Of a stretch of DNA of 64,000 bases, positions 1-64,000 are shown piece after piece. Source of the DNA: Chloroflexota bacterium. Its GTDB lineage: Bacteria > Chloroflexota > Dormibacteria > Dormibacterales > Dormibacteraceae. Positions within the stretch are counted from its first letter, which is position 1; each line of letters begins with the position of its first letter. The position numbers and the translations under genes are program-made. Location: the NCBI GenBank assembly GCA_005882115.1, contig VBEG01000027.1, positions 1-64,000 of the forward strand. The letters are read 5' to 3'. A model generated the notes under the pieces. The model did no database searches. It was not told the origin of the DNA and saw nothing but the letters and a program-made list of their open reading frames with translations.

Positions 1-181
1 CCGGTCCGGAGTCCTCATTGGCGATCCCGACCGCCGGCACGCTGGACGACCCGCGCATGAGATAACCGAGCAGGCCGAGGATGACGATCGGCGCCACAAA
101 GAGAAGCGCCAGCGTCCTTCGGTCGCGCCGGAATCCCTGCAGCAACCGACGGGTGATCGCCCTGACGCGGTGGCCGCTCAC
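1..181 (-). CDS. ABC-2 type transporter permease, N-terminal fragment
   Basis: The gene enters from the left edge, so only its first 60 residues are visible. They comprise a basic N-terminus rich in Arg, one hydrophobic segment at about residues 24-42 (LALLFVAPIVILGLLGYLM) and the start of an extracytoplasmic stretch with VGIANEDSG. This is the usual N-terminus of ABC-2/YhgE-type exporter permeases. The GTG start overlaps the stop codon of the ATPase gene (GTGA), so the two are translationally coupled. The permease should form the membrane channel driven by that ATPase. The substrate cannot be deduced, and a drug or lipid is only the usual guess for this family. Confidence 0.75.
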   Translation of the reverse strand, partial: MSGHRVRAITRRLLQGFRRDRRTLALLFVAPIVILGLLGYLMRGSSSVPAVGIANEDSGP

Positions 182-894
182 GACTCCCTCCGCCCGGCGA
201 GGGCGAGGAAAGCTTCTTCGAGATTCTGCGATCCTCCCTGGACTCGGATGTCGGCAGGCGATCCCTCGGCGAGAAGGCGTCCGTACTGGATCAAGCCGAG
301 TCGCTGGCACCGGTCGGCCTCGTCCATCACGTGGCTCGAAACGATGAGCGTCGTTCCTGCGGCCGCCATGCGGCGGAAGTACTCCCAGAACTGGACGCGG
401 AGCTGTGGATCGATGCCGACGGTCGGCTCATCGAGGAGGAGCAGCTCCGGACGGTGCACGAGCGCGCACGCGAGCGAGCAGCGCTGGCGCATCCCGCCGC
501 TCAGCGTGGCGACGACCGAGGCGCGCCGGTCGTAGAGCTGCACCAGCTCGAGCGCCTCCTTCACCCCGTCCTCGGCGCCGTTGATGGACGCGAAGAAGGC
601 GACGTTCTCCTCCACCGAGAGCCCGGGATAGAGCGCGGCCTGCTGCGTCATGTAGCCGATGTGGCGGAGGACGGCGACGTTGGGCATTCGCTGGCCCAGC
701 ACCGTGACCGTGCCTGGGTGTGCCTCGAGAAGGCCGCAGATCAGACGGATCAGGGTCGTCTTGCCGGCGCCGTTGGGACCCAGCAAGCCATAGATCTCGC
801 CCTGGCGCACGCGAAGGGTCACGCCGTTCAGAGCTTTGATCGCCCCGAACGATTTGGAAACATCGTCGACGTTCACCGCGTACGAGTCATGCAT
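178..894 (-). CDS. ABC transporter ATP-binding protein (ABC-2 exporter type)
   Basis: This 238-residue nucleotide-binding subunit has all the family motifs: Walker A GPNGAGKTT (39-47), Q-loop near 84, signature LSGGM (131-135), Walker B LLLLDEP (151-157) and the switch histidine in SSHVMDEAD (about 188). Single-domain ATPases of the CcmA/DrrA type pair with an ABC-2 permease, and one begins at this gene's stop codon. The ATG start lies inside the end of the upstream tetR gene (8-nt overlap). The order tetR-ATPase-permease suggests an exporter controlled by the TetR protein, as in many multidrug efflux operons; the substrate is unknown. Confidence 0.93.
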   Translation of the reverse strand: MHDSYAVNVDDVSKSFGAIKALNGVTLRVRQGEIYGLLGPNGAGKTTLIRLICGLLEAHPGTVTVLGQRMPNVAVLRHIGYMTQQAALYPGLSVEENVAFFASINGAEDGVKEALELVQLYDRRASVVATLSGGMRQRCSLACALVHRPELLLLDEPTVGIDPQLRVQFWEYFRRMAAAGTTLIVSSHVMDEADRCQRLGLIQYGRLLAEGSPADIRVQGGSQNLEEAFLALAGRRES

Positions 895-1624
895 CGCCGT
901 CCTCCTCGGTGGCCATGGCGCGAAGCCAGGTTTCGGCGAGCAGCGTCACAGCGGCTTCGCCCTCGATATCGAGTCGCAAGACCCGCTCCGCGATGGGTCG
1001 GGTCAGGATGTGAAAAAGGATCGGTCCGATGAACGACTGCAGCGCGAGCAACGGATGCATCCGCCGCAGCCGGCCCTCGGCCATCTGCGTCATCAGATAC
1101 GCGACGAGCAGACCCACGACCCTGGTGATCGTGTCAGTCACCGCCTCCTCCGTCTCGGGCCTCAGACCGCTGACCTCGAAAAACAGGGTGCGGATCAGGC
1201 CGGCCCGGTTCTCGCCGCCCGCGTAGACGGCGCGATAGGCCGTGCGCGCGAGCTCGGGCATGAGCACCGCCGGCGGCTCGTGCTGGTGGGCGAGGATGAC
1301 GCGGCTGACCGGCTCGAGCGGCGAATAGGTCTCGATCAAGCCTGTCAGCAGCGCGGACTTGCCGGAAAAGACCCGATACAGCGTGGCCCGCGAGACCTCC
1401 GCGCGATCCGCGAGGTCGTCCATCGAGAGCGCGGTAAGGCCCTGCGCGCCTACCAGCTCGACGGCGGCGGCCAGGATCCGTTCCGGGGTACCCGGTTCGG
1501 GCGCGACGTCGAGCGCGTCGAGCAGCGCCTCGCGGGACTTGAAGTGGCGGTAGAAGGTCGCGCGGGATGTCCCGGCCGCCCGGGCAAAGTCCGCCACTGT
1601 CGGCTTGCCCCCTCGCGCGAGCAC
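887..1624 (-). CDS. TetR-family regulator with two tandem HTH domains
   Basis: The 245-residue protein has two TetR-type helix-turn-helix units. The first (about residues 8-40) contains TVADFARAAGTSRATFYRHF; the second (about 47-100) contains LADRAEVSRATLYRVF. A helical ligand-binding domain follows. Ordinary TetR proteins have only one HTH. With the GTG start at 1624 helix 1 of the first HTH is cut short; an upstream CTG at 1642 would restore part of it, and an in-frame TAG lies at 1664-1666. A good promoter with a palindrome between its -35 and -10 boxes sits just upstream. The protein probably represses itself and the downstream exporter genes. Confidence 0.85.
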   Translation of the reverse strand: MLARGGKPTVADFARAAGTSRATFYRHFKSREALLDALDVAPEPGTPERILAAAVELVGAQGLTALSMDDLADRAEVSRATLYRVFSGKSALLTGLIETYSPLEPVSRVILAHQHEPPAVLMPELARTAYRAVYAGGENRAGLIRTLFFEVSGLRPETEEAVTDTITRVVGLLVAYLMTQMAEGRLRRMHPLLALQSFIGPILFHILTRPIAERVLRLDIEGEAAVTLLAETWLRAMATEEDGDA

Positions 1625-1669
1625 CGCCGGCGCCCGCTCCAGAATCCGCTGGTTGATCGCGATCTAGTG

Positions 1670-1698
1670 AGACTATGCGAGACGGGGAGTCTCGTCAA
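1670..1698 (-). promoter_or_regulatory. Promoter with embedded TetR-type operator
   Basis: On the minus strand TTGACG (1698-1693) and TAGTCT (1675-1670) are separated by 17 bp. The spacer holds the inverted repeat CGAGAC-N5-GTCTCG (1678-1694). A second half-site, GAGACT, lies at 1669-1674 over the -10 box. A dyad between -35 and -10 is the classic layout for TetR autorepression. The predicted transcript begins near 1663, about 39 nt before the GTG start, which supports that start. Binding by this regulator is inferred from position only. Confidence 0.6.
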
Positions 1699-1718
1699 GT
1701 GTCATTGAGAGGATTGCC

Positions 1719-2138
1719 TTAGGACGGCGCCTCCGGGGACCATCCGGAGATGCGGTCGATCGAGATTGCGACCACCGGACCTCCCGGTCGGGCGCGCCGA
1801 TATTGCGGGTACCTTGCGGCCAGCAGGTCTGTTGCGCGAACAGCTTGCGCACCGTCGGCCAGCAGTCGCGCTGTGCCGTCGATGCGCACCCACCACAGCC
1901 TTTCCCAGTCGTCTTCATAGTGGTCGACGAGCACCGACACCGACGGGTTGGCGGCGATGTTGCGCAGGCGTTTGAGATCTGTGGTTCGTTTCGGCTTGGC
2001 GTCGACGGCGAAGTAAATGGTGTCGCCGTCCACCGCAAAAGTGATCGGCACCACGTGTGGTTTGCCGCCGGCGCCGACGGTGGCGAGGCGTGCGACCTTT
2101 GCGTCTGCGATGCGCCTTCGCATCGCCGTCGCATCCAT
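1719..2138 (-). CDS. PPOX-class F420-dependent oxidoreductase (TIGR03668-like)
   Basis: This 139-residue protein has the split-barrel fold pattern of the pyridoxamine-phosphate-oxidase-like superfamily: an N-terminal helix, then KVARLATVGAGGKPHVVPITF, the strand DTIYFAVDAKPKRT and a central LRNIAANPSVSVLVDHYEDDW. This arrangement is typical of the short F420-binding PPOX proteins seen in Actinobacteria and Chloroflexota. It probably reduces an unidentified substrate with F420H2, although FMN or heme binding cannot be excluded. The ATG at 2138 has no Shine-Dalgarno but has GATACT seven bases upstream, so the message is probably leaderless and divergent from the DUF2203 gene. Confidence 0.8.
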   Translation of the reverse strand: MDATAMRRRIADAKVARLATVGAGGKPHVVPITFAVDGDTIYFAVDAKPKRTTDLKRLRNIAANPSVSVLVDHYEDDWERLWWVRIDGTARLLADGAQAVRATDLLAARYPQYRRARPGGPVVAISIDRISGWSPEAPS

Positions 2139-2145
2139 TCAAGGA

Positions 2146-2153
2146 AGTATCGT
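2146..2153. promoter_or_regulatory. Overlapping divergent -10 boxes, PPOX / DUF2203 genes
   Basis: The 21-bp gap between the two start codons contains AGTATCGT. Read on plus, TATCGT (2148-2153) lies 6 nt before the GTG at 2160. Read on minus, GATACT (2151-2146) lies 7 nt before the ATG at 2138. Neither gene has a Shine-Dalgarno sequence. Both transcripts could therefore start at or next to their start codons from one shared AT-rich core. Confidence 0.5.
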
Positions 2154-2159
2154 TGAGCG

Positions 2160-2564
2160 GTGCAAAGGCTCCGGACGTACACGGTCGAGGAAGCGAATCG
2201 CGAGCTTCCTCGCGTGCGTCCGATCGTCGCCCAGATCGCCGAGCTGTCAGCCCTCCGGCCAGACCTCGAGGAGCAGCTGCGCATGGCCGAATACGCGACC
2301 CAGCGTCCCGGGGCCAACGGCGAGACACGGGAACGCGAGCAGCAAGCTCGGGACGCCGTTCAGGGCGCCGAGGAGGAGCTGCTGAAAGCCGTGCTGAACC
2401 TCAACAGCATGGGCATCCAGCTCAAAGGACCGCTCGAGGGCCTGATCGACTTTCCCTCCTATCGCGACGACGAGCTCGTCGAGCTGTGCTGGAAGCTGGG
2501 CGAGGAGCGCGTCGAGTACTGGCACCGGGTCGGCGAAGGCTTCGCCGGCCGCAAGAAGCTCTAG
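2160..2564 (+). CDS. DUF2203 family protein
   Basis: This 134-residue cytoplasmic protein matches DUF2203. It opens with YTVEEANRELPRVRPIVAQI, continues with a charged helical middle rich in Glu, Arg and Gln (probable coiled coil, about residues 25-80), and ends with GPLEGLIDFPSYRDDELVELCWKLGEERVEYWH. The family is widespread in Terrabacteria and has no established biochemical role. The GTG start at 2160 is taken because a -10-like TATCGT ends 6 nt upstream and no ribosome-binding site is visible. It converges on dxs with a 6-bp gap. Confidence 0.85.
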   Translation: MQRLRTYTVEEANRELPRVRPIVAQIAELSALRPDLEEQLRMAEYATQRPGANGETREREQQARDAVQGAEEELLKAVLNLNSMGIQLKGPLEGLIDFPSYRDDELVELCWKLGEERVEYWHRVGEGFAGRKKL

Positions 2565-2570
2565 AGGCCT

Positions 2571-4451
2571 CTAGCTCTTCCCTGGAACCCGGCCTCTGAT
2601 CGCCTCGTAGACCGCCTTCGCGATACCGGCCGCGTCGAGACCGTGCTCCTTGAGGATCTCAGCCGCCTTGCCCTGTGGCAAGAACTCGTCGGGCAGCGCA
2701 AGCACACGGACCCGGCCGGCCAGCCCATGAGGCGCGAGCGCTTCGAGCACAGCGGCGCCGAACCCGCCCGACCCGACGTTGTCCTCCGCCGTCAAGACGA
2801 CCGGGTGAGACCGCGCCCAGTCGACGATGCGCGGGTCGACCGGCTTGATCCATCGCGCGTTGACGACCGCGCATGAGATGCCCTGCATCTCGAGTCTGGC
2901 CGCCGCCTCGCCCGCGACCTCCACCATGCGTCCGACGGCGAAGATGACGGCGTCGTCGCCCTTGCGGATCTCCTCCCATCGGCCGACGGGCAGTGGTTCA
3001 ACTGGAAGATCCGGCGTATCCGGGACGGGTCCCTTCGGATAGCGGATCGCCACCGGGCCGTCGGTCGCGAGCGCCGTTTCGAGCAGGGCGCACAGCTCGG
3101 TGGCGTCCTTGGGCGCGGCGACCTTGAGGTTGGGGATCATCCGCAGGTACGACAGGTCGAAGATCCCGTGGTGGGAGGCGCCGTCCGGGCCGGTCACGCC
3201 CGCGCGGTCGATCACGAATACGACGGGCAGCTTGTGGAGCGCGACGTCCATGATCGTCTGGTCGAAGGCGCGGGCCAGGAACGTCGAATAGATGCAGACC
3301 ACGGGGTGCATGCCCGCCATGGCCAGCCCCGCCGCAAAGGTGACGGCGTGCTGCTCGCAGATGCCGACGTCGAAGAAGCGGTCTGGAAATTCTTTGGCGA
3401 AGTTGAGCAGCCCGGTCGATGAGGCCATTGCCGCGGTGATCGCGCAGACCTCAGGACGTCTTGCCGCCGCGCTCATCAGCGCCTCGCCGAACACGTCGGT
3501 ATAGGTCACCTCTGTCGTGCGAGGCCGGCCGGTCAGCGGGTCGAACGCGCTCACGCCGTGCAGCTTGTCGACGTCGTCGTCAACCGCCGGGCTGTAGCCG
3601 TGACCTTTCTCGGTGACGACATGGACCACCACGGGTTCGCGCAACTTCTTGGCGCGCGTCAACACTTCCTCGAGCGCGGGCTCGTCGTGGCCGTCGACCA
3701 GACCCGCGTACTTGATGCCCAGGCTCTCGAACATCGTCGACGGCTGAAGCAGCTGCTTCAGTCCTTCCTTCACGCGATACGCGGCCTGGTCCGCAGTCGA
3801 ACCAACGAGCGGCAGGTCGCGCAGCAGGCGCGAGATGTCGTCTTTGATCCTTTCGTAGCGAGGGTCGACGCGCAACTGGGACAGGTGTCGGGCCAGGCCA
3901 CCGACGGTCGGCGCGTAGGAACGGCCGTTGTCGTTGATGACGATGATCAGATTCGGCGGCTGCAGGTGCGCGATCTGGTTCAGCGCTTCGTAGGCCATGC
4001 CCCCGGTCAGGGCACCATCGCCGATCACTGCAACCACAAATCCTCCGATGCGCTTACGCAGCCGCGCCTCGGCGATACCGAGCGCGTAGCTCAGCGAGGT
4101 CGAGGCGTGGCTGTTTTCGACGAGGTCGTGCACGGACTCCTTCCGAGACGGATACCCCGACAGCCCGCCGGCCTGGCGCAGCCGCGAGAAATCGGCTGCC
4201 CGTCCGGTGATGAGCTTGTGCACGTAAGCCTGGTGTCCGGTGTCCCACACGATCGCGTCCTTCGGGCTGTCGAAGACGCGATGCAGGGCGAAGGTGAGCT
4301 CGACCACACCGAGGTTGGGTGAGAGGTGGCCGCCGGTGCGGGAGGTCTGCTCGACCAGAAAGGCACGCACCTCGCCTGCGAGTGCGGAGAGTTTGGGCTG
4401 ATCCAGCGCCTTCAGGTCGGCGGGGGAGTGGATCGCCTCGAGGAGTCCCAC
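2571..4451 (-). CDS. dxs: 1-deoxy-D-xylulose-5-phosphate synthase
   Basis: The 626-residue enzyme condenses pyruvate and glyceraldehyde 3-phosphate to DXP, the first step of the MEP isoprenoid pathway, using thiamine diphosphate. Length and motifs are standard: HLSPNLGVVELT near the N-terminus, the ThDP/Mg motif VIGDGALTGGMAYEALN (about 142-158), NDNGRSYAP, the glutamate motif GICEQHAVTFAAGLA in the pyrimidine domain, and the transketolase C-domain. The GTG start at 4451 lies 24 bp after pepA. It is the last gene of a minus-strand run with pepA, the LUD fusion protein and the thioredoxin-fold protein; no functional link among them is evident. Confidence 0.97.
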   Translation of the reverse strand: MGLLEAIHSPADLKALDQPKLSALAGEVRAFLVEQTSRTGGHLSPNLGVVELTFALHRVFDSPKDAIVWDTGHQAYVHKLITGRAADFSRLRQAGGLSGYPSRKESVHDLVENSHASTSLSYALGIAEARLRKRIGGFVVAVIGDGALTGGMAYEALNQIAHLQPPNLIIVINDNGRSYAPTVGGLARHLSQLRVDPRYERIKDDISRLLRDLPLVGSTADQAAYRVKEGLKQLLQPSTMFESLGIKYAGLVDGHDEPALEEVLTRAKKLREPVVVHVVTEKGHGYSPAVDDDVDKLHGVSAFDPLTGRPRTTEVTYTDVFGEALMSAAARRPEVCAITAAMASSTGLLNFAKEFPDRFFDVGICEQHAVTFAAGLAMAGMHPVVCIYSTFLARAFDQTIMDVALHKLPVVFVIDRAGVTGPDGASHHGIFDLSYLRMIPNLKVAAPKDATELCALLETALATDGPVAIRYPKGPVPDTPDLPVEPLPVGRWEEIRKGDDAVIFAVGRMVEVAGEAAARLEMQGISCAVVNARWIKPVDPRIVDWARSHPVVLTAEDNVGSGGFGAAVLEALAPHGLAGRVRVLALPDEFLPQGKAAEILKEHGLDAAGIAKAVYEAIRGRVPGKS

Positions 4452-4475
4452 TCTGTCGTTAACGGGCCGGCCGCG

Positions 4476-6002
4476 TCATGCGTTCCGGGGGGTGGGCGGC
4501 CAGGAGTCGGTTCCTCCCCGGGCCATCAACTCGGCCAACTCGATACAGAGTCGCGTGCCGGCGCCACTTGGGCCATGGAGCACCGTGGTCAGCTCGAGGT
4601 TGGTGTTCCAGGCGGAGGCCGCGATGTCGATGTGAGCCCATGGCTTGCCGCCCGCGAACTCGGCGATGAACATTCCACCCATGATCGTGCCAGCCTCACC
4701 GTACTCGGAGTTGCGCAGATCGGCGATCTGGCTGCGGAGCAAGATGCGGTAGTCGGCGTAGATCGGCAGACGCCAGACACGGTCACCTGCCTCGCGCGAC
4801 GCTCGCTCCACCACCGCCCAGAACTCGTCGTCGTTGCTGATGGCCGCGCTCGCGGCGTGACCGATCGCCACGGTCGCGGCACCCGTGAGCGTCGCAAGGT
4901 CGATCATATGCGTCGCGCCGTTGCGAAGCGCGTGGGTCAGCGCGTCCGCGAGGACCAGCCTCCCTTCGGCGTCGGTGTTGACGATCTCGACGGTCTTGCC
5001 GTCGGCGCTGACCAACACGTCTCCCGGACGCTGGGCCGACGGGCCGGGCATGTTCTCCGCGGTCGCGATCACGGCCATCACGTCGAGCGGCACGTTGCGC
5101 GAGGCAATGACGTCTATCGCGGAGAGCACGGCGGCGGCTCCGCTCATGTCGCCCTTCATCCGGCTCATGTTTTCCGGCTGTTTGAGTGAGATGCCTCCGG
5201 AGTCGAACGTGATGCCCTTGCCGATCAACGCGAGGACCGCACCGTTCGCTTGAGCCAACCCATGGTTGCCGTGGTGACGGAGTCGGATCATTCGTGGCGG
5301 TTTGGCGGAGCCGGTGCCGACCCCGAGCAGCAGGTTGTAGCCGCCGGACTTCAGCTCGCCAGGCCCGAGGATCTCGATCTCGAGGTTGTGACGTTGCGCG
5401 ATGCGGTTGGCTTCCTGTGCGAACGCGTCGGGGGTGAGCTCGTTGGCAGGGGCGTTCTGCCATTCGCGCGCTCGGTTGGTCGCCTCTCCGTTCTCTTGCG
5501 CCGCGAGCACCTCCGCCTCGCGGCTGCCGCCAAAACCCGCCAGCACGATCTCGTCGATCTCGCGTCGCTCTGGCGCCTGGCCGGTCTGCCGGGATCGGCG
5601 CTCGAAGGTGCCCAGCACGCAACCCTCGACGACGGCCTTGAGGGTGTCCTCACCGAGTGCGTCGCTGCGCATCACGGCCATGCGCTTGTAGCCCCACGTG
5701 CGCGAAGCCCGGACCAGCTCGTGATGGGCGGAGCGCAGGCGCTGGCCGTCGAGGTCATGGTGGGCGCCGAGCCCGAAGAGGATCACGCGACGGGGCGCGA
5801 TCTTGCCCTGGGCCGGCATGGGCAGCACCTCGTGGATCCGGCCGCGGAACTCGGCGTTGACGATCATCTCCGAAAGCACGCCCCCCATCGCCCGATCGAG
5901 CTCGAGCGCGGCACCCGCCAGCTTCTGGCCGGTGACGACCGGGACCGCGAGGGCGTCGACGTTCAGCTCGGCTGCCGGGACCGAGACCAACGAGATCTTC
6001 AC
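4476..6002 (-). CDS. pepA: Leucyl aminopeptidase, M17 family
   Basis: This 508-residue cytosolic zinc/manganese aminopeptidase removes N-terminal residues from peptides. The catalytic C-terminal domain carries GKGITFDSGGISLK and the M17 signature NTDAEGRLVLADAL, with the metal ligands and the catalytic Lys and Arg in place. The N-terminal half is the less conserved macro-like domain. The ATG start (MKISLVSVPAAELNVDAL) is well placed, and the gene follows the LUD fusion gene by 26 bp. Members of this family also act as DNA-binding regulators (PepA), but nothing here tests that. Confidence 0.95.
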   Translation of the reverse strand: MKISLVSVPAAELNVDALAVPVVTGQKLAGAALELDRAMGGVLSEMIVNAEFRGRIHEVLPMPAQGKIAPRRVILFGLGAHHDLDGQRLRSAHHELVRASRTWGYKRMAVMRSDALGEDTLKAVVEGCVLGTFERRSRQTGQAPERREIDEIVLAGFGGSREAEVLAAQENGEATNRAREWQNAPANELTPDAFAQEANRIAQRHNLEIEILGPGELKSGGYNLLLGVGTGSAKPPRMIRLRHHGNHGLAQANGAVLALIGKGITFDSGGISLKQPENMSRMKGDMSGAAAVLSAIDVIASRNVPLDVMAVIATAENMPGPSAQRPGDVLVSADGKTVEIVNTDAEGRLVLADALTHALRNGATHMIDLATLTGAATVAIGHAASAAISNDDEFWAVVERASREAGDRVWRLPIYADYRILLRSQIADLRNSEYGEAGTIMGGMFIAEFAGGKPWAHIDIAASAWNTNLELTTVLHGPSGAGTRLCIELAELMARGGTDSWPPTPRNA

Positions 6003-6028
6003 GGCGCGTTAAGCGTAAATCCCCGGCC

Positions 6029-8101
6029 TCAGGCCAGATGCTCCGCAACGAGCTCCAAAACGTGCGCTACGCGGAGCTCCATCCCGCGCTTGCGCGCCGC
6101 GGCTGCGATGTGCATCAGGCAGCCTGGGTTGTCCGAGGCGACGACTGCACAACCCGTCTTGGCGATCGCGTCGAGCTTCCACTCCGCCAGCCGCTCCGCG
6201 ACGCGCGGCCACTCGAGGCTGAAGCTCCCGCCGAAGCCGCAGCAGTTGGCGATGTCAGGCAAGTCGACGACCTCATAGCCGGCGAGCTCGAGGACCCTGC
6301 GCGGCTCGCTCTTCAGGCCCAGCTGGCGCAGCGTCTGGCACGAGTCGTGGTAGGCGATCTTCAGGCTCATCCGTTCGCCTTCGACAAGGCGGGGGTTGCG
6401 CTCGAGCACCTGGAGGACGAAACGCGTCGAGTCGCGCAGGCGCGAGCGCACGCCGGCGTCGGGCGGCGTGCCCCAGTCCGGGCTGTCGATCGTGAACGCG
6501 CCAAAGCACGAGGCCGAAGGCGTCACGATCAGCCCCTTGGAATCCCGAAGGCTCTGCGCCAGCTTTGTCGTCAATTTGTGGGCGGTCTTGAAGTCGCCGG
6601 CGTTGGCGGCGATGAGCCCACAACACCACTGGTCCTTGGGAAACCCAACCTTGAAACCGGCCGCCGCCGCGACGCGCTCGAGGGCGACGGCCGATTGCGG
6701 CCACGCTCGATCCGCCAGGCAGGAGGCGAAGATCGTCAGCGGCTCACCGTCGACGTCCGCCTCGCGCACCTGGTCGCGATACGGAGTACGGGCCAGCTTC
6801 GGTGTACCGGGGACGAGGCCGCTGAGGGGCGCGGCCGTCCGCATCACGGCATCGGCGAGCCGCGGCCGTTTCCACAGCCCGATCACGGCGCGTTTGCGCA
6901 GCGACTTCCGGCCCGCCCGCCGGTGTTCGAGGATCTGGCGCGGCAGCGGGATGTCGACAGGGCAGATCTCCTGGCAGGCGTTGCACTGGGCGCAGAGCGT
7001 GTTCGCAAGGTCGGCGTCCTGCAGCCCGTGATGGAAAGGCGACAGGACCAAGCCGATCGGCCCGTTGTAGGCATGGCCTCCGAACTGGTGACCGCTGACG
7101 GCCATGAAAGGCGGGCACGCGTTGGAGCACGCGCCACAACGGATGCACGTCAGGGCGTCGCGAAAGATCGGGTCTTCGAGCATCTTCCCGCGGCCGTTGT
7201 CGAGGATCACGCAGTGCATCTCGCGCGGGCCGTGGACACCGATCGTCAGCGACTGCTCGATGTCCGCAGAGCGCGACGGACCGGTGATCCAGTTCACGTA
7301 GCTGGTGATCAGCTGGCCGGTGCCGCTGCGCGGAAGCATCCGCAGCACCGCCACCGCGTCATCGAGCGTCGCCACGAGCTTGTCGACGCCGAACAGCGCG
7401 ATGTGCACGGGCGGCAGGGTCGTCGTGAGGTCGGCGTTGCCTTCGTTGGTGACAAGCACGATCGTGCCCGTCTCGGCGATCGCCATGTTCGCGCCGGAGA
7501 TCCCGACCGTCGCCTCGATGAACTTCTCGCGCAGCGATTCGCGCGCGTGGCGCTGGATCGCTTCGACCGTCGGCTCGGTTCTGAAAACCGCCGCGGCATC
7601 CTCCTTGGTGAGGTGGATCGCGGGCGCGATGAGGTGCGACGGATGCGTGTGCGTCAGCTGGACCATGCGCTCACCAAGGTCGGTCTCCACAACTTCCATC
7701 TCGTGCTTTTCGAGGTATTCGTTCAGACCAATCTCCTCGGTGGCCATGGACTTGCTCTTGGTGACGACCATTCGCCGGCCGGGTGGAAGACCGCTGCCGG
7801 AGTTCCAGCAGATCTGGAGGATGATGTCTCGTGCTTCTTGCGCATCGTTGGCGATGTGCACGACGCCGCCAACCGCGGCCAGGCGGTGCGTGAACTGCTC
7901 CAGCAGCTCCGGTAGTCGGTCGAGGTTGGCCTGGCGCCTGCTTTTCAGATCTGCCCGACCTTTCGCGAAGTCGAAGCTCTCGAACGCGGCATTGCGACGG
8001 CCGCGGAGACCAGTCATGGCGTGGGTCAGCGCGCTCTGGAGCTTGGGGTCGTCGAGCGCGCGATTTACGCGGTGCGCAAAGTGGCTTCGACTTTCAGGCA
8101 C
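6029..8101 (-). CDS. LutB-LutA-like fusion: LUD domain, two 4Fe-4S clusters, CCG domains
   Basis: This 690-residue protein joins parts that are separate in the LutABC lactate-utilisation system. Residues 1-300 are a LUD (LutB/LutC-like) domain with ISGANMAIAETGTIVL (201-216). Residues 319-330 (CIRCGACSNACP) and 370-381 (CAQCNACQEICP) are two ferredoxin-type 4Fe-4S motifs. The C-terminal third is a LutA/GlpC-type pair of CCG domains with CCGLIAANAG, YHDSCQTLRQLG and NCCGFGGSF. LutA and LutB oxidise L-lactate to pyruvate with quinone or flavodoxin as acceptor, so oxidation of lactate or another 2-hydroxyacid is likely. No LutC or lactate permease is nearby. Its GTG start overlaps the end of the upstream gene. 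Confidence 0.9.
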   Translation of the reverse strand: MPESRSHFAHRVNRALDDPKLQSALTHAMTGLRGRRNAAFESFDFAKGRADLKSRRQANLDRLPELLEQFTHRLAAVGGVVHIANDAQEARDIILQICWNSGSGLPPGRRMVVTKSKSMATEEIGLNEYLEKHEMEVVETDLGERMVQLTHTHPSHLIAPAIHLTKEDAAAVFRTEPTVEAIQRHARESLREKFIEATVGISGANMAIAETGTIVLVTNEGNADLTTTLPPVHIALFGVDKLVATLDDAVAVLRMLPRSGTGQLITSYVNWITGPSRSADIEQSLTIGVHGPREMHCVILDNGRGKMLEDPIFRDALTCIRCGACSNACPPFMAVSGHQFGGHAYNGPIGLVLSPFHHGLQDADLANTLCAQCNACQEICPVDIPLPRQILEHRRAGRKSLRKRAVIGLWKRPRLADAVMRTAAPLSGLVPGTPKLARTPYRDQVREADVDGEPLTIFASCLADRAWPQSAVALERVAAAAGFKVGFPKDQWCCGLIAANAGDFKTAHKLTTKLAQSLRDSKGLIVTPSASCFGAFTIDSPDWGTPPDAGVRSRLRDSTRFVLQVLERNPRLVEGERMSLKIAYHDSCQTLRQLGLKSEPRRVLELAGYEVVDLPDIANCCGFGGSFSLEWPRVAERLAEWKLDAIAKTGCAVVASDNPGCLMHIAAAARKRGMELRVAHVLELVAEHLA

Positions 8102-9773
8102 GCGTTTGGGAGGCTTCTCGAATCGCTTCCTTCACCGCGTCAGGCGATGACACCGGCGCCAAGCATATGGTCCCGACGCATACAACAGCGCGCTCGTCAC
8201 CTGAAGGATCGACAACCGCGTACGGATGGGCGGTCAGCGCCGCATGCGCCAGCTCGGCATTCTTCGTCGTGACCTTGATCGCGTGGCCCAGACGATCGAG
8301 CGCCCGGGCAAACACCGCCGCCATCAAACCGTACTGGCGCGGCAGCGCCGCGACGGACTCCAGGGCGCGCCCCGCACGCTCGCGATAGGGAGACGCCGGA
8401 TCACCTGTCAGGATGTCGAGCTCGATCAACGCCATCGCCGCGACCGAGTTTTCGGCCAACGGCTTGATGCGCTCGCCAAGGCGACCCAGCTCGTCACCTC
8501 CGGCGTGGTCGAGGTAGCCACCGAGCTCCGGATCGCCGTAGCGCTCCTCGATGTGCGCGGCCAGGTCGAGCGCCACGTCCATCCACTTTTGGCCGAAGCC
8601 GTGCTGATAAGCGCGCAGGGACGCCCACAGCGACCAGACCTGGTCCGCGAGCTGGCCCCCGATGCCCTCGGCGTGGGTCATGCCCTCGCCCTTCCGGTAC
8701 GCGTGCTTGAAGAGGGAATCGAGCAGCTTCGACCCCCCTCCGGCGCTTCGCGCCACCTCCCCATGAGATGGGGAGGACAGGTAGGCGATGGCAAGCACGG
8801 CGTTCCACGACGTGTAGACACGGCGGTCGACAAAAGGTGCTGTACTTCGTGCCCGCTCTTCGGCGTCCATCGAGTAGTAGTGCTCGTCGGCGTCCTGGCT
8901 GCCGGCGTACAGGCCGGTCTTCGGATCCCGCAGCACGCGGTCGAGGTAGCCGGTGGTCATCTCGAGCGCTTCCGGCATTCCCGCCAAGACAAGCCCGTAG
9001 ACAAGGCCGGCGTGGTCCTCGAGCATCTTCTCGAAGTGGGGGACGCTCCAATCCTGGGTCGTCGAATAGCGGAAGAATCCGCCCTCGACGTGGTCGTACG
9101 TTCCGCCGCCGACCATCTTCTCCAGCGTATGCACGGCCATGCGGCGAAGGTTCTCGTCTGACCGGATTGTTGACTGCTCGAGCAAGAGAAGGATGGCGTC
9201 GGTCTGCGGGAACTTCGGGGCGTTGCCGAAACCGCCGTACTCAGGATCGTAGGCCGCTTTGACGGAGTCGAGAATGTCGTCGACCAGGCGGCCTTCGAGC
9301 TCGCCCGCGCTGCGCGCCACGCCTGACGCTGCACGTTTGCGGGCATCGAGCACGCGGCTTGCGATCTCGGTCTGGTTGGCGCGGTAGTAGTCGGAGACCT
9401 GCATCAGAGCGCCGGCCATCTGGTCGGGCGGTATGTATGTCCCGCCGGTAAGGATGTCGCCCGACGCCGTGAGAAACGCAGTCGTCGGCCAGCCGCCCAT
9501 GTTGTAGCGCTGGTTGATGTCCGGCCGCACGTCGTTGTCGACACGGATGGGCACGTAGTCGCGGTTGATGAGCTCGATCACGCTCGGATGCGAGTAGGTC
9601 GTTTCGTCCATGACGTGGCACCAGTGGCACCACACGGCGGAGATGGAAAGAAGGATCGGCCGGCGGGTCTGTCTGGCCGCGTCGAAAGCCTCGGGCGACC
9701 ACGCGTGCCAGTTGATCTCCGAGGCACGGTTCGGCCGAGGCGAGAAGTGAAACTCCTGCGCGGCCTCGCTCAT
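8094..9773 (-). CDS. YyaL/DUF255 thioredoxin-fold protein
   Basis: The 559-residue protein belongs to the YyaL/SPATA20 family: an N-terminal thioredoxin-like domain with the CxxC motif WCHWCHVM (Cys 49 and 52), then an (alpha/alpha)6-barrel like an N-acylglucosamine 2-epimerase. The exact reaction is unknown. The ATG at 9773 is chosen because a -10-like TAACCT lies 7 nt upstream; a start further upstream would run into the divergent gene. Around residues 333-349 an in-frame stretch, SPSHGEVARSAGGG, is encoded by a dispersed palindrome and is probably an inserted loop. The 3' end overlaps the LUD fusion gene. Confidence 0.9.
   Translation of the reverse strand: MSEAAQEFHFSPRPNRASEINWHAWSPEAFDAARQTRRPILLSISAVWCHWCHVMDETTYSHPSVIELINRDYVPIRVDNDVRPDINQRYNMGGWPTTAFLTASGDILTGGTYIPPDQMAGALMQVSDYYRANQTEIASRVLDARKRAASGVARSAGELEGRLVDDILDSVKAAYDPEYGGFGNAPKFPQTDAILLLLEQSTIRSDENLRRMAVHTLEKMVGGGTYDHVEGGFFRYSTTQDWSVPHFEKMLEDHAGLVYGLVLAGMPEALEMTTGYLDRVLRDPKTGLYAGSQDADEHYYSMDAEERARSTAPFVDRRVYTSWNAVLAIAYLSSPSHGEVARSAGGGSKLLDSLFKHAYRKGEGMTHAEGIGGQLADQVWSLWASLRAYQHGFGQKWMDVALDLAAHIEERYGDPELGGYLDHAGGDELGRLGERIKPLAENSVAAMALIELDILTGDPASPYRERAGRALESVAALPRQYGLMAAVFARALDRLGHAIKVTTKNAELAHAALTAHPYAVVDPSGDERAVVCVGTICLAPVSSPDAVKEAIREASQTRA
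8742..8776. repeat. Dispersed palindromic element inside a coding gene
   Basis: Two adjacent perfect hairpins lie inside the DUF255 gene: GGCGC-TTC-GCGCC (8742-8754) and CCTCCCCAT-GAG-ATGGGGAGG (8756-8776). The second matches intergenic copies at 25882-25901 and 35436-35455. The reading frame stays open through it, adding about 15 residues rich in Gly, Ser and Ala. Confidence 0.8.
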
Positions 9774-9780
9774 CAGGACA

Positions 9781-9790
9781 AGGTTACGAT
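9781..9790. promoter_or_regulatory. Overlapping divergent -10 boxes, DUF255 / M20 genes
   Basis: AGGTTACGAT carries TACGAT (9785-9790) on plus, 6 nt before the GTG at 9797, and TAACCT (9786-9781) on minus, 7 nt before the ATG at 9773. The two boxes share two base pairs. No Shine-Dalgarno precedes either gene, so two leaderless messages from one core are likely. Confidence 0.5.
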
Positions 9791-9796
9791 TTGACA

Positions 9797-11155
9797 GTGA
9801 TCTCAACGAGCGCGGTCGACGCGTACGTCGAGAAGAACGCCCGCCGCTTCATCGATGACCTGAAGGAGCTCTGCTCTTTTCCGAGCATCTCGAACCACGG
9901 TCGTGAGGCGGTCCAGCCCGCCCGGGACTGGATCGCGGATCGCCTCTCCCGTTTCACGGATCGCGTGGAGGCGCTGGAAGCCGGCGGGATGCCGGCCCTC
10001 TACGCCGAGGTGAAGGGCGCCGGTCGCCGCAAGCTCCTCCTGTACGAGCACTACGACGTCCAGCCCGTCGATCCGATCGACCTGTGGCAGACGCCGCCCT
10101 TCGAGCCGGCGGAGCGCGAGGGGCGGATCTTCGCGCGGGGCGTCGCCGACGACAAAGCCGATGTGATGGCCCGCATCCACGCTCTGGAGACGCTGAAGGA
10201 GCTGGGCGAGGTGCCGGTCACACTGCGGTTCCTGATCGAGGGCGAGGAGGAGATCGGCTCCAAGTCGTTCGAGAAGATCGCGCACGACCACGCCGACAAA
10301 TTGCGCGCCGACGGTTGTCTGTGGGAGTCGGGCACATCCTTCGACGACGCCAGCCGGCCGACGCTGCAGTTCGGCTGCCGCGGCCTGCTGTACGTCAACC
10401 TCCGCGTCAAGATGCTGGACTTCGACCAGCACTCCGGCTTCGCGTCGGTCTATCCCTCGGCCGCGATGTACCTGGTCGGCGCGCTGGCGAGCCTGCGCGA
10501 CCAGGACATGAACATCAAGATCGAAGGGTTCTACGACAAGGTCGTCAAGCCCACGGACGCCGACCGCCGCATGATGGCGACCATCGACCCGGAGATCGAG
10601 AAGCGGCGCAAGCTCGTCGGTTTCGAAAAGCTGGTCCGCGACCCCAAGCCGGAGCAGGTCATCGAGCAGATGCTGTTCCTGCCGACGTGCAACATCGCGG
10701 GCGTCACGACCGGTTACCAAGGCCCCGGTTCCAAGACCGTGCTGCCGGCCGAGGCGACGGCGAAGCTGGACTTCAGGCTGATTCCGAACCAGGACCCCGA
10801 TGACGTGCTCGACCAGCTGCGCAAGCACCTCGATCGCCACGGTTTCGAGCGCGTCGAGATCCTGGCCGGCGAGGGCGAAAAGCCGGCGCGGTCGGATCCC
10901 TCGTCGGCGGTTGCCCGGACGGTGATCGACTGCGTGCGCGAGATGTACGGCGAACCCGTGCTGTGGCCGTTCATGCCCGCTACAGGGCCGATGCATCCGG
11001 TGGTCGCCGACCTCGGCGTGCCGACCGTCTTGCCGGTCGGAGTCGGGCGTCCGGACAACCGGATCCACGCGCCCAACGAGAACATCCGCGCCCAGGATTA
11101 CGTCAACACCGTGCGGCTTATGTGCCGCATCTGGGAGAGGTTCGGAGCCGCCTGA
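9797..11155 (+). CDS. M20/M25/M40 family dipeptidase
   Basis: This 452-residue zinc peptidase resembles cytosolic nonspecific dipeptidases. Visible motifs are YEHYDVQP (usually YGHYDVQP; the His ligand and catalytic Asp are kept), GVADDKADVMAR with a metal-bridging Asp, and IEGEEEIGS with the catalytic Glu pair. The dimerisation lid follows in the middle (about residues 215-330), and the second half of the metal site lies near the C-terminus. GTG 9797 is preferred over TTG 9791 because a -10-like TACGAT ends 6 nt before it. The stop shares a base with the ATG of the ferredoxin gene (TGATG), so the two are coupled. Confidence 0.92.
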   Translation: MISTSAVDAYVEKNARRFIDDLKELCSFPSISNHGREAVQPARDWIADRLSRFTDRVEALEAGGMPALYAEVKGAGRRKLLLYEHYDVQPVDPIDLWQTPPFEPAEREGRIFARGVADDKADVMARIHALETLKELGEVPVTLRFLIEGEEEIGSKSFEKIAHDHADKLRADGCLWESGTSFDDASRPTLQFGCRGLLYVNLRVKMLDFDQHSGFASVYPSAAMYLVGALASLRDQDMNIKIEGFYDKVVKPTDADRRMMATIDPEIEKRRKLVGFEKLVRDPKPEQVIEQMLFLPTCNIAGVTTGYQGPGSKTVLPAEATAKLDFRLIPNQDPDDVLDQLRKHLDRHGFERVEILAGEGEKPARSDPSSAVARTVIDCVREMYGEPVLWPFMPATGPMHPVVADLGVPTVLPVGVGRPDNRIHAPNENIRAQDYVNTVRLMCRIWERFGAA

Positions 11156-11442
11156 TGGAAAAGCTGACCGACAAGCTCTTCACCGTCAAGTACAACGAGG
11201 ACACAGGCAAGCCGCACATCGAGATCGTCGACCAGAACGTCTGCCTGAAGAAGTGCACCGGCAAGTACTGCAACCACTTCTGCCCGGCGGGGGTCTACGA
11301 ATGGAACCAGGAGCAGCAGAAGAACCTGGTCAGCTTCGGGAACTGCATCGAGTGCGGCGCCTGCTCCATCGGCTGCCCCTTCGACAACATCTCCTGTCAC
11401 GCCCCACGGGGCGGCTACGGCGTCCGCTTCCAGCACGGCTAA
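11155..11442 (+). CDS. FixX-like ferredoxin (4Fe-4S)
   Basis: The 95-residue iron-sulfur protein has VCLKKCTGKYCNHFCPAGVY (about residues 29-48) and CIECGACSIGCPFDNI (about 64-79). This pattern matches FixX, the small ferredoxin partner of electron-transfer-flavoprotein:quinone oxidoreductase. No FixA, FixB or FixC gene is in view. The neighbours are an M20 peptidase (start overlaps its stop) and a thioredoxin-reductase-like flavoprotein 62 bp downstream. Electron exchange between this ferredoxin and that flavoprotein, as in ferredoxin-dependent flavin-thioredoxin reductases, is plausible but only inferred from position. Confidence 0.88.
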   Translation: MEKLTDKLFTVKYNEDTGKPHIEIVDQNVCLKKCTGKYCNHFCPAGVYEWNQEQQKNLVSFGNCIECGACSIGCPFDNISCHAPRGGYGVRFQHG

Positions 11443-11496
11443 GGTGCCGCGGCGCGGCACCGTTAGGAATACACCCCCGTTCGGGAACAATTCCTA
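11443..11496 (+). other. Structured intergenic element before the thioredoxin reductase gene
   Basis: Two nested inverted repeats fill the gap. A perfect 19-bp palindrome, GGTGCCGCG-G-CGCGGCACC (11443-11461), begins at the ferredoxin stop codon. Next, TAGGAAT (11464-11470) pairs with ATTCCTA (11490-11496) and encloses CCCG-TT-CGGG (11476-11485). No T-run follows, so this is not a simple intrinsic terminator. It may be an RNA processing or stability element, an attenuator, or operators for a repressor. Confidence 0.5.
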
Positions 11497-11504
11497 TTAG
11501 CGCA

Positions 11505-12443
11505 GTGAGCGAATACGACGTGATCATCGTTGGCGGAGGCCCGGCCGGTCTGGCGGCCGCGCTGTACACGGCCCGCATGGACCTGAAGACCGCCGTGCTC
11601 GACCGCGGGCCGCTCGGCGGCCAGCTTCTGAACACCGAGCTGGTCGAGGACTACCCCGGCTTTGAGTCGATCCTCGGCTCCGACCTGGCCATGAAGATGG
11701 GCGAGCACGCCCGCAAGTTCGGCGTCGACATCCGGGACTTCGAACCGGTCAAGGAGATCGACCTGGAAGCCGACACACAGATCAAGGTGGTCCGGCTCGA
11801 GTCCGGCGAGGAGCTGCGAGCCCCGGCGCTGATCATGGCCGCGGGCGGCCTGCCTCGCTACCTGGAGGTACCTGGCGAGAAGGAGTTCTGGGGCCGCGGC
11901 GTCAGCTACTGCGCCGTGTGCGACGGGGCCTTTTTCAAAGGCCAGGAGCTCGCCGTCATCGGAGGCGGCGACGCCGCGGTCGAGGAAGGCGACTTTCTGA
12001 CCCGCTACGCGTCGAAGGTCTACATCATCCACAGGCGGGGAGGACTGCGGGCGCAGCCGATCCTCGTCGACCGCGCGGAGGCGAACCCGAAGATCGAGTT
12101 CATCCTCGACGCTCACGTGAAGGAGATCGTCGGCGGCGAGAAGGTGCAGACCATTCGCTACGAGCAGCACGGGGAGACGAAGCAGCTGGAGGTCGGCGGG
12201 GTTTTCATCTTCATCGGGTTCGTCCCCAACTCCAAGCTCTTCAAGGTCCACGTCGACCACGACGAGGGTGGATACATCGTCACCGACCGCAACATGCAGA
12301 CCTCGATCGAAGGCGTCTGGGCCGTCGGCGACGTGCGCGCGCAGCTGACCAAGCAGATCGCGACCGCGGTCGGCGACGGGACGACCGCCGCGGTGGCCGC
12401 CTCTTTGTACATCACGGCCTTGAAGGACGGCGCCCGAACTTAA
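11505..12443 (+). CDS. trxB: Thioredoxin reductase-like FAD/NAD(P)H flavoprotein
   Basis: This 312-residue flavoprotein has the low-molecular-weight thioredoxin reductase architecture: FAD motif VGGGPAGLAAALYTAR (about residues 9-24), redox-active CAVC, a second dinucleotide motif IGGGDAAVEEG, and the FAD-closing GVWAVGDVR. It should reduce thioredoxin or a related disulfide partner. The electron donor may be NADPH, but the position next to a ferredoxin gene and the absence of an obvious HRRxxxR NADPH motif (here IIHRRGGLRAQP) leave room for another donor. The GTG start at 11505 gives the normal N-terminus SEYDVIIVGG. Confidence 0.9.
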   Translation: MSEYDVIIVGGGPAGLAAALYTARMDLKTAVLDRGPLGGQLLNTELVEDYPGFESILGSDLAMKMGEHARKFGVDIRDFEPVKEIDLEADTQIKVVRLESGEELRAPALIMAAGGLPRYLEVPGEKEFWGRGVSYCAVCDGAFFKGQELAVIGGGDAAVEEGDFLTRYASKVYIIHRRGGLRAQPILVDRAEANPKIEFILDAHVKEIVGGEKVQTIRYEQHGETKQLEVGGVFIFIGFVPNSKLFKVHVDHDEGGYIVTDRNMQTSIEGVWAVGDVRAQLTKQIATAVGDGTTAAVAASLYITALKDGART

Positions 12444-12492
12444 CAAGAAGGCCGTTCTGATACGGTTCGGGGCGCACTCGGCCCGCCAGTCG

Positions 12493-12792
12493 ATGCAACT
12501 GTCCAAAAAGTGGGAGGCACTCCGTGTTGTGGGCTCTTCCCACTCAGTCGGCAACGGAACATCGGCCAGTCAATCGACTAGCGAGACGTCCGGAATCCCG
12601 GACCTGCCGGTCACACTGCCGGTGCAGAACATCGGGACCGGCCAGATAGACTTCGCCAACGCGGCAGCCGGCAACAACCTGGATTGGTTGCTGCTGGTCC
12701 TCCTACCGTCGTTGCTCGCGATCTGGCTTTTGATCGCGGCGCGCGGAGCGCAGGCCGCCACCCGCCGGCGAACGAGGAAGGCCCCCGCCTAA
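12493..12792 (+). CDS. Hypothetical single-pass membrane protein
   Basis: I recognise no family in this 99-residue protein. It has a Ser/Thr/Gly-rich N-terminal half, one strong membrane segment (LLLVLLPSLLAIWLLIAARG, about residues 66-85) and a short basic tail (RRRTRK), giving a probable N-out/C-in anchor. ATG 12493 gives the longest form. A GTG at 12529 preceded by GGGAGG about 12 nt upstream is an alternative that shortens it by 12 residues. It lies 49 bp after trxB and 19 bp before the broken aminopeptidase gene. Confidence 0.5.
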   Translation: MQLSKKWEALRVVGSSHSVGNGTSASQSTSETSGIPDLPVTLPVQNIGTGQIDFANAAAGNNLDWLLLVLLPSLLAIWLLIAARGAQAATRRRTRKAPA

Positions 12793-12811
12793 CCTGCCCT
12801 CTCACCTTGAG

Positions 12812-13795
12812 ATGCGGGCGGAGTTTGCCGCGGGGGCGCGGAATGCGGTTCGCGCCTGCCTGAACATCGGATCCCAGGATCGGGTCTGCATCATCCGCGA
12901 CCGCCCACGGACCGAGATCGCCGACGCCATCGCCGAAGAGTCGCGTGCCACGGGTGCAGCCGTGCAGGTGTGGACGATGGAGGATCACCTGCAACGTCCC
13001 GCGACTTCGTTTCCGGCAGCACTCGCAGATGAGATAGCCCGCTTCCACCCGACGGCAAGCTTCTTTATCGGTATCGGACTGAAAGGGGAGCTTGCTTTCC
13101 GCCAGCCCATGCTCCATCTGCTGGCCGATGAGCTGCGCTGCCGGCACGGGCACATGATCGGGATCAACGATCGGGTCATGACCGACGGCATGGCGGCCGA
13201 CGACGAAATTTACAGGGTGACGCGCAAGGTCTACGAGATCGCCCGTCAGGCTCAGCGCATCTCCGTGACAACCGATCTGGTGGCCACGTTCTCCCCTTCG
13301 CTGAAGTGGGTGTCCAGCGATGGGCGCTAGTGGGAGCAGGGCCGCTGGGGCAACCTCCCGGAAGGCGAGACGTTCACGTGCCCAGCCTCGGTCGATGGGG
13401 TGATCGCGGCCGAGGAGATGGGCGACTGGTTCACGGAGAAATACGGGATGCTGTCCCCGGCGGTCCGTTTTGTGATGAAAGCCGGCCGCATCGTCTCCGT
13501 TGAGACGGCTGACACGCACCTGGACGCCGACATTCGCGCCTACCTGGCGCAGGATCCGAATTCCAGCCGGGTTGGTGAGTTTGCGATCGGCACCAACGTG
13601 GGGCTTTCCGAGATCGTAGGCAACTTCTTGCAAGACGAGAAGTTTCCTGGCGTCCATATCGCGTTCGGCGACCCTTATGGCTTCGAGACTGGAGCCGACT
13701 GGGACTGCCCATGGCATGTCGACGTGCTCGCCTCGCACGCGACGATCTCGGTGGACGGACGGAACATCATGGAGTACGGACGCTTCCTCGTCTGA
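12812..13795 (+). pseudogene. M29-type aminopeptidase interrupted by an in-frame TAG
   Basis: Two segments in the same reading frame together encode an M29 (aminopeptidase T-like) metallopeptidase of about 327 residues. The first runs from ATG 12812 to TAG 13328-13330. The second continues without shift as WEQGRWGNLPEGETF and ends at 13795. All recognisable metal-site regions lie after the stop: LPEGE, GEFAIGTNVG, HIAFGDPYG and HVDVLASHATISVDG. The 172-residue product made without readthrough should be inactive. The downstream part shows no further damage and lacks a well-placed start before ATG 13421. A recent nonsense mutation or a sequencing error is more likely than recoding, because TAG ends several other genes here. 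Confidence 0.8.
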
Positions 13796-13896
13796 GCTCG
13801 ATAATTCAGGCTGCTGGGCGGTTGCGCGCGCATGGCGGAGCAGGCTTACCTCTTCGATCTGACCGTGCCTGCGCGAGGAACGGTCTTCGAGCCGGA

Positions 13897-14418
13897 CTAC
13901 CCGTAGTGCGGCGGGTCCTGCCCGGCCGGTTCCACGCCCGCCAGTAGTTTCTTCAGGAGGGAGACCAGGCCAAGCCTGTCGTTCCTGGTGAGTCCCGCCA
14001 GCAACTGACGCTCGGCTGTAGCGTCTGCCGAGACCGCCTGATGGAGAACCTTGCGCCCCGCATCCGTCAGCGAAACCAGCACTCCGCGCCTGTCCGTCGG
14101 GTGTCGGCTTCGCTTGACATAGCCCCTGCGCTCGAGGCGGTCCAGGCGGCTGGTGATTCCGGCAGACGACAACATCAGGCCTTGGAACAGCTGCGTTGGC
14201 GACAGCTTCCGATCGGAGCCGGCGAGGAGAAGAGCGGCGAGGACGCCGACCTCTCCCCGGTTGAGCTTGAATCGCCCAAAGGCTTCCTCCTGGCTCCGAG
14301 CAAGGTGCTGAGCGATTCGCGACAGGCGAGCGGTCACCTGGTAGGGCTCGATCTCTTTCCGGGAGTGACTGCCGGCCAAGCTGTCGAGGAGCGAATCGGT
14401 CCAATCCTGCTGCGCCAC
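13897..14418 (-). CDS. MarR-family transcriptional regulator
   Basis: The 173-residue winged-helix regulator has the MarR core: FKLNRGEVGVLAALLLAG, LSPTQLFQGLMLSSAGITSR with the recognition helix, LDRLERRGYVKRSRHPTDRR for the wing, and VSLTDAGRKVL. The GTG at 14418 is preferred: TATACT ends 7 nt upstream on the minus strand, suggesting a leaderless message, while the longer TTG start at 14484 would run through the probable operator. It is divergent from a COG4315 lipoprotein gene and probably controls both. Confidence 0.88.
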   Translation of the reverse strand: MAQQDWTDSLLDSLAGSHSRKEIEPYQVTARLSRIAQHLARSQEEAFGRFKLNRGEVGVLAALLLAGSDRKLSPTQLFQGLMLSSAGITSRLDRLERRGYVKRSRHPTDRRGVLVSLTDAGRKVLHQAVSADATAERQLLAGLTRNDRLGLVSLLKKLLAGVEPAGQDPPHYG

Positions 14419-14425
14419 AGCAGCA

Positions 14426-14502
14426 AGTATATGGAATAACTCTCTCGTGAGCGAGATTCTTTGGTCAATGTATCTCGCTGGCAAGTATTTTCAAAGGAGA
14501 GG
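14426..14502. promoter_or_regulatory. Divergent marR / lipoprotein control region
   Basis: Plus strand: TTGGTC (14461-14466), a 17-bp spacer, AGTATT (14484-14489), then the Shine-Dalgarno AAAGGAGAGG (14493-14502) before ATG 14511. Minus strand: TATACT (14431-14426) ends 7 nt before the marR GTG. Between them is the inverted repeat AGCGAGAT-N14-ATCTCGCT (14450-14457 and 14472-14479), with a smaller CTCG-N4-CGAG dyad overlapping its left arm. The right arm falls inside the plus-strand promoter spacer, as expected for a MarR operator. Confidence 0.55.
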
Positions 14503-14510
14503 CAACACTC

Positions 14511-15041
14511 ATGCGCTCGAAGATCGTTCTCATAGGAGGCCTTGCCGCCGCGGCGTTGCTCGCCACGGCCTGCGGAGCAGGCACTCCGTACGCGTCGTCG
14601 CCCAGCACGTCACCCAGCCCTTCGCAGAGTGTGGCGCCGGTCGCAGCGTCGCCCACGGCGAACGCAAGCGCCCAGCCGACCGGGACTACCATCGCCGTCG
14701 CGAAGACGCGACTCGGCCGCATCCTCGTCGACTCGAACGGCAGGACGGTGTACCTGTTCCTGGCCGATTCCGGTTCCACCTCGAACTGCAACAGCGCCGC
14801 CTGCGTCCAGGCGTGGCCGCCGGTTCTCACCAAGGGCACCCCTCAAGCAGGGTCAGGCGCGAACGCTGCGCTGCTCGGTACGACAACGCGCAGGGACGGT
14901 AAGACCGAGGTCACCTACGCGGGCCACCCGCTCTACTACTTCGTCTCGGACAAGAAGTCCGGCGACGTCACGGGCCAGAACATCAACGCTTTCGGCGCGC
15001 CCTGGTACGTCGTCTCCCCGTCTGGGATGCAAATTCGCTAG
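14511..15041 (+). CDS. COG4315-type lipoprotein (Yx(F/W/Y)xxD repeats)
   Basis: This 176-residue secreted protein has a lipoprotein signal with lipobox LLATAC (Cys 21). A Ser/Pro/Thr/Ala-rich linker (about residues 25-60) follows, then two copies of the COG4315 repeat: one around GRTVYLFLADSGSTSNCNS with CVQAWPPVL, the other around GHPLYYFVSDKKSGDVTGQ. The family is common in Actinobacteria and soil bacteria; its function is unknown, although redox or stress roles are often suggested. It has a strong Shine-Dalgarno and is probably repressed by the divergent MarR protein. It ends 4 nt into the convergent DUF3048 gene. Confidence 0.88.
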   Translation: MRSKIVLIGGLAAAALLATACGAGTPYASSPSTSPSPSQSVAPVAASPTANASAQPTGTTIAVAKTRLGRILVDSNGRTVYLFLADSGSTSNCNSAACVQAWPPVLTKGTPQAGSGANAALLGTTTRRDGKTEVTYAGHPLYYFVSDKKSGDVTGQNINAFGAPWYVVSPSGMQIR

Positions 15042-16630
15042 CGCGTGACGTCGATCCAGACCAAGCCCGGAGGCAGGGAGACCGGCTGGCCGTTGTTGAG
15101 CGCGAAGGTCAGCGGGCCGTTTCTGTCTGTCGACTTCCACGACGCGCCGTACTGCACGCCCTTGTAGAGGATGGTCGCGTATCCACTCGAATCCAGGTCG
15201 TAGTCGTGGATGTACGCCCCGTGGCCGTCACCGATGTCGAGCAGCTGCTCGGTGGTGTGAAGCACGATCACCATCTCGATACGAATCGGTTGGTGCAGCG
15301 TCGCATCCGAATAAAGGTGGCCCTGCTCCGTCTTGGTGTAGGTCCCGGTTGCCGCGTCGTACTTGTAAGTCGAGTAGTGCTCGGCGACGCTGGCACTCGG
15401 TACGGGCGAGCCACCGGTGAGTACCGGCCTCGCTTTTGGCAACGTGAACGAACCGATCCCTTTGAAGTAGTTGCTCTGCGCCGCGAGTACTTTGTCGCCG
15501 TTGATCATCAAGTTGTCCGGTGCGTATCGAGCGCTCGTCCGGTACTGGTAGCCGATCACGTCGAAGAACTGCGGCACCGGGTCTCGAGCCGCCCTGGCTC
15601 GGGTGGCCGGCGACTCGCCGGACTGGAACAGAAGACCTCGATAGTGACGCGCGATCTTCAGCGAGATGAAGCGCGCGGAACGCATCGGGCCAACCACGTT
15701 CGGCACGTTCTGGTACATCGCGGTCAGTCGCGTGATGCCGCCCTCGGCGAGGTACTCGAAGATGACGCTGGCTGCCTGCAGGCCGTTCTGATCCCGCGCG
15801 AACGAGTCGTTCGGGATCTGGATCAGCGCCGGGTAGCGCAGCGCGACCGTGTGCTCGTGGTCATGCCAGTAGACGCCCGTTTTCAGCGTGAACGAGCCTG
15901 CGACGAGGTGTCCCGTCTGGTCGCGGCCGCCCGGCGCGATCTGGACCTCGACCGGACCAGAGGGCAAGCCCGCGGTCGAGAAGGTAGCGCTCTTGAGATC
16001 GTCCGCCCACTTGAGCGTTGCCTGCCGCGTGCCGACGGTGACATTGATCGTCACGGGTTCCATCGCGTCGTTGAACGTGAGCTTTAGCGTCGACGCGAGG
16101 TCGATCTCCATGCCGTCCTTGAGTGGAGTGCCGTCGGGAGCGGTGATCGCGATGACGCGCGGGATGATGATCGTCGTGAACGTCCAGTGAGCGCCGCTGA
16201 CGCGACGGTGGCCGACGTCAACGATCGGTTTCAGGTCGACCGTGTACGTCGTCAGCTCGGCGAGCGGCTTGCTCGGAACCCACGCGTACTGCGTGCCGCC
16301 TGAGATGGCCGTCACCTCACCGTCGGTCGCGGGCGCGATCGAAAAGGCCGACTTCACCGCGTCGAGAGCAACGGGCCGGGAATAATTCAGCAGCAAGCTC
16401 CCGTCGGTCGGTATGTCCTTCTGGCCGTTGCCGACGTTGGCGCTCACGGTGGTCGGCAGCGTGTTCTCGTAAGCGAGAAAGGCGCCCGCGCCGGCGATGA
16501 CGACGATCAGCGCGATGATCGCAGCGAACAACCCGCGCCGCCCGAAACGCTTGCGGCGACGAAGAGGTCGCCGGAGCGGCAGGGCAGGAGACGTTTGCTC
16601 CAGTTCTGGGTGCGGCGTATTGATCGACAA
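15038..16630 (-). CDS. DUF3048 (YerB-like) membrane-anchored protein
   Basis: The 530-residue protein has a basic cytoplasmic N-terminus, one membrane segment (about residues 32-53), Ig-like/bacterial-adhesin-type domains (about 60-250) and a C-terminal DUF3048 region with NVVGPMRSARFISLKIA, NYFKGIGSFT and the closing LVWIDVTR. YerB-type proteins are extracytoplasmic and have no assigned enzymatic role. The N-terminal Ig-like region is an addition to the short YerB form. The gene converges on the COG4315 lipoprotein gene with a 4-bp overlap and is followed upstream on the same strand by DUF971 and mrp. Confidence 0.87.
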   Translation of the reverse strand: MSINTPHPELEQTSPALPLRRPLRRRKRFGRRGLFAAIIALIVVIAGAGAFLAYENTLPTTVSANVGNGQKDIPTDGSLLLNYSRPVALDAVKSAFSIAPATDGEVTAISGGTQYAWVPSKPLAELTTYTVDLKPIVDVGHRRVSGAHWTFTTIIIPRVIAITAPDGTPLKDGMEIDLASTLKLTFNDAMEPVTINVTVGTRQATLKWADDLKSATFSTAGLPSGPVEVQIAPGGRDQTGHLVAGSFTLKTGVYWHDHEHTVALRYPALIQIPNDSFARDQNGLQAASVIFEYLAEGGITRLTAMYQNVPNVVGPMRSARFISLKIARHYRGLLFQSGESPATRARAARDPVPQFFDVIGYQYRTSARYAPDNLMINGDKVLAAQSNYFKGIGSFTLPKARPVLTGGSPVPSASVAEHYSTYKYDAATGTYTKTEQGHLYSDATLHQPIRIEMVIVLHTTEQLLDIGDGHGAYIHDYDLDSSGYATILYKGVQYGASWKSTDRNGPLTFALNNGQPVSLPPGLVWIDVTR

Positions 16631-16646
16631 CTGGCGGCGGGAATTA

Positions 16647-16961
16647 TTACATCAAGCGCCGGCGGAGGTAGCTGAACGTATAGATGCCCGTCGCGTGTCC
16701 GCTCTCGAACGCGATCTGCAGGGCGTACTGGCCGACCAGCGTGACGTCGCGGATCTTGAGCTCGTCATCGTTCAGCGTCTTCACCCGCGCCAGCCGGCCC
16801 GTCGCGCCCGCCTCACCGCGACACTCGGCGCACGGACAGGCCCAACGCAGCTGCTCGCCGGTGTAGCTGCTATGGGCCCCGTCCTCCCACGTGATCTCCA
16901 CCACCTGGCGCGCGCGGTCGACGTCGACGTTGGTCGGAAACGGATCGGGGTCTTGCGTCAG
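16647..16961 (-). CDS. DUF971 (GBBH-like) protein with probable CTG start
   Basis: The conserved core is VVEITWEDGAHSSYTGEQLR, then CPCAECRGE and IYTFSYLRRRL, typical of the small DUF971/GBBH-like domain often beside mrp and iron-sulfur assembly genes. The only canonical starts (GTG 16904 and 16901) would remove the first beta strand PTNVDVDRAR. A CTG at 16961, right after an in-frame TAG and preceded by AGGG at good spacing, restores it and gives 104 residues. It begins 7 nt after the mrp stop and is probably co-transcribed with it. A role in Fe-S cluster biology is inferred from the neighbour only. Confidence 0.8.
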   Translation of the reverse strand: MTQDPDPFPTNVDVDRARQVVEITWEDGAHSSYTGEQLRWACPCAECRGEAGATGRLARVKTLNDDELKIRDVTLVGQYALQIAFESGHATGIYTFSYLRRRLM

Positions 16962-16968
16962 CTAATCC

Positions 16969-18048
16969 CTAGTGGACGTTGATGACGGGCAGCTGGCGGA
17001 ACGACTGGATCGACGTCCGCGCGGCGACCTGGGAAGCGATCTCGACGAAGGCCTTGGCTCCGGCGGATTCCGGCCTCGAGATGACGACCGGCGTTCCGCT
17101 GTCGGCGTCCTCACGGATGCCCTCCTCGAGCGGGACCGCGCCGAGGAATGGCACGCCCAGGCGCCTGGCCGCGGATTCGGCCCCGCCGTGGCTGAAGATC
17201 TCGTGGCGGTGCCCGCAGCTAGGGCACACATACCAGCTCATGTTCTCGATCAGCCCGAGCGGCGTCACGTTCAGCTTGCGGAACATCTGCAGCGCCTTGA
17301 CGGCGATGTCGGTGGCCACGTCCTGCGGCGTGCAGACGATCGCGACGCCGGTAAGCGGCACGGCCTGGGCCAACGTCAGAGACGCGTCGCCGGTGCCCGG
17401 CGGCAGGTCGATGACCAGATAATCCAGAACGCCCCAGTCGACCTGGACCATCATGGCCTCGATCGCCTTGCCCACCATCGGGCCGCGGTAGATGGTCGGC
17501 TCCGACCCAGGGTTGATGTGGCCGAACGACATCACTTTCATGCCGTGCGCCTCGATCGGAAGAAGACGGCCGTTCGCCTGCTGCGGCACGCTGTGCGAGC
17601 CGGTCATCACGGGCACCGACGGGCCGTAGATGTCGGCGTCCAGCAGCCCGACCGAAGCCCCGCTCTTGCGCAGGGCCGCCGCCAGGTTGACCGCGACGGT
17701 CGACTTGCCGACCCCGCCCTTGCCCGACGCTATGGCGATGGTCTGCTTGACGCCAGGCAGGATCTCGGAGGGCTTGGGGCGCAGGAACGCCGGCCGCACG
17801 TTGGCCGTCATTCGGACGTCGACCCCGGTCACTCCCGGTAGCTCCCCGATCGCGTCTTCGGCCTGCGACTTGAAGCGGTCGCGCACCGGACACGCCGGCG
17901 TCGTGAGCTCGAAGGTGAAGCTGACGCGGCCCTGCGGGCTCACCTCGATCTCCTTGATCATGCCCAGGCTGACCACGTCGCGACCCAGGTCGGGGTCCTT
18001 GATGGTCGCCAGCGCGTCTAGCACCTGTTGTGAACTTGGCCCGCTCAT
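16969..18048 (-). CDS. mrp: Mrp/NBP35-type Fe-S cluster carrier ATPase
   Basis: This 359-residue P-loop protein has an N-terminal DUF59/FSCA domain (ATIKDPDLGRDVVSLG) followed by a SIMIBI ATPase with the deviant Walker A GKGGVGKSTVAVNLAA, switch I motif LLDADIYGPSVP and LVIDLPPGTGD. The CxxC for cluster binding is present in MSWYVCPSCGHRHEIF. The family delivers 4Fe-4S clusters to apo-proteins (ApbC/Mrp). ATG 18048 is selected because DUF59 begins directly after it and no Shine-Dalgarno is seen; TAACAT lies 10 nt upstream on the minus strand. It is divergent from the nicotinate phosphoribosyltransferase gene. Confidence 0.95.
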   Translation of the reverse strand: MSGPSSQQVLDALATIKDPDLGRDVVSLGMIKEIEVSPQGRVSFTFELTTPACPVRDRFKSQAEDAIGELPGVTGVDVRMTANVRPAFLRPKPSEILPGVKQTIAIASGKGGVGKSTVAVNLAAALRKSGASVGLLDADIYGPSVPVMTGSHSVPQQANGRLLPIEAHGMKVMSFGHINPGSEPTIYRGPMVGKAIEAMMVQVDWGVLDYLVIDLPPGTGDASLTLAQAVPLTGVAIVCTPQDVATDIAVKALQMFRKLNVTPLGLIENMSWYVCPSCGHRHEIFSHGGAESAARRLGVPFLGAVPLEEGIREDADSGTPVVISRPESAGAKAFVEIASQVAARTSIQSFRQLPVINVH

Positions 18049-18089
18049 CGGCACCCGGATGTTACCGGGGCTGCTAACTTCATTGCGCC

Positions 18090-19130
18090 ATGAAGCAGGC
18101 CGGGCGCGCGCAGGTCGCACTTCAGATAGTGACGGCCGCCAGCCCTGCTGCAGACCTCATCGCCTACTACGGCGGTCCGGCCTCTGACGTTTACTTCCAG
18201 CGGGCGCGCACGACGCTGGCTGGTGCCCACGTTGACGCGGTCGTCGCGATGGACTTCTTCTCCAGCCAAGCCGGTGTCCTGTGCGGAGTCGCCGAGGCCG
18301 TCCGGTTGCTGTCTGGAATCCTCCAGGAAGGCGACCAGGCGTGGGCCATCGCCGAAGGCGCGGCCATGGAGAAAAAGGAAACCGTGCTCCGGGTTCGAGC
18401 CCCCTACTCACGCTTCGGGGTCTACGAGACAGCCCTCCTCGGCATGCTCTCGAGCTGCTCCGGCTGGGCGACCGCCGCACGCGAGATCGTCGAAGCCGCG
18501 GGCGGCAAGCGCGTGATCAGCTTCGGCGCCCGCCACGTCCACCCGCTGATCGCTCCGACGATGGAGTACTCCGCGGTAGTCGGCGGCTGCGCCGGCTGCG
18601 CCACCCCACTCGGAGCGCAGCTCGCCGGACTGCAGGGGGCCTCCGGCACCATGCCGCACGCAATGATCCTTCTGTTCGGCGACACGGTCAAAGCGGCCCT
18701 CGCCTTCGACGAGCAAATGGGCGATGACGTGCTTCGAATCGTGCTCGTCGACACGTTCAAGGACGAGGCCGAAGAGGCGCTCCGTGTCGCCGAAGCTCTC
18801 GGCAAGCGGCTGCGCGGCGTGCGGCTGGACACGCCGGGCGAGCGCGGCGGGGTGACGGTCGATCTCGTCCAAGAAGTCCGGGCTCGGCTCGACCAGGCCG
18901 GGTTCAGCCACGTCGGGATATTCATCTCGGGCGGGCTGGACGCGGCGCGGATCCGTGAGTTCGAGGCCGCCAAGTGCCCGATCCACTCCTATGGCGTCGG
19001 GATGGCGATCAGCTCCGCGCCTCCGATCGCGTTCACCGCCGACATCAAGGAGATCTCGGGCAAACCGATGACCAAGCGCGGCCGCATTCCAGGCATCGCG
19101 AACAACCCCGGCCTCGTCCGAGTCATCTGA
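18090..19130 (+). CDS. Nicotinate phosphoribosyltransferase-like protein
   Basis: The 346-residue protein has the type II phosphoribosyltransferase barrel of NAPRTase/quinolinate PRTase relatives. Notable are SFGARHVHPLIAPTMEYSAV, GTMPHAMILLFGDT, VLVDTFKDEAEEAL, VGIFISGGLDAARI and the C-terminal FTADIKEISGKP. It should convert nicotinate and PRPP to nicotinate mononucleotide in NAD salvage. It is shorter than E. coli PncB and resembles the compact forms common in Chloroflexota and Firmicutes. ATG 18090 is preceded by TAACTT (18075-18080) and no Shine-Dalgarno. The uracil-DNA glycosylase gene overlaps its stop. Confidence 0.88.
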   Translation: MKQAGRAQVALQIVTAASPAADLIAYYGGPASDVYFQRARTTLAGAHVDAVVAMDFFSSQAGVLCGVAEAVRLLSGILQEGDQAWAIAEGAAMEKKETVLRVRAPYSRFGVYETALLGMLSSCSGWATAAREIVEAAGGKRVISFGARHVHPLIAPTMEYSAVVGGCAGCATPLGAQLAGLQGASGTMPHAMILLFGDTVKAALAFDEQMGDDVLRIVLVDTFKDEAEEALRVAEALGKRLRGVRLDTPGERGGVTVDLVQEVRARLDQAGFSHVGIFISGGLDAARIREFEAAKCPIHSYGVGMAISSAPPIAFTADIKEISGKPMTKRGRIPGIANNPGLVRVI

Positions 19131-19732
19131 AAACCCGCGCGGCCCTTCTCGCGCACCAGGTCGCCTGCCGCGCGTGCACGGTGTGCGCGGAACAGGGGAT
19201 CATCGCCGAGGCCAACCCGACGTTCGAAGGCCGATGGGACGCGCCGTTCTTCCTGGTGGGCCAGGCGCCCGGTCCGGCCGAGCGCGAGACGAGGCGCCCG
19301 TTTGCAGGTCGCGCCGGCAAGGAGCTCGATCGCTGGATGCTGCGCGCGGGCTTCCGCGATCCCGAGGAATTCCGCCGCCTGACGTACATCGCTGCCTTGA
19401 TGCGCTGCTTCCCCGGCCGCAACGCAAAGAACACCGGCGACCTACGTCCACCTCCGGCCGGCATCGCGAACTGCGCCCACTGGCTTGACGCCGAGCTGCG
19501 GATGCTCGGACCGAAGGTGCTGATCCTGGTCGGACAGATGGCGATCGCACGCTTCCTCGGCCCCGGCGCGCTCGAGGATCGCGTCGGAAAGAGCTTTGGC
19601 GAGCGACCCGTGATGATCCCTCTGCCGCACCCTTCGGGGCAGAATCGCTGGCTCAACGTACCCGCCAACCGCGACCGGCTTGCTTCCGCTCTCGCCCTGA
19701 TTAGCGAGCTGCGTGCAAACTTGGCGCGGTGA
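19127..19732 (+). CDS. Uracil-DNA glycosylase family protein (Fe-S type)
   Basis: Motif A-like FFLVGQAPGPAERETRRPF and AGRAGKELDRW, plus motif B-like PLPHPSGQNRW, mark a family 4/5 uracil-DNA glycosylase that excises uracil from DNA. The N-terminal CRACTVC supplies two cysteines expected for the 4Fe-4S cluster. To keep it, translation must start at CTG 19127 (overlapping the previous stop as CTGA, 201 residues) or at a far upstream ATG (18974) that would overlap the previous gene by about 157 bp. The first GTG inside the gene would lose a cysteine. The start is therefore uncertain. The 3' end overlaps the YCII-like gene (GTGA). Confidence 0.82.
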   Translation: MKTRAALLAHQVACRACTVCAEQGIIAEANPTFEGRWDAPFFLVGQAPGPAERETRRPFAGRAGKELDRWMLRAGFRDPEEFRRLTYIAALMRCFPGRNAKNTGDLRPPPAGIANCAHWLDAELRMLGPKVLILVGQMAIARFLGPGALEDRVGKSFGERPVMIPLPHPSGQNRWLNVPANRDRLASALALISELRANLAR

Positions 19733-20046
19733 GATATCTCCTTATCTATTACGGGGGCCGCATGCCGGAGACTCCGGCGCAACAGGCGCGGATCATGAAA
19801 CAGTGGACGAGCTGGTTCGACAAGCTGGGTCCCGCGATCATCGACCCGGGCAATCCGTTTTCGGGATCGGTGAACAAGGTCAAGCCCGACGGCTCGGTCG
19901 CGAAGGGCCCAGTCGGTCAGCGAGCGACGGGGTACAGCATCATCGAGGCGCCTTCGCTCGACAAGGCGACGAAGCTGGCCAAGGGATGCCCCGTGATCAA
20001 GGGCGGCGCCCAGGTAGCCGTCTACGAAACCTTCAACGTGATGTAG
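19729..20046 (+). CDS. YCII/DGPF-like small protein
   Basis: This 105-residue protein begins MRYLLIYYGGRMPETPAQQA and continues with KQWTSWFDKLG, VKPDGSVAKGPVG, GYSIIEAPSLDKATKLAKGCPVIKGG and a final VAVYETF strand. This is the ferredoxin-like fold of the YCII/DGPFAETKE superfamily, in which members are uncharacterised or act beside ECF sigma factors. No sigma factor is nearby. The GTG start overlaps the stop of the glycosylase gene, and rsmE follows after 1 bp, so the three form one transcription unit. Confidence 0.75.
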   Translation: MRYLLIYYGGRMPETPAQQARIMKQWTSWFDKLGPAIIDPGNPFSGSVNKVKPDGSVAKGPVGQRATGYSIIEAPSLDKATKLAKGCPVIKGGAQVAVYETFNVM

Positions 20047-20047
20047 T

Positions 20048-20719
20048 TTGCCCGCGTTCTTCGGCCGCCGCGTGCGCGACCGCGTGGTGATAGAGGGAGA
20101 CGACGCGCACCATCTCGCGCGTTCGCTGCGTGCGAGACCAGGCGAAGAGATCGAGGTCGTCGACCCCGAGGGGTTCATGCTCAAGGTGCGGCTCGAGGTC
20201 GTGACGCCTGCTCGCGTCGAGGGTGCGGTCACAGCGGAGCGTGTGCACCAACCCGAGCCCGCGGCGCGAATCACGATCGCGGTCGCGAACCTTCCCGCGC
20301 CGTCCCTCGAGCTCGTGCTGTCCCGCTGCACGGAGGCTGGTGCGTACGCGTTCGTCGTGTTCCATTCCGACCGCAGCGTCGGTCGCGCGGAGAAGGTCGG
20401 ACGCTGGTCTGCCATCTGTCGCGAGGCTGCGATGCTGGCAGGGCGGCTACGGGTGCCTGAGGTTTCGGCCGCGACGTCGCTGGACACGGCGATCGCGGCA
20501 TTCGACTTTCCGGTGATGCTGGTCCGCGACGCGCCCCGCCGGCTGGCCGACCTCACCGAGCCGCGCGACCTGACCCTGCTGGTCGGGCCGGAGGGCGGTT
20601 GGACCGAGCGCGAGCTGGCGCTGGCAGAAGAGACGGCTAGCCTTGGCCCGCGCAACCTGAGGGTAGACACGGCGGCGCTGGTCGGGCTCGCCGTCGCGCT
20701 GGCCGCGAGACGCGACTAG
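20048..20719 (+). CDS. rsmE: 16S rRNA m3U1498 methyltransferase
   Basis: The 223-residue SPOUT methyltransferase methylates N3 of U1498 in 16S rRNA. Motifs include an N-terminal PUA-like part (VIEGDDAHHLARSLRARPGEEIEVVD) and the C-terminal knot with LLVGPEGGWTERELALAEE followed by LGPRNLRVDTAALVGLAVAL. The TTG start at 20048 gives the family N-terminus MPAFFGRRV. Length is slightly below the usual 240 residues but the domains are complete. It is the last gene of the run that starts at 18090. Confidence 0.93.
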   Translation: MPAFFGRRVRDRVVIEGDDAHHLARSLRARPGEEIEVVDPEGFMLKVRLEVVTPARVEGAVTAERVHQPEPAARITIAVANLPAPSLELVLSRCTEAGAYAFVVFHSDRSVGRAEKVGRWSAICREAAMLAGRLRVPEVSAATSLDTAIAAFDFPVMLVRDAPRRLADLTEPRDLTLLVGPEGGWTERELALAEETASLGPRNLRVDTAALVGLAVALAARRD

Positions 20720-20729
20720 GTCGACCCAG

Positions 20730-21074
20730 CTAGCTTTTCTTGCCTCTCGCGGTGGCGACCTCGCCGCGGATCGCCAGCACCGATGTGATGGCAAAGGCCG
20801 TCAGGCCAACCCCGATCAGAACAATCCCCGCGGTCACGGCCGTCGCCGCAGCGCCGAGGCCAAGAAAGATCAGGCCGATCCCGAGGACGAGGAGCGCGTA
20901 GACCTGGAAGCCTTCTTTCGATGCCGCGAAACCTGGTGGCAGCGTGCCAAGCGATCTCGAGGTGAGATGCCGGATCGCGTAATCCGCCGCCCCGCCGAGG
21001 TTGACCAGCAGAACGACGCCGGCCACGCTCACGAGGGCGCCTATCACGAGCACTGCGTTCACGATCCCTAGCAT
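20730..21074 (-). CDS. Hypothetical membrane protein
   Basis: The 114-residue protein has three hydrophobic stretches: residues about 4-25 ([19 protein letters not shown]), 55-75 ([17 protein letters not shown]) and 76-97 ([19 protein letters not shown]), with a short basic tail ending GKKS. I cannot assign a family. ATG 21074 is 7 bp from the lepA start on the other strand; a longer form starting near 21137 would overlap lepA by 56 bp. No clear minus-strand -10 box precedes ATG 21074, so the start is uncertain. Confidence 0.6.
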
Positions 21075-21081
21075 TCTGACC

Positions 21082-22890
21082 GTGGCCGTCACGACAAAGC
21101 AGGCTTTAGTGCGGAATTTCTGCATCATCGCCCACATCGATCACGGCAAGTCGACGCTGGCCGATCGGTTGCTCGAGCGCACCGGGTCGATCAGCCAGCG
21201 CGACATGCAGGACCAGGTCCTCGACACGATGGACCTCGAGCGGGAGCGCGGGATCACGATCAAGCTCCAGGCGGTCCGCATGACATACCCGGCCCGCGAC
21301 GGCCAGAGCTACGAGCTCAACCTCATCGACACCCCCGGCCACGTCGACTTCGCTTATGAGGTCTCTCGGTCGCTCGCCGCGTGCGAGGGCGCGATCCTCG
21401 TCGTCGACGCCGCGCAGGGGATCGAGGCCCAGACCCTCGCCAACCTCTACCAGGCGGTCGAGGCGGGCCTCACCATCGTGCCTGTCGTCAACAAGATCGA
21501 CCTCGACGCCGCCCAACCCGAGATGGTGGCCGAGGAGATCGCCGACGTCACGGGCATCGCGCGCGAGCAGGTCATCTTCGCCTCGGCCAAGCTCGGAACA
21601 GGAACCGACGAGATCCTCGAAGCGGTCGTCAACCGTGTGCCGCCGCCGCGGGGCGACCCGTCAAAACCCCTGCGCGCCCTGATCTTCGACTCCCATTACG
21701 ACACGTACCGCGGCGTCATCACATACGTGCGAGTGGTCGATGGCGAGATAGTCCCCCGCACCAAGATCCGGATGATGAACACGGGCAAGGTCCATGACGT
21801 GGACGAGGTCGGCTGGTTCGCGCCGCGCCCGCGGCCTGCGGAGAAGCTGACCGCCGGCGAGGTGGGCTACGTCACCGCCGCGATCAAGAACGTGGTCGAC
21901 GCCCGGGTAGGCGACACCATCACGACCTCCGAGCACGGGGCGACGGCACCGCTGCCCGGTTACCGGCAGGTCAAGCCGATGGTCTTCGCGGGCCTGTTTC
22001 CGTCGAACTCAGAGCAGTTCGGCGACCTCAAAGAGGCGTTGGAGAAGCTGCAGCTCAACGACGGGGCACTTTCTTTCGAGCCGGAGAACTCGGCCGCCCT
22101 CGGATTTGGTTTTCGCTGTGGCTTCCTCGGCCTTCTTCATCTCGAGATCGTCCAGGAGCGATTGGAGCGCGAGTTCGAGCTCGACCTGATCACAACCGCT
22201 CCCACCGTCGAGTATCGCGTCAAGCTGAAACGTGGCGGGGTAATCGAGGTTGACAACCCGGCGCTGCTGCCGGATCCCACGATGATCGAATCCATCGCAG
22301 AGCCCTACGTGAAGCTGTCCATCATCGCTCCATCCACTTATGTGGGGCCGATGATGGAGCTCTGCCAGGAGCGCCGAGGGACGTTCAAGCACCTCGAACA
22401 CCGGCCAGGCGACCGGGTCGTGATCGAGTACGAGATCCCGCTGGGCGAGATCATCCACGACTTCTACGACCAGCTGAAATCGCGCTCCAAGGGTTACTCG
22501 TCGATGGACTACGAGATGACCGGCTTTCGCGAAGGGGACCTCGTCAAGCTCGACGTGCTCGTGGCCGGGGAGCCGGTCGACGCGCTCTCTCTCATCACCG
22601 ATCGGAGCAAGGCGCAGGCGCAGGGCAGGCGCCTGGTGGAAAAGCTGAAATCGATCATCCCGCGCCAGCTTTACGAGGTCCCGCTGCAGGCCGCGATCGG
22701 GGGCAAGGTCGTCGCGCGCGAGACGATCTCCGCAATGAGAAAAGACGTCCTTGCAAAGTGCTACGGCGGGGACGTGACCCGGAAACGCAAACTGTTGGAG
22801 AGGCAGAAGGAAGGCAAGCGACGGATGAAGCGAGTAGGCGCGATCGAGATCCCGCAAGAGGCTTTCATGGCGGTGTTGAAGCTTGATTAG
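21082..22890 (+). CDS. lepA: Elongation factor 4 (LepA)
   Basis: This 602-residue translational GTPase is the right length for LepA/EF-4, a ribosome-associated factor that affects 30S assembly and translocation under stress. It shows the G1 motif [22 protein letters not shown] (G2), DTPGHVDF (G3) and NKIDLD (G4). The LepA-specific C-terminal domain ends [29 protein letters not shown] 21082 is chosen because it gives the normal N-terminus before [11 protein letters not shown] and because TAGCAT (21069-21074) ends 7 nt before it, consistent with a leaderless message. The lipoprotein gene overlaps its end. Confidence 0.97.
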
Positions 22891-23950
22891 GCTGCCGCGA
22901 CTTCTTGCGCTGCTCGCGCTGGGCGCGATCGCCGCGAGCGCTTGTGCGAAGCCCTTCCAGTCAGCGCCGCCGGCCAACATCATGGACGTCTACGCGACAA
23001 GCCCGAGCGCGTCCGACGCGGCCTCGCTGCTCGGCGGCGATTGGTGGCCGTCGGCGCCGACGTTCGGTGTCCGGCCACTCGACGACGCGAACTTCTCCGC
23101 GCAGGTCAAGTACGCGGTGGTGCGCCGCTACGCGAACGTCGGCACGTCGGAGAGCTGGAGGATCCGCTACATCCAGTTCGACAAGGCGAGCTCCGCCACG
23201 TCGCTCATGACCACTCTCGAGAGCAGCCTGGGCAGCGGCGACACCGGAAAGAACGTTGGCGACAAGGCGCTTTACTACCGGGAAAAGCTGACGGGCGGCG
23301 GAGCGCCGTACGAAACGCTGACCTTCATCCGCGTGGGATCCGTGGTCATCGAGAGCACGTGGTTGAAAAACGATGGTTTTCCAAGCTCCGACCAGCTCGG
23401 ACGTGTCTCATCGAAGCTGGTCTCGGGCGTGAAAGACGCGATCGCCGGCAAGGTCCATGTCGCGCAGCCCTCAGCGAACGACCTGGCGAGCCTGCCTCCG
23501 CCGAACGCGTACATCACGCTGCTCGGTGCGGCGAAGCTCCCGATCGAAGCGGTCCCGCTGATGCTGAACTTCAGCGCACCGACCCAGCTGGTGACGCTGT
23601 TCAAGGCCGAGAACGTGAGCGATTTCCTGTTCGGCGACTACGTTCTCGACACTGACACCCATATGGAGGTTCAGGCAGCGGTGTTCACCCTGACATCAGC
23701 GACTGCCGCGAGTGAGCTGTTCGACGCTTTCAAAGGCAGCTCGACCGTCGACGCCAACGGCGTGCTGAAGCTCTACAACGACGTGACGGGGCCCGGGCAG
23801 TACGACTACTTCGTCCTGTCCGGCAGCCACATCGGGCTGCTCATCTGCCGCTCGACAGCGGAGCTCAGTGCCAATGAGGCTGCGTCGCGTTCTTGCGAGT
23901 CTCCGCTGGAAACCGTAGCGACCGCCTGGCCCACAGCGTTCCGCGGCTAG
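22883..23950 (+). CDS. Hypothetical lipoprotein
   Basis: A 355-residue secreted lipoprotein: n-region MIRLPR, hydrophobic core, lipobox AASAC with Cys 21, then a long hydrophilic body without other membrane segments. Two weakly similar halves can be seen ([20 protein letters not shown] with [14 protein letters not shown], and [16 protein letters not shown] with [15 protein letters not shown]), suggesting a duplicated alpha/beta module. I recognise no family. The TTG start overlaps the last codons of lepA, so translation is coupled, although no shared role is evident. Confidence 0.72.
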
Positions 23951-23962
23951 AGCGTCAGGGGT

Positions 23963-24011
23963 AGCCCGACAGCGCCGGGCTTCGACCGCGCCGCAAGGCG
24001 GGCTTCCGCCT
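23963..24011. terminator. Bidirectional terminator region between convergent genes
   Basis: Two hairpins occupy the 59-bp gap between the convergent lipoprotein and epimerase genes: AGCCCG-N7-CGGGCT (23963-23981) and AGGCGG-GCTT-CCGCCT (23996-24011), the latter touching the epimerase stop codon. T-runs are short (TT), so termination efficiency is uncertain. Confidence 0.4.
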
Positions 24012-24984
24012 AACACATCGATCGCGCTCCGGCCCGGGTCTCCTGAAACCACTGCCACTGCTTCGCCAGGCCTTCGCGAAGCGCGACGCGCGGCTCCCAG
24101 CCCAGGCGCTCGCGCGCCACGTTGATCGAGGCGCCGGTATGCCGGGGGTCGCCGGGGGCGGCGGGAAGGAACTTCCGGCGTGCTTCGAGCCGGCTGATGT
24201 CCTCCAGCGTCGCCAGCACGCGGTTGATTGTGACCCGGCTGCCGCCGCCCAGGTTGACGATCTGGCCGACCACGTCCGCCGATGCGGCCTTGACGGTTCC
24301 ATCCACAGCGTCCGAAACGAATGTGAACTCCCGCGTCTGCTCACCGTCGCCGTAGATCTCGATCTCATGACCCTCGACCAACGCGTCCATGAATCGCACG
24401 AAGGCCATGTCGGGCCGCTGGCGCGGTCCATAGACGGTGAAGTAGCGCAGCGAGGTCGCGGGGATGCCGAAGTTCCTCAGGTAGACGAAGGTGAGGTGCT
24501 CTGCCGCAAGCTTGGTCATCCCGTAGGGGGAGACCGGCCGAGGCAATGCGGTCTCCTTGGTCGGGAACATCTCGGCGTCGCCGTAGACCGACGAGCTGGA
24601 CGCAAAGACCAGGCGCTCGACCGCCACCTCGCGCAAGGCCTCGAGCAGGCGTTGCGTCGCGACGATGTTGTCCTGCACGTAGCGGTCGAAGTGGCCGCCC
24701 CAGCTCGGGCGAACCCCGGGTTGGCCCGCGAGGTGAAAGACGACCTTCGCTCCCCGAAGCGGTTTCGAGAGGTCGGCCGCCACGAGGTCGAGCTCCTCGA
24801 GCGTGAAGCGCCCGTCGCGGCGCAGAGTCTCTAGGTTCTGCTCCTTGCGGCCGCGCTCGTAGTAGTCGCTGAACGAGTCGATGCCGATCACCTCGTGCCC
24901 ATCTGCCAGCAGCCGCTCGCAGAGGTGGGAGCCGATGAATCCGGCCGCGCCTGTCACCACGACATGCGTCGGATCTTTCAGCAT
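24010..24984 (-). CDS. NAD-dependent sugar-nucleotide epimerase/dehydratase
   Basis: This 324-residue extended SDR enzyme has the Rossmann motif TGAAGFIGSHLCERL, FHLAGQPGVRPSW, the active-site SSSSVYGD and the YxxxK motif SPYGMTKLAAEHL, with YGPRQRPDMAF for sugar-nucleotide binding. The sequence is closest in style to UDP-glucuronate or UDP-glucose 4-epimerases. The exact sugar cannot be read from sequence alone. ATG 24984 lacks a Shine-Dalgarno and is preceded by TAGGGT at 6 nt. It may feed the polysaccharide locus at 31-47 kb. Confidence 0.9.
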   Translation of the reverse strand: MLKDPTHVVVTGAAGFIGSHLCERLLADGHEVIGIDSFSDYYERGRKEQNLETLRRDGRFTLEELDLVAADLSKPLRGAKVVFHLAGQPGVRPSWGGHFDRYVQDNIVATQRLLEALREVAVERLVFASSSSVYGDAEMFPTKETALPRPVSPYGMTKLAAEHLTFVYLRNFGIPATSLRYFTVYGPRQRPDMAFVRFMDALVEGHEIEIYGDGEQTREFTFVSDAVDGTVKAASADVVGQIVNLGGGSRVTINRVLATLEDISRLEARRKFLPAAPGDPRHTGASINVARERLGWEPRVALREGLAKQWQWFQETRAGARSMC

Positions 24985-24990
24985 GCGACA

Positions 24991-25000
24991 ACCCTATCTT
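24991..25000. promoter_or_regulatory. Overlapping divergent -10 boxes, epimerase / YbaK genes
   Basis: Minus TAGGGT (24996-24991) lies 6 nt before the epimerase ATG at 24984. Plus TATCTT (24995-25000) lies 10 nt before the YbaK ATG at 25011. They share two base pairs in a 26-bp gap with no Shine-Dalgarno on either side. Confidence 0.45.
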
Positions 25001-25010
25001 CTTAGATGCG

Positions 25011-25523
25011 ATGAACCGATTCGAGGCGTGGCTTGCCACGACTGACTTCGGCGTGACGGTGAAAGAGTTTCCGCAAGGCACTCGGACTGCGTCCGACGCG
25101 GCCAGGGCCGTCGGCTGCGAGCTCGGTCAGATCGTCAAATCGCTCGTCTTCATGGCCGGCGCCAGCCCGGTCATCGCGCTGATGAGCGGACCGAACCGGC
25201 TCGACGAGGCAAGCCTCGCGGCGCTCGTCGGCGGACCGGTCAGCAAGGCGGACGCCGAGACGGCCCGCGTCGCGACCGGCTACTCAATTGGAGGCGTCCC
25301 CCCTTTCGGCCACGCGACCGAGGTGCCGGTGTTCATGGACAGCGACCTGCTTGCATACCCGGCCGTCTGGGCGGCAGCGGGGCGGCCCGACGCGGTATTC
25401 GAGATTGCACCCGAGCGATTGCGGGAATTGAGTAAGGCGGTGATTGCTGATCTGAAGACCTCAGGCAAATCCGCGCCCCCACCCACGCTTCGTCCGACCT
25501 CGTCACGAGGCGGGGACCCATGA
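25011..25523 (+). CDS. YbaK/EbsC-family aminoacyl-tRNA deacylase
   Basis: The 170-residue protein has the YbaK/ProX editing-domain fold: FPQGTRTASDAARAVGCELG, QIVKSLVFM with the conserved catalytic-site lysine, LVGGPVSKADAETARVATGY, and the GGVPPFGH loop. Such proteins hydrolyse mischarged Cys-tRNA(Pro) or related products. About 20 residues at the C-terminus (SAPPPTLRPTSSRGGDP) are extra and low complexity. Its stop overlaps the ATG of the zinc-ribbon gene. Confidence 0.9.
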   Translation: MNRFEAWLATTDFGVTVKEFPQGTRTASDAARAVGCELGQIVKSLVFMAGASPVIALMSGPNRLDEASLAALVGGPVSKADAETARVATGYSIGGVPPFGHATEVPVFMDSDLLAYPAVWAAAGRPDAVFEIAPERLRELSKAVIADLKTSGKSAPPPTLRPTSSRGGDP

Positions 25524-25840
25524 GCGCGCTTTTGATCTTTTGCCATGACTGCGGCAAGCAGGTGCCGAGCTCCCAGACGAAGGGAGGCTACTGCGTCGAC
25601 TGCCAGGTGCGTCGTTCGGTCACCGACCTGCGCGACGAGCACGCACGCCTGTGGCGTAAGCGCGAGCGATATCGCGCTACCAACGCGAACGTGGATCAGA
25701 TCGCGCGGCAGATCGCCCGCGTCGAAGACCGCATCGCCCAGCGGATCAAGGAGCTAGTGCCCAACGATCGGGAGGCGGTTGAGCACCTGCGTCGCGAGCT
25801 GGAGGCGGCGCGCGGCCAGCGCTACACGCTAAAGAAGTGA
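25520..25840 (+). CDS. Small zinc-ribbon coiled-coil protein
   Basis: The 106-residue protein has two CxxC pairs (CHDC at residues 8-11 and CVDC about 25-28) forming a probable zinc ribbon. It continues as one long charged helix (residues about 30-104, many Arg and Glu) likely to be a coiled coil. I do not recognise a named family. The start overlaps the YbaK stop by 4 nt, so the two are co-translated. A nucleic-acid-binding or scaffold role would fit, without direct evidence. Confidence 0.7.
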   Translation: MSALLIFCHDCGKQVPSSQTKGGYCVDCQVRRSVTDLRDEHARLWRKRERYRATNANVDQIARQIARVEDRIAQRIKELVPNDREAVEHLRRELEAARGQRYTLKK

Positions 25841-25853
25841 CGAGCCCCACCCG

Positions 25854-25903
25854 CCCGGGCTCGCTGCGCGAACCGGGCCGACCTCCCCATGAATGGGGAG
25901 GAG
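25854..25903. repeat. Dispersed palindromic element supplying the hemW RBS
   Basis: CCTCCCCAT-GA-ATGGGGAGG (25882-25901) is a perfect hairpin preceded by a CCCGGG...CCGGG stem (25854-25878). Its 3' arm, GGGGAGGAG (25895-25903), ends 2 nt before the ATG of hemW and is the only Shine-Dalgarno-like sequence there. The same palindrome occurs at 8756-8776 and 35436-35455. Confidence 0.75.
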
Positions 25904-25905
25904 AC

Positions 25906-27012
25906 ATGCACGCATTCCGACATCTATACGTCCATATCCCGTTTTGCCGGCACAAGTGCGGTTACTGCGACTTCAACGCGTATGCCGGGATGGACCGCCT
26001 CATGCCCGACTACGTCGACGCCCTCGAGCAGGAGCTTGTCTTTGCCCGCGAGCGGTATCCGTTTCAGCAGCTCGAGACGGTCTACATCGGAGGGGGAACG
26101 CCGAGCTTGCTTCCCGCCGCGGAGGTATCGCGGCTGCTCGAGTTCATCCGCCGCAACTTCAACATCGCGCCGGACGCCGAGGTCACCCTGGAGGCGAATC
26201 CAGCAAGCACCGACGAGACGAAGATCGCGGCCTGGCTGGAGGGCGGTGTCAACCGGCTGAGCCTCGGCGTGCAGGGGTTTGACCAGCGGGCTCTGGCGGT
26301 GCTCGAACGCAAGACCGATGCTGCGCAGGCGGTCCGTGCTTTCAGTCTCGCGCGCGAGATGGGGATGTCTAACGTGAGCATCGACCTCATCTACGCCGTT
26401 CCCTTCCAGAGCCTGGAGACATGGCTCGAGACGTTGCGTCGAGCGATCGCCCTCGGCCCAGACCACGTCTCCACGTACTGCCTTTCTTTCGAGGAGGGCA
26501 CACTCCTTCACCGCCGGCGCGCGGAGGGCAAGGTGCCCGAGGTCGAAACCGACCTTCAGTGGGACCAGCTCGACGCCGCGTGCGCGGAGCTGGAGGCCGC
26601 CGGTTTCCGCCGCTACGAGGTGTCGAACTGGTCCCATCCCGGCTTCGAGTCGCGCCACAACCACGCGTACTGGCGCTGCCGGCCCGTGTATGGGGCTGGC
26701 GCTGGCGCGCACTCGTACGCCACCGATGGTCGCCGCGCGTGGCGGTGGTGGAACGTCGCGCGACCACGCGAGTACGTCGCCGCCGCGCGATCGCCCAGGG
26801 CCGACGGCGAGGAGCTGGAATCGCGCAAGGCGACCGCCGAATCGCTGATGCTCGGGCTGCGCACGGCGGACGGCATGGTCGCCCCAGGTGGGTTCGACTC
26901 CGAGCTCCGGGGGCTGCAGAGGGCAGGGCTCATCCGACGCGTCGAGGGCCGGATCGTGCCTACCAGGCGCGGGATGGACCTGCACAACCAGATCGCGCTG
27001 GCCGTCCTCTGA
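25906..27012 (+). CDS. hemW: HemW-like radical SAM protein (heme chaperone / CPDH homologue)
   Basis: This 368-residue radical SAM protein opens with YVHIPFCRHKCGYCDFNAYAG, which holds the CxxxCxYC cluster motif. It continues with VYIGGGTPSLL, EANPAS and RLSLGVQGFDQRAL, and ends with the HemN C-terminal winged helix (PTRRGMDLHNQIAL). Lacking the extra N-terminal cysteine region of true HemN, it fits HemW, a heme-binding chaperone. ATG 25906 is used because the conserved N-terminus begins there and GGGGAGGAG precedes it. An upstream in-frame ATG would only add translated repeat sequence. Confidence 0.93.
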   Translation: MHAFRHLYVHIPFCRHKCGYCDFNAYAGMDRLMPDYVDALEQELVFARERYPFQQLETVYIGGGTPSLLPAAEVSRLLEFIRRNFNIAPDAEVTLEANPASTDETKIAAWLEGGVNRLSLGVQGFDQRALAVLERKTDAAQAVRAFSLAREMGMSNVSIDLIYAVPFQSLETWLETLRRAIALGPDHVSTYCLSFEEGTLLHRRRAEGKVPEVETDLQWDQLDAACAELEAAGFRRYEVSNWSHPGFESRHNHAYWRCRPVYGAGAGAHSYATDGRRAWRWWNVARPREYVAAARSPRADGEELESRKATAESLMLGLRTADGMVAPGGFDSELRGLQRAGLIRRVEGRIVPTRRGMDLHNQIALAVL

Positions 27013-27054
27013 CCGACTGTTTTCGAAGCCGGCTCCGTTAGGTAGGGTAGACAG

Positions 27055-27408
27055 ATGGCGCAAAGACGCCTGGGACGGCTCGGCGGCACGATCACCGCGT
27101 TGGTGGTCATCATCGCGTTACTCGTCCTCGCCGATCTGGTGTACGCGGGCGCCCTGATCACCAGGCAGACGTCGGTCCACCTCGCGCCGGCCGCCGCCCA
27201 GGCCAGCCCGAAGGCCAAACCCGACAAGCAGGCCAAGGCCGCGCACCCCTGCAACCACGGGTTCTACGTTTCGCAGGCCGCCCATTCCAAGAAGGGCGGC
27301 GGATACGTGAGCGGCATCGCCCAGAGCGACCTTGGCAAGGACGGCAACTGCTCGGCGCCGCTCCCTGCCCAGGCGCCGGCCGCGACTCCCAAATCGAAGA
27401 AGAGCTAG
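27055..27408 (+). CDS. Hypothetical membrane-anchored secreted protein
   Basis: A 117-residue protein with a basic start, one membrane segment (about residues 13-35, ITALVVIIALLVLADLVYAG) and an extracytoplasmic part rich in Ala, Lys and Pro. That part has two cysteines, in HPCNHGFYVSQAAHSKKGG and DGNCSAPL, that could form a disulfide. I recognise no family, although the HPCNHGFYVSQAAH segment looks conserved. ATG 27055 follows TAGGGT (27043-27048) by 6 nt with no Shine-Dalgarno. A GCGCC-TTGTC-GGCGC hairpin follows the gene. Confidence 0.65.
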   Translation: MAQRRLGRLGGTITALVVIIALLVLADLVYAGALITRQTSVHLAPAAAQASPKAKPDKQAKAAHPCNHGFYVSQAAHSKKGGGYVSGIAQSDLGKDGNCSAPLPAQAPAATPKSKKS

Positions 27409-27440
27409 CTACAAGCGCCTTGTCGGCGCTGTAACCTGAT

Positions 27441-27467
27441 TTGGCACTCTCGCTCCGAGAGTGCTGA
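27441..27467 (+). promoter_or_regulatory. CIRCE operator of the hrcA operon
   Basis: TTGGCACTC-N9-GAGTGCTGA (27441-27467) matches the CIRCE consensus TTAGCACTC-N9-GAGTGCTAA, with one mismatch in each half and perfect GCACTC/GAGTGC cores. It ends 6 nt before the hrcA ATG. CIRCE is the HrcA binding site, so hrcA, grpE and dnaJ are expected to be heat-inducible and autoregulated. Confidence 0.93.
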
Positions 27468-27473
27468 AACGAG

Positions 27474-28490
27474 ATGGAAAACAGAAAGCAGGCGATCCTC
27501 CGGGCGGTCGTGCACGAGTTCACGACCAACGCTGTGCCGGTCGGATCGCAGGCGCTGCAGTCGCGTTACTTCGTCAATCTTTCGTCGGCCACCATCCGCA
27601 GCGAGCTCGCCGAGCTGGCGGACCTCGGCTATCTTGCCCAGCCGCACACCTCGGCGGGGCGGGTGCCCACCGACTCCGGGTATCGCTACTTCGTCGACTT
27701 CCTGATGGACCTGGAACCGATTCCGGACCGCGTCCAGACCTACATCCGCGACGAGCTGAAGGCCGCGCCGGGGGACGTCGAGGGAATGGTCGAGCGAGTC
27801 GCCATGACGGTGGCGGCCGTCACCCAGAACGCCTCTGTCGCGAGCGCGCCGCAGGGCACGCTGGCGCGCATCAAACACCTGGACCTTGTCTCTCTCGAGC
27901 CCAAGGAGGTGCTCCTGATCCTCCTGCTTGAGGGCAATCTCCTGCGCCAGCAGGTCGTCAACACAAGCGAGCCTGCGACGCAGGCCGATCTGACGCGCCT
28001 GACCGCGCAGTTCAACGCATCGTTGAGCGGCCGTGCCAGCGACGAAGCGCGCAGACACTACGACGGCGCGCCTCTGGGGCTGGAAAAGGAGCTGCTCGGC
28101 CGAGTCATCGCGGTCCTCGACATGTACGAGAAGGGGACCGAGAACCTCGTCGTCCACGACGGCGTGCGCAACCTGCTGAGGCAGCCTGAGTTCGCCGAGT
28201 CTTCCCGTGTCCACCAGGTGCTCGAGGTGCTGGAGGAGACCCGGTACCTGACCGTGCTCCTGCGCCAGCTCATCGGGGAGTCCGACCTGCAGATCGTGAT
28301 CGGGTCGGAAAACACGTCCAGCCGGCTCCAGGGATGCGCCGTCGTCCTCACGACTTACGGCCCCTCCGACCGCCTCAAGGGAGTGGTCGGCGTGATCGGC
28401 CCGACACGGATGGCGTACAGCCAGACGGTGGCGCGCTTGCAGGCCGTTGCTCGCGGCGCCAGCGATCGCATGGCCGAGCTGGGGGTTTGA
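27474..28490 (+). CDS. hrcA: Heat-inducible transcription repressor HrcA
   Basis: The 338-residue repressor has the N-terminal winged helix (FVNLSSATIRSELAELADLGYLAQPHTSAGRVPTDSG region, residues about 30-70), a central GAF-like dimerisation region, and a C-terminal part with DLQIVIGSENTSS and VGVIGPTRMAYSQTVARL. It binds the CIRCE element just upstream and shuts off chaperone genes until unfolded protein accumulates. Length is normal. It is followed by grpE and dnaJ; dnaK, which often sits between those two, is not in this operon. Confidence 0.97.
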   Translation: MENRKQAILRAVVHEFTTNAVPVGSQALQSRYFVNLSSATIRSELAELADLGYLAQPHTSAGRVPTDSGYRYFVDFLMDLEPIPDRVQTYIRDELKAAPGDVEGMVERVAMTVAAVTQNASVASAPQGTLARIKHLDLVSLEPKEVLLILLLEGNLLRQQVVNTSEPATQADLTRLTAQFNASLSGRASDEARRHYDGAPLGLEKELLGRVIAVLDMYEKGTENLVVHDGVRNLLRQPEFAESSRVHQVLEVLEETRYLTVLLRQLIGESDLQIVIGSENTSSRLQGCAVVLTTYGPSDRLKGVVGVIGPTRMAYSQTVARLQAVARGASDRMAELGV

Positions 28491-28521
28491 GCAGGTCGGC
28501 CAGCACGGTATCTAGGGTTCG

Positions 28522-29058
28522 ATGACCACCCGCAAGCATCCACACGAGCCTCACGAAAGCGAACCGGAGGAGCCCGCGACTGCCCCTCTCGAAAGCAGGC
28601 TGGCGGAGCTCGAGTCGGCGCTCGCCGAAGCGAAGGATCGTCACCTCCGATTGGCCGCCGATTTTGACAACTACAAGAAGCGGATGCGCCAGGAGCAGCT
28701 GGAGACCATCCAGCACGCGTCCGCCGAGCTGATCAACCGGTTGCTCCCGGTGCTCGACGACCTCCACAACGTTCTCGACCACAGACCCAAGGGCATCGAC
28801 GAGTCATGGCTGAAGGGGATCGAGCTCAGCGTGCGCAAGCTCGAGGAGGCGCTCGGCACGCATGGCCTGCAGCCGATTGAGTCGGTCGGCTCCCGGTTCG
28901 ACCCGAAGCTCCACGAGGCGGTGGGGGAGGAGGAGTCCGCCGAGCACCCGGAGGACACAGTCGTCTCGGAGCTGCGGCGCGGCTACCGGCTTCGCGATCG
29001 CGTCGTCAGGCCCGCGCTCGTCAAGGTCGCGCGCGCGCCACAAAATCAAACTGATTAG
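28522..29058 (+). CDS. grpE: Nucleotide exchange factor GrpE
   Basis: This 178-residue protein has the long N-terminal coiled coil (about 25-75, with RLAADFDNYKKRMRQEQ) and the C-terminal beta domain (GLQPIESVGSRFDPKLHEAV, VVSELRRGYRLRDRVVRPA, LVKVA). It releases ADP from DnaK. The acidic, His-rich N-terminal tail is variable in the family. ATG 28522 is preceded by TATCTA 7 nt upstream rather than a Shine-Dalgarno, so it may also have its own leaderless promoter inside the hrcA operon. Confidence 0.96.
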   Translation: MTTRKHPHEPHESEPEEPATAPLESRLAELESALAEAKDRHLRLAADFDNYKKRMRQEQLETIQHASAELINRLLPVLDDLHNVLDHRPKGIDESWLKGIELSVRKLEEALGTHGLQPIESVGSRFDPKLHEAVGEEESAEHPEDTVVSELRRGYRLRDRVVRPALVKVARAPQNQTD

Positions 29059-29064
29059 TTCCTA

Positions 29065-30183
29065 GTGGCCGTCAAGCGCGACTACTACGAGGTCCTGGGC
29101 GTCGGACGGCAGGCGTCTCCCGAGGATCTGAAGCGGGCGTTTCGCAAGATCGCGATGGACTCGCACCCCGACCGCAACCCTGACGACGCCGTCGCGCACG
29201 AACGCTTCAAGGAGGCAAGCGAGGCCTACACCGTGCTGTCCGATCCCGACCGCCGGCGCAGCTACGACCTTTTCGGACATGCGGCGGTCGGTTCCGGCGG
29301 ACCTGCCGTCGATTTCTCGGACATGCCTTTCGCCGACATCTTCGACACGTTCTTCGGCGGCGGGTTTGGCGCCCGCGCGCGACGCGAGCGGTCGAACCGC
29401 GGTGATGACCTCCGCTACGACCTGACGGTCACATTCGAGGAGTCGTTCAGCGGGGTGGAGAGGCAGATCGACGTGCCGCGCCTCGCCACCTGCGAGCACT
29501 GCTCCGGGAGTGGGGCCGAGCCTGGGACCGGGCAAGAGACTTGTCCCGGATGCGGCGGCTCCGGCCAGATCCGGCGCACCGCGCAATCTTTCTTCGGCCA
29601 GGTCATGACGACCGCCGGCTGCCCGACGTGCGGCGGGGCCGGCCGGATCCTCAAGAACCCGTGTGCCGAGTGCCGCGGGCAGGGACGGTTGCAGAAGACC
29701 AAGCGGTTGGTCGTGAGGATTCCGGCCGGCGTCGACACGGGGTCGCAAATCCGGATCAGCGGCGAAGGCGAGGCCGGCGTACGTGGCGGTCCGCCGGGTG
29801 ATCTGTACGTCGTGCTGCGGGTCAAGGCGCATGCCCAGCTTGCCCGCCACGAGCAGGACATCGTGTACGAGCTTCGCGTCAACATGGTCCAGGCGGCGCT
29901 CGGCGACCGGATCGAGATCCCGACACTGGAGGGGCCGGTGGAGATCGCCATCCCGGCCGGGACCCAGCACGGGCAGTCCTTCCGGTTGCGGGGAAAGGGC
30001 ATGCCGGACGTGCGAGGTGGTCGCCGCGGCGACCAGTACGTCGTGATCCAGCTGGTCATTCCGAAGGATCTCGACCCCGAGCAGAAGGCGTTGCTCAGAA
30101 AGGTTGGCGGGCTGACGGGCAAGCCCGAAAAAGTGGCCAAAGGATTCTTCGACAAGCTGCGCGACGCGATCTCGCTTGATTAG
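29065..30183 (+). CDS. dnaJ: Chaperone DnaJ
   Basis: The 372-residue type I J-protein has a J domain with HPD in AMDSHPDRNPDD, a Gly/Phe-rich linker, four zinc-binding repeats (CEHCSGSG, CPGCGGSG, CPTCGGAG, CAECRGQG) and the C-terminal substrate-binding domains. It delivers substrates to DnaK and stimulates its ATPase. The GTG start is 6 nt after grpE. It ends the CIRCE-controlled operon. Confidence 0.97.
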   Translation: MAVKRDYYEVLGVGRQASPEDLKRAFRKIAMDSHPDRNPDDAVAHERFKEASEAYTVLSDPDRRRSYDLFGHAAVGSGGPAVDFSDMPFADIFDTFFGGGFGARARRERSNRGDDLRYDLTVTFEESFSGVERQIDVPRLATCEHCSGSGAEPGTGQETCPGCGGSGQIRRTAQSFFGQVMTTAGCPTCGGAGRILKNPCAECRGQGRLQKTKRLVVRIPAGVDTGSQIRISGEGEAGVRGGPPGDLYVVLRVKAHAQLARHEQDIVYELRVNMVQAALGDRIEIPTLEGPVEIAIPAGTQHGQSFRLRGKGMPDVRGGRRGDQYVVIQLVIPKDLDPEQKALLRKVGGLTGKPEKVAKGFFDKLRDAISLD

Positions 30184-30234
30184 CCTCGACTGACTGAAAA
30201 TTCGCTGACCGACTTACACTTCGCGTCGCAGTTC

Positions 30235-30593
30235 GTGCGTAGCGAAGTGGTGTGTGGAAGGTGGGCCGCCGCGATGGCGGCTTTTTTGGTCCTTCTTGCT
30301 GCCTGCGCACCGCTGCCCAAAACCGTCGCCGTCCTGCAATCGGCAACGCCTTCGCCATCGCCGACCCCGACCGCCTCTTTTGCCGCGTCAGGACCAGGCT
30401 TCCACGCCGGCGAGGTCGGTCTGGCGTATCCGGCCGTCTCGCTCAACGCCGTAGGCGGCGTGCAGTCTTACAAGTGGTCGGTCGCCGGCGGTGCGCTCCC
30501 CGGCGGGTTGAGCCTCGGGCCGGACGGCACGGTTGCTGGAACCGGGCGCCGGGCACTACGGTTCATTTCACATCTGTCGCGACTGTCAGGTGA
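30235..30593 (+). pseudogene. Frameshifted lipoprotein with a putative-Ig (He_PIG-like) repeat
   Basis: From GTG 30235 there is a lipoprotein signal (FLVLLAAC, Cys 24), a Ser/Pro/Thr linker and a He_PIG-like repeat: HAGEVGLAYPAVSLNAVGG, YKWSVAGGALPGGLSL, GPDGTVAGTG. The frame then turns into unrelated sequence and ends at 30615. Shifting frame near 30541-30548 continues the repeat as APGTTVHFTSVATVR before a stop at 30593. The gene therefore seems to carry an indel and a premature end. Intact relatives are cell-surface proteins with many such repeats. It may be a decaying remnant or a consequence of a sequencing error in a GC run. Confidence 0.55.
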
Positions 30594-30612
30594 ATTGAGA
30601 GCGGTTAAGGCA

Positions 30613-30638
30613 TAACTTGGCCCCTTGCGGGGTAGTTA
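30613..30638 (+). terminator. Stem-loop between pseudogene and small ORF
   Basis: TAACT (30613-30617) pairs with AGTTA (30634-30638) around CCCC-TTGC-GGGG (30621-30632). It may terminate transcription or be a leader structure of the gene starting at 30678. No T-run follows, so the role is uncertain. Confidence 0.35.
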
Positions 30639-30677
30639 TCTGGTTCAGTAGCGTGAAGCGGTAGGGAAGAAGGAAAA

Positions 30678-30974
30678 GTGTCAAAAACCATCGATCTCGA
30701 ACTGACAAGGGCTGAAGTAGAGGTCCTCGAGCTAGAGGCCCGGCTCCGAGTCGTCCCCATGAACGATACCCAGCTGTCGGACGCCCTCAAGACCGCCCTG
30801 GCGGCCAAAAAGGAGCGCCTGGCGAAGCTGCGCACTCTCCACGCGACCGCCGGTCGTGCCAGCCGCGCCGGCAAGGATGGCGACGGCGAGAAGGTCAACC
30901 CGCTTCACGCCGGACGGCGCCCGCCGCTGAAGCGGACCGTCCCGCAAAGGCCCCAGGCCAAAACCGGCAAGTAA
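30678..30974 (+). CDS. Hypothetical small basic protein
   Basis: A 98-residue soluble protein: an N-terminal helical half (LTRAEVEVLELEARL, then SDALKTALAAKKERLAKLRTL) that could form a short coiled coil, followed by a basic, Pro/Arg/Lys-rich disordered tail (HAGRRPPLKRTVPQRPQAK). I recognise no family. GTG 30678 has GGGAAGAAGGA upstream, one of the clearer Shine-Dalgarno sequences in the window, which supports real translation. It stands alone between a pseudogene and a signalling gene. Confidence 0.65.
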   Translation: MSKTIDLELTRAEVEVLELEARLRVVPMNDTQLSDALKTALAAKKERLAKLRTLHATAGRASRAGKDGDGEKVNPLHAGRRPPLKRTVPQRPQAKTGK

Positions 30975-31053
30975 GCCGGGCTCCGGCGACCGCGCCGGGC
31001 CGCGGGGTCCCTGGAGACCAGTTTCGGGTCCCGAACGTTATCGTTCTTCGAAC

Positions 31054-34000
31054 TTGGCCAACGAGATGATCGCGTCCCGGCCGCCGGCAGCCGATCCTTT
31101 GTTCGGGGCCGCTTGGGCCGCTGCCGGACTGCCCCAGGCGTCCCGGCCGTGGAACCTGCCGGTGATCAACGCGATCGCGGCTGCGGCGGTCATCGCCGGG
31201 GTGGCCTACCGGATCTGGGAGGCCAACCTTCCGGCCACCGTGTTGCGCCAGGAGGCGGTGCTCATCGCCCTCGGCGTCGTCCTGGCGGCGATCGCGGTGG
31301 CGGTGAGGATTTCGAAGCTGGCCACCAGCCTGGTCGCGCAGCTGGCGATCATGGCCGGCGCGGCAACCCTGGCGGTCCTCGTCCTGGGGGTGGCCGGAAA
31401 GTCGCTGGGCAACGACCTGCCTCCGCTGGCAGCCGTGAGCTTCGCGGTCGTGCTGCTGCAGTTCGATGCCGGGCTCCATTCGCGTCATTTCGGCTACGTT
31501 TTCGGGGTCGCGATCGTCGCCCTGAGTCTGCTCTGGGCGTACGCGGTGACACAGCTGATGGTGTCCCTCAGCACGGTCGTGATCTGGACCCTGCTCCTGG
31601 TCGGGATCGGGCTTCTGGCGCTGCTCACAAGCCGCGCCGTACAGCGAGACCTCGGAGCCCAGGTGGCGCGCCAGAGCTCCCTGCTGGCTACCCTCAGCGA
31701 CCTTGGCGAAGGCTTGCTGATCACCGAAGACGGCCGCTTCGTCGCGGGCAATGACGCCTACGTCAAGCTCACCGGCTACACGCGTGCGGAGCTCGAGTCG
31801 ATGCAGTCACTGATCGACCTGGCTCCCGAAGAAGAACGCGAGCAGCTCGCCGCCAACCTGGCCAAAAGGCTGTCGGGCGGAGACGTTCCCGCGCGGTACA
31901 CGTCGGCTGTCATCACCAAGTCAGGCAGGCGGATCCAGGTCGAGGTCGCGATCCACCGCGTGACGACCAGGCGCAACCAGCTTCTGACATTGGTGAGCGA
32001 CATCAGCGAGCGATTACGCGCCGAAGAGGCGGAGCGGGATATGGAGACGCGATTCCGAACCCTGTTTCACCAAGCCCAGGCCGGTATGGCGTTCACCACG
32101 CTGGACGGACACATCACAACGGTCAACCCCGCGTTTTGCGACCTGGTCGGTTACGGCGACGACGAGCTGCGGACGCTCTCGCTGCTCGACATCACACACC
32201 CCGATGACGTTGCCGCGCTGCAAGAGGCGATGCATGGCATGCTCGCGGGGGAAGACGAAGGACGCCGGCTCGAGAAGCGCTACACACGTAAGGACGGCGA
32301 GCACGTCTGGGCGGACCTCACGATGCGCTTGGTGCGCGGTGCGGACCAGCGGCCGATGTACTTCCAGACCGTCACCGTCGACATCCGCGACCGCAAGCGA
32401 GCCGAGGTCCTGCAGGCGGCGAGGTTCGCGGTCACACAGGCGCTCGTCACCTCGCCTGGCTGGGAGAAGGCGGCGCCAGGACTGCTCGAAGGCCTGTGCC
32501 GCACGCTCGACTGGGAGCTTGCCGAGTACTGGGAGGTGGACGCCGAACGCGAGGCCATGCATTTCGTCACGTCGTGGAAGCGCCCCGGCCGTGACACGAC
32601 CGCATTCGAGGCGACGGCCGCGAGCGCCGCCTATCGCCGCGGCGAAGGGCTCGCAGGTCGGGTCTGGGAGGCGGGGGCGCCGATCGCCATGCCCGATCTC
32701 GGGGGCGACAATTCGCCACGTGCCGCGGCCGCGGTCGCGGCCGGGCTGCATGGGATCGTCGGCTTCCCGGTGCGCAGCGGGCGCCGCGTGGTCGGGATGA
32801 TCTCCCTTCACACCTGGGCGGCGCGGGACCTCGACGACGGTCTCGTCGCGGTGATGAACGACGTGGGCTCGCAGGTTGGCGAGTTCGTCGAGCGTAAACG
32901 CGCCGAGGTCGCACTTCAGGAAAGCGAGAAGCGCATGCGCTCGGTCCTCGACAACGTGTCCGACGGCCTGGCGACGATTGACCCCGCCGGGATCATCGAG
33001 TCGGCCAACCCCGCGGTGGTCAAGCTCTTCGGCTACTCGGAGCAGGAGTTGATGGGACAGCAGGCCGACATCGTGATCGCGACCACGCATCGCAGCGCGT
33101 TCGACAACTACCTCCAGCGCCGGCTCACGCTCGACATCCCGGTCAGCGGTGCGCACGAGACAATGGGCAAGCGCAAGAACGGGAGCCTTTTCCCGCTCGA
33201 GTTCATCGTCAGCTCGATGCAGATCGGGTCGCGCCACCTGTTCATCGCGACGCTGCGGGACATCTCGGAACGCAGGGCGCACACCGACGCGCTCGAGTAT
33301 CAGGCCCTCCACGACGCGCTCACCGGGCTGCCAAACCGGAGCCTGTTCGGCGACCGCTTGCGCCAGGCGCTGCTCGCCGCGCGTCGCAATCAGAAGATGT
33401 TTGGCGTCCTGCTGCTCGACCTCGATCGTTTCAAGGACATCAACGACGCGCTAGGCCACGACCGCGGTGACAGCCTGCTGCAGGAGGTCACGGCTCGGCT
33501 GCGCGGCGTGCTGCGGGCGACCGACACGATCGCGCGACTCGGCGGAGACGAGTTCGCGGTGCTGACGACGGACGCCAAGCATCCGGAGGACGTCGTTGCG
33601 ACCGCGCGCAAGATCCTCGCGTCGCTCGAGGGTCCCTTTGCGATTGGCGACCAGATGGTTGAGACAGGAGCATCAATCGGCATCGCCATGTACCCGGTGC
33701 ACGGCGACGATCCGAGCACGCTGCTTCGACGCGCCGACGTCGCGATGTATGTGGCCAAGCGTTCCGGTGGCGGTTGCGCGCTGTACCAGCCGGAGCAGGA
33801 GGCGCAGACCTTGCGGCGCTCAGGCCTCGCCGGCGAGCTGCGCCGATCGATTCCTCAAGGCGAGCTCATGCTCCATTACCAGCCGCAGGTGACGCTAGCG
33901 ACGGGTGCGATCCAGACCGTCGAGGCTCTTGTGAGATGGAACCACCCGCGCGAAGGACTCATGCCGCCGGACAGGTTCATCCCCATGGCGGAGGAGACCG

Positions 34001-34608
34001 GCATCATCCATCCGCTCACCGCGTGGGTCATCGATGCAGCGCTGACACAGCTCTGCCAATGGCTCGCGGACGGGATCGACGTCTCGATCTCGCTCAACGT
34101 CTCGCCACGCAGCATCGAGGACCACTCACTCGAGGAGATGGTCGCGCGGGCGCTGGGCAACTTCAAGGTCGAGCCGAGCCGCCTCACGCTCGAGATCACC
34201 GAAGGTGTGGCGATGGCCGCGGCCGCCGCCAAAGCGTTGCACCGCCTGCACGAGATCGGCGTTCGCCTTGCGCTCGACCATTTCGGCACCGGCTATTCCT
34301 CCCTGCTTTACCTGATGCGGCTGCCGGTCAACGAGATCAAGATCGACCGCTCCTTCGTCTCGGCGCTGGCGTCAGATGAGGATTCCGCCGCGATCGTCCG
34401 GTCGGCGGTTGGACTCGGTCACAACCTCGGGCTGCGCGTGGTTGCCGAGGGCTTGCAGGACCGGATCGCGGAGAGGATCCTGGTCGAAGTGGGATGCGAC
34501 GCCGCGCAAGGCTTTCTCGTTGGCCGGCCGGCCGAGGAAGGCGAAATCACCGCCCTGCTGCTGCAGCATTCCAACGCTGCTCCGCAGGCTGATCAAGCCT
34601 CGCTCTGA
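31054..34608 (+). CDS. Membrane PAS-PAS-GAF-PAS-GGDEF-EAL c-di-GMP enzyme
   Basis: This 1184-residue signalling protein has about six N-terminal membrane segments (residues 28-195), two PAS domains (about 215-450), a GAF domain (about 460-615), a third PAS (about 630-745), a GGDEF domain with an intact GGDEF at 830-834 (cyclase active site) and an EAL domain with EAL at 957-959. Most phosphodiesterase motifs are present (LNVSPRS, LEITEG, KIDRSF), but the usual DDFGTG metal motif reads DHFGTG (His 1076). It probably makes c-di-GMP and may degrade it weakly. TTG 31054 follows TATCGT by 9 nt. It adjoins the polysaccharide/exosortase genes. Confidence 0.93.
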   Translation: MANEMIASRPPAADPLFGAAWAAAGLPQASRPWNLPVINAIAAAAVIAGVAYRIWEANLPATVLRQEAVLIALGVVLAAIAVAVRISKLATSLVAQLAIMAGAATLAVLVLGVAGKSLGNDLPPLAAVSFAVVLLQFDAGLHSRHFGYVFGVAIVALSLLWAYAVTQLMVSLSTVVIWTLLLVGIGLLALLTSRAVQRDLGAQVARQSSLLATLSDLGEGLLITEDGRFVAGNDAYVKLTGYTRAELESMQSLIDLAPEEEREQLAANLAKRLSGGDVPARYTSAVITKSGRRIQVEVAIHRVTTRRNQLLTLVSDISERLRAEEAERDMETRFRTLFHQAQAGMAFTTLDGHITTVNPAFCDLVGYGDDELRTLSLLDITHPDDVAALQEAMHGMLAGEDEGRRLEKRYTRKDGEHVWADLTMRLVRGADQRPMYFQTVTVDIRDRKRAEVLQAARFAVTQALVTSPGWEKAAPGLLEGLCRTLDWELAEYWEVDAEREAMHFVTSWKRPGRDTTAFEATAASAAYRRGEGLAGRVWEAGAPIAMPDLGGDNSPRAAAAVAAGLHGIVGFPVRSGRRVVGMISLHTWAARDLDDGLVAVMNDVGSQVGEFVERKRAEVALQESEKRMRSVLDNVSDGLATIDPAGIIESANPAVVKLFGYSEQELMGQQADIVIATTHRSAFDNYLQRRLTLDIPVSGAHETMGKRKNGSLFPLEFIVSSMQIGSRHLFIATLRDISERRAHTDALEYQALHDALTGLPNRSLFGDRLRQALLAARRNQKMFGVLLLDLDRFKDINDALGHDRGDSLLQEVTARLRGVLRATDTIARLGGDEFAVLTTDAKHPEDVVATARKILASLEGPFAIGDQMVETGASIGIAMYPVHGDDPSTLLRRADVAMYVAKRSGGGCALYQPEQEAQTLRRSGLAGELRRSIPQGELMLHYQPQVTLATGAIQTVEALVRWNHPREGLMPPDRFIPMAEETGIIHPLTAWVIDAALTQLCQWLADGIDVSISLNVSPRSIEDHSLEEMVARALGNFKVEPSRLTLEITEGVAMAAAAAKALHRLHEIGVRLALDHFGTGYSSLLYLMRLPVNEIKIDRSFVSALASDEDSAAIVRSAVGLGHNLGLRVVAEGLQDRIAERILVEVGCDAAQGFLVGRPAEEGEITALLLQHSNAAPQADQASL

Positions 34609-35423
34609 AAGCACTCGTCTTCGGCGCTGGAGGTCAGCTCGGCACAGAGCTCGTGCGTCTGCTGGGAAATGAAAGCGGGGTGCCGCACGAGCGGCTGTCG
34701 ATTACCGACGCTCCAGCTGTCGAAGCGCTCATCGCCGCGGGCAGACCGGACGTCGTCTTCAACTGCGCGGCCTACAACGAGGTGGATCGAGCCGAGTCCG
34801 CGTCGGAGCTCGCCCACGCCGTCAATGCGGCCGCCCCGCACAACGTCGCTCTCGCGTGCAACCGGCATGGCGCAGCGCTCGTCCACTTCTCGACCAACTT
34901 TGTTTTCGACGGCCGCAAGGAAGAGCCGTACGTCGAGGTGGACGAGCCTTCTCCGCTTTCCGTGTACGGCAGATCGAAGCTCGAGGGTGAGCGCCAGGTG
35001 CTGCAGTCAGGCGCGACTGCCTTGATCATCAGAACGGCCGCGGTTTTCGGCGGCGGCGTCAATTTCCCTATGCGCATCCTCGGTCGTGCGCGGTTCGGCG
35101 AGCGGTTGCGCATCGTCGCGGACCAGAAGGTGAACCCGACCTACGCCAAAGATCTGGCGGCCGCCGCGGTCGAGTTGTGGGAGAGCGGGGTCACCGGCAT
35201 CGTCCACGCCGCGGCCGATGGTTGCGTCTCGTGGGATGAGTTCGCGCGTGCCGTGCTCGCGGACTTTGGAGTCTCCGCGGAAGTGGAGTCAGTCGCCACC
35301 ACAGCTTTCGCGTCAGCAGCGCGGCGGCCGGCGAACGGGTGCCTCGCGACGACGCGTTACCGGTTGCTCCGGCCATGGCGGCAGGCGCTCAAGGAGTGGT
35401 CTGAGGAGACTCGTCGCCACTAA
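34605..35423 (+). CDS. RmlD-like dTDP-4-dehydrorhamnose reductase, probable CTG start
   Basis: From CTG 34605 the protein reads LKALVFGAGGQLGTELVRLL, the exact RmlD N-terminus with its NAD(P)-binding GxxGxxG. It continues with VVFNCAAYNEVDRAE, FSTNFVFDG, the YxxxK motif SVYGRSKLEGE and a normal C-terminus, 272 residues in all. The first canonical start, GTG 34653, would delete the cofactor motif. The CTG overlaps the preceding stop as CTGA. RmlD makes dTDP-L-rhamnose for surface glycans. The other rml genes are not in the window, so reduction of a different dTDP-sugar is possible. Confidence 0.88.
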   Translation: MKALVFGAGGQLGTELVRLLGNESGVPHERLSITDAPAVEALIAAGRPDVVFNCAAYNEVDRAESASELAHAVNAAAPHNVALACNRHGAALVHFSTNFVFDGRKEEPYVEVDEPSPLSVYGRSKLEGERQVLQSGATALIIRTAAVFGGGVNFPMRILGRARFGERLRIVADQKVNPTYAKDLAAAAVELWESGVTGIVHAAADGCVSWDEFARAVLADFGVSAEVESVATTAFASAARRPANGCLATTRYRLLRPWRQALKEWSEETRRH

Positions 35424-35433
35424 ATTCACCAGA

Positions 35434-35456
35434 CCCCTCCCCATTCATGGGGAGGG
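35434..35456. repeat. Dispersed palindromic element (intergenic copy)
   Basis: CCCTCCCCAT-TC-ATGGGGAGGG (35435-35456) is a perfect 10-bp-arm hairpin starting 12 bp after the rmlD-like gene and followed by a G-rich tail. It matches the copies inside the DUF255 gene and before hemW, and might act here as a 3' stem for the upstream transcript. Confidence 0.75.
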
Positions 35457-35751
35457 CAAGGGAGGGGCTAAAGAAGGCTCGGGCCGGGCGATTTCTCGAC
35501 ACCGGCTCCGAGCTTGGCTGCGGGGGGTGAGGTTCTAACTAAAGATGAGTTCCTGATTCCTTTCTGAAGGCCCGCGCGCACTTTGCGCGGTGAAAAGTTT
35601 GGCACGAAATCGGGGAGGCGGTTGGTTGATCTCTGCACATTTTCAACGACGAAATGCCTACGCCACTCTTGAAATCACAAGCCATCCTCGGCCAAGGTGG
35701 CTGAAACCCGACTGCTTTTTGATATGGGTTCGTTAGTCCCAGCACAACGTC
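35457..35751 (+). other. Long structured non-coding leader before the HTH gene
   Basis: This is most of the only gap over 300 bases in the window (35424-35751). It is visibly less GC-rich than its surroundings, and I see no convincing gene in it. Hairpins are CCGCGC-N7-GCGCGG (35572-35590) and an imperfect GCCATCCT/AAGGTGGC stem (35681-35701) followed 14 nt later by TTTTT (35716-35720), resembling an attenuator. TGATAT lies just after. I could not match it to a known riboswitch; the core of the c-di-GMP-I class was looked for and not found. Confidence 0.4.
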
Positions 35752-36108
35752 TTGCAGAGATTGATCAGTTCGAAGGATGTGGCCACTCGCCTTGGCGTCA
35801 GCCAGGCGACTGTGGCGCGCGCCGTGGGAAGGGGTCTCCTGCGTGCCGCCATGATCACCCCCGGCGGCCACCGGCGGTTCAGCGAGGCGGACGTCGAGGC
35901 GTATGCCTTGAGCCTCCAGGACGAGCCCGACGGCGCCCGGCTGATCACCACCGGCGAGGCCGCCCGTCTGTTAGGCGTTAGCCAGCCGACCTTGAATCGC
36001 GCCGTCCGCCGAGGCTTGCTCCATCCAACCCTCACGACTCCAGGCGGACACCGCCGTTTCGACAGCGCCGAGCTGAGCGCGGCTCTCTATTTCGAGGACG
36101 AGATCTGA
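35752..36108 (+). CDS. Tandem BldC/MerR-like HTH regulator
   Basis: The 118-residue protein is a duplication of one small DNA-binding domain. Copy 1 (about residues 5-52) has DVATRLGVSQATVARAVGRG and TPGGHRRFSEADVEAY. Copy 2 (about 65-112) has EAARLLGVSQPTLNRAVRRG and TPGGHRRFDSAEL. Single-copy proteins of this type include BldC and the HTH part of MerR. Two linked copies could bind direct-repeat operators as one chain. Start TTG 35752 is tentative; TTG 35761 is possible. The stop lies 2 nt before the glycosyltransferase GTG, so it is probably the operon's own regulator. Confidence 0.82.
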   Translation: MQRLISSKDVATRLGVSQATVARAVGRGLLRAAMITPGGHRRFSEADVEAYALSLQDEPDGARLITTGEAARLLGVSQPTLNRAVRRGLLHPTLTTPGGHRRFDSAELSAALYFEDEI

Positions 36109-36110
36109 GC

Positions 36111-38507
36111 GTGGCGGGAGAAGATCCGGCTCATCTCACGGGCGCGTCGCAGGCGCCCGGTCACGGATTCCGCGGAATCGCCTGGAGCGTCCTGCTCAAC
36201 GCCGTGCTCATCGGCGCGTTTGTCATCGGCGCGATCCCGATCGTCGCCATTGCACGCGGTTTTCTCGACCTGGTCCAGCAATCGGAGATCCAGAGCGGTG
36301 CCGACTGGATCGCTTATGGATTCGCTTTCGCGGGACTCTTCCTGGGCGCAATCTTCTTCGCCTACGCGGTCAAGTACTACCTGAGCACCGCGATGGTGCT
36401 GCTGACAACCCTTGTCGGCACGCCGCGAAACGGCAACGGCGCGGGCAAGGCCAACGGCAACGGGTTGAACCGGATCAACGGCAACGGCAACGGCTATCAC
36501 CTCGACCTCGGATATCAACCCTTCGTCTCGATTCATGTCGCGGCGTACAACGAGAAACGTGTCATCGAGCGGTTGCTGACCGCGCTCTCGCAGCTCGACT
36601 ACCCCGAGTACGAGGTGGTCGTCGTCGACGACTCCACCGACGAATCGATCCAGATCCTGCAGCGCTGGGTGAACCGTCCCCGATTCAAGATCCTGCACCG
36701 CACGAGTCGCGCCGGTTACAAGGGAGGGGCGCTGCGCGAGGCGCTCAAGGTCATGGACCCCCGCACCGAGTACGTCGTGGTGTTCGACGCCGACTCGGTG
36801 CCTTTCCCGGACTCCATCGAGCGCCTGCTGCCCCTCTTCTATCGGGTCAGCGACGGCGCCTCCAGCAAGCGGTTCGAAGCCGCCTTCGGCCGTACGGAGC
36901 CTCCCTCGGAACCTGGCCAGGTCAAGCGCCGGCCCGAGGTCGCCGCCGTGCAGAGCTACCAGTGGCACGTGCTCAACAAGTCGGAGAGCTGGCTGACCGA
37001 GGCCGTGCGCGCTGAATACGCGGGCAGCTACATGATTGAGCGGCCCTTCCAGGACGCGATCGGCTCTTTGAAGATGATCGCGGGCACGGCTTACATGATC
37101 CGCGCGGACGTTCTGCGCCAGGTCGGTTGGGGCACCAGCATCACCGAGGACTGGGAGCTCACTCTCAAGCTCTACACGCGCGGCTATAAGGTGATCTATA
37201 CGCCATGGGCCGAGACGCCGGCCGAATGCGTAAGCACTTTCTCGCGGCTGGCGCGGCAGCGGATGCGTTGGGCGGAAGGACACACGCACAACGTCCGCAA
37301 GTGGTTCTTGCCGATCATGACCTCACCGCTCGTCACGCCAATCGAAAAGCTCGAGTTCCTGTACGACGCGTCCTATTACCTGCAGGCCGGGCTGTTCGTC
37401 ATCGGCTCGCTGAGCTGGCTCATCTCTGAAGTCATCTTCCAGACCCACGTTCCCGGCTGGACGGCGCTCCTCGGATGGTCGCTCCTGTTCTCCAACATTT
37501 TCGCGCTCCCGCTGATGAACCTCGGCGGCTTGATCCTCGAAGAGGCGCCGGCCCGTGACGTGCAGGGCGTATTCGGGGCACTCGTGCTGTCATTCGCGCT
37601 CGTTCCATTCCAGGGTTGGGCGGCATTCAAAGGACTGATCAGTCGCGACGAAGGCCCGTGGTTCCGCACGCCGAAGACGGGCCGGGTCACCGACGAGGTG
37701 CGCCACCTTCGGAGGCTGTACATGCTTGGCCGCTGGCTGCGCGGGCGCCGCGGTGCGCCGCGCTGGACGTCGGCGACCACGCCCATTGCCAAGCCATCGC
37801 CCTTCCGCGCGACGCCGCACAAGCGCTGGGTTGGCTGGTTTGTCATCGGATCGCTCGTCCTCCTTTTCGGCGGCCTGGTCGCGGCCTCGATGCGTGCCCC
37901 GACCGTGAGCGCCGCCGGCAATCCGCTTTATCTCCACGGCACCGGCACGGCTCCGGGATGCGTCGCCAGCACCGTCGACCAGGCGGTCGGGACGCGGGCC
38001 ACCGCGTGCCAGGTCCAGTCGGGCGGCGGATCGACGACCTGGTCGTTCAGCGGCATCCCGGCGCAGACAGTCGCGGCAGGCGTGTGGACTTTCACAATGA
38101 ACTGGACGGGCGGCACCGGCGCGACCAGCGACACTGTCGCCATCGCGGCTGGTGTCTCGGCGACCGCCAGCTGCGCAGGCTTCCTGGCCACGGTCCCCAA
38201 CGTCGGCTCGACGTGGACGACGACCTACGGGGCGAACGGCGTCAACCCAACCAGCCCGTTCACGGTGAGCACCAGCGCGAGCCAGCTCGCGATGGTCATC
38301 CCACCCGGCGGGTCGCTGTGCATCCAGGTGACACTGACGCACAACACGGGCGGCAAGCCGTCCATGGTCTATGACGGGACGGCGGGCGTGGGCGACACCA
38401 ATTTCGTGCCGCCGAGCATTGTCGTGCCCGAGTCGCTGCTCGGTCTCGTCGGACTGGTGGTGGTAGTCCCGCTGTTGGTGAGGCGGTTGGTGAGGAGACC
38501 GAGGTGA
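36111..38507 (+). CDS. GT2 cellulose-synthase-like glycosyltransferase with C-terminal VPES sorting signal
   Basis: The 798-residue protein starts with two membrane segments, an Asn/Gly-rich linker (about 105-128) and a processive GT2 domain with VVVDDST, VFDADS, SITEDWELT and QRMRW (BcsA-type catalytic set). Further membrane segments follow (about 420-520), then a helix at about 582-602. After it comes an unusual extracytoplasmic region of about 170 residues rich in Thr, Ser and Gly with four Cys. The end is tripartite: VPES (772-775), a hydrophobic stretch LLGLVGLVVVVPLLV, then RRLVRRPR, as in PEP-CTERM-like exosortase substrates. The exosortase gene overlaps its stop. It probably polymerises a surface glycan and is itself cleaved or anchored. 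Confidence 0.88.
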   Translation: MAGEDPAHLTGASQAPGHGFRGIAWSVLLNAVLIGAFVIGAIPIVAIARGFLDLVQQSEIQSGADWIAYGFAFAGLFLGAIFFAYAVKYYLSTAMVLLTTLVGTPRNGNGAGKANGNGLNRINGNGNGYHLDLGYQPFVSIHVAAYNEKRVIERLLTALSQLDYPEYEVVVVDDSTDESIQILQRWVNRPRFKILHRTSRAGYKGGALREALKVMDPRTEYVVVFDADSVPFPDSIERLLPLFYRVSDGASSKRFEAAFGRTEPPSEPGQVKRRPEVAAVQSYQWHVLNKSESWLTEAVRAEYAGSYMIERPFQDAIGSLKMIAGTAYMIRADVLRQVGWGTSITEDWELTLKLYTRGYKVIYTPWAETPAECVSTFSRLARQRMRWAEGHTHNVRKWFLPIMTSPLVTPIEKLEFLYDASYYLQAGLFVIGSLSWLISEVIFQTHVPGWTALLGWSLLFSNIFALPLMNLGGLILEEAPARDVQGVFGALVLSFALVPFQGWAAFKGLISRDEGPWFRTPKTGRVTDEVRHLRRLYMLGRWLRGRRGAPRWTSATTPIAKPSPFRATPHKRWVGWFVIGSLVLLFGGLVAASMRAPTVSAAGNPLYLHGTGTAPGCVASTVDQAVGTRATACQVQSGGGSTTWSFSGIPAQTVAAGVWTFTMNWTGGTGATSDTVAIAAGVSATASCAGFLATVPNVGSTWTTTYGANGVNPTSPFTVSTSASQLAMVIPPGGSLCIQVTLTHNTGGKPSMVYDGTAGVGDTNFVPPSIVVPESLLGLVGLVVVVPLLVRRLVRRPR

Positions 38508-39085
38508 GGACGCGGGAGAGCGACAACGTCAACCTCACCCTGATCGCGCTGACGTGCGCGCTGCTGATGGTGCTGCCGTTGGTCACGACGTTCGATGACC
38601 TCCTCACCTCATTGGCCATGGGCCTCGGCGCGAACAATCCGCTGCAAGCGATCGTGCCCGTCGAGTCGCGCATGGTCGTGAGCATGCTCGGCCTCCTCGG
38701 CGTCCACGCCGCCGCGTCGGGAAGCCACATGGTCGTGTGGGACGGCTCGGGCTCGATGCACACGCTCTTCATCTCGTGGAACTGCATCGGGTGGCAGAGC
38801 CTCATCCTCTTCGGGGTCAGCCTCATCTCAGGACTGCGTGGCGGTCACGGTTTGGAGATGCGCGTCCAGGTGATCCTCATCGGGGTCGCCGGCACGATGC
38901 TGCTCAACCTCGTGCGAGTCGCCCTCGTCGCGTTGATTGCCGCCACGGTAGGTGTTGGGCCGGCCATCTTCCTTCACGATTACGGCGGCACCGTGCTGTT
39001 CGTAGGCTTCCTGTTCGCGTTCTGGGCTTTCGCCCAACGCTGGATCCTCGCCCCGGTCCTTTTGGAGGGCGAAGCCACCGTATGA
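38504..39085 (+). CDS. Exosortase/archaeosortase family transpeptidase
   Basis: This 193-residue polytopic membrane protein has five to six hydrophobic segments and the three exosortase active-site regions in order: Cys 94 in SWNCIGWQSL, Arg 138 in NLVRVALVAL and His 158 in FLHDYGGTVLF. Exosortases recognise a short C-terminal signal on secreted proteins and cleave it, often linking the product to a surface glycan or lipid. The family is generally paired with PEP-CTERM-like targets; here the preceding gene ends with such a signal and overlaps this one (GTGA, 4 nt). That argues for a dedicated one-enzyme, one-substrate pair. Compact size is close to the single-target forms. Confidence 0.85.
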   Translation: MRTRESDNVNLTLIALTCALLMVLPLVTTFDDLLTSLAMGLGANNPLQAIVPVESRMVVSMLGLLGVHAAASGSHMVVWDGSGSMHTLFISWNCIGWQSLILFGVSLISGLRGGHGLEMRVQVILIGVAGTMLLNLVRVALVALIAATVGVGPAIFLHDYGGTVLFVGFLFAFWAFAQRWILAPVLLEGEATV

Positions 39086-41310
39086 ACCGGTGGGTCCGCC
39101 TCGGCGTGCAGACCGCCTTTGGGCTCGCCCTGTTGTGGCTGTGGCTGCGCACCGTTTCGCTGCCCGAGATCCTTGCCCACGCGCACGTCCATAGCTGGTG
39201 GGCCGTCGCCCTGATGGTCGTGCTGTTCCTCGTCACCAGCTTGATCCGCGCCCGGCGCTGGCTGCTCCTGCTGCGCCCGCTGGCACCGGTCGGCATGGTC
39301 CGCGCCTTCGCGATGAACGCAGCCGGCGGATTGCTCAACTACGTGCTGCCGATCCGCTCCGGCGACGCGGCGCGGGCGTGGTGGCTGTGGCGAAGGCACC
39401 GGATCCCGGCCGGATCCGCGCTGGCGACGATCGTCATCGACAAGGCATGCGACCTCGCGGCGGTGGCCCTGTTCCTTGCCGGCCTCGAGGTGGTGGCACT
39501 CAGCGGAGCCGTCAACGCGCCGCGTGGTCTAGCGGGCGCCGCGGCCCTGGCGATCGCGCTGCTGGCGGCGGTGCTCGGCACCGCGCTCGCCGGCCCCGGG
39601 ATCGCTCGGTCGAGTCTCGCCCGGCGGCTCATTCCAGCGCGGTTCGCCTCGGCGATCGCCGGCCAGGTCTTCGCGTTCCGGGCCGGAGCGCGGGGGCTCT
39701 GGACGCCTCAGCTGACAGCGCGCCTCGCGGGTCTCACCGTGCTGGCACTCGTGATCGACGCATTCAACTTCACGCTGCTGTTCATAGCGGTCGGCATCTC
39801 GGTCCCGCCGCTGAAAGCGATGGCCGCCTATCCCGCTCTGCTCCTCAGTTTCGCGGTGCCGGCAGGTCCCGGCTATCTGGGCAACCTCGAGGTCGCGGGG
39901 GCGCTGGTGCTTGGCGGCGGACTCGGACTCGCCGCGGGCGTCGCCGCCGGGGCGATCGTCCTCTACCACGCCCTCACCGCCGCCTACGCCCTGACGCTCG
40001 GGGTGCTGAGCTTTTTCCTCGTCGGCGGCAGGCGCGACGTGCGGAAGAAAGGCACGCGCCGGATCGCCGTCTTCCACTGTGGCTTCACTTACTCGGGCGG
40101 CGGCGAGCGGATTGTCATCGAAGAGGTACTTGGCCTGCGCAGGCGGGGCTACGACGTCGAGTGCTACGCGCCGACGGTCAACGCGTCTCGCTGTTATCCG
40201 GACCTCATCGGCGAGGTCAGGGTGAAGACGTTCCTGCCCCAGCTGCCCCGCTGGTTCCCCTTCCGCGAGGCGGTGCAGATGGCCGCGACCTCGCTCCTGA
40301 TGCCCCTCTACGCGTGGCGGTTCCGTGGTGTCGACGCCATCGTCGGCTGCAACCAGCCGAGCGCGTGGATCGCATGGTGGGCGGCGCGCCTGATGGATGT
40401 GCCGTACGTCGTCTACTTGAACCAGCCGAACCGGCTCGTCTACCCGCGCAACATCGACCGCCAGACAGGCTGGGTCTCCAACGCCGACTACCGCCTGCTC
40501 GCCGCGATCGTCCTGCGCGCGACGCGCTTTGTCGCGTGGGCCGACCGCCGCTCGATCCAGGAGGCAAATCAGCTGCTGGTCAATGGCGACTACATCGGCG
40601 ACATCATTCGCCACACTTACAAGCGCGACGCCGTCGACTGCCCCGCGGGTTGCCACGTCGCCGCGTCAGGCTACCCGCTGCCGATCGAGGCGCGCTTCTC
40701 AGGCGGCCTGACGATCAACGGCTATCCGATCCGCAGACCGTATGTGCTTCTCACCAACCGGCACTATCCGCAGAAGCGTTTCGACCTCGCGATCAAGGCC
40801 TTCGCCAAGGTGCGCAAGCGCCATCCGCGCGCGCAGCTTGTGATTCCGGGACCGCCGACATCGCACACCGCGTCGCTGAAGGAGCTGGTAATCGAACTCG
40901 GGCTCCAAGATTCGGTGCTGTTCCTGGGGCCGATCAGCGAGGAAGAGCTGCAGTCGCTGTACGCGGGCGCCGCGGTCTATGTCTATCCCGCACCGGAGGA
41001 GGACTTCGGCATGGGCGTCATCGAATCAATGGCGAAGGGTGTCCCGGTGGTGGCGTGGAACCAGGCTGGTCCAACTGTGACGGTGGGGCCGGGAACCGGA
41101 TACCTGGCCGAGCCGCTGGACGTCGAGGATTACGCGGCGGGTATCGTCGCGCTGCTCGACAGCCGGGCCGAGAACCAGGCCGCCGGCGAGCGCGCCTTTG
41201 AGTGGGCGCGACGCTTCGATTGGGAGAGGCACATCGACACGTTAGAGCGCGTTGTGCTCGTTGTGGCACGGGAGCACGAGCAAATCGCAGCCGAGGCCGC
41301 AACAGCCTGA
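39082..41310 (+). CDS. YbhN/LPG-synthase-like flippase fused to GT4 glycosyltransferase
   Basis: In this 742-residue fusion, residues 1-320 form the polytopic UPF0104/lysylphosphatidylglycerol-synthase transmembrane region (LRTVSLPEIL, RARRWLLLLRPL, GLLNYVLPIRSGDAARA, AGPGYLGNLEVAG). Residues about 330-742 are a GT-B family 4 glycosyltransferase with FTYSGGGERIVIEEV for the donor loop, NRHYPQKRFDLAIKAF and the EDFGMGVIESMAKGVPVVAW motif. The membrane part may bind or move a lipid-linked intermediate that the GT extends. ATG 39082 overlaps the exosortase stop by 4 nt, placing it in the same operon. Confidence 0.9.
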   Translation: MNRWVRLGVQTAFGLALLWLWLRTVSLPEILAHAHVHSWWAVALMVVLFLVTSLIRARRWLLLLRPLAPVGMVRAFAMNAAGGLLNYVLPIRSGDAARAWWLWRRHRIPAGSALATIVIDKACDLAAVALFLAGLEVVALSGAVNAPRGLAGAAALAIALLAAVLGTALAGPGIARSSLARRLIPARFASAIAGQVFAFRAGARGLWTPQLTARLAGLTVLALVIDAFNFTLLFIAVGISVPPLKAMAAYPALLLSFAVPAGPGYLGNLEVAGALVLGGGLGLAAGVAAGAIVLYHALTAAYALTLGVLSFFLVGGRRDVRKKGTRRIAVFHCGFTYSGGGERIVIEEVLGLRRRGYDVECYAPTVNASRCYPDLIGEVRVKTFLPQLPRWFPFREAVQMAATSLLMPLYAWRFRGVDAIVGCNQPSAWIAWWAARLMDVPYVVYLNQPNRLVYPRNIDRQTGWVSNADYRLLAAIVLRATRFVAWADRRSIQEANQLLVNGDYIGDIIRHTYKRDAVDCPAGCHVAASGYPLPIEARFSGGLTINGYPIRRPYVLLTNRHYPQKRFDLAIKAFAKVRKRHPRAQLVIPGPPTSHTASLKELVIELGLQDSVLFLGPISEEELQSLYAGAAVYVYPAPEEDFGMGVIESMAKGVPVVAWNQAGPTVTVGPGTGYLAEPLDVEDYAAGIVALLDSRAENQAAGERAFEWARRFDWERHIDTLERVVLVVAREHEQIAAEAATA

Positions 41311-43847
41311 GATCCCTTCGCCGCAGGTGGGGCGACGTCGCCTGCATCGCTTCGATTGCCGCTGTCACCCTTGTGGTCGGTTTCCTCAACCAGGCCTTCC
41401 AGGGCTTCCCGAAGGGCTACGACGCCTACGGCCACATGTCCAAGATCAAGTTCCTGGTCGACAACTTTCCGAACGTCGACTGGAACTATGAGTGGTACGC
41501 CGGCCAGTACTTCTCGGAGGGCTCATTCCCGCCCCTGTTCCACTACGCGGCGGGCGTCCTGGTTGGGTTTGGCCTCCCGATCGGAGACGCCATCATTGTC
41601 CTCGCGGCGTTCGCCTTCGTCGTCATCGGTTGCGCGCTCTACGGGCTTGTTCGGGTCGCCACGGACAGCCGGGTCGCGGGGCTGATCGCCGCCCTGATCC
41701 TCCTCAGCTCCAACGCCTTCTGGGCGTACGTGCTGGTTGGTGGTCTGTATCCCCGCATCCTCGGCATGGCATTTTTCAGCCTTTTCGCCTTCTTCGCGGT
41801 CGTCCATCAGACCCGGCCGTCGCGGCCGGCCTTTGCCGCCATGGTCCTGTCCCTGGCAGCCGCCATGAGCACGCACTTGCTGCTGGGCGCGATCGGGGTC
41901 GCCTTCGCGGTGGGCTTGATCGCGGTGATGCCGCTGCCGCCCGCCCAGAAGTCCGCTCGGGCCGCCACACTTTTGGTGACGACCGGACTCCTGGCTGCTT
42001 TCTTCTACGTGCCGTATGCGGTCACGCTGTCGACGCCCGCTCCGGTGCCGACGTTCACGCGCGAGTACGGCCAGGTCGACTTGAAGTCGCTCTTCGCGGG
42101 CATGGAATCACTTCCACTCCTGCTGTTTCCACTCTTGGCCGTCGGAATCGCCGGCGCCTACAGCTTGCGGCGCCGATTCGCTTCGACGCCGGCCGCGCGG
42201 TTGATGATCGTGGCCGGACTGGCGGGTGCAGCCTGCGCCGTCTACGCGCTCGCTGGCCTGGCCGGCACCCACGTCTTCATCTACAACTTTCAGCCTGGCC
42301 AGGCGACATATTTCGCTGCCTGGTTTTTCGCCGCCCTCGCTGGTTTGTCGCTGTGGTGGGTCTCGCGGCGGCGGTGGCTCGCCGAGGCTTTGATCGCGGC
42401 ACTGCTCGCCCAGCTCGTGCTGACGACCCCCGGCCTCTCCGGCGGAGTCATCAACGGGGACAATGCCGACAAGCGTCCCCTGGTGGGCGCACTCGCCCTC
42501 GATCCCAACGAACGGCAGTACCGCGTGGGAGTGTCCTGGGACGGCGGCTCGGACTGGATCAACAGTCGCAGCGGCGTGCCGCAGACGCGCGGCTATCAGC
42601 AGCAGGGCGTCCTTCGCGGCGACTGGCAGTACTGGCTCGAGCGCGCGGTCTGGAGCGCCGACTCCAACTACGCGGAGGCGAACTTCCTGCTCGACTGGTA
42701 CGCGGTGCGCTCGCTCTACGCGGGACCCGACCCCGACGTCGTGCGCCGTTTCGAGGCGAGGCCAGATCTCTACAGGCTCCTCTCCGCCGGCTCACCCGCC
42801 TTCGCGCGGACGTTCGAATACCCGGCTGCGACGCCCGTCCTTTCGGCGAGCGATGCACGCACCGCGCTCGTGATCGGCGACGCCACCGCCTACAGCCTGG
42901 TCCTGAGGTCGATCGCCCTGGCGGATTTCGACAGCCGCGCGTTGATCCCGATCCGCGGTGGCGAGTACCTGGACAGCCACTCCCTCGCCGAGCTCAGTCG
43001 ATTCGACGAGGTGATCCTGTACCAGTACCGCGTCCACGATCGCGCGAAAGGACTGGCCCTGCTCGATCGATATGTCGAGGGCGGCGGCAGCGCCTTCATC
43101 GAAGCGAGCGGTTCAGACCTGGACCAGGCAGGTGCGGCCTCGACGCCGATCCCAGGCGCCGAGATCAAACGGACCGCAATCGGTCCCGACTGGGGCCTGG
43201 CTCGAACATCGAGCCCCATCGCCGCCGGCCTCGACCTGACTGCGTTCTCGCCGGCCGTCTACAGCGGCGGGCCCTGGGGCATCTCCTACATCCCCGAGGG
43301 CTCCATTGCGTCCTGGGCAACGCCGGTCCTTCTGAGCAACGGCTACCCGGTGCTGGTCGCGGGGACCCTCGGCCGGGGCCGCGTCGTGTGGAGCGGCATG
43401 AACCTGCCCTACCACGCATCGAGCACGCGCAACTCGCAGGAATCCCTACTGCTGGCGCAGGCCATCGCGTGGGCCGCGCCTGCCGGCGGTGCGGCGGCCC
43501 CATATCGGGCGACGTTCGTGAATCCGCAGGCACGATCGATCCGCCTCGAGGGTCCCGCGAAAGGGGTTCTTTTCAAGGAGAACTGGGTACCCAACTGGCG
43601 GGCGACGGTGGATGGGAGGCAGGTCGAGATCTATCCAGCCGGGCCCGACTTCATGTACGTCCCGCTGGGTGGGTTCAGCCATCCGGCGGTTGTGGAGCTG
43701 ACCTTCACGCGAACCGCGTTGGAGTGGATCGGGGATGCCATCTCGTTGCTGACGCTGGCCGGGCTCATGCTGTATCTGGTCGGGGCGTCAGGTCGACGTC
43801 TGCGACGGCGTCGCGCCCGGGTGGAGGCGGTTCGGGCTCAAGACTGA
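41307..43847 (+). CDS. Large polytopic membrane protein (6-PTPS-related type), probable CTG start
   Basis: The 846-residue protein has about ten membrane segments in its first half (WNYEWYAGQYFSEGSFPPLF in an early external loop, VGGLYPRILGMAFFSLFAFF) and a large soluble C-terminal half with GRGRVVWSGMNLPYHA and a last membrane helix. It resembles the 6-pyruvoyl-tetrahydropterin-synthase-related membrane proteins and GT-C-type transferases found in polysaccharide loci; the reaction is unknown. CTG 41307 overlaps the previous stop as CTGA and gives a basic start before the first helix; ATG 41202 would overlap the upstream gene by 109 bp. Its 3' end overlaps the convergent GT87 gene by 60 bp. 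Confidence 0.75.
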   Translation: MRSLRRRWGDVACIASIAAVTLVVGFLNQAFQGFPKGYDAYGHMSKIKFLVDNFPNVDWNYEWYAGQYFSEGSFPPLFHYAAGVLVGFGLPIGDAIIVLAAFAFVVIGCALYGLVRVATDSRVAGLIAALILLSSNAFWAYVLVGGLYPRILGMAFFSLFAFFAVVHQTRPSRPAFAAMVLSLAAAMSTHLLLGAIGVAFAVGLIAVMPLPPAQKSARAATLLVTTGLLAAFFYVPYAVTLSTPAPVPTFTREYGQVDLKSLFAGMESLPLLLFPLLAVGIAGAYSLRRRFASTPAARLMIVAGLAGAACAVYALAGLAGTHVFIYNFQPGQATYFAAWFFAALAGLSLWWVSRRRWLAEALIAALLAQLVLTTPGLSGGVINGDNADKRPLVGALALDPNERQYRVGVSWDGGSDWINSRSGVPQTRGYQQQGVLRGDWQYWLERAVWSADSNYAEANFLLDWYAVRSLYAGPDPDVVRRFEARPDLYRLLSAGSPAFARTFEYPAATPVLSASDARTALVIGDATAYSLVLRSIALADFDSRALIPIRGGEYLDSHSLAELSRFDEVILYQYRVHDRAKGLALLDRYVEGGGSAFIEASGSDLDQAGAASTPIPGAEIKRTAIGPDWGLARTSSPIAAGLDLTAFSPAVYSGGPWGISYIPEGSIASWATPVLLSNGYPVLVAGTLGRGRVVWSGMNLPYHASSTRNSQESLLLAQAIAWAAPAGGAAAPYRATFVNPQARSIRLEGPAKGVLFKENWVPNWRATVDGRQVEIYPAGPDFMYVPLGGFSHPAVVELTFTRTALEWIGDAISLLTLAGLMLYLVGASGRRLRRRRARVEAVRAQD

Positions 43848-44984
43848 GCCGGCCTTCGGCGCGCCGAGCGCGAGCATGGCGAGCCAGACGATGTCCCAGG
43901 CGAGTTGCGGCACGGCCACGCCGACTGAAAGGAGCTGCATGGTCACGATGCCGAGGGCAAGCCAGACGCGATGCCACAGCGGGGGCCCGTTTCTCAGCAC
44001 CAGCCAGGCGGCGAGCACCAGGTTCGTGTAGTCCCACTGATGGAGGTGGAAGGACACCATCAGCGATCCGAGCAGGCCGGCCGCGAAGACCGTCTCGAGC
44101 TCGTGGCGCCGCACCCTGGCCACCGCCAGGCACGCGATGCCCTGGATGGCCAGCAGGACATACGTCATCGGCCCAAGGCCGAAAACGACCGCGATGGTGA
44201 AGTAGGCATGCCCGGTGTCGTCCTGGACCAGCTTCAGCGCCTGCCAGTAGCTCGCGATGCCGTCCACGCCCAGGCTCGCCGCGCTGAGAGCAGCGAGGAC
44301 GAGACCCGCGGCGGCCCATCCGAGCACAGGCTTGATGTGGCCTGCCACGAGAAGGGCGACCGGGACCATGATCACGACCTGGGGCTTGAGCGCCGTGGCA
44401 AGCGCCAGTGCGATCCCGGCGGCGATCGGGCGGTCGTGCCGGATGAGCCACCAAGCCAGCGCCACGCCCGCAACCACGACCACGCTTGGCTGGCCGTAGT
44501 AGAAGACCTGCATGACGGGCCACAGCGCGAGCGCGACGAGAAGCAAGGTGAGCTTGGCGAGCCCGTTGTAGGGCGCCGCGACGTGCCACGTCCAGATGAG
44601 CGCGGCCAGCGCGCCTAGGGTCCAGATGAGGTACGCGGCAGGCTCGGGCACGAGGGTGAGAGGCACGAAGAGCCAGGCGAGCAGCGGAGGGCTGATGTAC
44701 GTGGCGGTCGCGTCGATGCTGCGGTCGGCCGCCGGGAACACCTGCGAGAGCTGCCTCAGCGTCGCGAAGTCGTAGATCGTCGACCACCCGTACTGGAGGC
44801 CCGCCTGGGCGGCGACGTAATTGATCCGGATGTCCTCGTGGATGGGGAAGGTTGCAAAGCCGAACACCCAGCGGCCCACGCTGTACAGCGCGCCCCAGGC
44901 CGCCGCGGTCGCGGCGGACGCCAGCCACAGCGGTGGGCGCCGGCGAGCCGACGCCTCGGCGAGTGATCCGACGGCCGCGACCAC
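43788..44984 (-). CDS. GT87-family (DUF2029) mannosyltransferase-like membrane protein
   Basis: The 398-residue polytopic protein has about ten helices and the GT-C pattern of family 87: an early loop with FATFPIHEDIRINYVAAQAG, SPPLLAWLFVPLTLV, QVFYYGQPSVVVVAGVAL, ALATALKPQVVIMVPVALL and HLHQWDYTNLVLAAW. Such enzymes use polyprenyl-phosphate mannose (or similar) on the outer face of the membrane. It starts 3 bp after the epimerase stop on the same strand and converges with the large membrane protein gene, overlapping it by 60 bp. Confidence 0.86.
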   Translation of the reverse strand: MVAAVGSLAEASARRRPPLWLASAATAAAWGALYSVGRWVFGFATFPIHEDIRINYVAAQAGLQYGWSTIYDFATLRQLSQVFPAADRSIDATATYISPPLLAWLFVPLTLVPEPAAYLIWTLGALAALIWTWHVAAPYNGLAKLTLLLVALALWPVMQVFYYGQPSVVVVAGVALAWWLIRHDRPIAAGIALALATALKPQVVIMVPVALLVAGHIKPVLGWAAAGLVLAALSAASLGVDGIASYWQALKLVQDDTGHAYFTIAVVFGLGPMTYVLLAIQGIACLAVARVRRHELETVFAAGLLGSLMVSFHLHQWDYTNLVLAAWLVLRNGPPLWHRVWLALGIVTMQLLSVGVAVPQLAWDIVWLAMLALGAPKAGSVLSPNRLHPGATPSQTST

Positions 44985-44987
44985 GGT

Positions 44988-46013
44988 CTAGTTGGCCGAC
45001 TCCGCCCAGGAGATCAGGTCGCGCAGGCCGCGGTCGAACTCGACGTGCGGCGCCCAACCGAGATCGCGGCGCGCCTTGCCGACGTCGCTGACGTAGAACT
45101 TCTGGTCACCCTCGCGCCAGTCCGCGAAGCTGAACTGCGGCCTCTTGCGCGTGAGCTCGCCGATCTGGTCGATGACCTCCAGCAGATTCCGCTGGTTCTC
45201 CGGCCCGCCACCGACGTTGTAGATCTCGCCCCGGGCGATGCCGATCTTGTCGATCACGGTGGTGTAGAGCGCGCTCAGGTCGCGCGCGTCGAGGAGGTCG
45301 CGCACCTGGGTCCCGTCGCCATAGATCCTCAGCGCGCGGTCCCTGAGGATCGAGTGCACGAAGTGCGCCACCCATCCCTGGTCCTCGGTGCCGTACTGGT
45401 GCGCGCCGTAGATGCAGCTCTGGCGCAGCACTACGGTGTTCATGCCGAAGCAGCGCGCGTAGTCGCGGACGTACTGGTCGGCGGCGCCTTTGCTGCAGCC
45501 GTAGGGGCTGTGAAAATCGATCGGCTGCGTCTCTTTACAGGCACCGTTGTTGTGGTCGAGCTTTCCGTAGACCTTATTCGTCGATGCAAAGACAAACGGC
45601 GCATCGTGGTTGTGCGTCCGGACGGCCTCGAGCATGTTGAGGGTGCCGCGCGCGTTGACGTCGAAGTCCGTGCTGGGGTCGACGAGCGACGTCGTGACCG
45701 CGACCTGCCCGGCCAGGTGGAGGACGGCGTCCTGGTCCTTCACGTGCTCGGCCAGGGCGCCGGCGTTCCTCACGTCCTCTTTAATGAAGGCGATCCGGTT
45801 CGGGTACTTGGTGATGAGCCACTTGAGGTTGCGTTCGGTGCCCGGGCGGCTCAAGTTGTCGAGCAGGCTGACGTGCCAGCCCTCCTTGATCAGGTGGACC
45901 GCGGCGTTGACACCCAGGAAGCCGGCCCCACCGGTGATGAGGATCCTGCGGTCCGGAGCGGCCGGGAGTGGCGGCGTCGACTTGGTCTTGGTCAGCCGCT
46001 CAGAGGGGTCCAC
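44988..46013 (-). CDS. NAD-dependent epimerase/dehydratase (CDP-paratose 2-epimerase-like)
   Basis: A 341-residue extended SDR enzyme with ILITGGAGFLGVNAAVHL, LHLAGQVAVTTSLVDP, ASTNKVYGKL as the active-site serine/threonine region, SPYGCSKGAADQYV with YxxxK, and RQSCIYGAHQYGTEDQGW. These last two motifs are typical of CDP-paratose/CDP-tyvelose 2-epimerases and their relatives. The sugar nucleotide cannot be fixed from sequence. About 20 extra polar residues precede the Rossmann fold. It probably supplies an activated sugar to the glycosyltransferases of this locus. Confidence 0.88.
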   Translation of the reverse strand: MDPSERLTKTKSTPPLPAAPDRRILITGGAGFLGVNAAVHLIKEGWHVSLLDNLSRPGTERNLKWLITKYPNRIAFIKEDVRNAGALAEHVKDQDAVLHLAGQVAVTTSLVDPSTDFDVNARGTLNMLEAVRTHNHDAPFVFASTNKVYGKLDHNNGACKETQPIDFHSPYGCSKGAADQYVRDYARCFGMNTVVLRQSCIYGAHQYGTEDQGWVAHFVHSILRDRALRIYGDGTQVRDLLDARDLSALYTTVIDKIGIARGEIYNVGGGPENQRNLLEVIDQIGELTRKRPQFSFADWREGDQKFYVSDVGKARRDLGWAPHVEFDRGLRDLISWAESAN

Positions 46014-46026
46014 TGCGGCGCATACG

Positions 46027-46395
46027 TTAGCCCGTGGATATCCCTCTGAGGAAGGCGATCACAACGATCCACGAGGCGCCGGCGAGGACGAGCGCTTCGC
46101 GCCGGGCGTTGCCCTGATGGGCGTAGATGTACGCGCCGGGGAGAAACAGCGTCGCGAACGCGCCGTACACCATGTGCAGCAACCCGGCGCGCGGATCGCC
46201 GCCCGCGAGCAAGGCCCACAGGCCGAGCAGGCCTTGCACCGGCGTGATGGCTGCCATGATCAGGTAGGTCGACCGAAAGCCCCCGCTGACGCGCTGGTTC
46301 CGAAAGTAGTGATAGGCGCCCCACAGCCCGAGCAGCACCGCAAAGGCCACGAGCACACGCGCGCCGTAGCTGTGCAGAAAGGCGAGCGTCTCCAC
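46027..46395 (-). CDS. Hypothetical four-helix membrane protein
   Basis: This 122-residue protein is mostly membrane: helices near residues 10-28 (ARVLVAFAVLLGLWGAYHYF), 43-62 (YLIMAAITPVQGLLGLWAL), 70-90 (GLLHMVYGAFATLFLPGAYI) and 98-118 (ALVLAGASWIVVIAFLRG). Scattered His residues (HSYG, YHYF, LLHMVYG, YAHQG) might bind heme, but no known cytochrome signature is complete. It sits between the two epimerase genes on the same strand with gaps of 13 and 3 bp, so it is probably part of that operon. Confidence 0.7.
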   Translation of the reverse strand: METLAFLHSYGARVLVAFAVLLGLWGAYHYFRNQRVSGGFRSTYLIMAAITPVQGLLGLWALLAGGDPRAGLLHMVYGAFATLFLPGAYIYAHQGNARREALVLAGASWIVVIAFLRGISTG

Positions 46396-46398
46396 CGC

Positions 46399-47340
46399 CT
46401 AGGCGTGGAGTCTGGAGATCTGCCCGCGGAAGTAGTCGACGGTCAGGCGCAGGCCTTCCTCGAGCTGGATGCGCGGCTGCCAGCCGAGCTGTTCCGCTGC
46501 GCGCCGGTTGTCGAGCGCGATGCGGTACACGTCGCCTTTGCGCGCCGGTCCGAACATGGGCTCGAGCTTGTACTCGGTCAGGAGCGCGATCTTGCGGAAC
46601 AGGTCGTTGATCGTCACCGGGATGCCCGAGCTGATGTGGAAGGTGCCGCCGTCACCCGTCTCGAGGGCGGCGAGGTTTGCCATCGCGACGTCGCCGACGT
46701 GCAGCATGTCGCGCGACTGATTCCCGTCGCCGTCGATCGTGACCGGCTTGCCCTCGATCATCCGGCTCGCGAAGATGGCCACGACGCGGCCCTCCTCGGC
46801 GAAGAAGTCCTGCCGCGGACCGTAGATGTTGGCGTAGCGAAGCGTCGTGTAGCGCAGGCCAAACGTCCTGTCGAACATTCCCAGGTAGTGCTCGAACGCG
46901 AGCTTGCTGGTGCCGTACGGCGAGAGCGGACGCACGGGATGGTCTTCATCCGCCGGCACGATGTCGGGTTCGCCGTAGAGCGCGCCACCGGTGGAGCTGA
47001 AGATCACCTTGCGCACGGCCTCGTCGACGCAAGCGCGGAGCACGTTGAGGCCACCGACCACGTTGACCAAGGCGTCGTGCCCGGGGTCGGCCACGGACTT
47101 CGGAACCTCGGACTGCGCCGCGTGATGGTTCACGACCTCGGGCTTGAACGACGCGATCGCGGCGTGCACCTGGGCGCGATTCGTGACGTCGACCCGATGT
47201 AGCTTCGCGGCTTGATTGACGTTTTCCTCGCGGCCGGTGCTCAGGTTGTCCATGACGCCGACCTCATGCCCCGCGGCGATGTAGGCGTCCACCACATGCG
47301 AGCCGATGAATCCGGCGCCGCCAGTGACGAGAATCTTCAA
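46399..47340 (-). CDS. UDP-glucose 4-epimerase-like SDR enzyme
   Basis: The 313-residue epimerase has ILVTGGAGFIGSHVVDAYI, NHHAAQSEVPKSV, IFSSTGGALYGEPD for the catalytic Ser/Thr, SPYGTSKLAFEHY with YxxxK, and RYANIYGPRQD. The set is that of the bacterial and archaeal short GalE group, which interconverts UDP-glucose and UDP-galactose or related sugars. The start is TTG at 47340, giving MKILVTGG; TAGAGT lies 8 nt upstream. Only 5 bp separate it from the divergent ybeY gene. Confidence 0.9.
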   Translation of the reverse strand: MKILVTGGAGFIGSHVVDAYIAAGHEVGVMDNLSTGREENVNQAAKLHRVDVTNRAQVHAAIASFKPEVVNHHAAQSEVPKSVADPGHDALVNVVGGLNVLRACVDEAVRKVIFSSTGGALYGEPDIVPADEDHPVRPLSPYGTSKLAFEHYLGMFDRTFGLRYTTLRYANIYGPRQDFFAEEGRVVAIFASRMIEGKPVTIDGDGNQSRDMLHVGDVAMANLAALETGDGGTFHISSGIPVTINDLFRKIALLTEYKLEPMFGPARKGDVYRIALDNRRAAEQLGWQPRIQLEEGLRLTVDYFRGQISRLHA

Positions 47341-47345
47341 CGAGC

Positions 47346-47801
47346 GTGACTCTACTAAATGTGGATGTCGTCAAGGCTGTGCGGGCGGATGTCCGCCCTA
47401 GCTTCATCCGTGACGTGCTGACGCGGGCGGCAGCCGTGCCCGAAGTCGCGGCGCGATTGCCGGATGCCCAGAGCACAGTCGCGGTTCGGCTCACCGCCGA
47501 CGCGGAGATGCAGCGCTTGAACACGGCGTATGCGGGCGAACCTCACTCCACCGACGTCCTATCGTTTGCCGGCTCAGCCGGCCACGTCGGGGACATCGCC
47601 ATCTCGTGGCCCGCGACCCTGCGTCAGGCCGCCGAGTATGGCCACGACGCGACGGCGGAGCTCGCGCTGCTCGCGGTGCACGGCCTGCTCCACCTGCTGG
47701 GCTGGGATCACATATCGGCGCGCGAAGAGAAGGAGATGACTCGCCTGACAATCGAGGCTTTACAGCAGTCGGGAATCGAGTTGGCTCCGCGACGCCTTTA
47801 G
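47346..47801 (+). CDS. ybeY: Endoribonuclease YbeY
   Basis: The 151-residue metal-dependent RNase takes part in 16S rRNA 3'-end maturation and ribosome quality control. The zinc motif is intact in VHGLLHLLGWDH (H-x3-H-x5-H pattern), and VRLTADAEMQRLNTAYAGEPHSTDVLSFA is the usual central region. GTG 47346 is tentative; a GTG at 47361 would remove five residues. It is divergent from the epimerase gene with a 5-bp gap, so promoter elements must lie inside coding sequence. Confidence 0.93.
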   Translation: MTLLNVDVVKAVRADVRPSFIRDVLTRAAAVPEVAARLPDAQSTVAVRLTADAEMQRLNTAYAGEPHSTDVLSFAGSAGHVGDIAISWPATLRQAAEYGHDATAELALLAVHGLLHLLGWDHISAREEKEMTRLTIEALQQSGIELAPRRL

Positions 47802-47849
47802 ACTCGCTACATGGTCTGCGGCGCTCGCCGCGGGCCTTAGTGCGTCTGG

Positions 47850-48455
47850 ATGGGAGAAATACAAGAGCGATTGATCGTGGGACTCGGCAACCCCGAGTCC
47901 GAGTACGCCGATACGCGCCACAACCTGGGTTTTGCGTGCGTGCGAGAGCTCGCGCGCCGGCTCGGCGTGTCGGTCGATCGCAAACGCTGGCAGTCCCTGA
48001 TCGGCCGTTCGGAAGCGAAGCGTCTTTGGCTCGTCATGCCGCAGACGTTCATGAACCTCTCCGGTGAGGCGGTGGCGAAGGCGCTGAAAGACATCGGGCT
48101 GACGCCCGAGCAGACATGGGTCGTCCACGACGAGCTGGACCTTCCGATGTGCCGGATGCGGATCAGACGCGGCGGTTCCGGCGCCGGGCACAACGGCGTG
48201 CGTTCGTTGATCTCGTCGCTGGGCACCGATGATTTCGTCCGTTTTCGCGTCGGCATCGGCAAGCCCTCGCGCAAAGGCTCACCGGCCGGGCGGCACTACG
48301 TCCTGGGGCGATTCACGAAGGCCGAGGCGGAGAGGCTGCCGCAGGTGATCAATGGGGTCGCCGACGCGCTGGAGCTGGCGCTCCAAGCGGGGATCGAGCG
48401 GGCGATGGATCGCTACAACCGCGCCGGAGCGCTTGGATGCGAGGAGCTGCTATGA
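47850..48455 (+). CDS. pth: Peptidyl-tRNA hydrolase
   Basis: The 201-residue enzyme recycles peptidyl-tRNA. Conserved regions are LIVGLGNPESEYADTRHNLG with the catalytic His, PQTFMNLSGEAV, WVVHDELDLP, GGSGAGHNGVRSLI and RFRVGIGKPS. All expected active-site residues (Asn, His, Asp) are visible. ATG 47850 gives a short MGEIQER extension before the conserved strand. Its stop overlaps the mfd ATG (ATGA), so translation of Pth and Mfd is coupled. Confidence 0.96.
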   Translation: MGEIQERLIVGLGNPESEYADTRHNLGFACVRELARRLGVSVDRKRWQSLIGRSEAKRLWLVMPQTFMNLSGEAVAKALKDIGLTPEQTWVVHDELDLPMCRMRIRRGGSGAGHNGVRSLISSLGTDDFVRFRVGIGKPSRKGSPAGRHYVLGRFTKAEAERLPQVINGVADALELALQAGIERAMDRYNRAGALGCEELL

Positions 48456-51400
48456 CCACGTTGTGGCAAGCTGCGCTCGGCGCCGAGCCGCGGCTCGAAG
48501 GATGGGTCGCCCGTGGCCACAGCGAGCTCCACGTGGCCCGGCTTCCGCGCTCGGCGTGGCCTATCGTCGCCGCGGCGGTTGCTCGCGCGCTGATTGAAAG
48601 AGGGAAGTCCGCTCTCATCCTGGTCTCGGGCCCGGAGCGGTTCGCCTACGAGCTTCGCGTGTGGCTCAGCGGACGGCCGCCGGCGTCTGTTTTCGCCGAA
48701 GTCGGCGTCTCGTTCCTCGACCGGCCTCCTGCCTTTGATGAGGCGGTGAACAGGCGCCTCGAGGCGCTGAGCGCCCTCGCGTCCGCGGACAACACCGCGG
48801 CTGTCGTCGTCTCTTCGCGGCGCGCCCTCACCCGACAAACCATCTCGCGCCGGGATCTGGTCGATACGGCGGTCACCCTGCGGCCGGGCGAGGGGCCTGA
48901 CCCCATCACCGTCGCCGGCCGGCTGGTCGAGCTGGGTTACACCCGCGAGCCGCTTGTCGAGGAAAGAGGGCAGTTCTCCTTGCGCGGCGGCATCCTGGAC
49001 GTGTTTCCCTCGGCGGCGGACGCGCCGATCCGGGCCGAGTGGGTCGGCGACGCGGTGGAGACGCTGCGCCTGTTCGACCCCGACAACCAGCGTTCGGTGA
49101 TGCCGGTCGCAGAGGTGACCATCAGGACGGGACGCGAGCTCCTGATCGGCCCGGAGCGAGGCGCCGCCGCCGTTGCGCGGCTGCGCGAATCGGTTTCGCT
49201 CGAGAGCCTGCGCGGGGACGTCCGATCGGAATGGGAGGACGAGCTGACGCGCCTGGGCGCGGGCGCCGCATTTGCGGGCGTCGAGTTTTACGCCGCCTAC
49301 CTCGATCCGTCGCGACCTTCGCTGCTCGACCACCTGCCGCAGGACACGGTCGTCATCGACTTCGAGCCGGCGCGACAGCGAGCCGACGCGCGCACGTTGT
49401 TGGACGAGACGGCCATGCTCGCCGCGGCCGAGGCGGGCGGAGGCGAGCTGCCGCGGCAGTTCAAGCTTCCGACCGTCGAGCGCGCCGACGACTTCGGCGT
49501 GCGGCCCCACCTGACGATCACGAGCGCCGAGGGGACGGGTGACGCGATCGATCTCGGATGGTTCGAAGGAGAGCCGCTCGTCGGGCAACCACGGGCGCTC
49601 GCGGGCTTCGCGGCGCGCGCCGAAGGGTCGGCCATCGTCTTCGCGACGGAGCAAGACGAGCGCCTGCGCGCCCTCCTCGACGAGTCGGGCGTCACGAACG
49701 CGCTCGTCGAGGTCGACCTGGACATCGACCTCGGCGTGAAGCCGGGCTTGCTGCACTCCTCGATCGACCTCGCGGCGGGCTGCTCGCAGCCGGCGATCGG
49801 TTTGCACGTCGCCACCGACGCCGAGCTGTTTGGCCGCGTGCGCCGGCCCTCGCGTGGCCGGAGCGTCGCCCGCACTCGCACCGAGGACATGACGCGCGAG
49901 TTCACGCTGGACTTCGCACCTGACGAGCTCGTCGTCCACGTCGACCATGGGATCGCGCGATTCAAGGGGATGCGCCTGATCGAGTCGGAAGGTGCGCACC
50001 GGGAGTACCTCGAGCTCGAGTACGCCGAAGGTGACCGGCTGTTCGTGCCGGTCGAAAACCTCGATCGCGTGCAGAAATACCTCGGCGGCGAGGCGGCTCC
50101 GGCACTGCACCGGCTCGGGACGTCCGATTGGACGCGTGCGAGAGGGCGTGCCCGCAAGGTCGTGCAGGACGTCGCCGAGGAGCTGCTGAAGATCTACTCG
50201 ATGCGGGAGGCCAGGCCGGGCATCGCCTTCGCGCCGGACACCGCCTGGCAGGACGAGCTCGAGGCCACCTTTCCTTATGCAGAGACGCCGGACCAGATCG
50301 CGGCGTTGGCCGAGATCAAGGGCGATATGGAGTCTGACCGGCCGATGGACCGCCTCCTGTGCGGCGACGTCGGGTTCGGCAAGACCGAGCTCGCCCTTCG
50401 CGCCGCGTTCAAGGCGGCGATGAGTGGGAAGCAGGTCGCGCTGCTGGCCCCGACCACTGTGCTCGCGCAGCAGCACTTCCACGTGTTCCGGGAGCGGTTG
50501 AAGAACTTCCCAGTCGTGGTCGAGATGCTGTCGCGATTCGTCGACGACGAGACGCAGGCGCGGACAGTGGACGGACTCAAGAGCGGCCATGTCGACATCG
50601 TCGTCGGCACGCATCGCCTGCTCCAGCGCGACGTCCGCTTCAAGCGACTGGGACTGCTTGTCGTCGACGAGGAGCACCGCTTCGGCGTCATGCAAAAAGA
50701 GAGGCTGAAGAAGTTGCGCACGCAGCTCGACGTGCTCTCGCTGTCGGCGACGCCGATTCCGCGCACGCTGCACATGGCCGTGGGCGGGATCCGCGACATG
50801 AGCGTGATCCAGACGCCGCCGGAGGAGCGACAGCCGATCAAGACCTACGTGACCGCGGACGACGACGAGCTCGTGCGGGAGGCGATCGGCCGCGAGCTGC
50901 AGAGGGGCGGCCAGGTGTACTTCGTGCACAACCGCGTGCGGACGATCCAGAAAGCCGCGGAACGTGTGCACAGGCTGATCCCCGAAGGCCGGATTGCGAT
51001 CGGCCACGGACAGATGTCTGAAGACCAGCTTGCGTCGGTGATGGTCGACTTCGAGGCGGGAAAGTACGACGTCCTCGTCTGCACCACCATCATCGAGTCG
51101 GGGCTAGACATCCCGAACGTCAACACGATCATCGTCGAGCGGTCCGACCGCTTCGGCCTGGCGCAGCTATATCAGCTCCGCGGGCGTGTTGGACGCTCGG
51201 GTCGGCGGGCGTACGCCTACTTCCTCTACGACCCCAGGCGGTCACTCACGGAGCAAGCCGACAAGAGGTTGGACGTCATCTCCGGCCTCCATGAGCTCGG
51301 CCAGGGATTCAAGATCGCCCTTCGCGACCTGGAGATCCGCGGCGCCGGCAACCTGCTGGGCACGGAGCAGCACGGGGCGATCGCGGCCGTCGGGTTCGAG

Positions 51401-51943
51401 ATGTATCTCCAGATGCTGCAGAGCGCGGTGTCCATGCTGCGGACGGGATCCGAGGAAACCGCCGTCACGGACGTCCTGTCGACGGCGGAGATGAACCTCG
51501 ACCTCCCGCTCGACCACTTCATTCCCCGCTCCTACATCCGGGACGAGAAGCTGCGGCTCGGGGCGTACCGTCAGCTCGCGGGCGCGGATGACGAAGCCGA
51601 CCTCGACTCGATGCTGCGCTCCCTGAAGGACCGCTACGGGACCGCGCCGCCGCAGCTGGACAACCTCGCGTACTCCCTGCGCGTGAAGCTGCGCGGTCAG
51701 AGGATGGGACTGCGCGGCGTGGTCGCGGACGGTCACGACATCGTGATCCGGGTCGACCCGCAGCGATTCCTCGACGTCGAGGAGCTTTCCCGGCGGATGG
51801 CGGGACGGATCGCGGTCGGCCCCAACCGGATCAAGATGCGGAGGAAGGGGGAGGGGTGGCAGTCCGACCTGCTCACGCTCCTCGAGGAGATGGCGGCCCT
51901 TTACGAAGCTGGGCGCGGCGTCGCGGTAATGTCTCGCCCGTGA
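48452..51943 (+). CDS. mfd: Transcription-repair coupling factor Mfd
   Basis: The 1163-residue DNA translocase releases stalled RNA polymerase and recruits UvrA. Order: UvrB-like N-terminal region (about 1-330), RNA-polymerase-interacting CarD-like domain (about 480-550, DELVVHVDHGIARFKGMRLI), SF2 helicase with Walker A GDVGFGKTELALRAA and VVDEEHRFG, translocation motif region with LYQLRGRVGRSG, and the C-terminal TRCF domain. ATG 48452 has GAGGAG at good spacing and overlaps the pth stop. Confidence 0.97.
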   Translation: MTTLWQAALGAEPRLEGWVARGHSELHVARLPRSAWPIVAAAVARALIERGKSALILVSGPERFAYELRVWLSGRPPASVFAEVGVSFLDRPPAFDEAVNRRLEALSALASADNTAAVVVSSRRALTRQTISRRDLVDTAVTLRPGEGPDPITVAGRLVELGYTREPLVEERGQFSLRGGILDVFPSAADAPIRAEWVGDAVETLRLFDPDNQRSVMPVAEVTIRTGRELLIGPERGAAAVARLRESVSLESLRGDVRSEWEDELTRLGAGAAFAGVEFYAAYLDPSRPSLLDHLPQDTVVIDFEPARQRADARTLLDETAMLAAAEAGGGELPRQFKLPTVERADDFGVRPHLTITSAEGTGDAIDLGWFEGEPLVGQPRALAGFAARAEGSAIVFATEQDERLRALLDESGVTNALVEVDLDIDLGVKPGLLHSSIDLAAGCSQPAIGLHVATDAELFGRVRRPSRGRSVARTRTEDMTREFTLDFAPDELVVHVDHGIARFKGMRLIESEGAHREYLELEYAEGDRLFVPVENLDRVQKYLGGEAAPALHRLGTSDWTRARGRARKVVQDVAEELLKIYSMREARPGIAFAPDTAWQDELEATFPYAETPDQIAALAEIKGDMESDRPMDRLLCGDVGFGKTELALRAAFKAAMSGKQVALLAPTTVLAQQHFHVFRERLKNFPVVVEMLSRFVDDETQARTVDGLKSGHVDIVVGTHRLLQRDVRFKRLGLLVVDEEHRFGVMQKERLKKLRTQLDVLSLSATPIPRTLHMAVGGIRDMSVIQTPPEERQPIKTYVTADDDELVREAIGRELQRGGQVYFVHNRVRTIQKAAERVHRLIPEGRIAIGHGQMSEDQLASVMVDFEAGKYDVLVCTTIIESGLDIPNVNTIIVERSDRFGLAQLYQLRGRVGRSGRRAYAYFLYDPRRSLTEQADKRLDVISGLHELGQGFKIALRDLEIRGAGNLLGTEQHGAIAAVGFEMYLQMLQSAVSMLRTGSEETAVTDVLSTAEMNLDLPLDHFIPRSYIRDEKLRLGAYRQLAGADDEADLDSMLRSLKDRYGTAPPQLDNLAYSLRVKLRGQRMGLRGVVADGHDIVIRVDPQRFLDVEELSRRMAGRIAVGPNRIKMRRKGEGWQSDLLTLLEEMAALYEAGRGVAVMSRP

Positions 51944-52716
51944 GCGACAGGCCATTTGCGGACGGCATCGCCGCGATCTTCGAGGTCGTGCACACGCTGC
52001 GCGCTCCTGGCGGGTGCCCGTGGGACCGGGAGCAGACGCACGAGTCGCTACGCCAGTACCTGCTCGAAGAGACTTACGAGCTGCTCGAGGCGATCGACGC
52101 CGGCGATGACGCGAAGATGATGGAGGAGCTGGGCGACCTTCTCTTGCAGATCGCGATGCACGCTGAGATCGCGGCCGAAGAAGGACGCTTCGACGCGACG
52201 CAGGTGTCCGAAGCCGTCGCCGCGAAGATGGTCAAGCGTCACCCGCATGTGTTCGGCGACAAGTCGGTCGCAAACGCCCACGAGGTGCTGCGCAACTGGG
52301 AGCACCAGAAGATCAGCGAGGCGCGTGAGGCCGGCAACGAGGAATCGGTCGTCGACCGCGTGCCATCAACTCTCCCTGCGCTCGCCTGGGCGCTTGGTCT
52401 GCAGAAGCGCGCTGCGCGCGTCGGTTTCGATTTCGCGTCGCCTGCCGCTGCGGCGGACTCATTGGGCGAGGAGGCACGCGAGCTGGCTGAGGTTGGCGAC
52501 CGCGACCGCGCATTCCAGGAGATGGGCGACCTGCTCTTCGCGGTCGTGTCGCTGGCTCGAAGCATGAAGGTGAATCCTGAGGACGCGTTGCGCGTCGCAG
52601 GTCAGCGATTTCGCAAACGGTTCGCCGCGACGGAGGCGTCGGTGCGCCGCGAAGGCAAGAGCTTAAGCGACCTCAGCGCCGATGAAATGCTCGACCGCTG
52701 GGAGAAAGCCAGGTAA
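51940..52716 (+). CDS. mazG: Nucleoside triphosphate pyrophosphohydrolase MazG
   Basis: This 258-residue protein has two MazG modules: residues about 20-130 with APGGCPWDREQTHESLRQY, EETYELLEAI and MMEELGDLLLQ (metal-binding EExxE and EELGD), and a second one about 165-240 with EEARELAEV and MGDLLFAV. It hydrolyses NTPs to NMP and PPi, cleaning the pool or lowering (p)ppGpp. GTG 51940 overlaps the mfd stop (GTGA) and gives MSDRPFADGI. TAATGT lies 7 nt before it, so it may also be made from a leaderless message. Confidence 0.95.
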   Translation: MSDRPFADGIAAIFEVVHTLRAPGGCPWDREQTHESLRQYLLEETYELLEAIDAGDDAKMMEELGDLLLQIAMHAEIAAEEGRFDATQVSEAVAAKMVKRHPHVFGDKSVANAHEVLRNWEHQKISEAREAGNEESVVDRVPSTLPALAWALGLQKRAARVGFDFASPAAAADSLGEEARELAEVGDRDRAFQEMGDLLFAVVSLARSMKVNPEDALRVAGQRFRKRFAATEASVRREGKSLSDLSADEMLDRWEKAR

Positions 52717-52767
52717 CCATTTGATATAGTCGGCTCCCGCCCGATCGTTCCCGCACAACGACGCAGC

Positions 52768-53118
52768 ATGAAATACAGCAACAAGCCCACCACCGCCGCG
52801 GGCACGCTTCGCGTGAGCGCGTTCACTCTGCGGAGCACCCTGATTCTCATTGCCGCAGGCATCGTGTTGATGTGGGCGGCGGTCGCGTTTGCGCAAGAGG
52901 CCTACATCAGCCAGCGCCTCGGCCAGCAGGTCTCCGAGCTGCGCACGCAGAACGCCCAGATCGCGGCCCAGAACGCCGGCTACCGCAAGGACGTGGAGGC
53001 ACTTTCCAACGGCACGGCCGACGAAGAGGAGGCCCGCATGAGCGGCTTCGCCAAGCCGAACGAGAGGACGTTTCTGGTCACGACTCCGAGCCCCTCGCCT
53101 ACGCCGAGGTCGCGCTGA
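52768..53118 (+). CDS. FtsB/DivIC-like septum formation protein
   Basis: The 116-residue bitopic protein has a short cytoplasmic N-terminus, one membrane helix (about residues 25-44, TLILIAAGIVLMWAAVAFA) and an extracytoplasmic coiled coil (about 48-78, QRLGQQVSELRTQNAQIAAQ) followed by a Ser/Pro/Thr tail. This is the FtsB/DivIC layout of the divisome FtsQ-FtsL-FtsB complex. The family is short and weakly conserved, so the assignment rests mainly on topology. TATAGT at 52725-52730 is a likely -10 about 38 nt upstream. Confidence 0.75.
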   Translation: MKYSNKPTTAAGTLRVSAFTLRSTLILIAAGIVLMWAAVAFAQEAYISQRLGQQVSELRTQNAQIAAQNAGYRKDVEALSNGTADEEEARMSGFAKPNERTFLVTTPSPSPTPRSR

Positions 53119-53142
53119 GCAGCGCCCCTCGCCCTTCGCCCT

Positions 53143-53159
53143 TCTCCCCTGCGGGGAGA
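53143..53159. repeat. Palindrome of the dispersed CTCCCC/GGGGAG type
   Basis: TCTCCCC-TGC-GGGGAGA is a perfect 7-bp-arm hairpin just after the FtsB-like gene, inside a CCC-rich stretch (53126-53163). It may terminate that transcript, and it lies just upstream of the -10 box of the initiator tRNA. Confidence 0.6.
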
Positions 53160-53185
53160 GGGATGTGCTGGTCTTATACTGGAAA

Positions 53186-53260
53186 CGCGGAGTGGAGCAG
53201 CGGCAGCTCGTCGGGCTCATAACCCGAAGGTCCTTGGTTCGAATCCAAGCTCCGCAACCA
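53186..53260 (+). tRNA. Initiator tRNA-fMet (CAT)
   Basis: The sequence folds as a 75-nt cloverleaf including encoded CCA. The acceptor CGCGGAG/CTCCGCA has the initiator-specific C1-A72 mismatch, and the anticodon arm GGG-CTCATAA-CCC has the three G-C pairs of initiators, with anticodon CAT at 53218-53220. The T arm (TTGG-TTCGAAT-CCAA) is normal. The D loop is about two bases shorter than in E. coli. TATACT at 53175-53180 is its probable -10 box. Confidence 0.97.
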
Positions 53261-53314
53261 TCCTGATCCCAAGCCCCCTCAGCCACTCGTGCGCATCTGG
53301 ACGACAAATAAGGA

Positions 53315-53398
53315 ATGAACAAGAGAAAGCGCGTAGCGATTGCGAAGCACCGGAAGAAGAAGCAGAAGCTGAAGGCGCGGACGCAGGCCGCTCGCTAA
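53315..53398 (+). CDS. Tiny basic protein, bS22 / AURKAIP1-COX24-like
   Basis: The 27-residue product begins MNKRKRVAIAKHRKKKQKL and ends KARTQAAR. About half the residues are Lys or Arg. The pattern K-R-x3-A-K-H-R-K-K is that of the AURKAIP1/COX24 motif carried by bS22, the small 30S ribosomal protein of mycobacteria and Bacteroidetes. AAGGA sits directly before the ATG. It lies between two tRNA genes in a translation-related cluster. Given its size the family call is a motif match, not proof. Confidence 0.7.
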   Translation: MNKRKRVAIAKHRKKKQKLKARTQAAR

Positions 53399-53415
53399 GC
53401 TCACGTTCGACGAAC

Positions 53416-53491
53416 GGTGCCGTAGCTCAGGTGGTAGAGCGCGCGACTCATAATCGCGTTGTCGGTGGTTCGAGTCCACCCGGCACCACCA
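53416..53491 (+). tRNA. tRNA with anticodon CAT, probably tRNA-Ile2 (lysidine type)
   Basis: The cloverleaf has acceptor GGTGCCG/CGGCACC (53416-53422 and 53481-53487), D arm GCTC/GAGC, anticodon stem CGCGA/TCGCG around CTCATAA (anticodon CAT 53449-53451) and T arm GGTGG-TTCGAGT-CCACC. The discriminator A is at 53488, and CCA at 53489-53491 ends on the A of the tilS ATG. It lacks initiator features. Elongator tRNA-Met is the alternative; adjacency to tilS, whose substrate is tRNA-Ile(CAU), favours Ile2, as does the similarity of the anticodon arm to E. coli ileX. Confidence 0.85.
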
Positions 53492-54783
53492 TGGCTACGC
53501 CACCCGCCGGGCGCATTCTCGCCGCCGTCTCCGGCGGACCCGATTCGACCGCGCTGCTGATCGCGCTCCACGAGTCTGGCCACGACCTGGTCGCCGCCCA
53601 TTACGACCACGCGCTGCGAGATGGTTCGGCGGACGTCGCGCGACAGGTCGCCGAGCTCTGCGCCCGCCTTGGCATCACGCTCATCAGCGAACGGCGCACC
53701 GAGGCGCTGCCGAAAGTATCCCTGCAGGCGGCCGCTCGCAAGCTTCGCTACGCCTTTCTCGACCGCGCTCGAGCCGAGGCGGGTGCGGATGTGGTAGCGC
53801 TCGGGCACACCGCCGACGACCTGGTCGAGGGGGTCGTTCTGCACATGCTGCGGGGCTGCGGCATCGCCGGCTTCCGAGGCATGCCCGCGCGCCGAGGTCA
53901 TTACGTCCGTCCTTTCCTCAACGTGTGGAGAAAGGACCTGCGGGACTACCTCCTGGTGCGCGGCATCGCTGCCTATGAGGACCCGGCCAACCTCGATCCA
54001 CGGTTCGCGCGCGTGCGCGTGCGTCATCTGATCCTGCCTGCGCTCGAGCGTGACCGGCCCGGAATCGGCCAACGTTTCCACTCGGCCGCCACGGCGGCGA
54101 CGCGTATGCACGAGGCCGCCGCGACCGCGGCTGCAGGCCCGACAACCCGCCGCCGGCTGCGGAGATTGCCGGAGCCCGTGGCCGCCGAGGCCCTGAAGCT
54201 GCTCTACATCGGCGCCGGTGGCTCCGACCCTGGCTTATCCCGCGCCCATATCGCCGCCATGCTGAGCCTGGCGGAACCCGGCAGAGGCGGGCGGGGCGTC
54301 GATCTTCCGGGCGGCCTGCGTTTCCGTATCGTGGGGGACCTCATGCAGGTGGTGCCGTCGCGACGCGTCTCCGGCGACCCGTTACGCCTGCAGGTAAAGA
54401 CATGCATGGGTTGCGACGACCGTGGCGCGGCGCATCTCCGGGCGGGTCTCGCCCTCCGCCTCGGATTCCGCAGCCCAGGGCTGCGTCTGCGGCCGGTCGG
54501 CGGTCGCGGTTCGCGCAAGCTGCAGGACATCTTCGTGGACGCCCGCGTGCCGCGCGAAGACCGTGACGCCTGGCCCCTGGTCTTTGCCGGGGAGAAGCTC
54601 GCCTGGGTCCCGGGGCTGGCGGTCGACGCCGACCTCGCGAGCCGCCACGGCGAGCCCGGCGTCCACGTCTCGATCACGCCAATGCAGGTTCCCACCGCGC
54701 CGAAAGTTGTTAGGCTAGAAAATCCAACGAGCCCTCGAGCGCCGGGCGCGGGCAGGGCGCGGAAATTAGGAGATCTGAGTTGA
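53491..54783 (+). CDS. tilS: tRNA(Ile)-lysidine synthetase TilS
   Basis: The 430-residue N-type ATP pyrophosphatase converts the wobble C of tRNA-Ile(CAU) to lysidine. It shows the PP-loop [18 protein letters not shown] (about residues 9-26), [34 protein letters not shown] and the C-terminal TilS domain near [22 protein letters not shown]. The ATG shares its A with the CCA end of the upstream tRNA, so the message either begins in the tRNA or is cut from it. The stop overlaps the ftsH TTG. Confidence 0.95.
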
Positions 54784-56627
54784 GCCGTTTCCCCCGCTCC
54801 AGCCTGTTTTACTTCGCACTGGTCGTCGTCCTCGGCCTGATCTTCTGGTTCACGTGGAGCTCGATCCAGAGCAACCAGGCGCAGGGCGACTGGAACTACA
54901 CGCGGATGTTGAACGAGGCCGCCAAGGGCAACGTGGCCGTGGTCGACATCAGCGGCACGGATGGCGTCGTCACCGACGCCTCGCACAACAAGCACAACGT
55001 CGTGCTTCCCGACTGCTCCGGCGAGTGCAAGTACATGGACGACCTGCGCGCCTCCGGGGTCACCGTGCAGTTCGAGAAGAGCCAGACCGGCAGCTACCTG
55101 ATCAGCGTGCTGCTGCCGAACATCATCCTCGTGATCCTCATCGCCGCCTTCATGTGGTGGGTGCTGCGCCAGACGCAGAGCGGCAACAACCAGGCCATCT
55201 CTTTCGGGCGCTCTCGGGCGCGCATGATCGCCGGCGACAAGCCTGCCATCACGTTCGCCGACGTGGCGGGGGTGGACGAGGCCAAGCAGGAGCTAACAGA
55301 GATCGTCGAGTTTTTGAAATACCCCGAAAAGTTCGTCGCCCTTGGCGCGCGTATCCCGAAGGGCGTCCTTCTGGTGGGTCCTCCGGGAACCGGCAAGACC
55401 CTGCTGAGCAAAGCAGTCGCCGGCGAGGCCGGCGTGCCCTTCTTCTCGATCTCAGGCTCCGAGTTCGTCGAGATGTTCGTCGGCGTCGGCGCGAGCCGCG
55501 TCCGCGACCTGTTCGACCAGGCCAAGAAGAACTCGCCCTGCATCGTGTTCGTGGACGAGATCGACGCGGTCGGCCGCCAGCGCGGCGCGGGCCTCGGCGG
55601 CGGCCACGACGAGCGCGAGCAGACCCTCAACCAGCTGCTCGTCGAGATGGACGGTTTCGACACCAACACCCACGTCATCGTCATCGCGGCGACGAACCGG
55701 CCGGACGTGCTCGACCCGGCGCTCCTGCGCCCGGGCCGATTCGACCGCCACGTCACCCTCGACCGTCCCGACATCAAGGGCCGCCGCCAGATCCTTGACG
55801 TCCACGCGCGCAACAAGCCGCTCGACTCCACGGTCGACCTCGACGTGCTCGCCCGCCAGACGCCCGGCTTCAGCGGCGCCGACCTCGCGAACCTCATCAA
55901 CGAGGCCGCGATCCTCGCCGCGCGCGCCAACAAGAAGGTGATCGGCATGGACGAGCTCGAGGAAGCGATCGCTCGCGTGATCGCCGGACCGGAACGCAAG
56001 AGCCGGCGCATCTCCGAGCACGAGAAAGAGATCATTGCCTACCACGAGGTCGGCCACGCCCTCGTCATGAAGGCGCTGCCTCACACCGACCCAGTGCACA
56101 AGGTTTCGATCATCTCCCGCGGTATGGCGCTCGGCTGGACGCTCGCGCTCCCGGAGGAGGACAAATACCTCGTCTCGCGCGAGGAGCTCCGTGACCAGAT
56201 CGCGGGCATCATGGGCGGCCGCGTCGCGGAGGAGATCGTCTTCGGCGACATCACCTCCGGCGCCGAGAACGACATCCAGCGCGCGACGCAGCTCGCGCGG
56301 CGGATGGTCACGCAGTGGGGCATGTCGGACAAGCTCGGCACCGTGACGATGGGCCACAAAGAGGAGCTCGTGTTCCTCGGCCGTGACCTCGGGGAGCAGA
56401 GGAACTACTCCGAGGAGATCGCAGCGCTGATCGACGAGGAGATTCGCAGCATCGTCGACCACGGCTATCAGACGGCCAAGGGAGTGCTGACCAAGCAGCG
56501 CTCCAAGATGGACGCGGTCGTCGAGCGCCTCAAGATCGTGGAAACAATCGACGGCAAGGAGCTCGATCAGATCCTCAACCGTGAGGAGCCGCAAGCTCCG
56601 GCCGCGGCCAGCTCATCCGCGTCGTAG
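54780..56627 (+). CDS. ftsH: ATP-dependent zinc metalloprotease FtsH
   Basis: This 615-residue membrane AAA+ protease degrades membrane and regulatory proteins. It has an N-terminal membrane helix (about 5-25), a small periplasmic domain, a second helix (about 103-125), Walker [12 protein letters not shown], Walker [12 protein letters not shown], the SRH with [18 protein letters not shown], and the protease motif [10 protein letters not shown] (HExxH). The TTG start follows TTAGGAGATC at suitable spacing and overlaps the tilS stop, the same gene order as in many Terrabacteria. The C-terminal tail is Ala/Ser-rich. Confidence 0.97.
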
Positions 56628-57510
56628 AACGCCAGAACAGATAACCGTCGCGGGCCGAGGCAATCTCGGCCGCAGCCTGTCGCGCGCCTTGCACGCGCGC
56701 CTCGTGCCTGCGCGAACCGGTTTCCGCATACCGCGCCAGGGTTTGCTGTTTCTCGCCGTTCCTGACGGCGCCATCAGTGAGATGGCGACTCGTGTCGCGC
56801 GCATGAACCCGCCCGCGGAGCTGGCGGTGGTGCACTTGAGCGGTGCGCTCGGACTCGACGCCCTGATCGGCGTCGAGGGCAATCCGCGTGGCTCGTTCCA
56901 TCCTCTTCAGTCCTTTCCGACGCCGCGTGGGCCGGAGGCGTTCCGCGGCATCACCGTCGCGGTCGACGCGACCACCCCGACGTTGATGCGGCAGCTTCGC
57001 AGCCTGGCTCGGGCGATCGGCGCCAAACCCAAGCAGGTCGGCGACGAGAGTCGCGTCCTGTATCACGCGGCGGCGGTGTACGCCTCCAATTTCGTCGACG
57101 TCGTGGTCGCCGAGGCGGTGCGCCTGCTGGAGCAGATCGGCTGGAGTGAGGACGAGGCGACCAGGGCGCTCATGCCACTGGTCGAGGGGGCAGTGGCAAA
57201 CATCCGCCGGCGAGGTGTGGTCGGGGCGCTTACCGGACCGATCCGGCGTGGCGATGCCGAGACCGTGCAACGTCATATCGAGGCATTGCGAAACCTGGAT
57301 GTCCCCATCCCGCCCGGCCGCTCTGCGGCGGGGCCACCTTCCCCAGCCAGTGGGGAAGGGAAGCCTTCGGCCGATGGTCTTTATCGTATGCTCGGCCTGG
57401 TTGCGCTCGGCATCGCGACCGAGGCGGGACTCGATCCTGCAGCGGCCCGGCGGACCAGGAGGGCGCTGACCCGAGATGTGGCAGCGACCCGAAGGAGAGG
57501 TCGGAGATGA
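56581..57510 (+). CDS. DUF2520 Rossmann-like oxidoreductase-fold protein
   Basis: The protein has an N-terminal Rossmann-like domain ([63 protein letters not shown]) and a C-terminal helical DUF2520 domain ([43 protein letters not shown]). Relatives resemble ProC/PanE-type reductases, and it stands before panB and panC, but no ketopantoate reductase activity is shown. GTG 56581 overlaps ftsH by 47 bp; a non-canonical start near 56631-56643 is possible. An in-frame palindrome adds about 20 residues ([20 protein letters not shown]) in the helical part. The stop overlaps the panB ATG. Confidence 0.85.
57337..57359. repeat. Palindromic element in frame inside the DUF2520 gene
   Basis: CCTTCCCCA-N5-TGGGGAAGG is a perfect 9-bp-arm hairpin, a one-base-per-arm variant of the dispersed CCTCCCCAT element. 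It adds a Pro/Ser/Gly-rich loop ([16 protein letters not shown]) between conserved helices without breaking the frame. Confidence 0.7.
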
Positions 57511-58403
57511 CCACGGTGCTGGACGTCCAGCGATTCAAGGACGAGGGCAGGCGCTTTGCCGTGCTCACCGCGTATGACTTCCTAAGCGCGCGCATCCTCG
57601 ACGAGGCGGGCATCCCGATACTCCTTGTCGGCGACAGCCTTGGCATGGTGATGCTCGGGTACCGGACGACGCTTCCCGTGACGCTCGAAGACATGCTTCA
57701 CCACGCAAAGGCGGTCGCTCGGGGCGCGCGGCAGGCCCTGCTGGTCGGCGATATGCCATTCATGTCGTATCACGCGTCGACCGAGCAGGCAATCACCAGC
57801 GCCGGTCGATTTGTGCAGGAGGCCGGCATGCACGCGGTCAAGCTCGAAGGCGGAGGTCGCGTTGTCGAGATCACCAGGCGTCTGACCGAGATCGGGATCC
57901 CGGTCATGGGTCACCTCGGCCTGACGCCGCAGTTCGTCCACCAGATGGGCGGATTCAAGGTCCAGGGCAAAACCGACAAGCAGGCTGCGCAGATCACGGC
58001 AGACGCTGTCGCGCTCCAAGAAGCCGGCGCGTTCAGCATCGTCCTCGAGGGCGTGCCGAGCGAACTCGCGGCGGCCATTACCCACAAGCTCCGCATCCCG
58101 ACCATCGGCATCGGCGCGGGTCCGGGTACTGACGGGCAGGTCCTGGTCCTGCACGACCTGCTCGGCCTGACCACCGGCAAGCCGCCGAAGTTCGTCAAGC
58201 GATACGCGAACCTCGCAGAGCAGATCGCGAGCGCGGCGACGGCGTATTCGGAAGACGTGCGCACAGGGAAGTTCCCGGGGCCGGAGCACGAGTACACGGC
58301 CAACGGATCGGCGCCCGCAAAGGACAGGTCTCAGGGGTCCCCGCGAACTCTCGGCGAAGCCTCCGAGTTCGTGGGGTCCGAAGAGGTCAGGTACGGCGGA
58401 TAA
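57507..58403 (+). CDS. panB: 3-methyl-2-oxobutanoate hydroxymethyltransferase
   Basis: The 298-residue enzyme makes ketopantoate from alpha-ketoisovalerate and methylenetetrahydrofolate. Motifs: LTAYDFLSARILDEAGIPILLVGDSLGMVMLGY region, GDMPFMSYHAS, VKLEGGGRVVEITRRL, GHLGLTPQFVHQMGG and TIGIGAGPGTDGQVLVLHDLLG. The core ends near residue 262. A further tail of about 30 residues is encoded over a long hairpin and looks added. It is followed by panC after 4 bp, so two pantothenate steps are coupled. Confidence 0.96.
   Translation: MTTVLDVQRFKDEGRRFAVLTAYDFLSARILDEAGIPILLVGDSLGMVMLGYRTTLPVTLEDMLHHAKAVARGARQALLVGDMPFMSYHASTEQAITSAGRFVQEAGMHAVKLEGGGRVVEITRRLTEIGIPVMGHLGLTPQFVHQMGGFKVQGKTDKQAAQITADAVALQEAGAFSIVLEGVPSELAAAITHKLRIPTIGIGAGPGTDGQVLVLHDLLGLTTGKPPKFVKRYANLAEQIASAATAYSEDVRTGKFPGPEHEYTANGSAPAKDRSQGSPRTLGEASEFVGSEEVRYGG
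58336..58379. repeat. Long palindrome in the 3' end of panB
   Basis: GGTCCCCGCGAACTC (58336-58350) pairs with GAGTTCGTGGGGTCC (58365-58379) with one mismatch and one G-T pair; the loop is 14 nt. It encodes the extra C-terminal tail of PanB (QGSPRTLGEASEFVGSEEV). It is a different family from the CCTCCCC element but shows the same in-frame behaviour. Confidence 0.65.
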
Positions 58404-58407
58404 CGGC

Positions 58408-59250
58408 CTGACCGTTATCGAGCACCCGGCCGCGATGCTCGGTGCGTCGCGGCGGTGGCGCGCCGAGGGCAGGTCGATCGGCCTGGTGCCCACGATGGGC
58501 GCCTTGCACGCCGGGCATATGCGCCTGGTCGAGACCGCGAGGGGCGAGAACGACGTCGTGGTCGTCAGCCTCTTCATCAACCCGATGCAGTTCGGCCCGA
58601 ACGAGGACCTCGACCGCTACCCGCGGGACTGGGACCGCGACGCGAAGATGCTCCAGGAGGCCGAGGTCGACGCCGTCTACCGGCCGACCGCGGCGGAGAT
58701 GTACCCACCCGGCGCCAGCACGCGCGTCCACGTACGCGGGGTCACGGATGGTCTGGAAGGCGCGGCCCGTCCGCGACACTTCGAAGGGGTCGCCACCGTC
58801 GTGACCAAGCTGCTGGCGGCGGTCGCTCCGGACCGTGCGTACTTCGGCCAGAAGGACGCGCAGCAGGTCGCTGTCGTCAATCGGCTGGCGCGCGACCTCG
58901 ACCTGGGCGTCGAGATCAGGGTCGTGCCGACCGTGCGGGAGCCCGACGGGCTAGCGCTCAGCTCGCGGAACGTGTACCTCGGCCCCGAAGAGCGCAAGGC
59001 GGCAAGGAGCATCAGCGCCGCCCTTCGCGAGGCGGCGGCGGCGTATTCGTCCGGAGAGCGCGACCCGGTGCGCCTGCGGGCTCGGATCGCGGCCCGCCTG
59101 ACGCTGGAACCGCTCGTCCATCTGGAGTACGCCGAGCTCGTGGATCCGGCTACTTTCCAGAAGCCTGGCACCCTCGCCGTGATCGCCGCCAGAGTTGGCA
59201 AAACGAGATTGATCGACAACCACGACGTGACCAAACCCTTCCCTGGTTAG
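58408..59250 (+). CDS. panC: Pantoate-beta-alanine ligase, probable CTG start
   Basis: From CTG 58408 the product reads LTVIEHPAAMLGASRRWRAE, the normal PanC N-terminus, and is 280 residues, the usual length. Conserved sites follow: GLVPTMGALHAGHMRLVETA with the HxGH motif, SLFINPMQFGPNEDLDRYPR, YFGQKDAQQVAVVNRL, ALSSRNVYLGPEER. The ATG at 58435 would drop the first beta strand. PanC joins pantoate and beta-alanine using ATP to give pantothenate for CoA. Confidence 0.93.
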   Translation: MTVIEHPAAMLGASRRWRAEGRSIGLVPTMGALHAGHMRLVETARGENDVVVVSLFINPMQFGPNEDLDRYPRDWDRDAKMLQEAEVDAVYRPTAAEMYPPGASTRVHVRGVTDGLEGAARPRHFEGVATVVTKLLAAVAPDRAYFGQKDAQQVAVVNRLARDLDLGVEIRVVPTVREPDGLALSSRNVYLGPEERKAARSISAALREAAAAYSSGERDPVRLRARIAARLTLEPLVHLEYAELVDPATFQKPGTLAVIAARVGKTRLIDNHDVTKPFPG

Positions 59251-59265
59251 CGATCTTTTGTGCGG

Positions 59266-59271
59266 TACAAT
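59266..59271 (+). promoter_or_regulatory. -10 box for the S1 protein gene
   Basis: TACAAT in the 91-bp gap after panC is close to the -10 consensus; the -35 region (around CTGGTT, 59243-59248) is weak. A leader of about 65 nt would follow, containing AGGGGG shortly before the TTG start. Long leaders on S1 genes are often sites of feedback control, but no specific element is recognised here. Confidence 0.45.
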
Positions 59272-59341
59272 TGACGCTCATTTTGGCGGAGGCCGTTTTG
59301 ACGACCAAGACCACACCAATAATTTCTAGGGGGTTCGTATT

Positions 59342-60532
59342 TTGGCTACTGATTCTGGTGCCGTCCTGACCGAAGACGAGGAGGGGACCGACCAGGATTC
59401 GTCGGCAGCGATGACCATGGAGGACTACCTCCATTACGACGAGGAGTCCTTCAAGACCCCCAACCACGGGGACATCGTGGATGGGATCGTCGTTCGAGTC
59501 GACCCGGACGAGGTACTGGTCGACATCGGAGCCAAGGCTGAGGGTGTCATCTCGAGCAAGGAGCTCGGTATGCGCGGAGACCTCGACTCCGCCGGCCTCG
59601 AGCCGGGCGACCAGATCAAGGTCTACGTCCTGCAGCCCGAGAACGAGGAGGGCAACGTCGTCCTCAGCCTGCGCCGCGCGCGGGCGGAGACCACCTGGCT
59701 TGTGGCTGCTGAGAAGCAAACCGACGGGACTGTCATCGACGCTGACGTGCGGGAGCAGAACAAGGGCGGGCTCATCGTCAACATCCTGGGCCTGCGGGGC
59801 TTCCTTCCGTCCAGCCAGGTCGCTCGCGCCTACGCGGGCACCCTCGAGACCCTGGTCGGCAAGCGCATCCCGGTCAAGATCCTGGAGGTCAACCGCAAGC
59901 GCAACAGGCTGATCGTCAGTCAGAAGGCGGCGGAGGACGAGGACCGCGCGCGCAAGCGGGAGGAGCTGTTCAGCCGCCTCCAGACCGGCACGACGGTCAA
60001 GGGCACCGTTTCGGGGATCACCAGCTACGGCGCGTTCGTCGACATCGGCGGTGCCGACGGCTTGATCCACATCTCCGAGCTGTCCTGGGACCGCGTGTCC
60101 AAGGTCACCGACATTCTTCAGCTGGGCGAGGAGGTTGCCGTGAAGGTGATCAAACTCGATCCGGAACAGACCCGCATCTCGCTTTCGCTGCGCCAGCTTC
60201 AGCAGGACCCGTGGGAGCGCCTCGTCCAGTCGATGCCGGTCGGCTCGATCGTCGAAGGCCAGGTCACCAAGACCAAGAAGTACGGGGCCTTCCTGCAGAT
60301 CATGCCCGGCATCGAAGGCCTGCTCCATATCTCGGAGCTTTCGTGGGATCACGTCGAGCGTACCGAGGACGTGCTGAAGGTTGGTGAGACGGTGCAGGTC
60401 AAGGTCATAGGCATCGACACCGCCCGGCGCAGGATCTCGCTGAGCCTGAAGCAGCTGTCGGCGCCCCCGGCAAGCCTGGCCGCGGCGCGACCCGAGCGGG
60501 CGAACGATTACCCCGACGAAGAAGACGAGTAA
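59342..60532 (+). CDS. rpsA: Ribosomal protein S1-like RNA-binding protein (four S1 domains)
   Basis: The 396-residue protein carries four S1 repeats: about residues 40-110 (GDIVDGIVVRVDPDEVLVDI), 125-190 (GLRGFLPSSQVA), 210-280 (VKGTVSGITSYGAFVDIGG, LIHISELSW) and 295-370 (VEGQVTKTKKYGAFLQIMPG, LLHISELSW). An acidic N-terminal extension precedes them. Four-domain forms are normal outside Proteobacteria. S1 helps 30S subunits bind mRNAs. The TTG start at 59342 is accepted because the AGGGGG sequence lies 13-18 nt upstream. It converges with the O-antigen-ligase gene, overlapping it by 25 bp. Confidence 0.93.
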   Translation: MATDSGAVLTEDEEGTDQDSSAAMTMEDYLHYDEESFKTPNHGDIVDGIVVRVDPDEVLVDIGAKAEGVISSKELGMRGDLDSAGLEPGDQIKVYVLQPENEEGNVVLSLRRARAETTWLVAAEKQTDGTVIDADVREQNKGGLIVNILGLRGFLPSSQVARAYAGTLETLVGKRIPVKILEVNRKRNRLIVSQKAAEDEDRARKREELFSRLQTGTTVKGTVSGITSYGAFVDIGGADGLIHISELSWDRVSKVTDILQLGEEVAVKVIKLDPEQTRISLSLRQLQQDPWERLVQSMPVGSIVEGQVTKTKKYGAFLQIMPGIEGLLHISELSWDHVERTEDVLKVGETVQVKVIGIDTARRRISLSLKQLSAPPASLAAARPERANDYPDEEDE

Positions 60533-62226
60533 CTAGGCGCCGACCGCCTCAGGCGCTGGGCGGCAGGTGAATAGAAAGGGTCGATCGCGAGGGCGCGCCT
60601 GTAGGCGCGCGCCGCTCGATCGTATTGGCCGAGCTTGGCGTAGCCGTCGCCGAGCGTGATGTACATGCCTGGATCGGTCTCGCCCAGGTCGGCTGCCCGC
60701 TGGAGCTCAGGCACGGTGCCGAGCGCCCAGTGGTACTGGGCCTGCAGGGGGTCGACCCGGACCGAGAGGTCGGCGCGGCCCTTGAGGTACCAGACGTCGG
60801 CGAGGACGGGCAAGACGGCGAAGAAGACGGCGAAGATCACGGCGGCAATGGCCAGGGCGACGGCCAGGGCCGGTCGCGATGGCTGCTCCTCCCTTGCCCT
60901 CCCCGCCACGCGGGGAGGGGCCTGGAGAACTGGCATCCCCTCTCTTGACGCCCCCGCCATGAGGGGAGGGGCCTGGAGAACTGGCATCCCCTCTCTTGAC
61001 GCCCCCGCCATGAGGGGAGGGGCCTGGAGAACTGGCATCCCCTCTCTTGACGCCACCGCCACGCGGGGAGGGGCCTGGAGAACCGACCAGCACGTTCCGG
61101 CGAGAAGCCAGAACGCGCCCGTCGCCGGCGCCCAGTCGAAGTTGAAGAACACCCAGACGCTGTAGCCGACCAGCGCTCCCGCCAATCCCGGCACGCCGGG
61201 TCGCGACCTGCCGCGCCACATCCCCCGCGCAAGCACGACGATGACCCACGTCAGCGCGGCCAGACCCAACAGGCCCTGGGTCGCCGCGATCTCGAGCACG
61301 CCGGAGTGGACCCGATCGAAGGTGACCAGTCCGGCGTAGTCCCGGCTCAGGAACTGGCCGAACGCGAGCCCGGTGGTGTCCTCGCCCCAGCCGCTGACCG
61401 GCCGGGCGGCGATCATTCGTAGCGCGTCTTGATAGAGGTGGACTCGCAGCTCGGGAGGGTCCTGATTGAGCCCGCGGAGCGGCGGCCAGACCAGGATGAA
61501 AGCGGCGGCCGCGCCTACTCCGACAGCCGCAAGGGCTCCGGCCGCGCGAAAGAACCGCGCGGGCACCGACAGGGCGATCACCGTCAGCGTGCCTGCGATC
61601 AAGCCCAGGCCTCCGCTGCGGGATGTAGTCACCACAAGCCCGGCGAGCAGGACGACGATCGCGACCGCCCAGGCCGGCGTCAGGTAGGCGCTCCGCCGGC
61701 CGCGGTCGATGGCGATGGGTATCGCCATGACGATCAGCGCGGCGAGCAGGTTGGCATTGCCAACGTCGCCATCGGGACGAAATGGAGCGTGGAAGAACCA
61801 CTGGAGCCACGCCTTGAAGGCGACCACCGACGTTCCGACGACGAAGGCGACCCCGACCGCGTCCTGCTGCAACCTGGTGCGGAGAAGCCACACCGCGGAC
61901 GCCGCCAGGCCCAGGTAGCTGAGCCTCATCGGCAAAGACTCGTACCGTGTGAACGACCCGATGAGGCTGAGCGGCCACGAGATGGAGAAGACGAAGGCCA
62001 GCACGGCGGCCCCTGCGGCGGCAAGCAGCGGGAGTCGCCAGGCGCCAAGGCTCGGCCCAGCGGAGATCAAGAGCGCTAACCCGATCCCAAGACACGCGCC
62101 GGCGATCACAATCGACGCACGAGGAAGGATGTAGGAATCGCTTGCGATGGGTAGAGACACGAGTGGCAGCGTTAGCGCGACAAGAGAAGGAACGAAACCA
62201 CCGATCCGTTCGAGAAGGTGCTTCAC
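60508..62226 (-). CDS. O-antigen ligase-like membrane protein with TPR tail
   Basis: The 572-residue polytopic protein has ten or more helices, then a cytoplasmic/extracytoplasmic repeat segment, one more helix (about 462-482) and a C-terminal tetratricopeptide region (ITLGDGYAKLGQYDRAARAYRRAL). The Wzy/WaaL loop is seen around VSGWGEDTTGLAFGQFL and VHSGVLEIAATQGLLGL. It probably polymerises or ligates surface glycan. Start GTG 62226 is chosen for its AGAGGAGG Shine-Dalgarno and KHLLERIG beginning. Residues about 381-440 are a 17-residue tandem repeat (REGMPVLQAPPLMAGAS). Confidence 0.85.
   Translation of the reverse strand: MKHLLERIGGFVPSLVALTLPLVSLPIASDSYILPRASIVIAGACLGIGLALLISAGPSLGAWRLPLLAAAGAAVLAFVFSISWPLSLIGSFTRYESLPMRLSYLGLAASAVWLLRTRLQQDAVGVAFVVGTSVVAFKAWLQWFFHAPFRPDGDVGNANLLAALIVMAIPIAIDRGRRSAYLTPAWAVAIVVLLAGLVVTTSRSGGLGLIAGTLTVIALSVPARFFRAAGALAAVGVGAAAAFILVWPPLRGLNQDPPELRVHLYQDALRMIAARPVSGWGEDTTGLAFGQFLSRDYAGLVTFDRVHSGVLEIAATQGLLGLAALTWVIVVLARGMWRGRSRPGVPGLAGALVGYSVWVFFNFDWAPATGAFWLLAGTCWSVLQAPPRVAVASREGMPVLQAPPLMAGASREGMPVLQAPPLMAGASREGMPVLQAPPRVAGRAREEQPSRPALAVALAIAAVIFAVFFAVLPVLADVWYLKGRADLSVRVDPLQAQYHWALGTVPELQRAADLGETDPGMYITLGDGYAKLGQYDRAARAYRRALAIDPFYSPAAQRLRRSAPSYSSSSSG
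60901..61085. repeat. 51-bp tandem repeat, about four units, in frame
   Basis: The marker CCTGGAGAACTGGCATCCCC recurs at 60921, 60972 and 61023, with a diverged copy (CCTGGAGAACCGACC) at 61074, an exact 51-bp period. Each unit includes a CCCC...GGGGAGGGG palindrome like the dispersed element. As 51 is a multiple of three, the unit encodes a 17-residue repeat in the ligase-like protein. Confidence 0.9.
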
Positions 62227-62283
62227 CGCGCCTCCTCTTAACTGAAATCCGGTGGCTGAGTTGGACGTTATATTAGGTGCAGA

Positions 62284-62330
62284 GGTACCACCCGGTACCG
62301 CTGAAGCATTGAGGAGGTGCTGGCCCCACC
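62284..62330. promoter_or_regulatory. Inverted repeats upstream of clpC
   Basis: GGTACC-ACCC-GGTACC (62284-62299) and AGGTG-N7-CACCT (62315-62331 region) lie in the 141-bp gap between the divergent ligase and clpC genes. TATATT around 62261-62266 is a likely -10 for clpC. The first repeat could be an operator for a stress repressor such as CtsR, though it does not match the CtsR heptad consensus; it might equally be a leader hairpin. Confidence 0.35.
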
Positions 62331-62367
62331 TAGTAGTCGAAGAAGTAGTCCAGGAGGGATAGGGACC

Positions 62368-64000
62368 TTGTATCCGTTTGAGAGATTTACTGAGCGGGCC
62401 AAGAAGGTTCTGACGCTTGCTCAAGAAGAAGCAGAACGATCGCACCACAGCTATATCGGCACTGAGCATCTTCTCCTAGGGCTGCTCCGTGAAGGTGAAG
62501 GCCTGGCCGCCAAGGTTCTGAACAACCTTGGCGTAGAGATCGGCAAAGTCCGGCAGACCATCGAGTCGGTCCTCGGCCGGAACGAGCGGATCATCATCCA
62601 GCAGATCATCCCTACGTCGCGTGTGAAGAAGGTCATCGAGATCTCCTTCGAGGAAGCGCGGCGCATGGGTCACAACTACGTCGGCACCGAGCACCTGCTT
62701 TTGGGCTTGCTCATCGAGGGCGAGGGGATCGCCGCGCATGTGCTCGAAGACCTCGGCGCGAACCTCGAGAAGGTGCGCACCGAGATCGAGCGCCTGCTCC
62801 ACGACTCGAGCGCGGAGACCGAAGCGGAGCCCGCCCCGAAGAAGCCGTCCAAGACTCCGTTGCTGGACCAGTTCGGTCGCGACCTCACTGAGCTCGCGCG
62901 ACGCAACCAGCTCGACCCGGTCATTGGACGGGAGACGGAGATCGAGCGCGTCATCCAGATCCTGAGCCGCCGCACCAAGAACAACCCCGCCCTGATTGGC
63001 GAGCCCGGGGTCGGGAAGACCGCAATCGCCGAGGGCCTCGCCCAGCAGATCAATCTCGGCAACGTCCCCGAGTCACTCCAGCACAAGCGCGTGCTGACTC
63101 TCGACATGGGCGCGCTTGTCGCGGGTACCAAATACCGCGGTGAATTCGAAGAGAGGCTCAAGAAGATCCTCGACGAGATCCGGTCCAGCCGCGAGGTCGT
63201 GTTGTTCATCGACGAGCTGCACACCCTCGTCGGCGCCGGGGCAGCCGAAGGTGCCATCGACGCCGCGAACATCCTGAAGCCCGCGCTCGCGCGCGGTGAG
63301 ATCCAGTGCATCGGTGCGACGACGCTCAACGAGTACCGCAAGTACATCGAGAAGGACGCCGCGCTGGAGCGCCGCTTCCAGCCGGTCTATGTGGACCAGC
63401 CGTCGCTGACAGAAACCATCGACATCCTGAACGGCGTCAAGGCCCTGTACGAGAAGCATCACCGCGTGGTCATCACCGACGCCGCGGTTCAATCGGCGGC
63501 CGTGCTCAGCGACCGCTATGTCAGCGATCGCGCACTTCCCGACAAGGCGATCGACCTCATCGACGAGGCGTCGGCGCGCGTGCGCATGAAGCTGACCACG
63601 ACTCCTGAAGATCTGAAAGAGCTCCAGAAGGAAATTCGCAAGCAGCGCGCGGAGCAGGATGACTCCGTCAACAAACAGGACTTCGAGGCCGCCGCAAGCG
63701 TGCGGGACAAGGTCAAGAAGCTGCAGGACAAGCTTGCCCTGAAAGAAGCCGCGTGGCGCGACAAGCTGGGCGAGACCGTGCCCGAGGTGGGTGAGGAGCA
63801 CATCGCACAGATCGTGGCCGCGTGGACTGGCGTTCCCGTTTCGCGGCTCGTCGAGGAAGAGAGCGCGCGATTGCTTCGCATGGAAGAAGAGATCCACAAG
63901 CGCATGGTCGGCCAGGAGGAAGCGATCATCACCGTCTCGCAGGCGGTGCGACGCGCTCGCGCGGGGCTGAAGAATCCGCGACGGCCGATCGGCTCCTTCA
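62368..64000 (+). CDS. clpC: ATP-dependent Clp protease ATPase subunit ClpC (partial at 3' end)
   Basis: The first 544 residues of a class I Clp/Hsp100 ATPase are present and the gene runs off the window. It has two Clp-N repeats (about 2-70 and 80-145, with TEHLLLGLL in each), AAA domain 1 with Walker A GEPGVGKT (211-218), Walker [12 protein letters not shown] and the [10 protein letters not shown] arginine-finger region. A UVR/M-domain motif ([18 protein letters not shown], about 437-454) separates ClpC from ClpA and ClpB. It unfolds substrates for ClpP. TTG 62368 is preceded by AGGAGG and gives the standard [15 protein letters not shown]. Confidence 0.96.

Follow-up and report, generated by a model that had tools for sequence, protein, structure and literature searches.

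We conclude that the interrupted gene at 12812-13795 is very probably a pseudogene at an early stage, derived from the gene of a small M29-like metallopeptidase of about 332 residues. The window analysed here is a stretch of 64,000 nucleotides, positions 1-64,000 of its contig, from an assembly of 3.36 Mb that comprises 147 contigs and is 96.5% complete. Three lesions mark the window copy, namely an in-frame TAG, a 3-bp deletion and a 12-bp deletion, and there is no frameshift in its reading frame; taken together, these features look like an ordinary gene early in decay and not like special decoding of a stop codon. A single stop in a well-conserved frame of one genome is no evidence of readthrough before relatives and possible deletions have been examined.

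A gene interrupted by TAG

The reading frame starts at ATG 12812, is interrupted by TAG at 13328-13330 (plus strand) and is then open in the same frame to TGA 13793-13795, confirming the preliminary description of a frame that is unbroken on either side of the stop, as well as its observation that T is the base directly 3' of the TAG. The first part of the gene (12812-13330, plus strand) consists of 172 codons and the TAG, which is codon 173 of the window reading, such that the product up to the stop has 172 residues; the second part (13331-13795, plus strand) brings the full reading across TAG to 327 residues. When X is put in place of the TAG, the whole frame (12812-13795) scores 51.9 bits with the PF02073 profile, whose cut-off is 27; the post-TAG half alone scores 38.4 bits, and the pre-TAG half alone has no match to this profile. 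A profile search of the PDB found AmpS (1zjc) at E 7.9e-07, a PDB search with the single sequence gave no match, and an NCBIfam search gave no family above cut-off.

Homologs are readily found. A search of 101 genomes, the window's own included, yielded 17 homologs of about full length with 59-79% identity, and among public genome contigs at least 266 relatives were confirmed; the best 80 of these were kept. An internal stop is absent from all 17 family relatives and from the weaker matches listed for the 101 genomes, and likewise from the best alignments of the best 80 of the at least 266 public homologs. At the codon occupied by TAG in the window, none of the 17 family relatives has a stop; 15 have Tyr and two have Phe. 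Because these relatives span both halves in one stop-free frame, and because PF02073 scores higher across the TAG, the two halves belong to one gene, and the continuity reflects homology rather than a chance open frame. No second or compensating M29 copy was found in the own genome, and although 23 stretches of viral contigs matched the search pattern, none encodes a relative. Alignment A1 was made without L013, L015 and L019, and alignment A2 contains 24 of the best 80 public loci; L008 and L009 were trimmed to 323 and 318 residues, respectively, where their frames leave the family, and four other weak or partial same-genus matches, comprising an eroded scrap in G003 and the pieces G011:C12 and G016:C60, were left out together with the distant matches.

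Catalytic residues and fold

What kind of enzyme would the intact gene encode? The catalytic motif of M29 peptidases is E-E-H-Y-H-D, and PMC7023490 describes a Listeria M29 enzyme in which Ala at any one of these six residues abolished activity. By our own assignment, the corresponding residues in the window reading are E186, E256, H282, Y289, H302 and D304, which follow the same order as the M29 motif and are identical in 18 of 18 sequences (the window copy and its 17 relatives). The earlier statement that the metal-site segments after the TAG are undecayed is therefore upheld at all six catalytic residues. Since every one of these residues lies 3' of the TAG, the 172-residue product could not itself be the enzyme.

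The fold was assessed on a model of an intact relative, L082, standing in for the window copy (mean pLDDT 95.2). Foldseek matched this model to the M29 structures 1zjc, 4icr and 2ayi at E 1.5e-19 to 2.2e-18, and its three top matches were chains of 2,5-dihydroxypyridine dioxygenase (7cn3, 7cup) at E 2.4e-20 to 1.4e-19. The gene had previously been called an M29 aminopeptidase. The family portion of that name is supported by the PF02073 profile, the motif order and the fold of L082; the substrate portion is withheld because the dioxygenase fold ranks higher, and for the same reason we name the product 'M29-like', a predicted metallopeptidase whose substrate is not inferred from its family.

Two deletions ahead of the stop

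The gene had also been considered otherwise complete, on the premise that TAG was its sole lesion. This premise fails, as two in-frame deletions at conserved places precede the stop. The first, a 3-bp deletion at 13201-13202 (plus strand), removes one residue that is Tyr in 17 of 17 family relatives; in the best 80 of the at least 266 public homologs the same column holds Tyr 29 times and Phe 51 times, such that the aromatic residue is kept in 80 of 80. The second, a 12-bp deletion at about 13270-13271 (plus strand; the exact site is ambiguous by a few bases), removes four residues (TxxG), the Gly of which is retained by 79 of the same best 80. The alignment columns at both sites are free of gaps in all 17 relatives. 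Additionally, the matched stretch to the stop codon measures 329-333 residues in the 15 relatives with normal-looking ends, as compared with 327 in the window copy. In the L082 model, the residue at the 3-bp deletion starts helix 131-145, and the four residues at the 12-bp deletion form most of a hairpin turn between strands 150-154 and 160-164. As both deletions keep the frame and no frameshift is present, their origin may date from a time when the protein was still in use, and its shortened form may have been functional. Deletions aside, the sense codons of the window copy are undecayed.

Selection on the frame

After the TAG, the eight pairs that involve the window copy have pairwise dN/dS values (NG86) of 0.068-0.145, versus 0.048-0.173 for 28 pairs of siblings; before the TAG, the corresponding ranges are 0.117-0.180 and 0.086-0.335. 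Private differences after the TAG number six changing and three silent in the window copy, and two to seven and two to four, respectively, in seven siblings, L006 being omitted because it nearly duplicates L004. At 0.13, the window copy's end branch falls within the 0.016-0.21 spanned by the other eight rows of its clade, and at columns common to nine other close sequences the window copy has five substitutions plus three gap columns, with 0-11 substitutions in the others. Relaxed selection (dN/dS near 1, frameshifts) was not seen in this test, which has little power at such divergence; its absence is as expected for a recent stop. Given that post-TAG dN/dS matches the low values of the siblings, the stop is recent relative to divergence within the genus, and because dS exceeds 0.8 in every pair involving the window copy, it is not datable. 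The preliminary description had listed several readings of the TAG. Low post-TAG dN/dS, an ordinary end branch and intact catalytic residues together favour one of these, a nonsense mutation of recent date in a frame under constraint, as the best fit, and programmed readthrough finds little support.

Decoding of the stop

Is it nevertheless possible that the TAG is read? If the stop were a short-lived one that near-cognate tRNAs decode at a low level, a trace of full-length enzyme would be made and the second half would stay under selection. We regard this explanation as unlikely. The low post-TAG dN/dS, the intact frame and the six retained catalytic residues are all compatible with it, but low dN/dS mostly reflects the time before the stop arose; the selection measures average over that long period and cannot separate a recent pseudogene from readthrough. 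According to PMC7918605, in-frame stops in bacteria are common and mostly short-lived, and many of the genes that contain them keep dN/dS < 1, so that such stops may act as short-term down-regulation. The window stop would fit the short-lived class; that study, however, focused on stops common to two or more species, whereas none of the 17 relatives here has a stop at this codon.

The decoding machinery also argues against readthrough, and nothing in the surroundings of the codon favours it. RF1 is present in the own genome, above the curated cut-off. The search for a suppressor tRNA(CTA) proposed earlier has now been run, and no anticodon for any stop codon, CTA included, occurs among 44 distinct tRNAs, a set that is incomplete, with no Asn tRNA seen, such that a suppressor could be missed in this draft. 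Fifty-one of 65 tRNA-like matches were examined, the remaining 14 all scoring below 20 bits, and in the partial or sub-threshold matches L077, L078 and L079 no CTA was apparent in alignments read by eye. RNA folds at the TAG do not outscore those of shuffled sequences (z -0.63 after the TAG and +1.02 across it), with z-scores of -0.54 to +0.04 in three relatives. The following T is a weaker point: +4U reduces readthrough in E. coli mainly at UAA, as reported in PMC5289835, and we give it little weight because the stop here is UAG. Finally, the two deletions suggest that a full-length product would be impaired anyway. We infer that no useful readthrough takes place.

Two further candidates were rejected. 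For reassignment of TAG, the grounds are the presence of RF1 and the ordinary genes that end in this codon; 18 of the 41 long ORFs in the window do so, the broken M29 gene included and the GrpE and DXS ORFs among them. A putative second stop-split gene at 28522-29058, in which a TAG is followed by a long open frame, turned out to be GrpE and then DnaJ, two ordinary genes.

An unusual location

The broken gene lies in a block of about 2.2 kb (12793-15037), together with a short scrap, a MarR gene and a Lipoprotein_15 gene, and this block is absent at that place in the same-genus genome G004. On one side the block adjoins a 99-residue ORF (12493-12792, plus strand), upstream of the M29 gene, and on the other a DUF3048 gene. 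A relative of the 99-residue ORF in G004 (46% over 68 columns) sits between the same two flanking genes without the M29 block. In G012, the flanking FNR-like and DUF3048 genes are near each other with no M29 gene between them, and ten other same-genus FNR-like loci, which end before the DUF3048 gene would appear, contain no M29 match. Within the block, the M29 gene is followed by a possible C-terminal scrap of a TAP-like alpha/beta hydrolase (13823-13906, plus strand), a weak match in which 13 of the 27 residues agree (E 3e-4 when compared with 205 bases, and 0.003 for the top alignment when the comparison covers the whole window), by a MarR-family regulator (13897-14484, minus strand) and, divergent from it, by the Lipoprotein_15 gene (PF03640; 14511-15041, plus strand). 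The MarR and Lipoprotein_15 pair occurs in four other same-genus genomes, on contigs different from that of the FNR-like gene.

In G014, G005 and G006, the M29 gene follows a TAP-like hydrolase gene, and in G006 it is followed in turn by a GrpB gene. The location of the M29 gene varies anyway, as neither neighbour was found within the 8-15 kb available for each of G016, G013, G011, G009 and the same-family genome G039. The best hydrolase and GrpB matches in the own genome are on other contigs, and with just 54% and 56% identity they may be different genes from those of the relatives. Insertion of the block in the window lineage would be the simpler reading.

State of the gene across the genus

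Among 16 other same-genus assemblies, a normal-ended gene is present in five (G005, G009, G011, G013 and G016), a gene with an altered C-terminus, having lost its last 9-14 residues, in two (G006 and G014), and an eroded scrap in one. The remaining eight have no M29 match; seven of these are less than 90% complete, the sole exception being G008, which is 95% complete and 2% contaminated. At the level of the genus, one scrap, two altered C-termini and eight assemblies without a match make the gene look dispensable.

The individual remnants differ in kind. In G006 (L009 / L179, G006:C217), about 14 C-terminal residues are lost and the M29 frame enters the GrpB gene in-frame, which may amount to a natural fusion about 554 residues long. 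In G014 (L008, G014:C189), an unrelated run-on frame replaces the last nine or so M29 residues. In G003 (L020:1381-1662), a C-terminal M29 scrap with a broken frame, about 15 residues of which are inverted, lies between the TAP-like hydrolase and GrpB genes. G011, which holds a whole M29 copy on another contig, also carries a fragment of a second copy, comprising 24 C-terminal residues, where a contig ends (G011:C12, L029:1-72).

One genus thus displays intact, C-terminally altered, freshly stopped and displaced, eroded and no-match states, a clean example of ongoing gene loss in a lineage of soil bacteria that draft assemblies have made known.

Proposed course of decay and remaining alternatives

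How might the window copy have reached its present state? The M29 copy lies away from the hydrolase / GrpB setting of several relatives, in a 2.2-kb block whose two flanking genes are adjacent in G004, and two in-frame deletions have removed five residues at conserved places. We propose that the nonsense mutation that cuts the gene at codon 173 is probably later than the deletions. RF1 would end translation at the TAG, leaving a 172-residue N-terminal fragment that lacks the catalytic residues and is presumably inactive.

Three alternatives to this early-stage pseudogene should be weighed alongside low-level readthrough. A base-calling or assembly error at the TAG, which would mean that the codon is really a sense codon and that a slightly shortened enzyme is made, is improbable in our view. 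In its favour, the TAG is a single-base difference in a 147-contig draft and the frame has no other sign of neutral drift. Such an error would leave unexplained two deletions that are seen in no relative examined; these and the unusual location of the gene fit real decay. We put still less trust in a recent regulatory or bet-hedging state, whereby sense variants would coexist with the TAG and basal readthrough would supply a trace of shortened, active M29-like enzyme, keeping the second half selected. Lastly, it is most implausible that the gene gives two working products, an N-terminal domain ending at the TAG and a C-terminal domain restarting at GTG 13400, for although a GTG-started frame of 131 codons exists (13400-13795), this GTG lies 3' of E186 (13367), none of the 17 relatives is split, and a separately translated second half is rejected here as a product that would be without one of the six essential residues.

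Relation to known systems

The closest known systems are the enzymes of peptidase family M29, for example AmpS (1zjc), PepS (4icr) and AmpT (2ayi), which the gene resembles in its PF02073 match, in the order of its EEHYHD residues and in the modelled fold of L082. Solved M29 chains have 397-413 residues compared with about 332 in the subfamily studied here, and, unlike these systems, the window copy is broken. By the fold of the L082 model, 2,5-dihydroxypyridine dioxygenase ranks slightly above the M29 enzymes. With respect to the lesion itself, the nearest counterparts are the genes with in-frame stops described by Belinky et al. 2021 (PMC7918605), with which the window gene shares a single stop in a frame under purifying selection; the cases on which that study focused are stops common to two or more species, whereas here the stop is found in one genome, is accompanied by two deletions and occurs in a gene at an unusual location.

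Follow-up and report, generated by a model that had tools for sequence, protein, structure and literature searches.

The window (the whole 64,000-nucleotide stretch analysed, on contig C91) belongs to the MAG of a soil bacterium of Candidatus Dormibacterota (assembly 3.36 Mb, 96.5% complete), whose closest relatives are other Candidatus Dormibacterota MAGs. Within it, the gene for a GT2 glycosyltransferase (798 aa) is joined by a 4-nt overlap (GTGA) to the gene for an exosortase (193 aa; Table 1). The GT2 protein is composed, in order, of a BcsA/PgaC-like processive GT, an internal signal-peptide-like segment, an ectodomain and a VPE sorting signal. Its C-terminal end, PPSIVVPESLLGLVGLVVVVPLLVRRLVRRPR, has all three parts of a CTERM layout (short motif, hydrophobic helix, basic cluster): V772 P773 E774, a helix at residues 775-790 and the basic stretch RRLVRRPR at 791-798. 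The sequence-only reading of this DNA had described both this tripartite tail on a BcsA-like GT and the 4-nt overlap with a compact exosortase gene, and is supported on each point, by the ORF translations, the processive-synthase motifs and a profile of the tail (E 1.9e-15). Inside the CTERM helix, 14 residues past P773, bacterial and archaeal sequences alike nearly always have a proline, Pro787 (window positions 38469-38471).

Table 1 Features of the GT2-exosortase locus (window coordinates).
Feature	Coordinates	Strand	Basis or remark
RmlD, dTDP-4-dehydrorhamnose reductase	34653..35423	+	TIGR01214 243 bits, above cut-off; conserved neighbour
Double HTH_17/excisionase-type protein	35752..36108	+	HTH_17 5.1e-23, 2 stretches
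GT2-CTERM fusion, 798 aa	36111..38507	+	PF13641 8.8e-25, PF00535 1.2e-20
GT2 catalytic domain, about residues 133-400	36507..37310	+	Domain matches, conserved motifs
Internal signal-peptide-like segment, residues 570-601	37818..37913	+	-3/-1 rule in 26/26 bacterial homologues
Extracytoplasmic domain, residues 602-771, Ser/Thr rich	37914..38423	+	No Pfam match
VPE-CTERM sorting signal, residues 772-798	38424..38504	+	E774 invariant, P773/P787 nearly so, in 30 GTs
Exosortase, 193 aa	38504..39085	+	PF09721 and TIGR04178 above cut-off; sole PF09721 match in genome
Flippase-like (LPG_synthase_TM, TIGR00374) + GT4 fusion	39082..41310	+	4-nt overlap with exosortase stop
Large polytopic membrane protein	41202..43847	+	PF10131 0.0003, PF20176 9.3e-6, TIGR04154 5e-5, all under cut-off

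The motifs VVDDS (171), DADS (226), ITEDWE (344) and QRMRW (383) of the GT domain are invariant across 30 homologues. They correspond to the D, DxD, TED and QxxRW set that, with flanking membrane helices, the protein shares with PgaC/IcaA and BcsA, in keeping with a processive GT2 synthase. PgaC and CelA are the nearest models, with scores far under the equivalog cut-offs (89.9 of 422 and 63.4 of 699). Unlike PgaC/IcaA and BcsA, the window GT continues into a C-terminal ectodomain and CTERM. Among exosortase-linked GT models the best score (49.5 bits; cut-off 520) was obtained with the XrtP-associated GT (NF053846), also a GT2 tied to an exosortase; this model has 440 positions and thus covers no long ectodomain or CTERM.

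Targets of PEP-CTERM systems are said always to carry an N-terminal signal peptide (PMC3237569). The N terminus of the GT2 protein is the GT itself, without an N-terminal signal peptide, and the usual signal peptide had been read as absent here; however, the outer domain has a candidate of its own, placed internally, after the last helix of the GT and ahead of the ectodomain. This segment reads HKRW-VGWFVIGSLVLLFGGLVAAS-MRAPTVSA, and signal peptidase I is predicted to cleave behind Ala601 (MRAPTVSA/AGNPLYL, the slash here and below marking the start of the ectodomain). All 26 bacterial homologues (26/26) have V, A or S at position -3 (599) and A, G or S at -1 (601), and 25/26 keep Pro597. The Ala601 site is assigned by the -3/-1 rule, and a strict [AVST]xA site follows the segment helix in 24/26 sequences vs 55/125 for the other GT helices, which match by chance in 44% (kinship ignored). 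Sequences from Bathyarchaeota and Terraquivivens are without an obvious AxA site. The ectodomain gave no match in Pfam or PHROGs and is Thr/Ser rich as first read, with S+T at 26% over 164 residues. As it has its own signal-peptide-like segment, the C-terminal part of the protein has the full make-up of an exosortase substrate of the ordinary kind, joined to a GT.

The 193-aa protein scores above the curated cut-offs of PF09721 (30.6 bits; cut-off 25.7) and TIGR04178 (32.4; cut-off 23). Cys94 (38783-38785), Arg138 (38915-38917) and His158 (38975-38977), the motif residues named in the sequence-only reading, show no variation across 25 aligned bacterial and archaeal members. These features place the protein in the exosortase/archaeosortase family, with transpeptidase/protease activity predicted from sequence. 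Comparison with the named subfamilies (XrtA to XrtY, ArtA to ArtF, Crt), which that reading had proposed, left the protein under every cut-off, the best scores being XrtX 28.2 of 170, CrtC 27.7 of 225 and ArtC 26.8 of 100. Seven relatives from other phyla were likewise under all subfamily cut-offs and fit the general signature alone. No solved structure with sequence similarity to the window exosortase was found.

The double-HTH gene, 2 nt upstream of the GT and also GT-upstream in most close Dormibacterota relatives, likely encodes a regulator. The large polytopic protein that follows the flippase-like/GT4 gene has weak PTPS_related/DUF6541/STT3-like matches and is a possible glycan transferase of the cluster. 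GT87 and epimerase genes are also part of the cluster, and in the window's family there is a GGDEF/EAL gene (31054-34608) further upstream.

The PF09721 search found one exosortase in the host genome. The tail profile gave a single match across the same genome (next E 0.35), so that no further VPE-tailed protein was seen there, and the PEP-CTERM model (TIGR02595) gave no match at E <= 1. On the three points on which the sequence-only reading had allowed for refutation, the exosortase passes its HMMs, no tailless full-length homologue of the GT turned up next to an intact exosortase, and extra VPE proteins were not found in this genome. Co-occurrence in relatives points the same way: among 121 genomes of the phylum, mostly MAGs, an intact exosortase and the tail occur in the same 6 (6 of 6; Fisher 2.6e-10, kinship ignored), although these counts include related genomes and are not independent of ancestry. 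In a set of 61 relatives, the exosortase and the GT subfamily are both present in 31 and both missing from 27. The exceptions are G031, with the GT alone (cut by a contig end), and G004 and G019, where exosortase remnants without the Cys half persist and no GT of this subfamily was found. The corresponding G019 locus keeps its GGDEF, RmlD, flippase-GT4 and epimerase genes but has lost the HTH, the GT and the greater part of the exosortase. The last ~39 exosortase codons are left there before the flippase-GT4 gene, as a scar of joint loss (contig C28, L183; about 4762-5144). The proposal of a dedicated pair holds for the host genome, with one exosortase and one tail; it does not extend to G161 (five tails, some on proteins without a GT) or G060 (at least two tails, both on a contig that has no GT).

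A scan with the exosortase alignment, covering one genome per species, identified 79 loci, in Dormibacterota, Anaerolineae, Dehalococcoidaceae, several Patescibacteria, Bathyarchaeota and Terraquivivens. At about 59 of the 79 the exosortase is adjoined by a tailed GT of this type (52 called by script, plus L093, L096, L085, L098, L106, L108 and L130, missed through a boundary effect of stop-to-stop ORFs). Chloroflexota, Patescibacteria, Bathyarchaeota and Terraquivivens all have cases of the arrangement. Five more loci contain a tailed ORF whose GT is cut or split, and the remainder are mostly at contig edges. In L131 and L151 the tail of the GT is weak or one gene removed, in L145 a tailed fragment is one gene away, and in L138 the GT ORF has no clear tail. 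The exosortase precedes the GT in L133 and L140, indicating that proximity is conserved although gene order is not. Some Chloroflexota GT fusions (L117, L121, L122 and L116) have a response-regulator receiver domain at the N terminus, accompanied in L117, L121 and L116 by an MshEN domain (known as a c-di-GMP-binding fold), the same polypeptide thus running from signalling to sorting in one ORF. In Patescibacteria, transposase-type HTH repeats are fused to, or lead into, the GT (L127, 10118-11071; L132, 3695-5338; L146, 5250-7868), and a similar HTH ORF lies near the exosortases in L134 (4557-5432).

The module formed by signal-peptide-like helix, ectodomain and tail is also found in other contexts. 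Tailed proteins without a GT occur in L064 (901-1761), where the junction with the ectodomain reads APIAEA/AGSTWYLHG, with the same signal-peptide end, and in L185 (5999-8092; APAAA/V). In G060, two GT fusions flank one exosortase and tailed proteins without a GT are also present (L103/L063, L064), one of which begins with a CxxC segment (CFHCGLPLTEW). A single ORF in L115 (3-6131) encodes a GT and then three units of signal-peptide-like helix, ectodomain and CTERM-like end with basic tail; the signal sites are IATA/S, VSA/A and VEA/A and the CTERM motifs, in order, MPGV (degenerate), VPEW and VPEN. L129 (7119-12905) has a similar but degenerate tandem array in a single ORF, in which the first internal CTERM is without PE. 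Both ORFs are possible surface polyproteins. In three Bathyarchaeota contigs (L135, 3892-5313; L143, 9902-11323; L148, 5081-6466), an exosortase itself continues in frame into a signal-peptide-like helix, ectodomain and tail (VPE or VSE), and these fusions are flanked by a tailed GT on one side and another exosortase on the other.

Conservation along the GT2 protein is uneven. Among 30 GTs from bacteria and archaea, E774 is the sole invariant residue C-terminal to T527, with P773, P787, P597, G657, Y754 and A783 nearly invariant. The ectodomain is hardly alignable beyond close relatives, where identity falls to 10-30%; between Dormibacterota and archaea it is about 10-16%, vs 30-39% for the tail. 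A suffix that stays fixed while the preceding domain varies freely is the pattern expected of a processing signal. Distance matrices of GT and exosortase are correlated (r 0.95), but this mostly reflects common descent and was given little weight.

Parts of this arrangement have counterparts in known systems. PEP-CTERM/exosortase (XrtA, EpsH) systems of Gram-negative bacteria share the tripartite PE signal, a multi-pass Cys/Arg/His enzyme and an exopolysaccharide context (PMC1569441, PMC12188702), but usually have many separate secreted targets (PMC3237569), whereas here there is one, fused to a GT2 and with its signal peptide internal. Archaeosortase A of Haloferax volcanii, for which C-terminal cleavage is coupled to lipid attachment and a thioester at the active-site Cys has been proposed (PMC7157517), is also Cys-based, but recognises a PGF motif on many targets, which are surface proteins rather than glycosyltransferases. 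HVO_0405 sets a precedent: although its CTERM lies inside a natural fusion of domains, it can be processed (PMC7157517). In XrtG clusters of Gram-positive bacteria an exosortase also stands beside a GT2, but the Firmicu-CTERM target is separate from the GTs (PMC12854382) and the GT models are of about 440 aa. The window proteins do not reach the XrtG-system models (TIGR03110, 18.1 vs 102.75; TIGR03111 for the GT, 31.3 vs 363.95). The XrtG label was therefore rejected, in agreement with the sequence-only reading, which had set this locus apart from exosortase G. A GT2 carrying a whole substrate module, tandem modules or a module-bearing exosortase were not found in the literature searched, which did not extend to the field's main review; GT-CTERM fusions may have been described earlier (e.g. 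in the archaeosortase/exosortase paper of Haft et al. 2012). Nor were surface polyproteins that mature through signal peptidase and exosortase found described in the papers searched.

The module structure, the pairing and the catalytic residues can be read directly from the sequences. Taken together, the GT2 gene encodes a fusion of a membrane polysaccharide synthase (BcsA/PgaC type) and a complete exosortase substrate, whose VPE signal would be recognised by the sole exosortase, encoded next to it. That this exosortase acts on the signal is a strong inference from sequence, because of co-occurrence, co-loss and invariance. By analogy with archaeosortase A, Cys94 would form a thioester near VPE774 with release of the C-terminal helix, and the new C terminus would then pass to an amine or hydroxyl acceptor. 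Signal peptidase I would cut after Ala601, as the conserved site and the standalone and tandem forms suggest, separating the ectodomain from the synthase; the ectodomain would then become a protein of the surface or matrix, produced in a 1:1 ratio to the synthase. A membrane lipid or a lipid-linked glycan of the cluster is the probable acceptor, the latter being plausible because RmlD, flippase-like/GT4, PTPS/STT3-like, GT87 and epimerase proteins are all encoded there. It is rather unlikely that the exosortase joins the ectodomain C terminus to the very glycan or lipid-linked sugar just made by the GT domain of the same polypeptide; if it did, a protein-polysaccharide conjugate would be made 1:1 in one complex, and the Bathyarchaeota exosortase fusion would be a second route to such coupling.

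We favour, with somewhat better than even confidence, this polyprotein reading, in which signal peptidase and exosortase together would free and anchor the ectodomain, over the self-anchoring synthase first proposed. In the latter, the internal helix would be an uncut transmembrane segment and the exosortase would trim the C terminus and join it to lipid or glycan, with the ectodomain staying on the synthase, e.g. to hold the emerging polymer. In favour of this reading, PgaC/BcsA synthases do handle polymer with extra domains, archaeal members have no clear AxA site, and the module is GT-fused in the great majority of loci across wide taxa, a fusion for which mere cargo would have no need. However, the -3/-1 site is conserved in all 26 bacterial homologues, and standalone copies and tandem arrays with a fresh signal peptide for each unit are sensible only if each unit is cut free or, at the least, secreted on its own. 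With its own internal signal-peptide-like segment, the ectodomain is more likely released from the GT, and a self-anchored synthase is considered unlikely.

The tail could also be a mere stop-transfer anchor inherited with the GT, the exosortase having other substrates or another role, since a helix with basic residues is a general membrane-anchor layout and exosortase activity is predicted only. This is improbable given the joint presence and absence of tail and exosortase in the 121 genomes, an invariant E774 amid a variable ectodomain, the same tail at the end of non-GT proteins in genomes with this exosortase, and a host genome with neither a second tail nor a PEP-CTERM protein. Least probable is a diverged XrtG-type system with a separate small CTERM protein as its true target. 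XrtG is also accompanied by a GT2, and the PTPS_related-like membrane protein found here may have counterparts in XrtG clusters, but the scores of both XrtG-system models are far under cut-off and a second tail of this kind is missing from the genome.

Exosortases are known mainly through comparative genomics, and many have dozens of targets. The locus provides one exosortase and one target, encoded by overlapping genes and accompanied by candidate acceptor-making enzymes, in a pairing found in bacteria and archaea. With a single enzyme and a single substrate the question of what an exosortase attaches its target to becomes testable, and the locus offers a clean one-to-one pair for working out the role of such sorting enzymes. 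The tandem arrays and exosortase fusions suggest surface polyproteins in prokaryotes that mature through signal peptidase and exosortase, and the GT2 fusion physically links polysaccharide synthesis to protein sorting.
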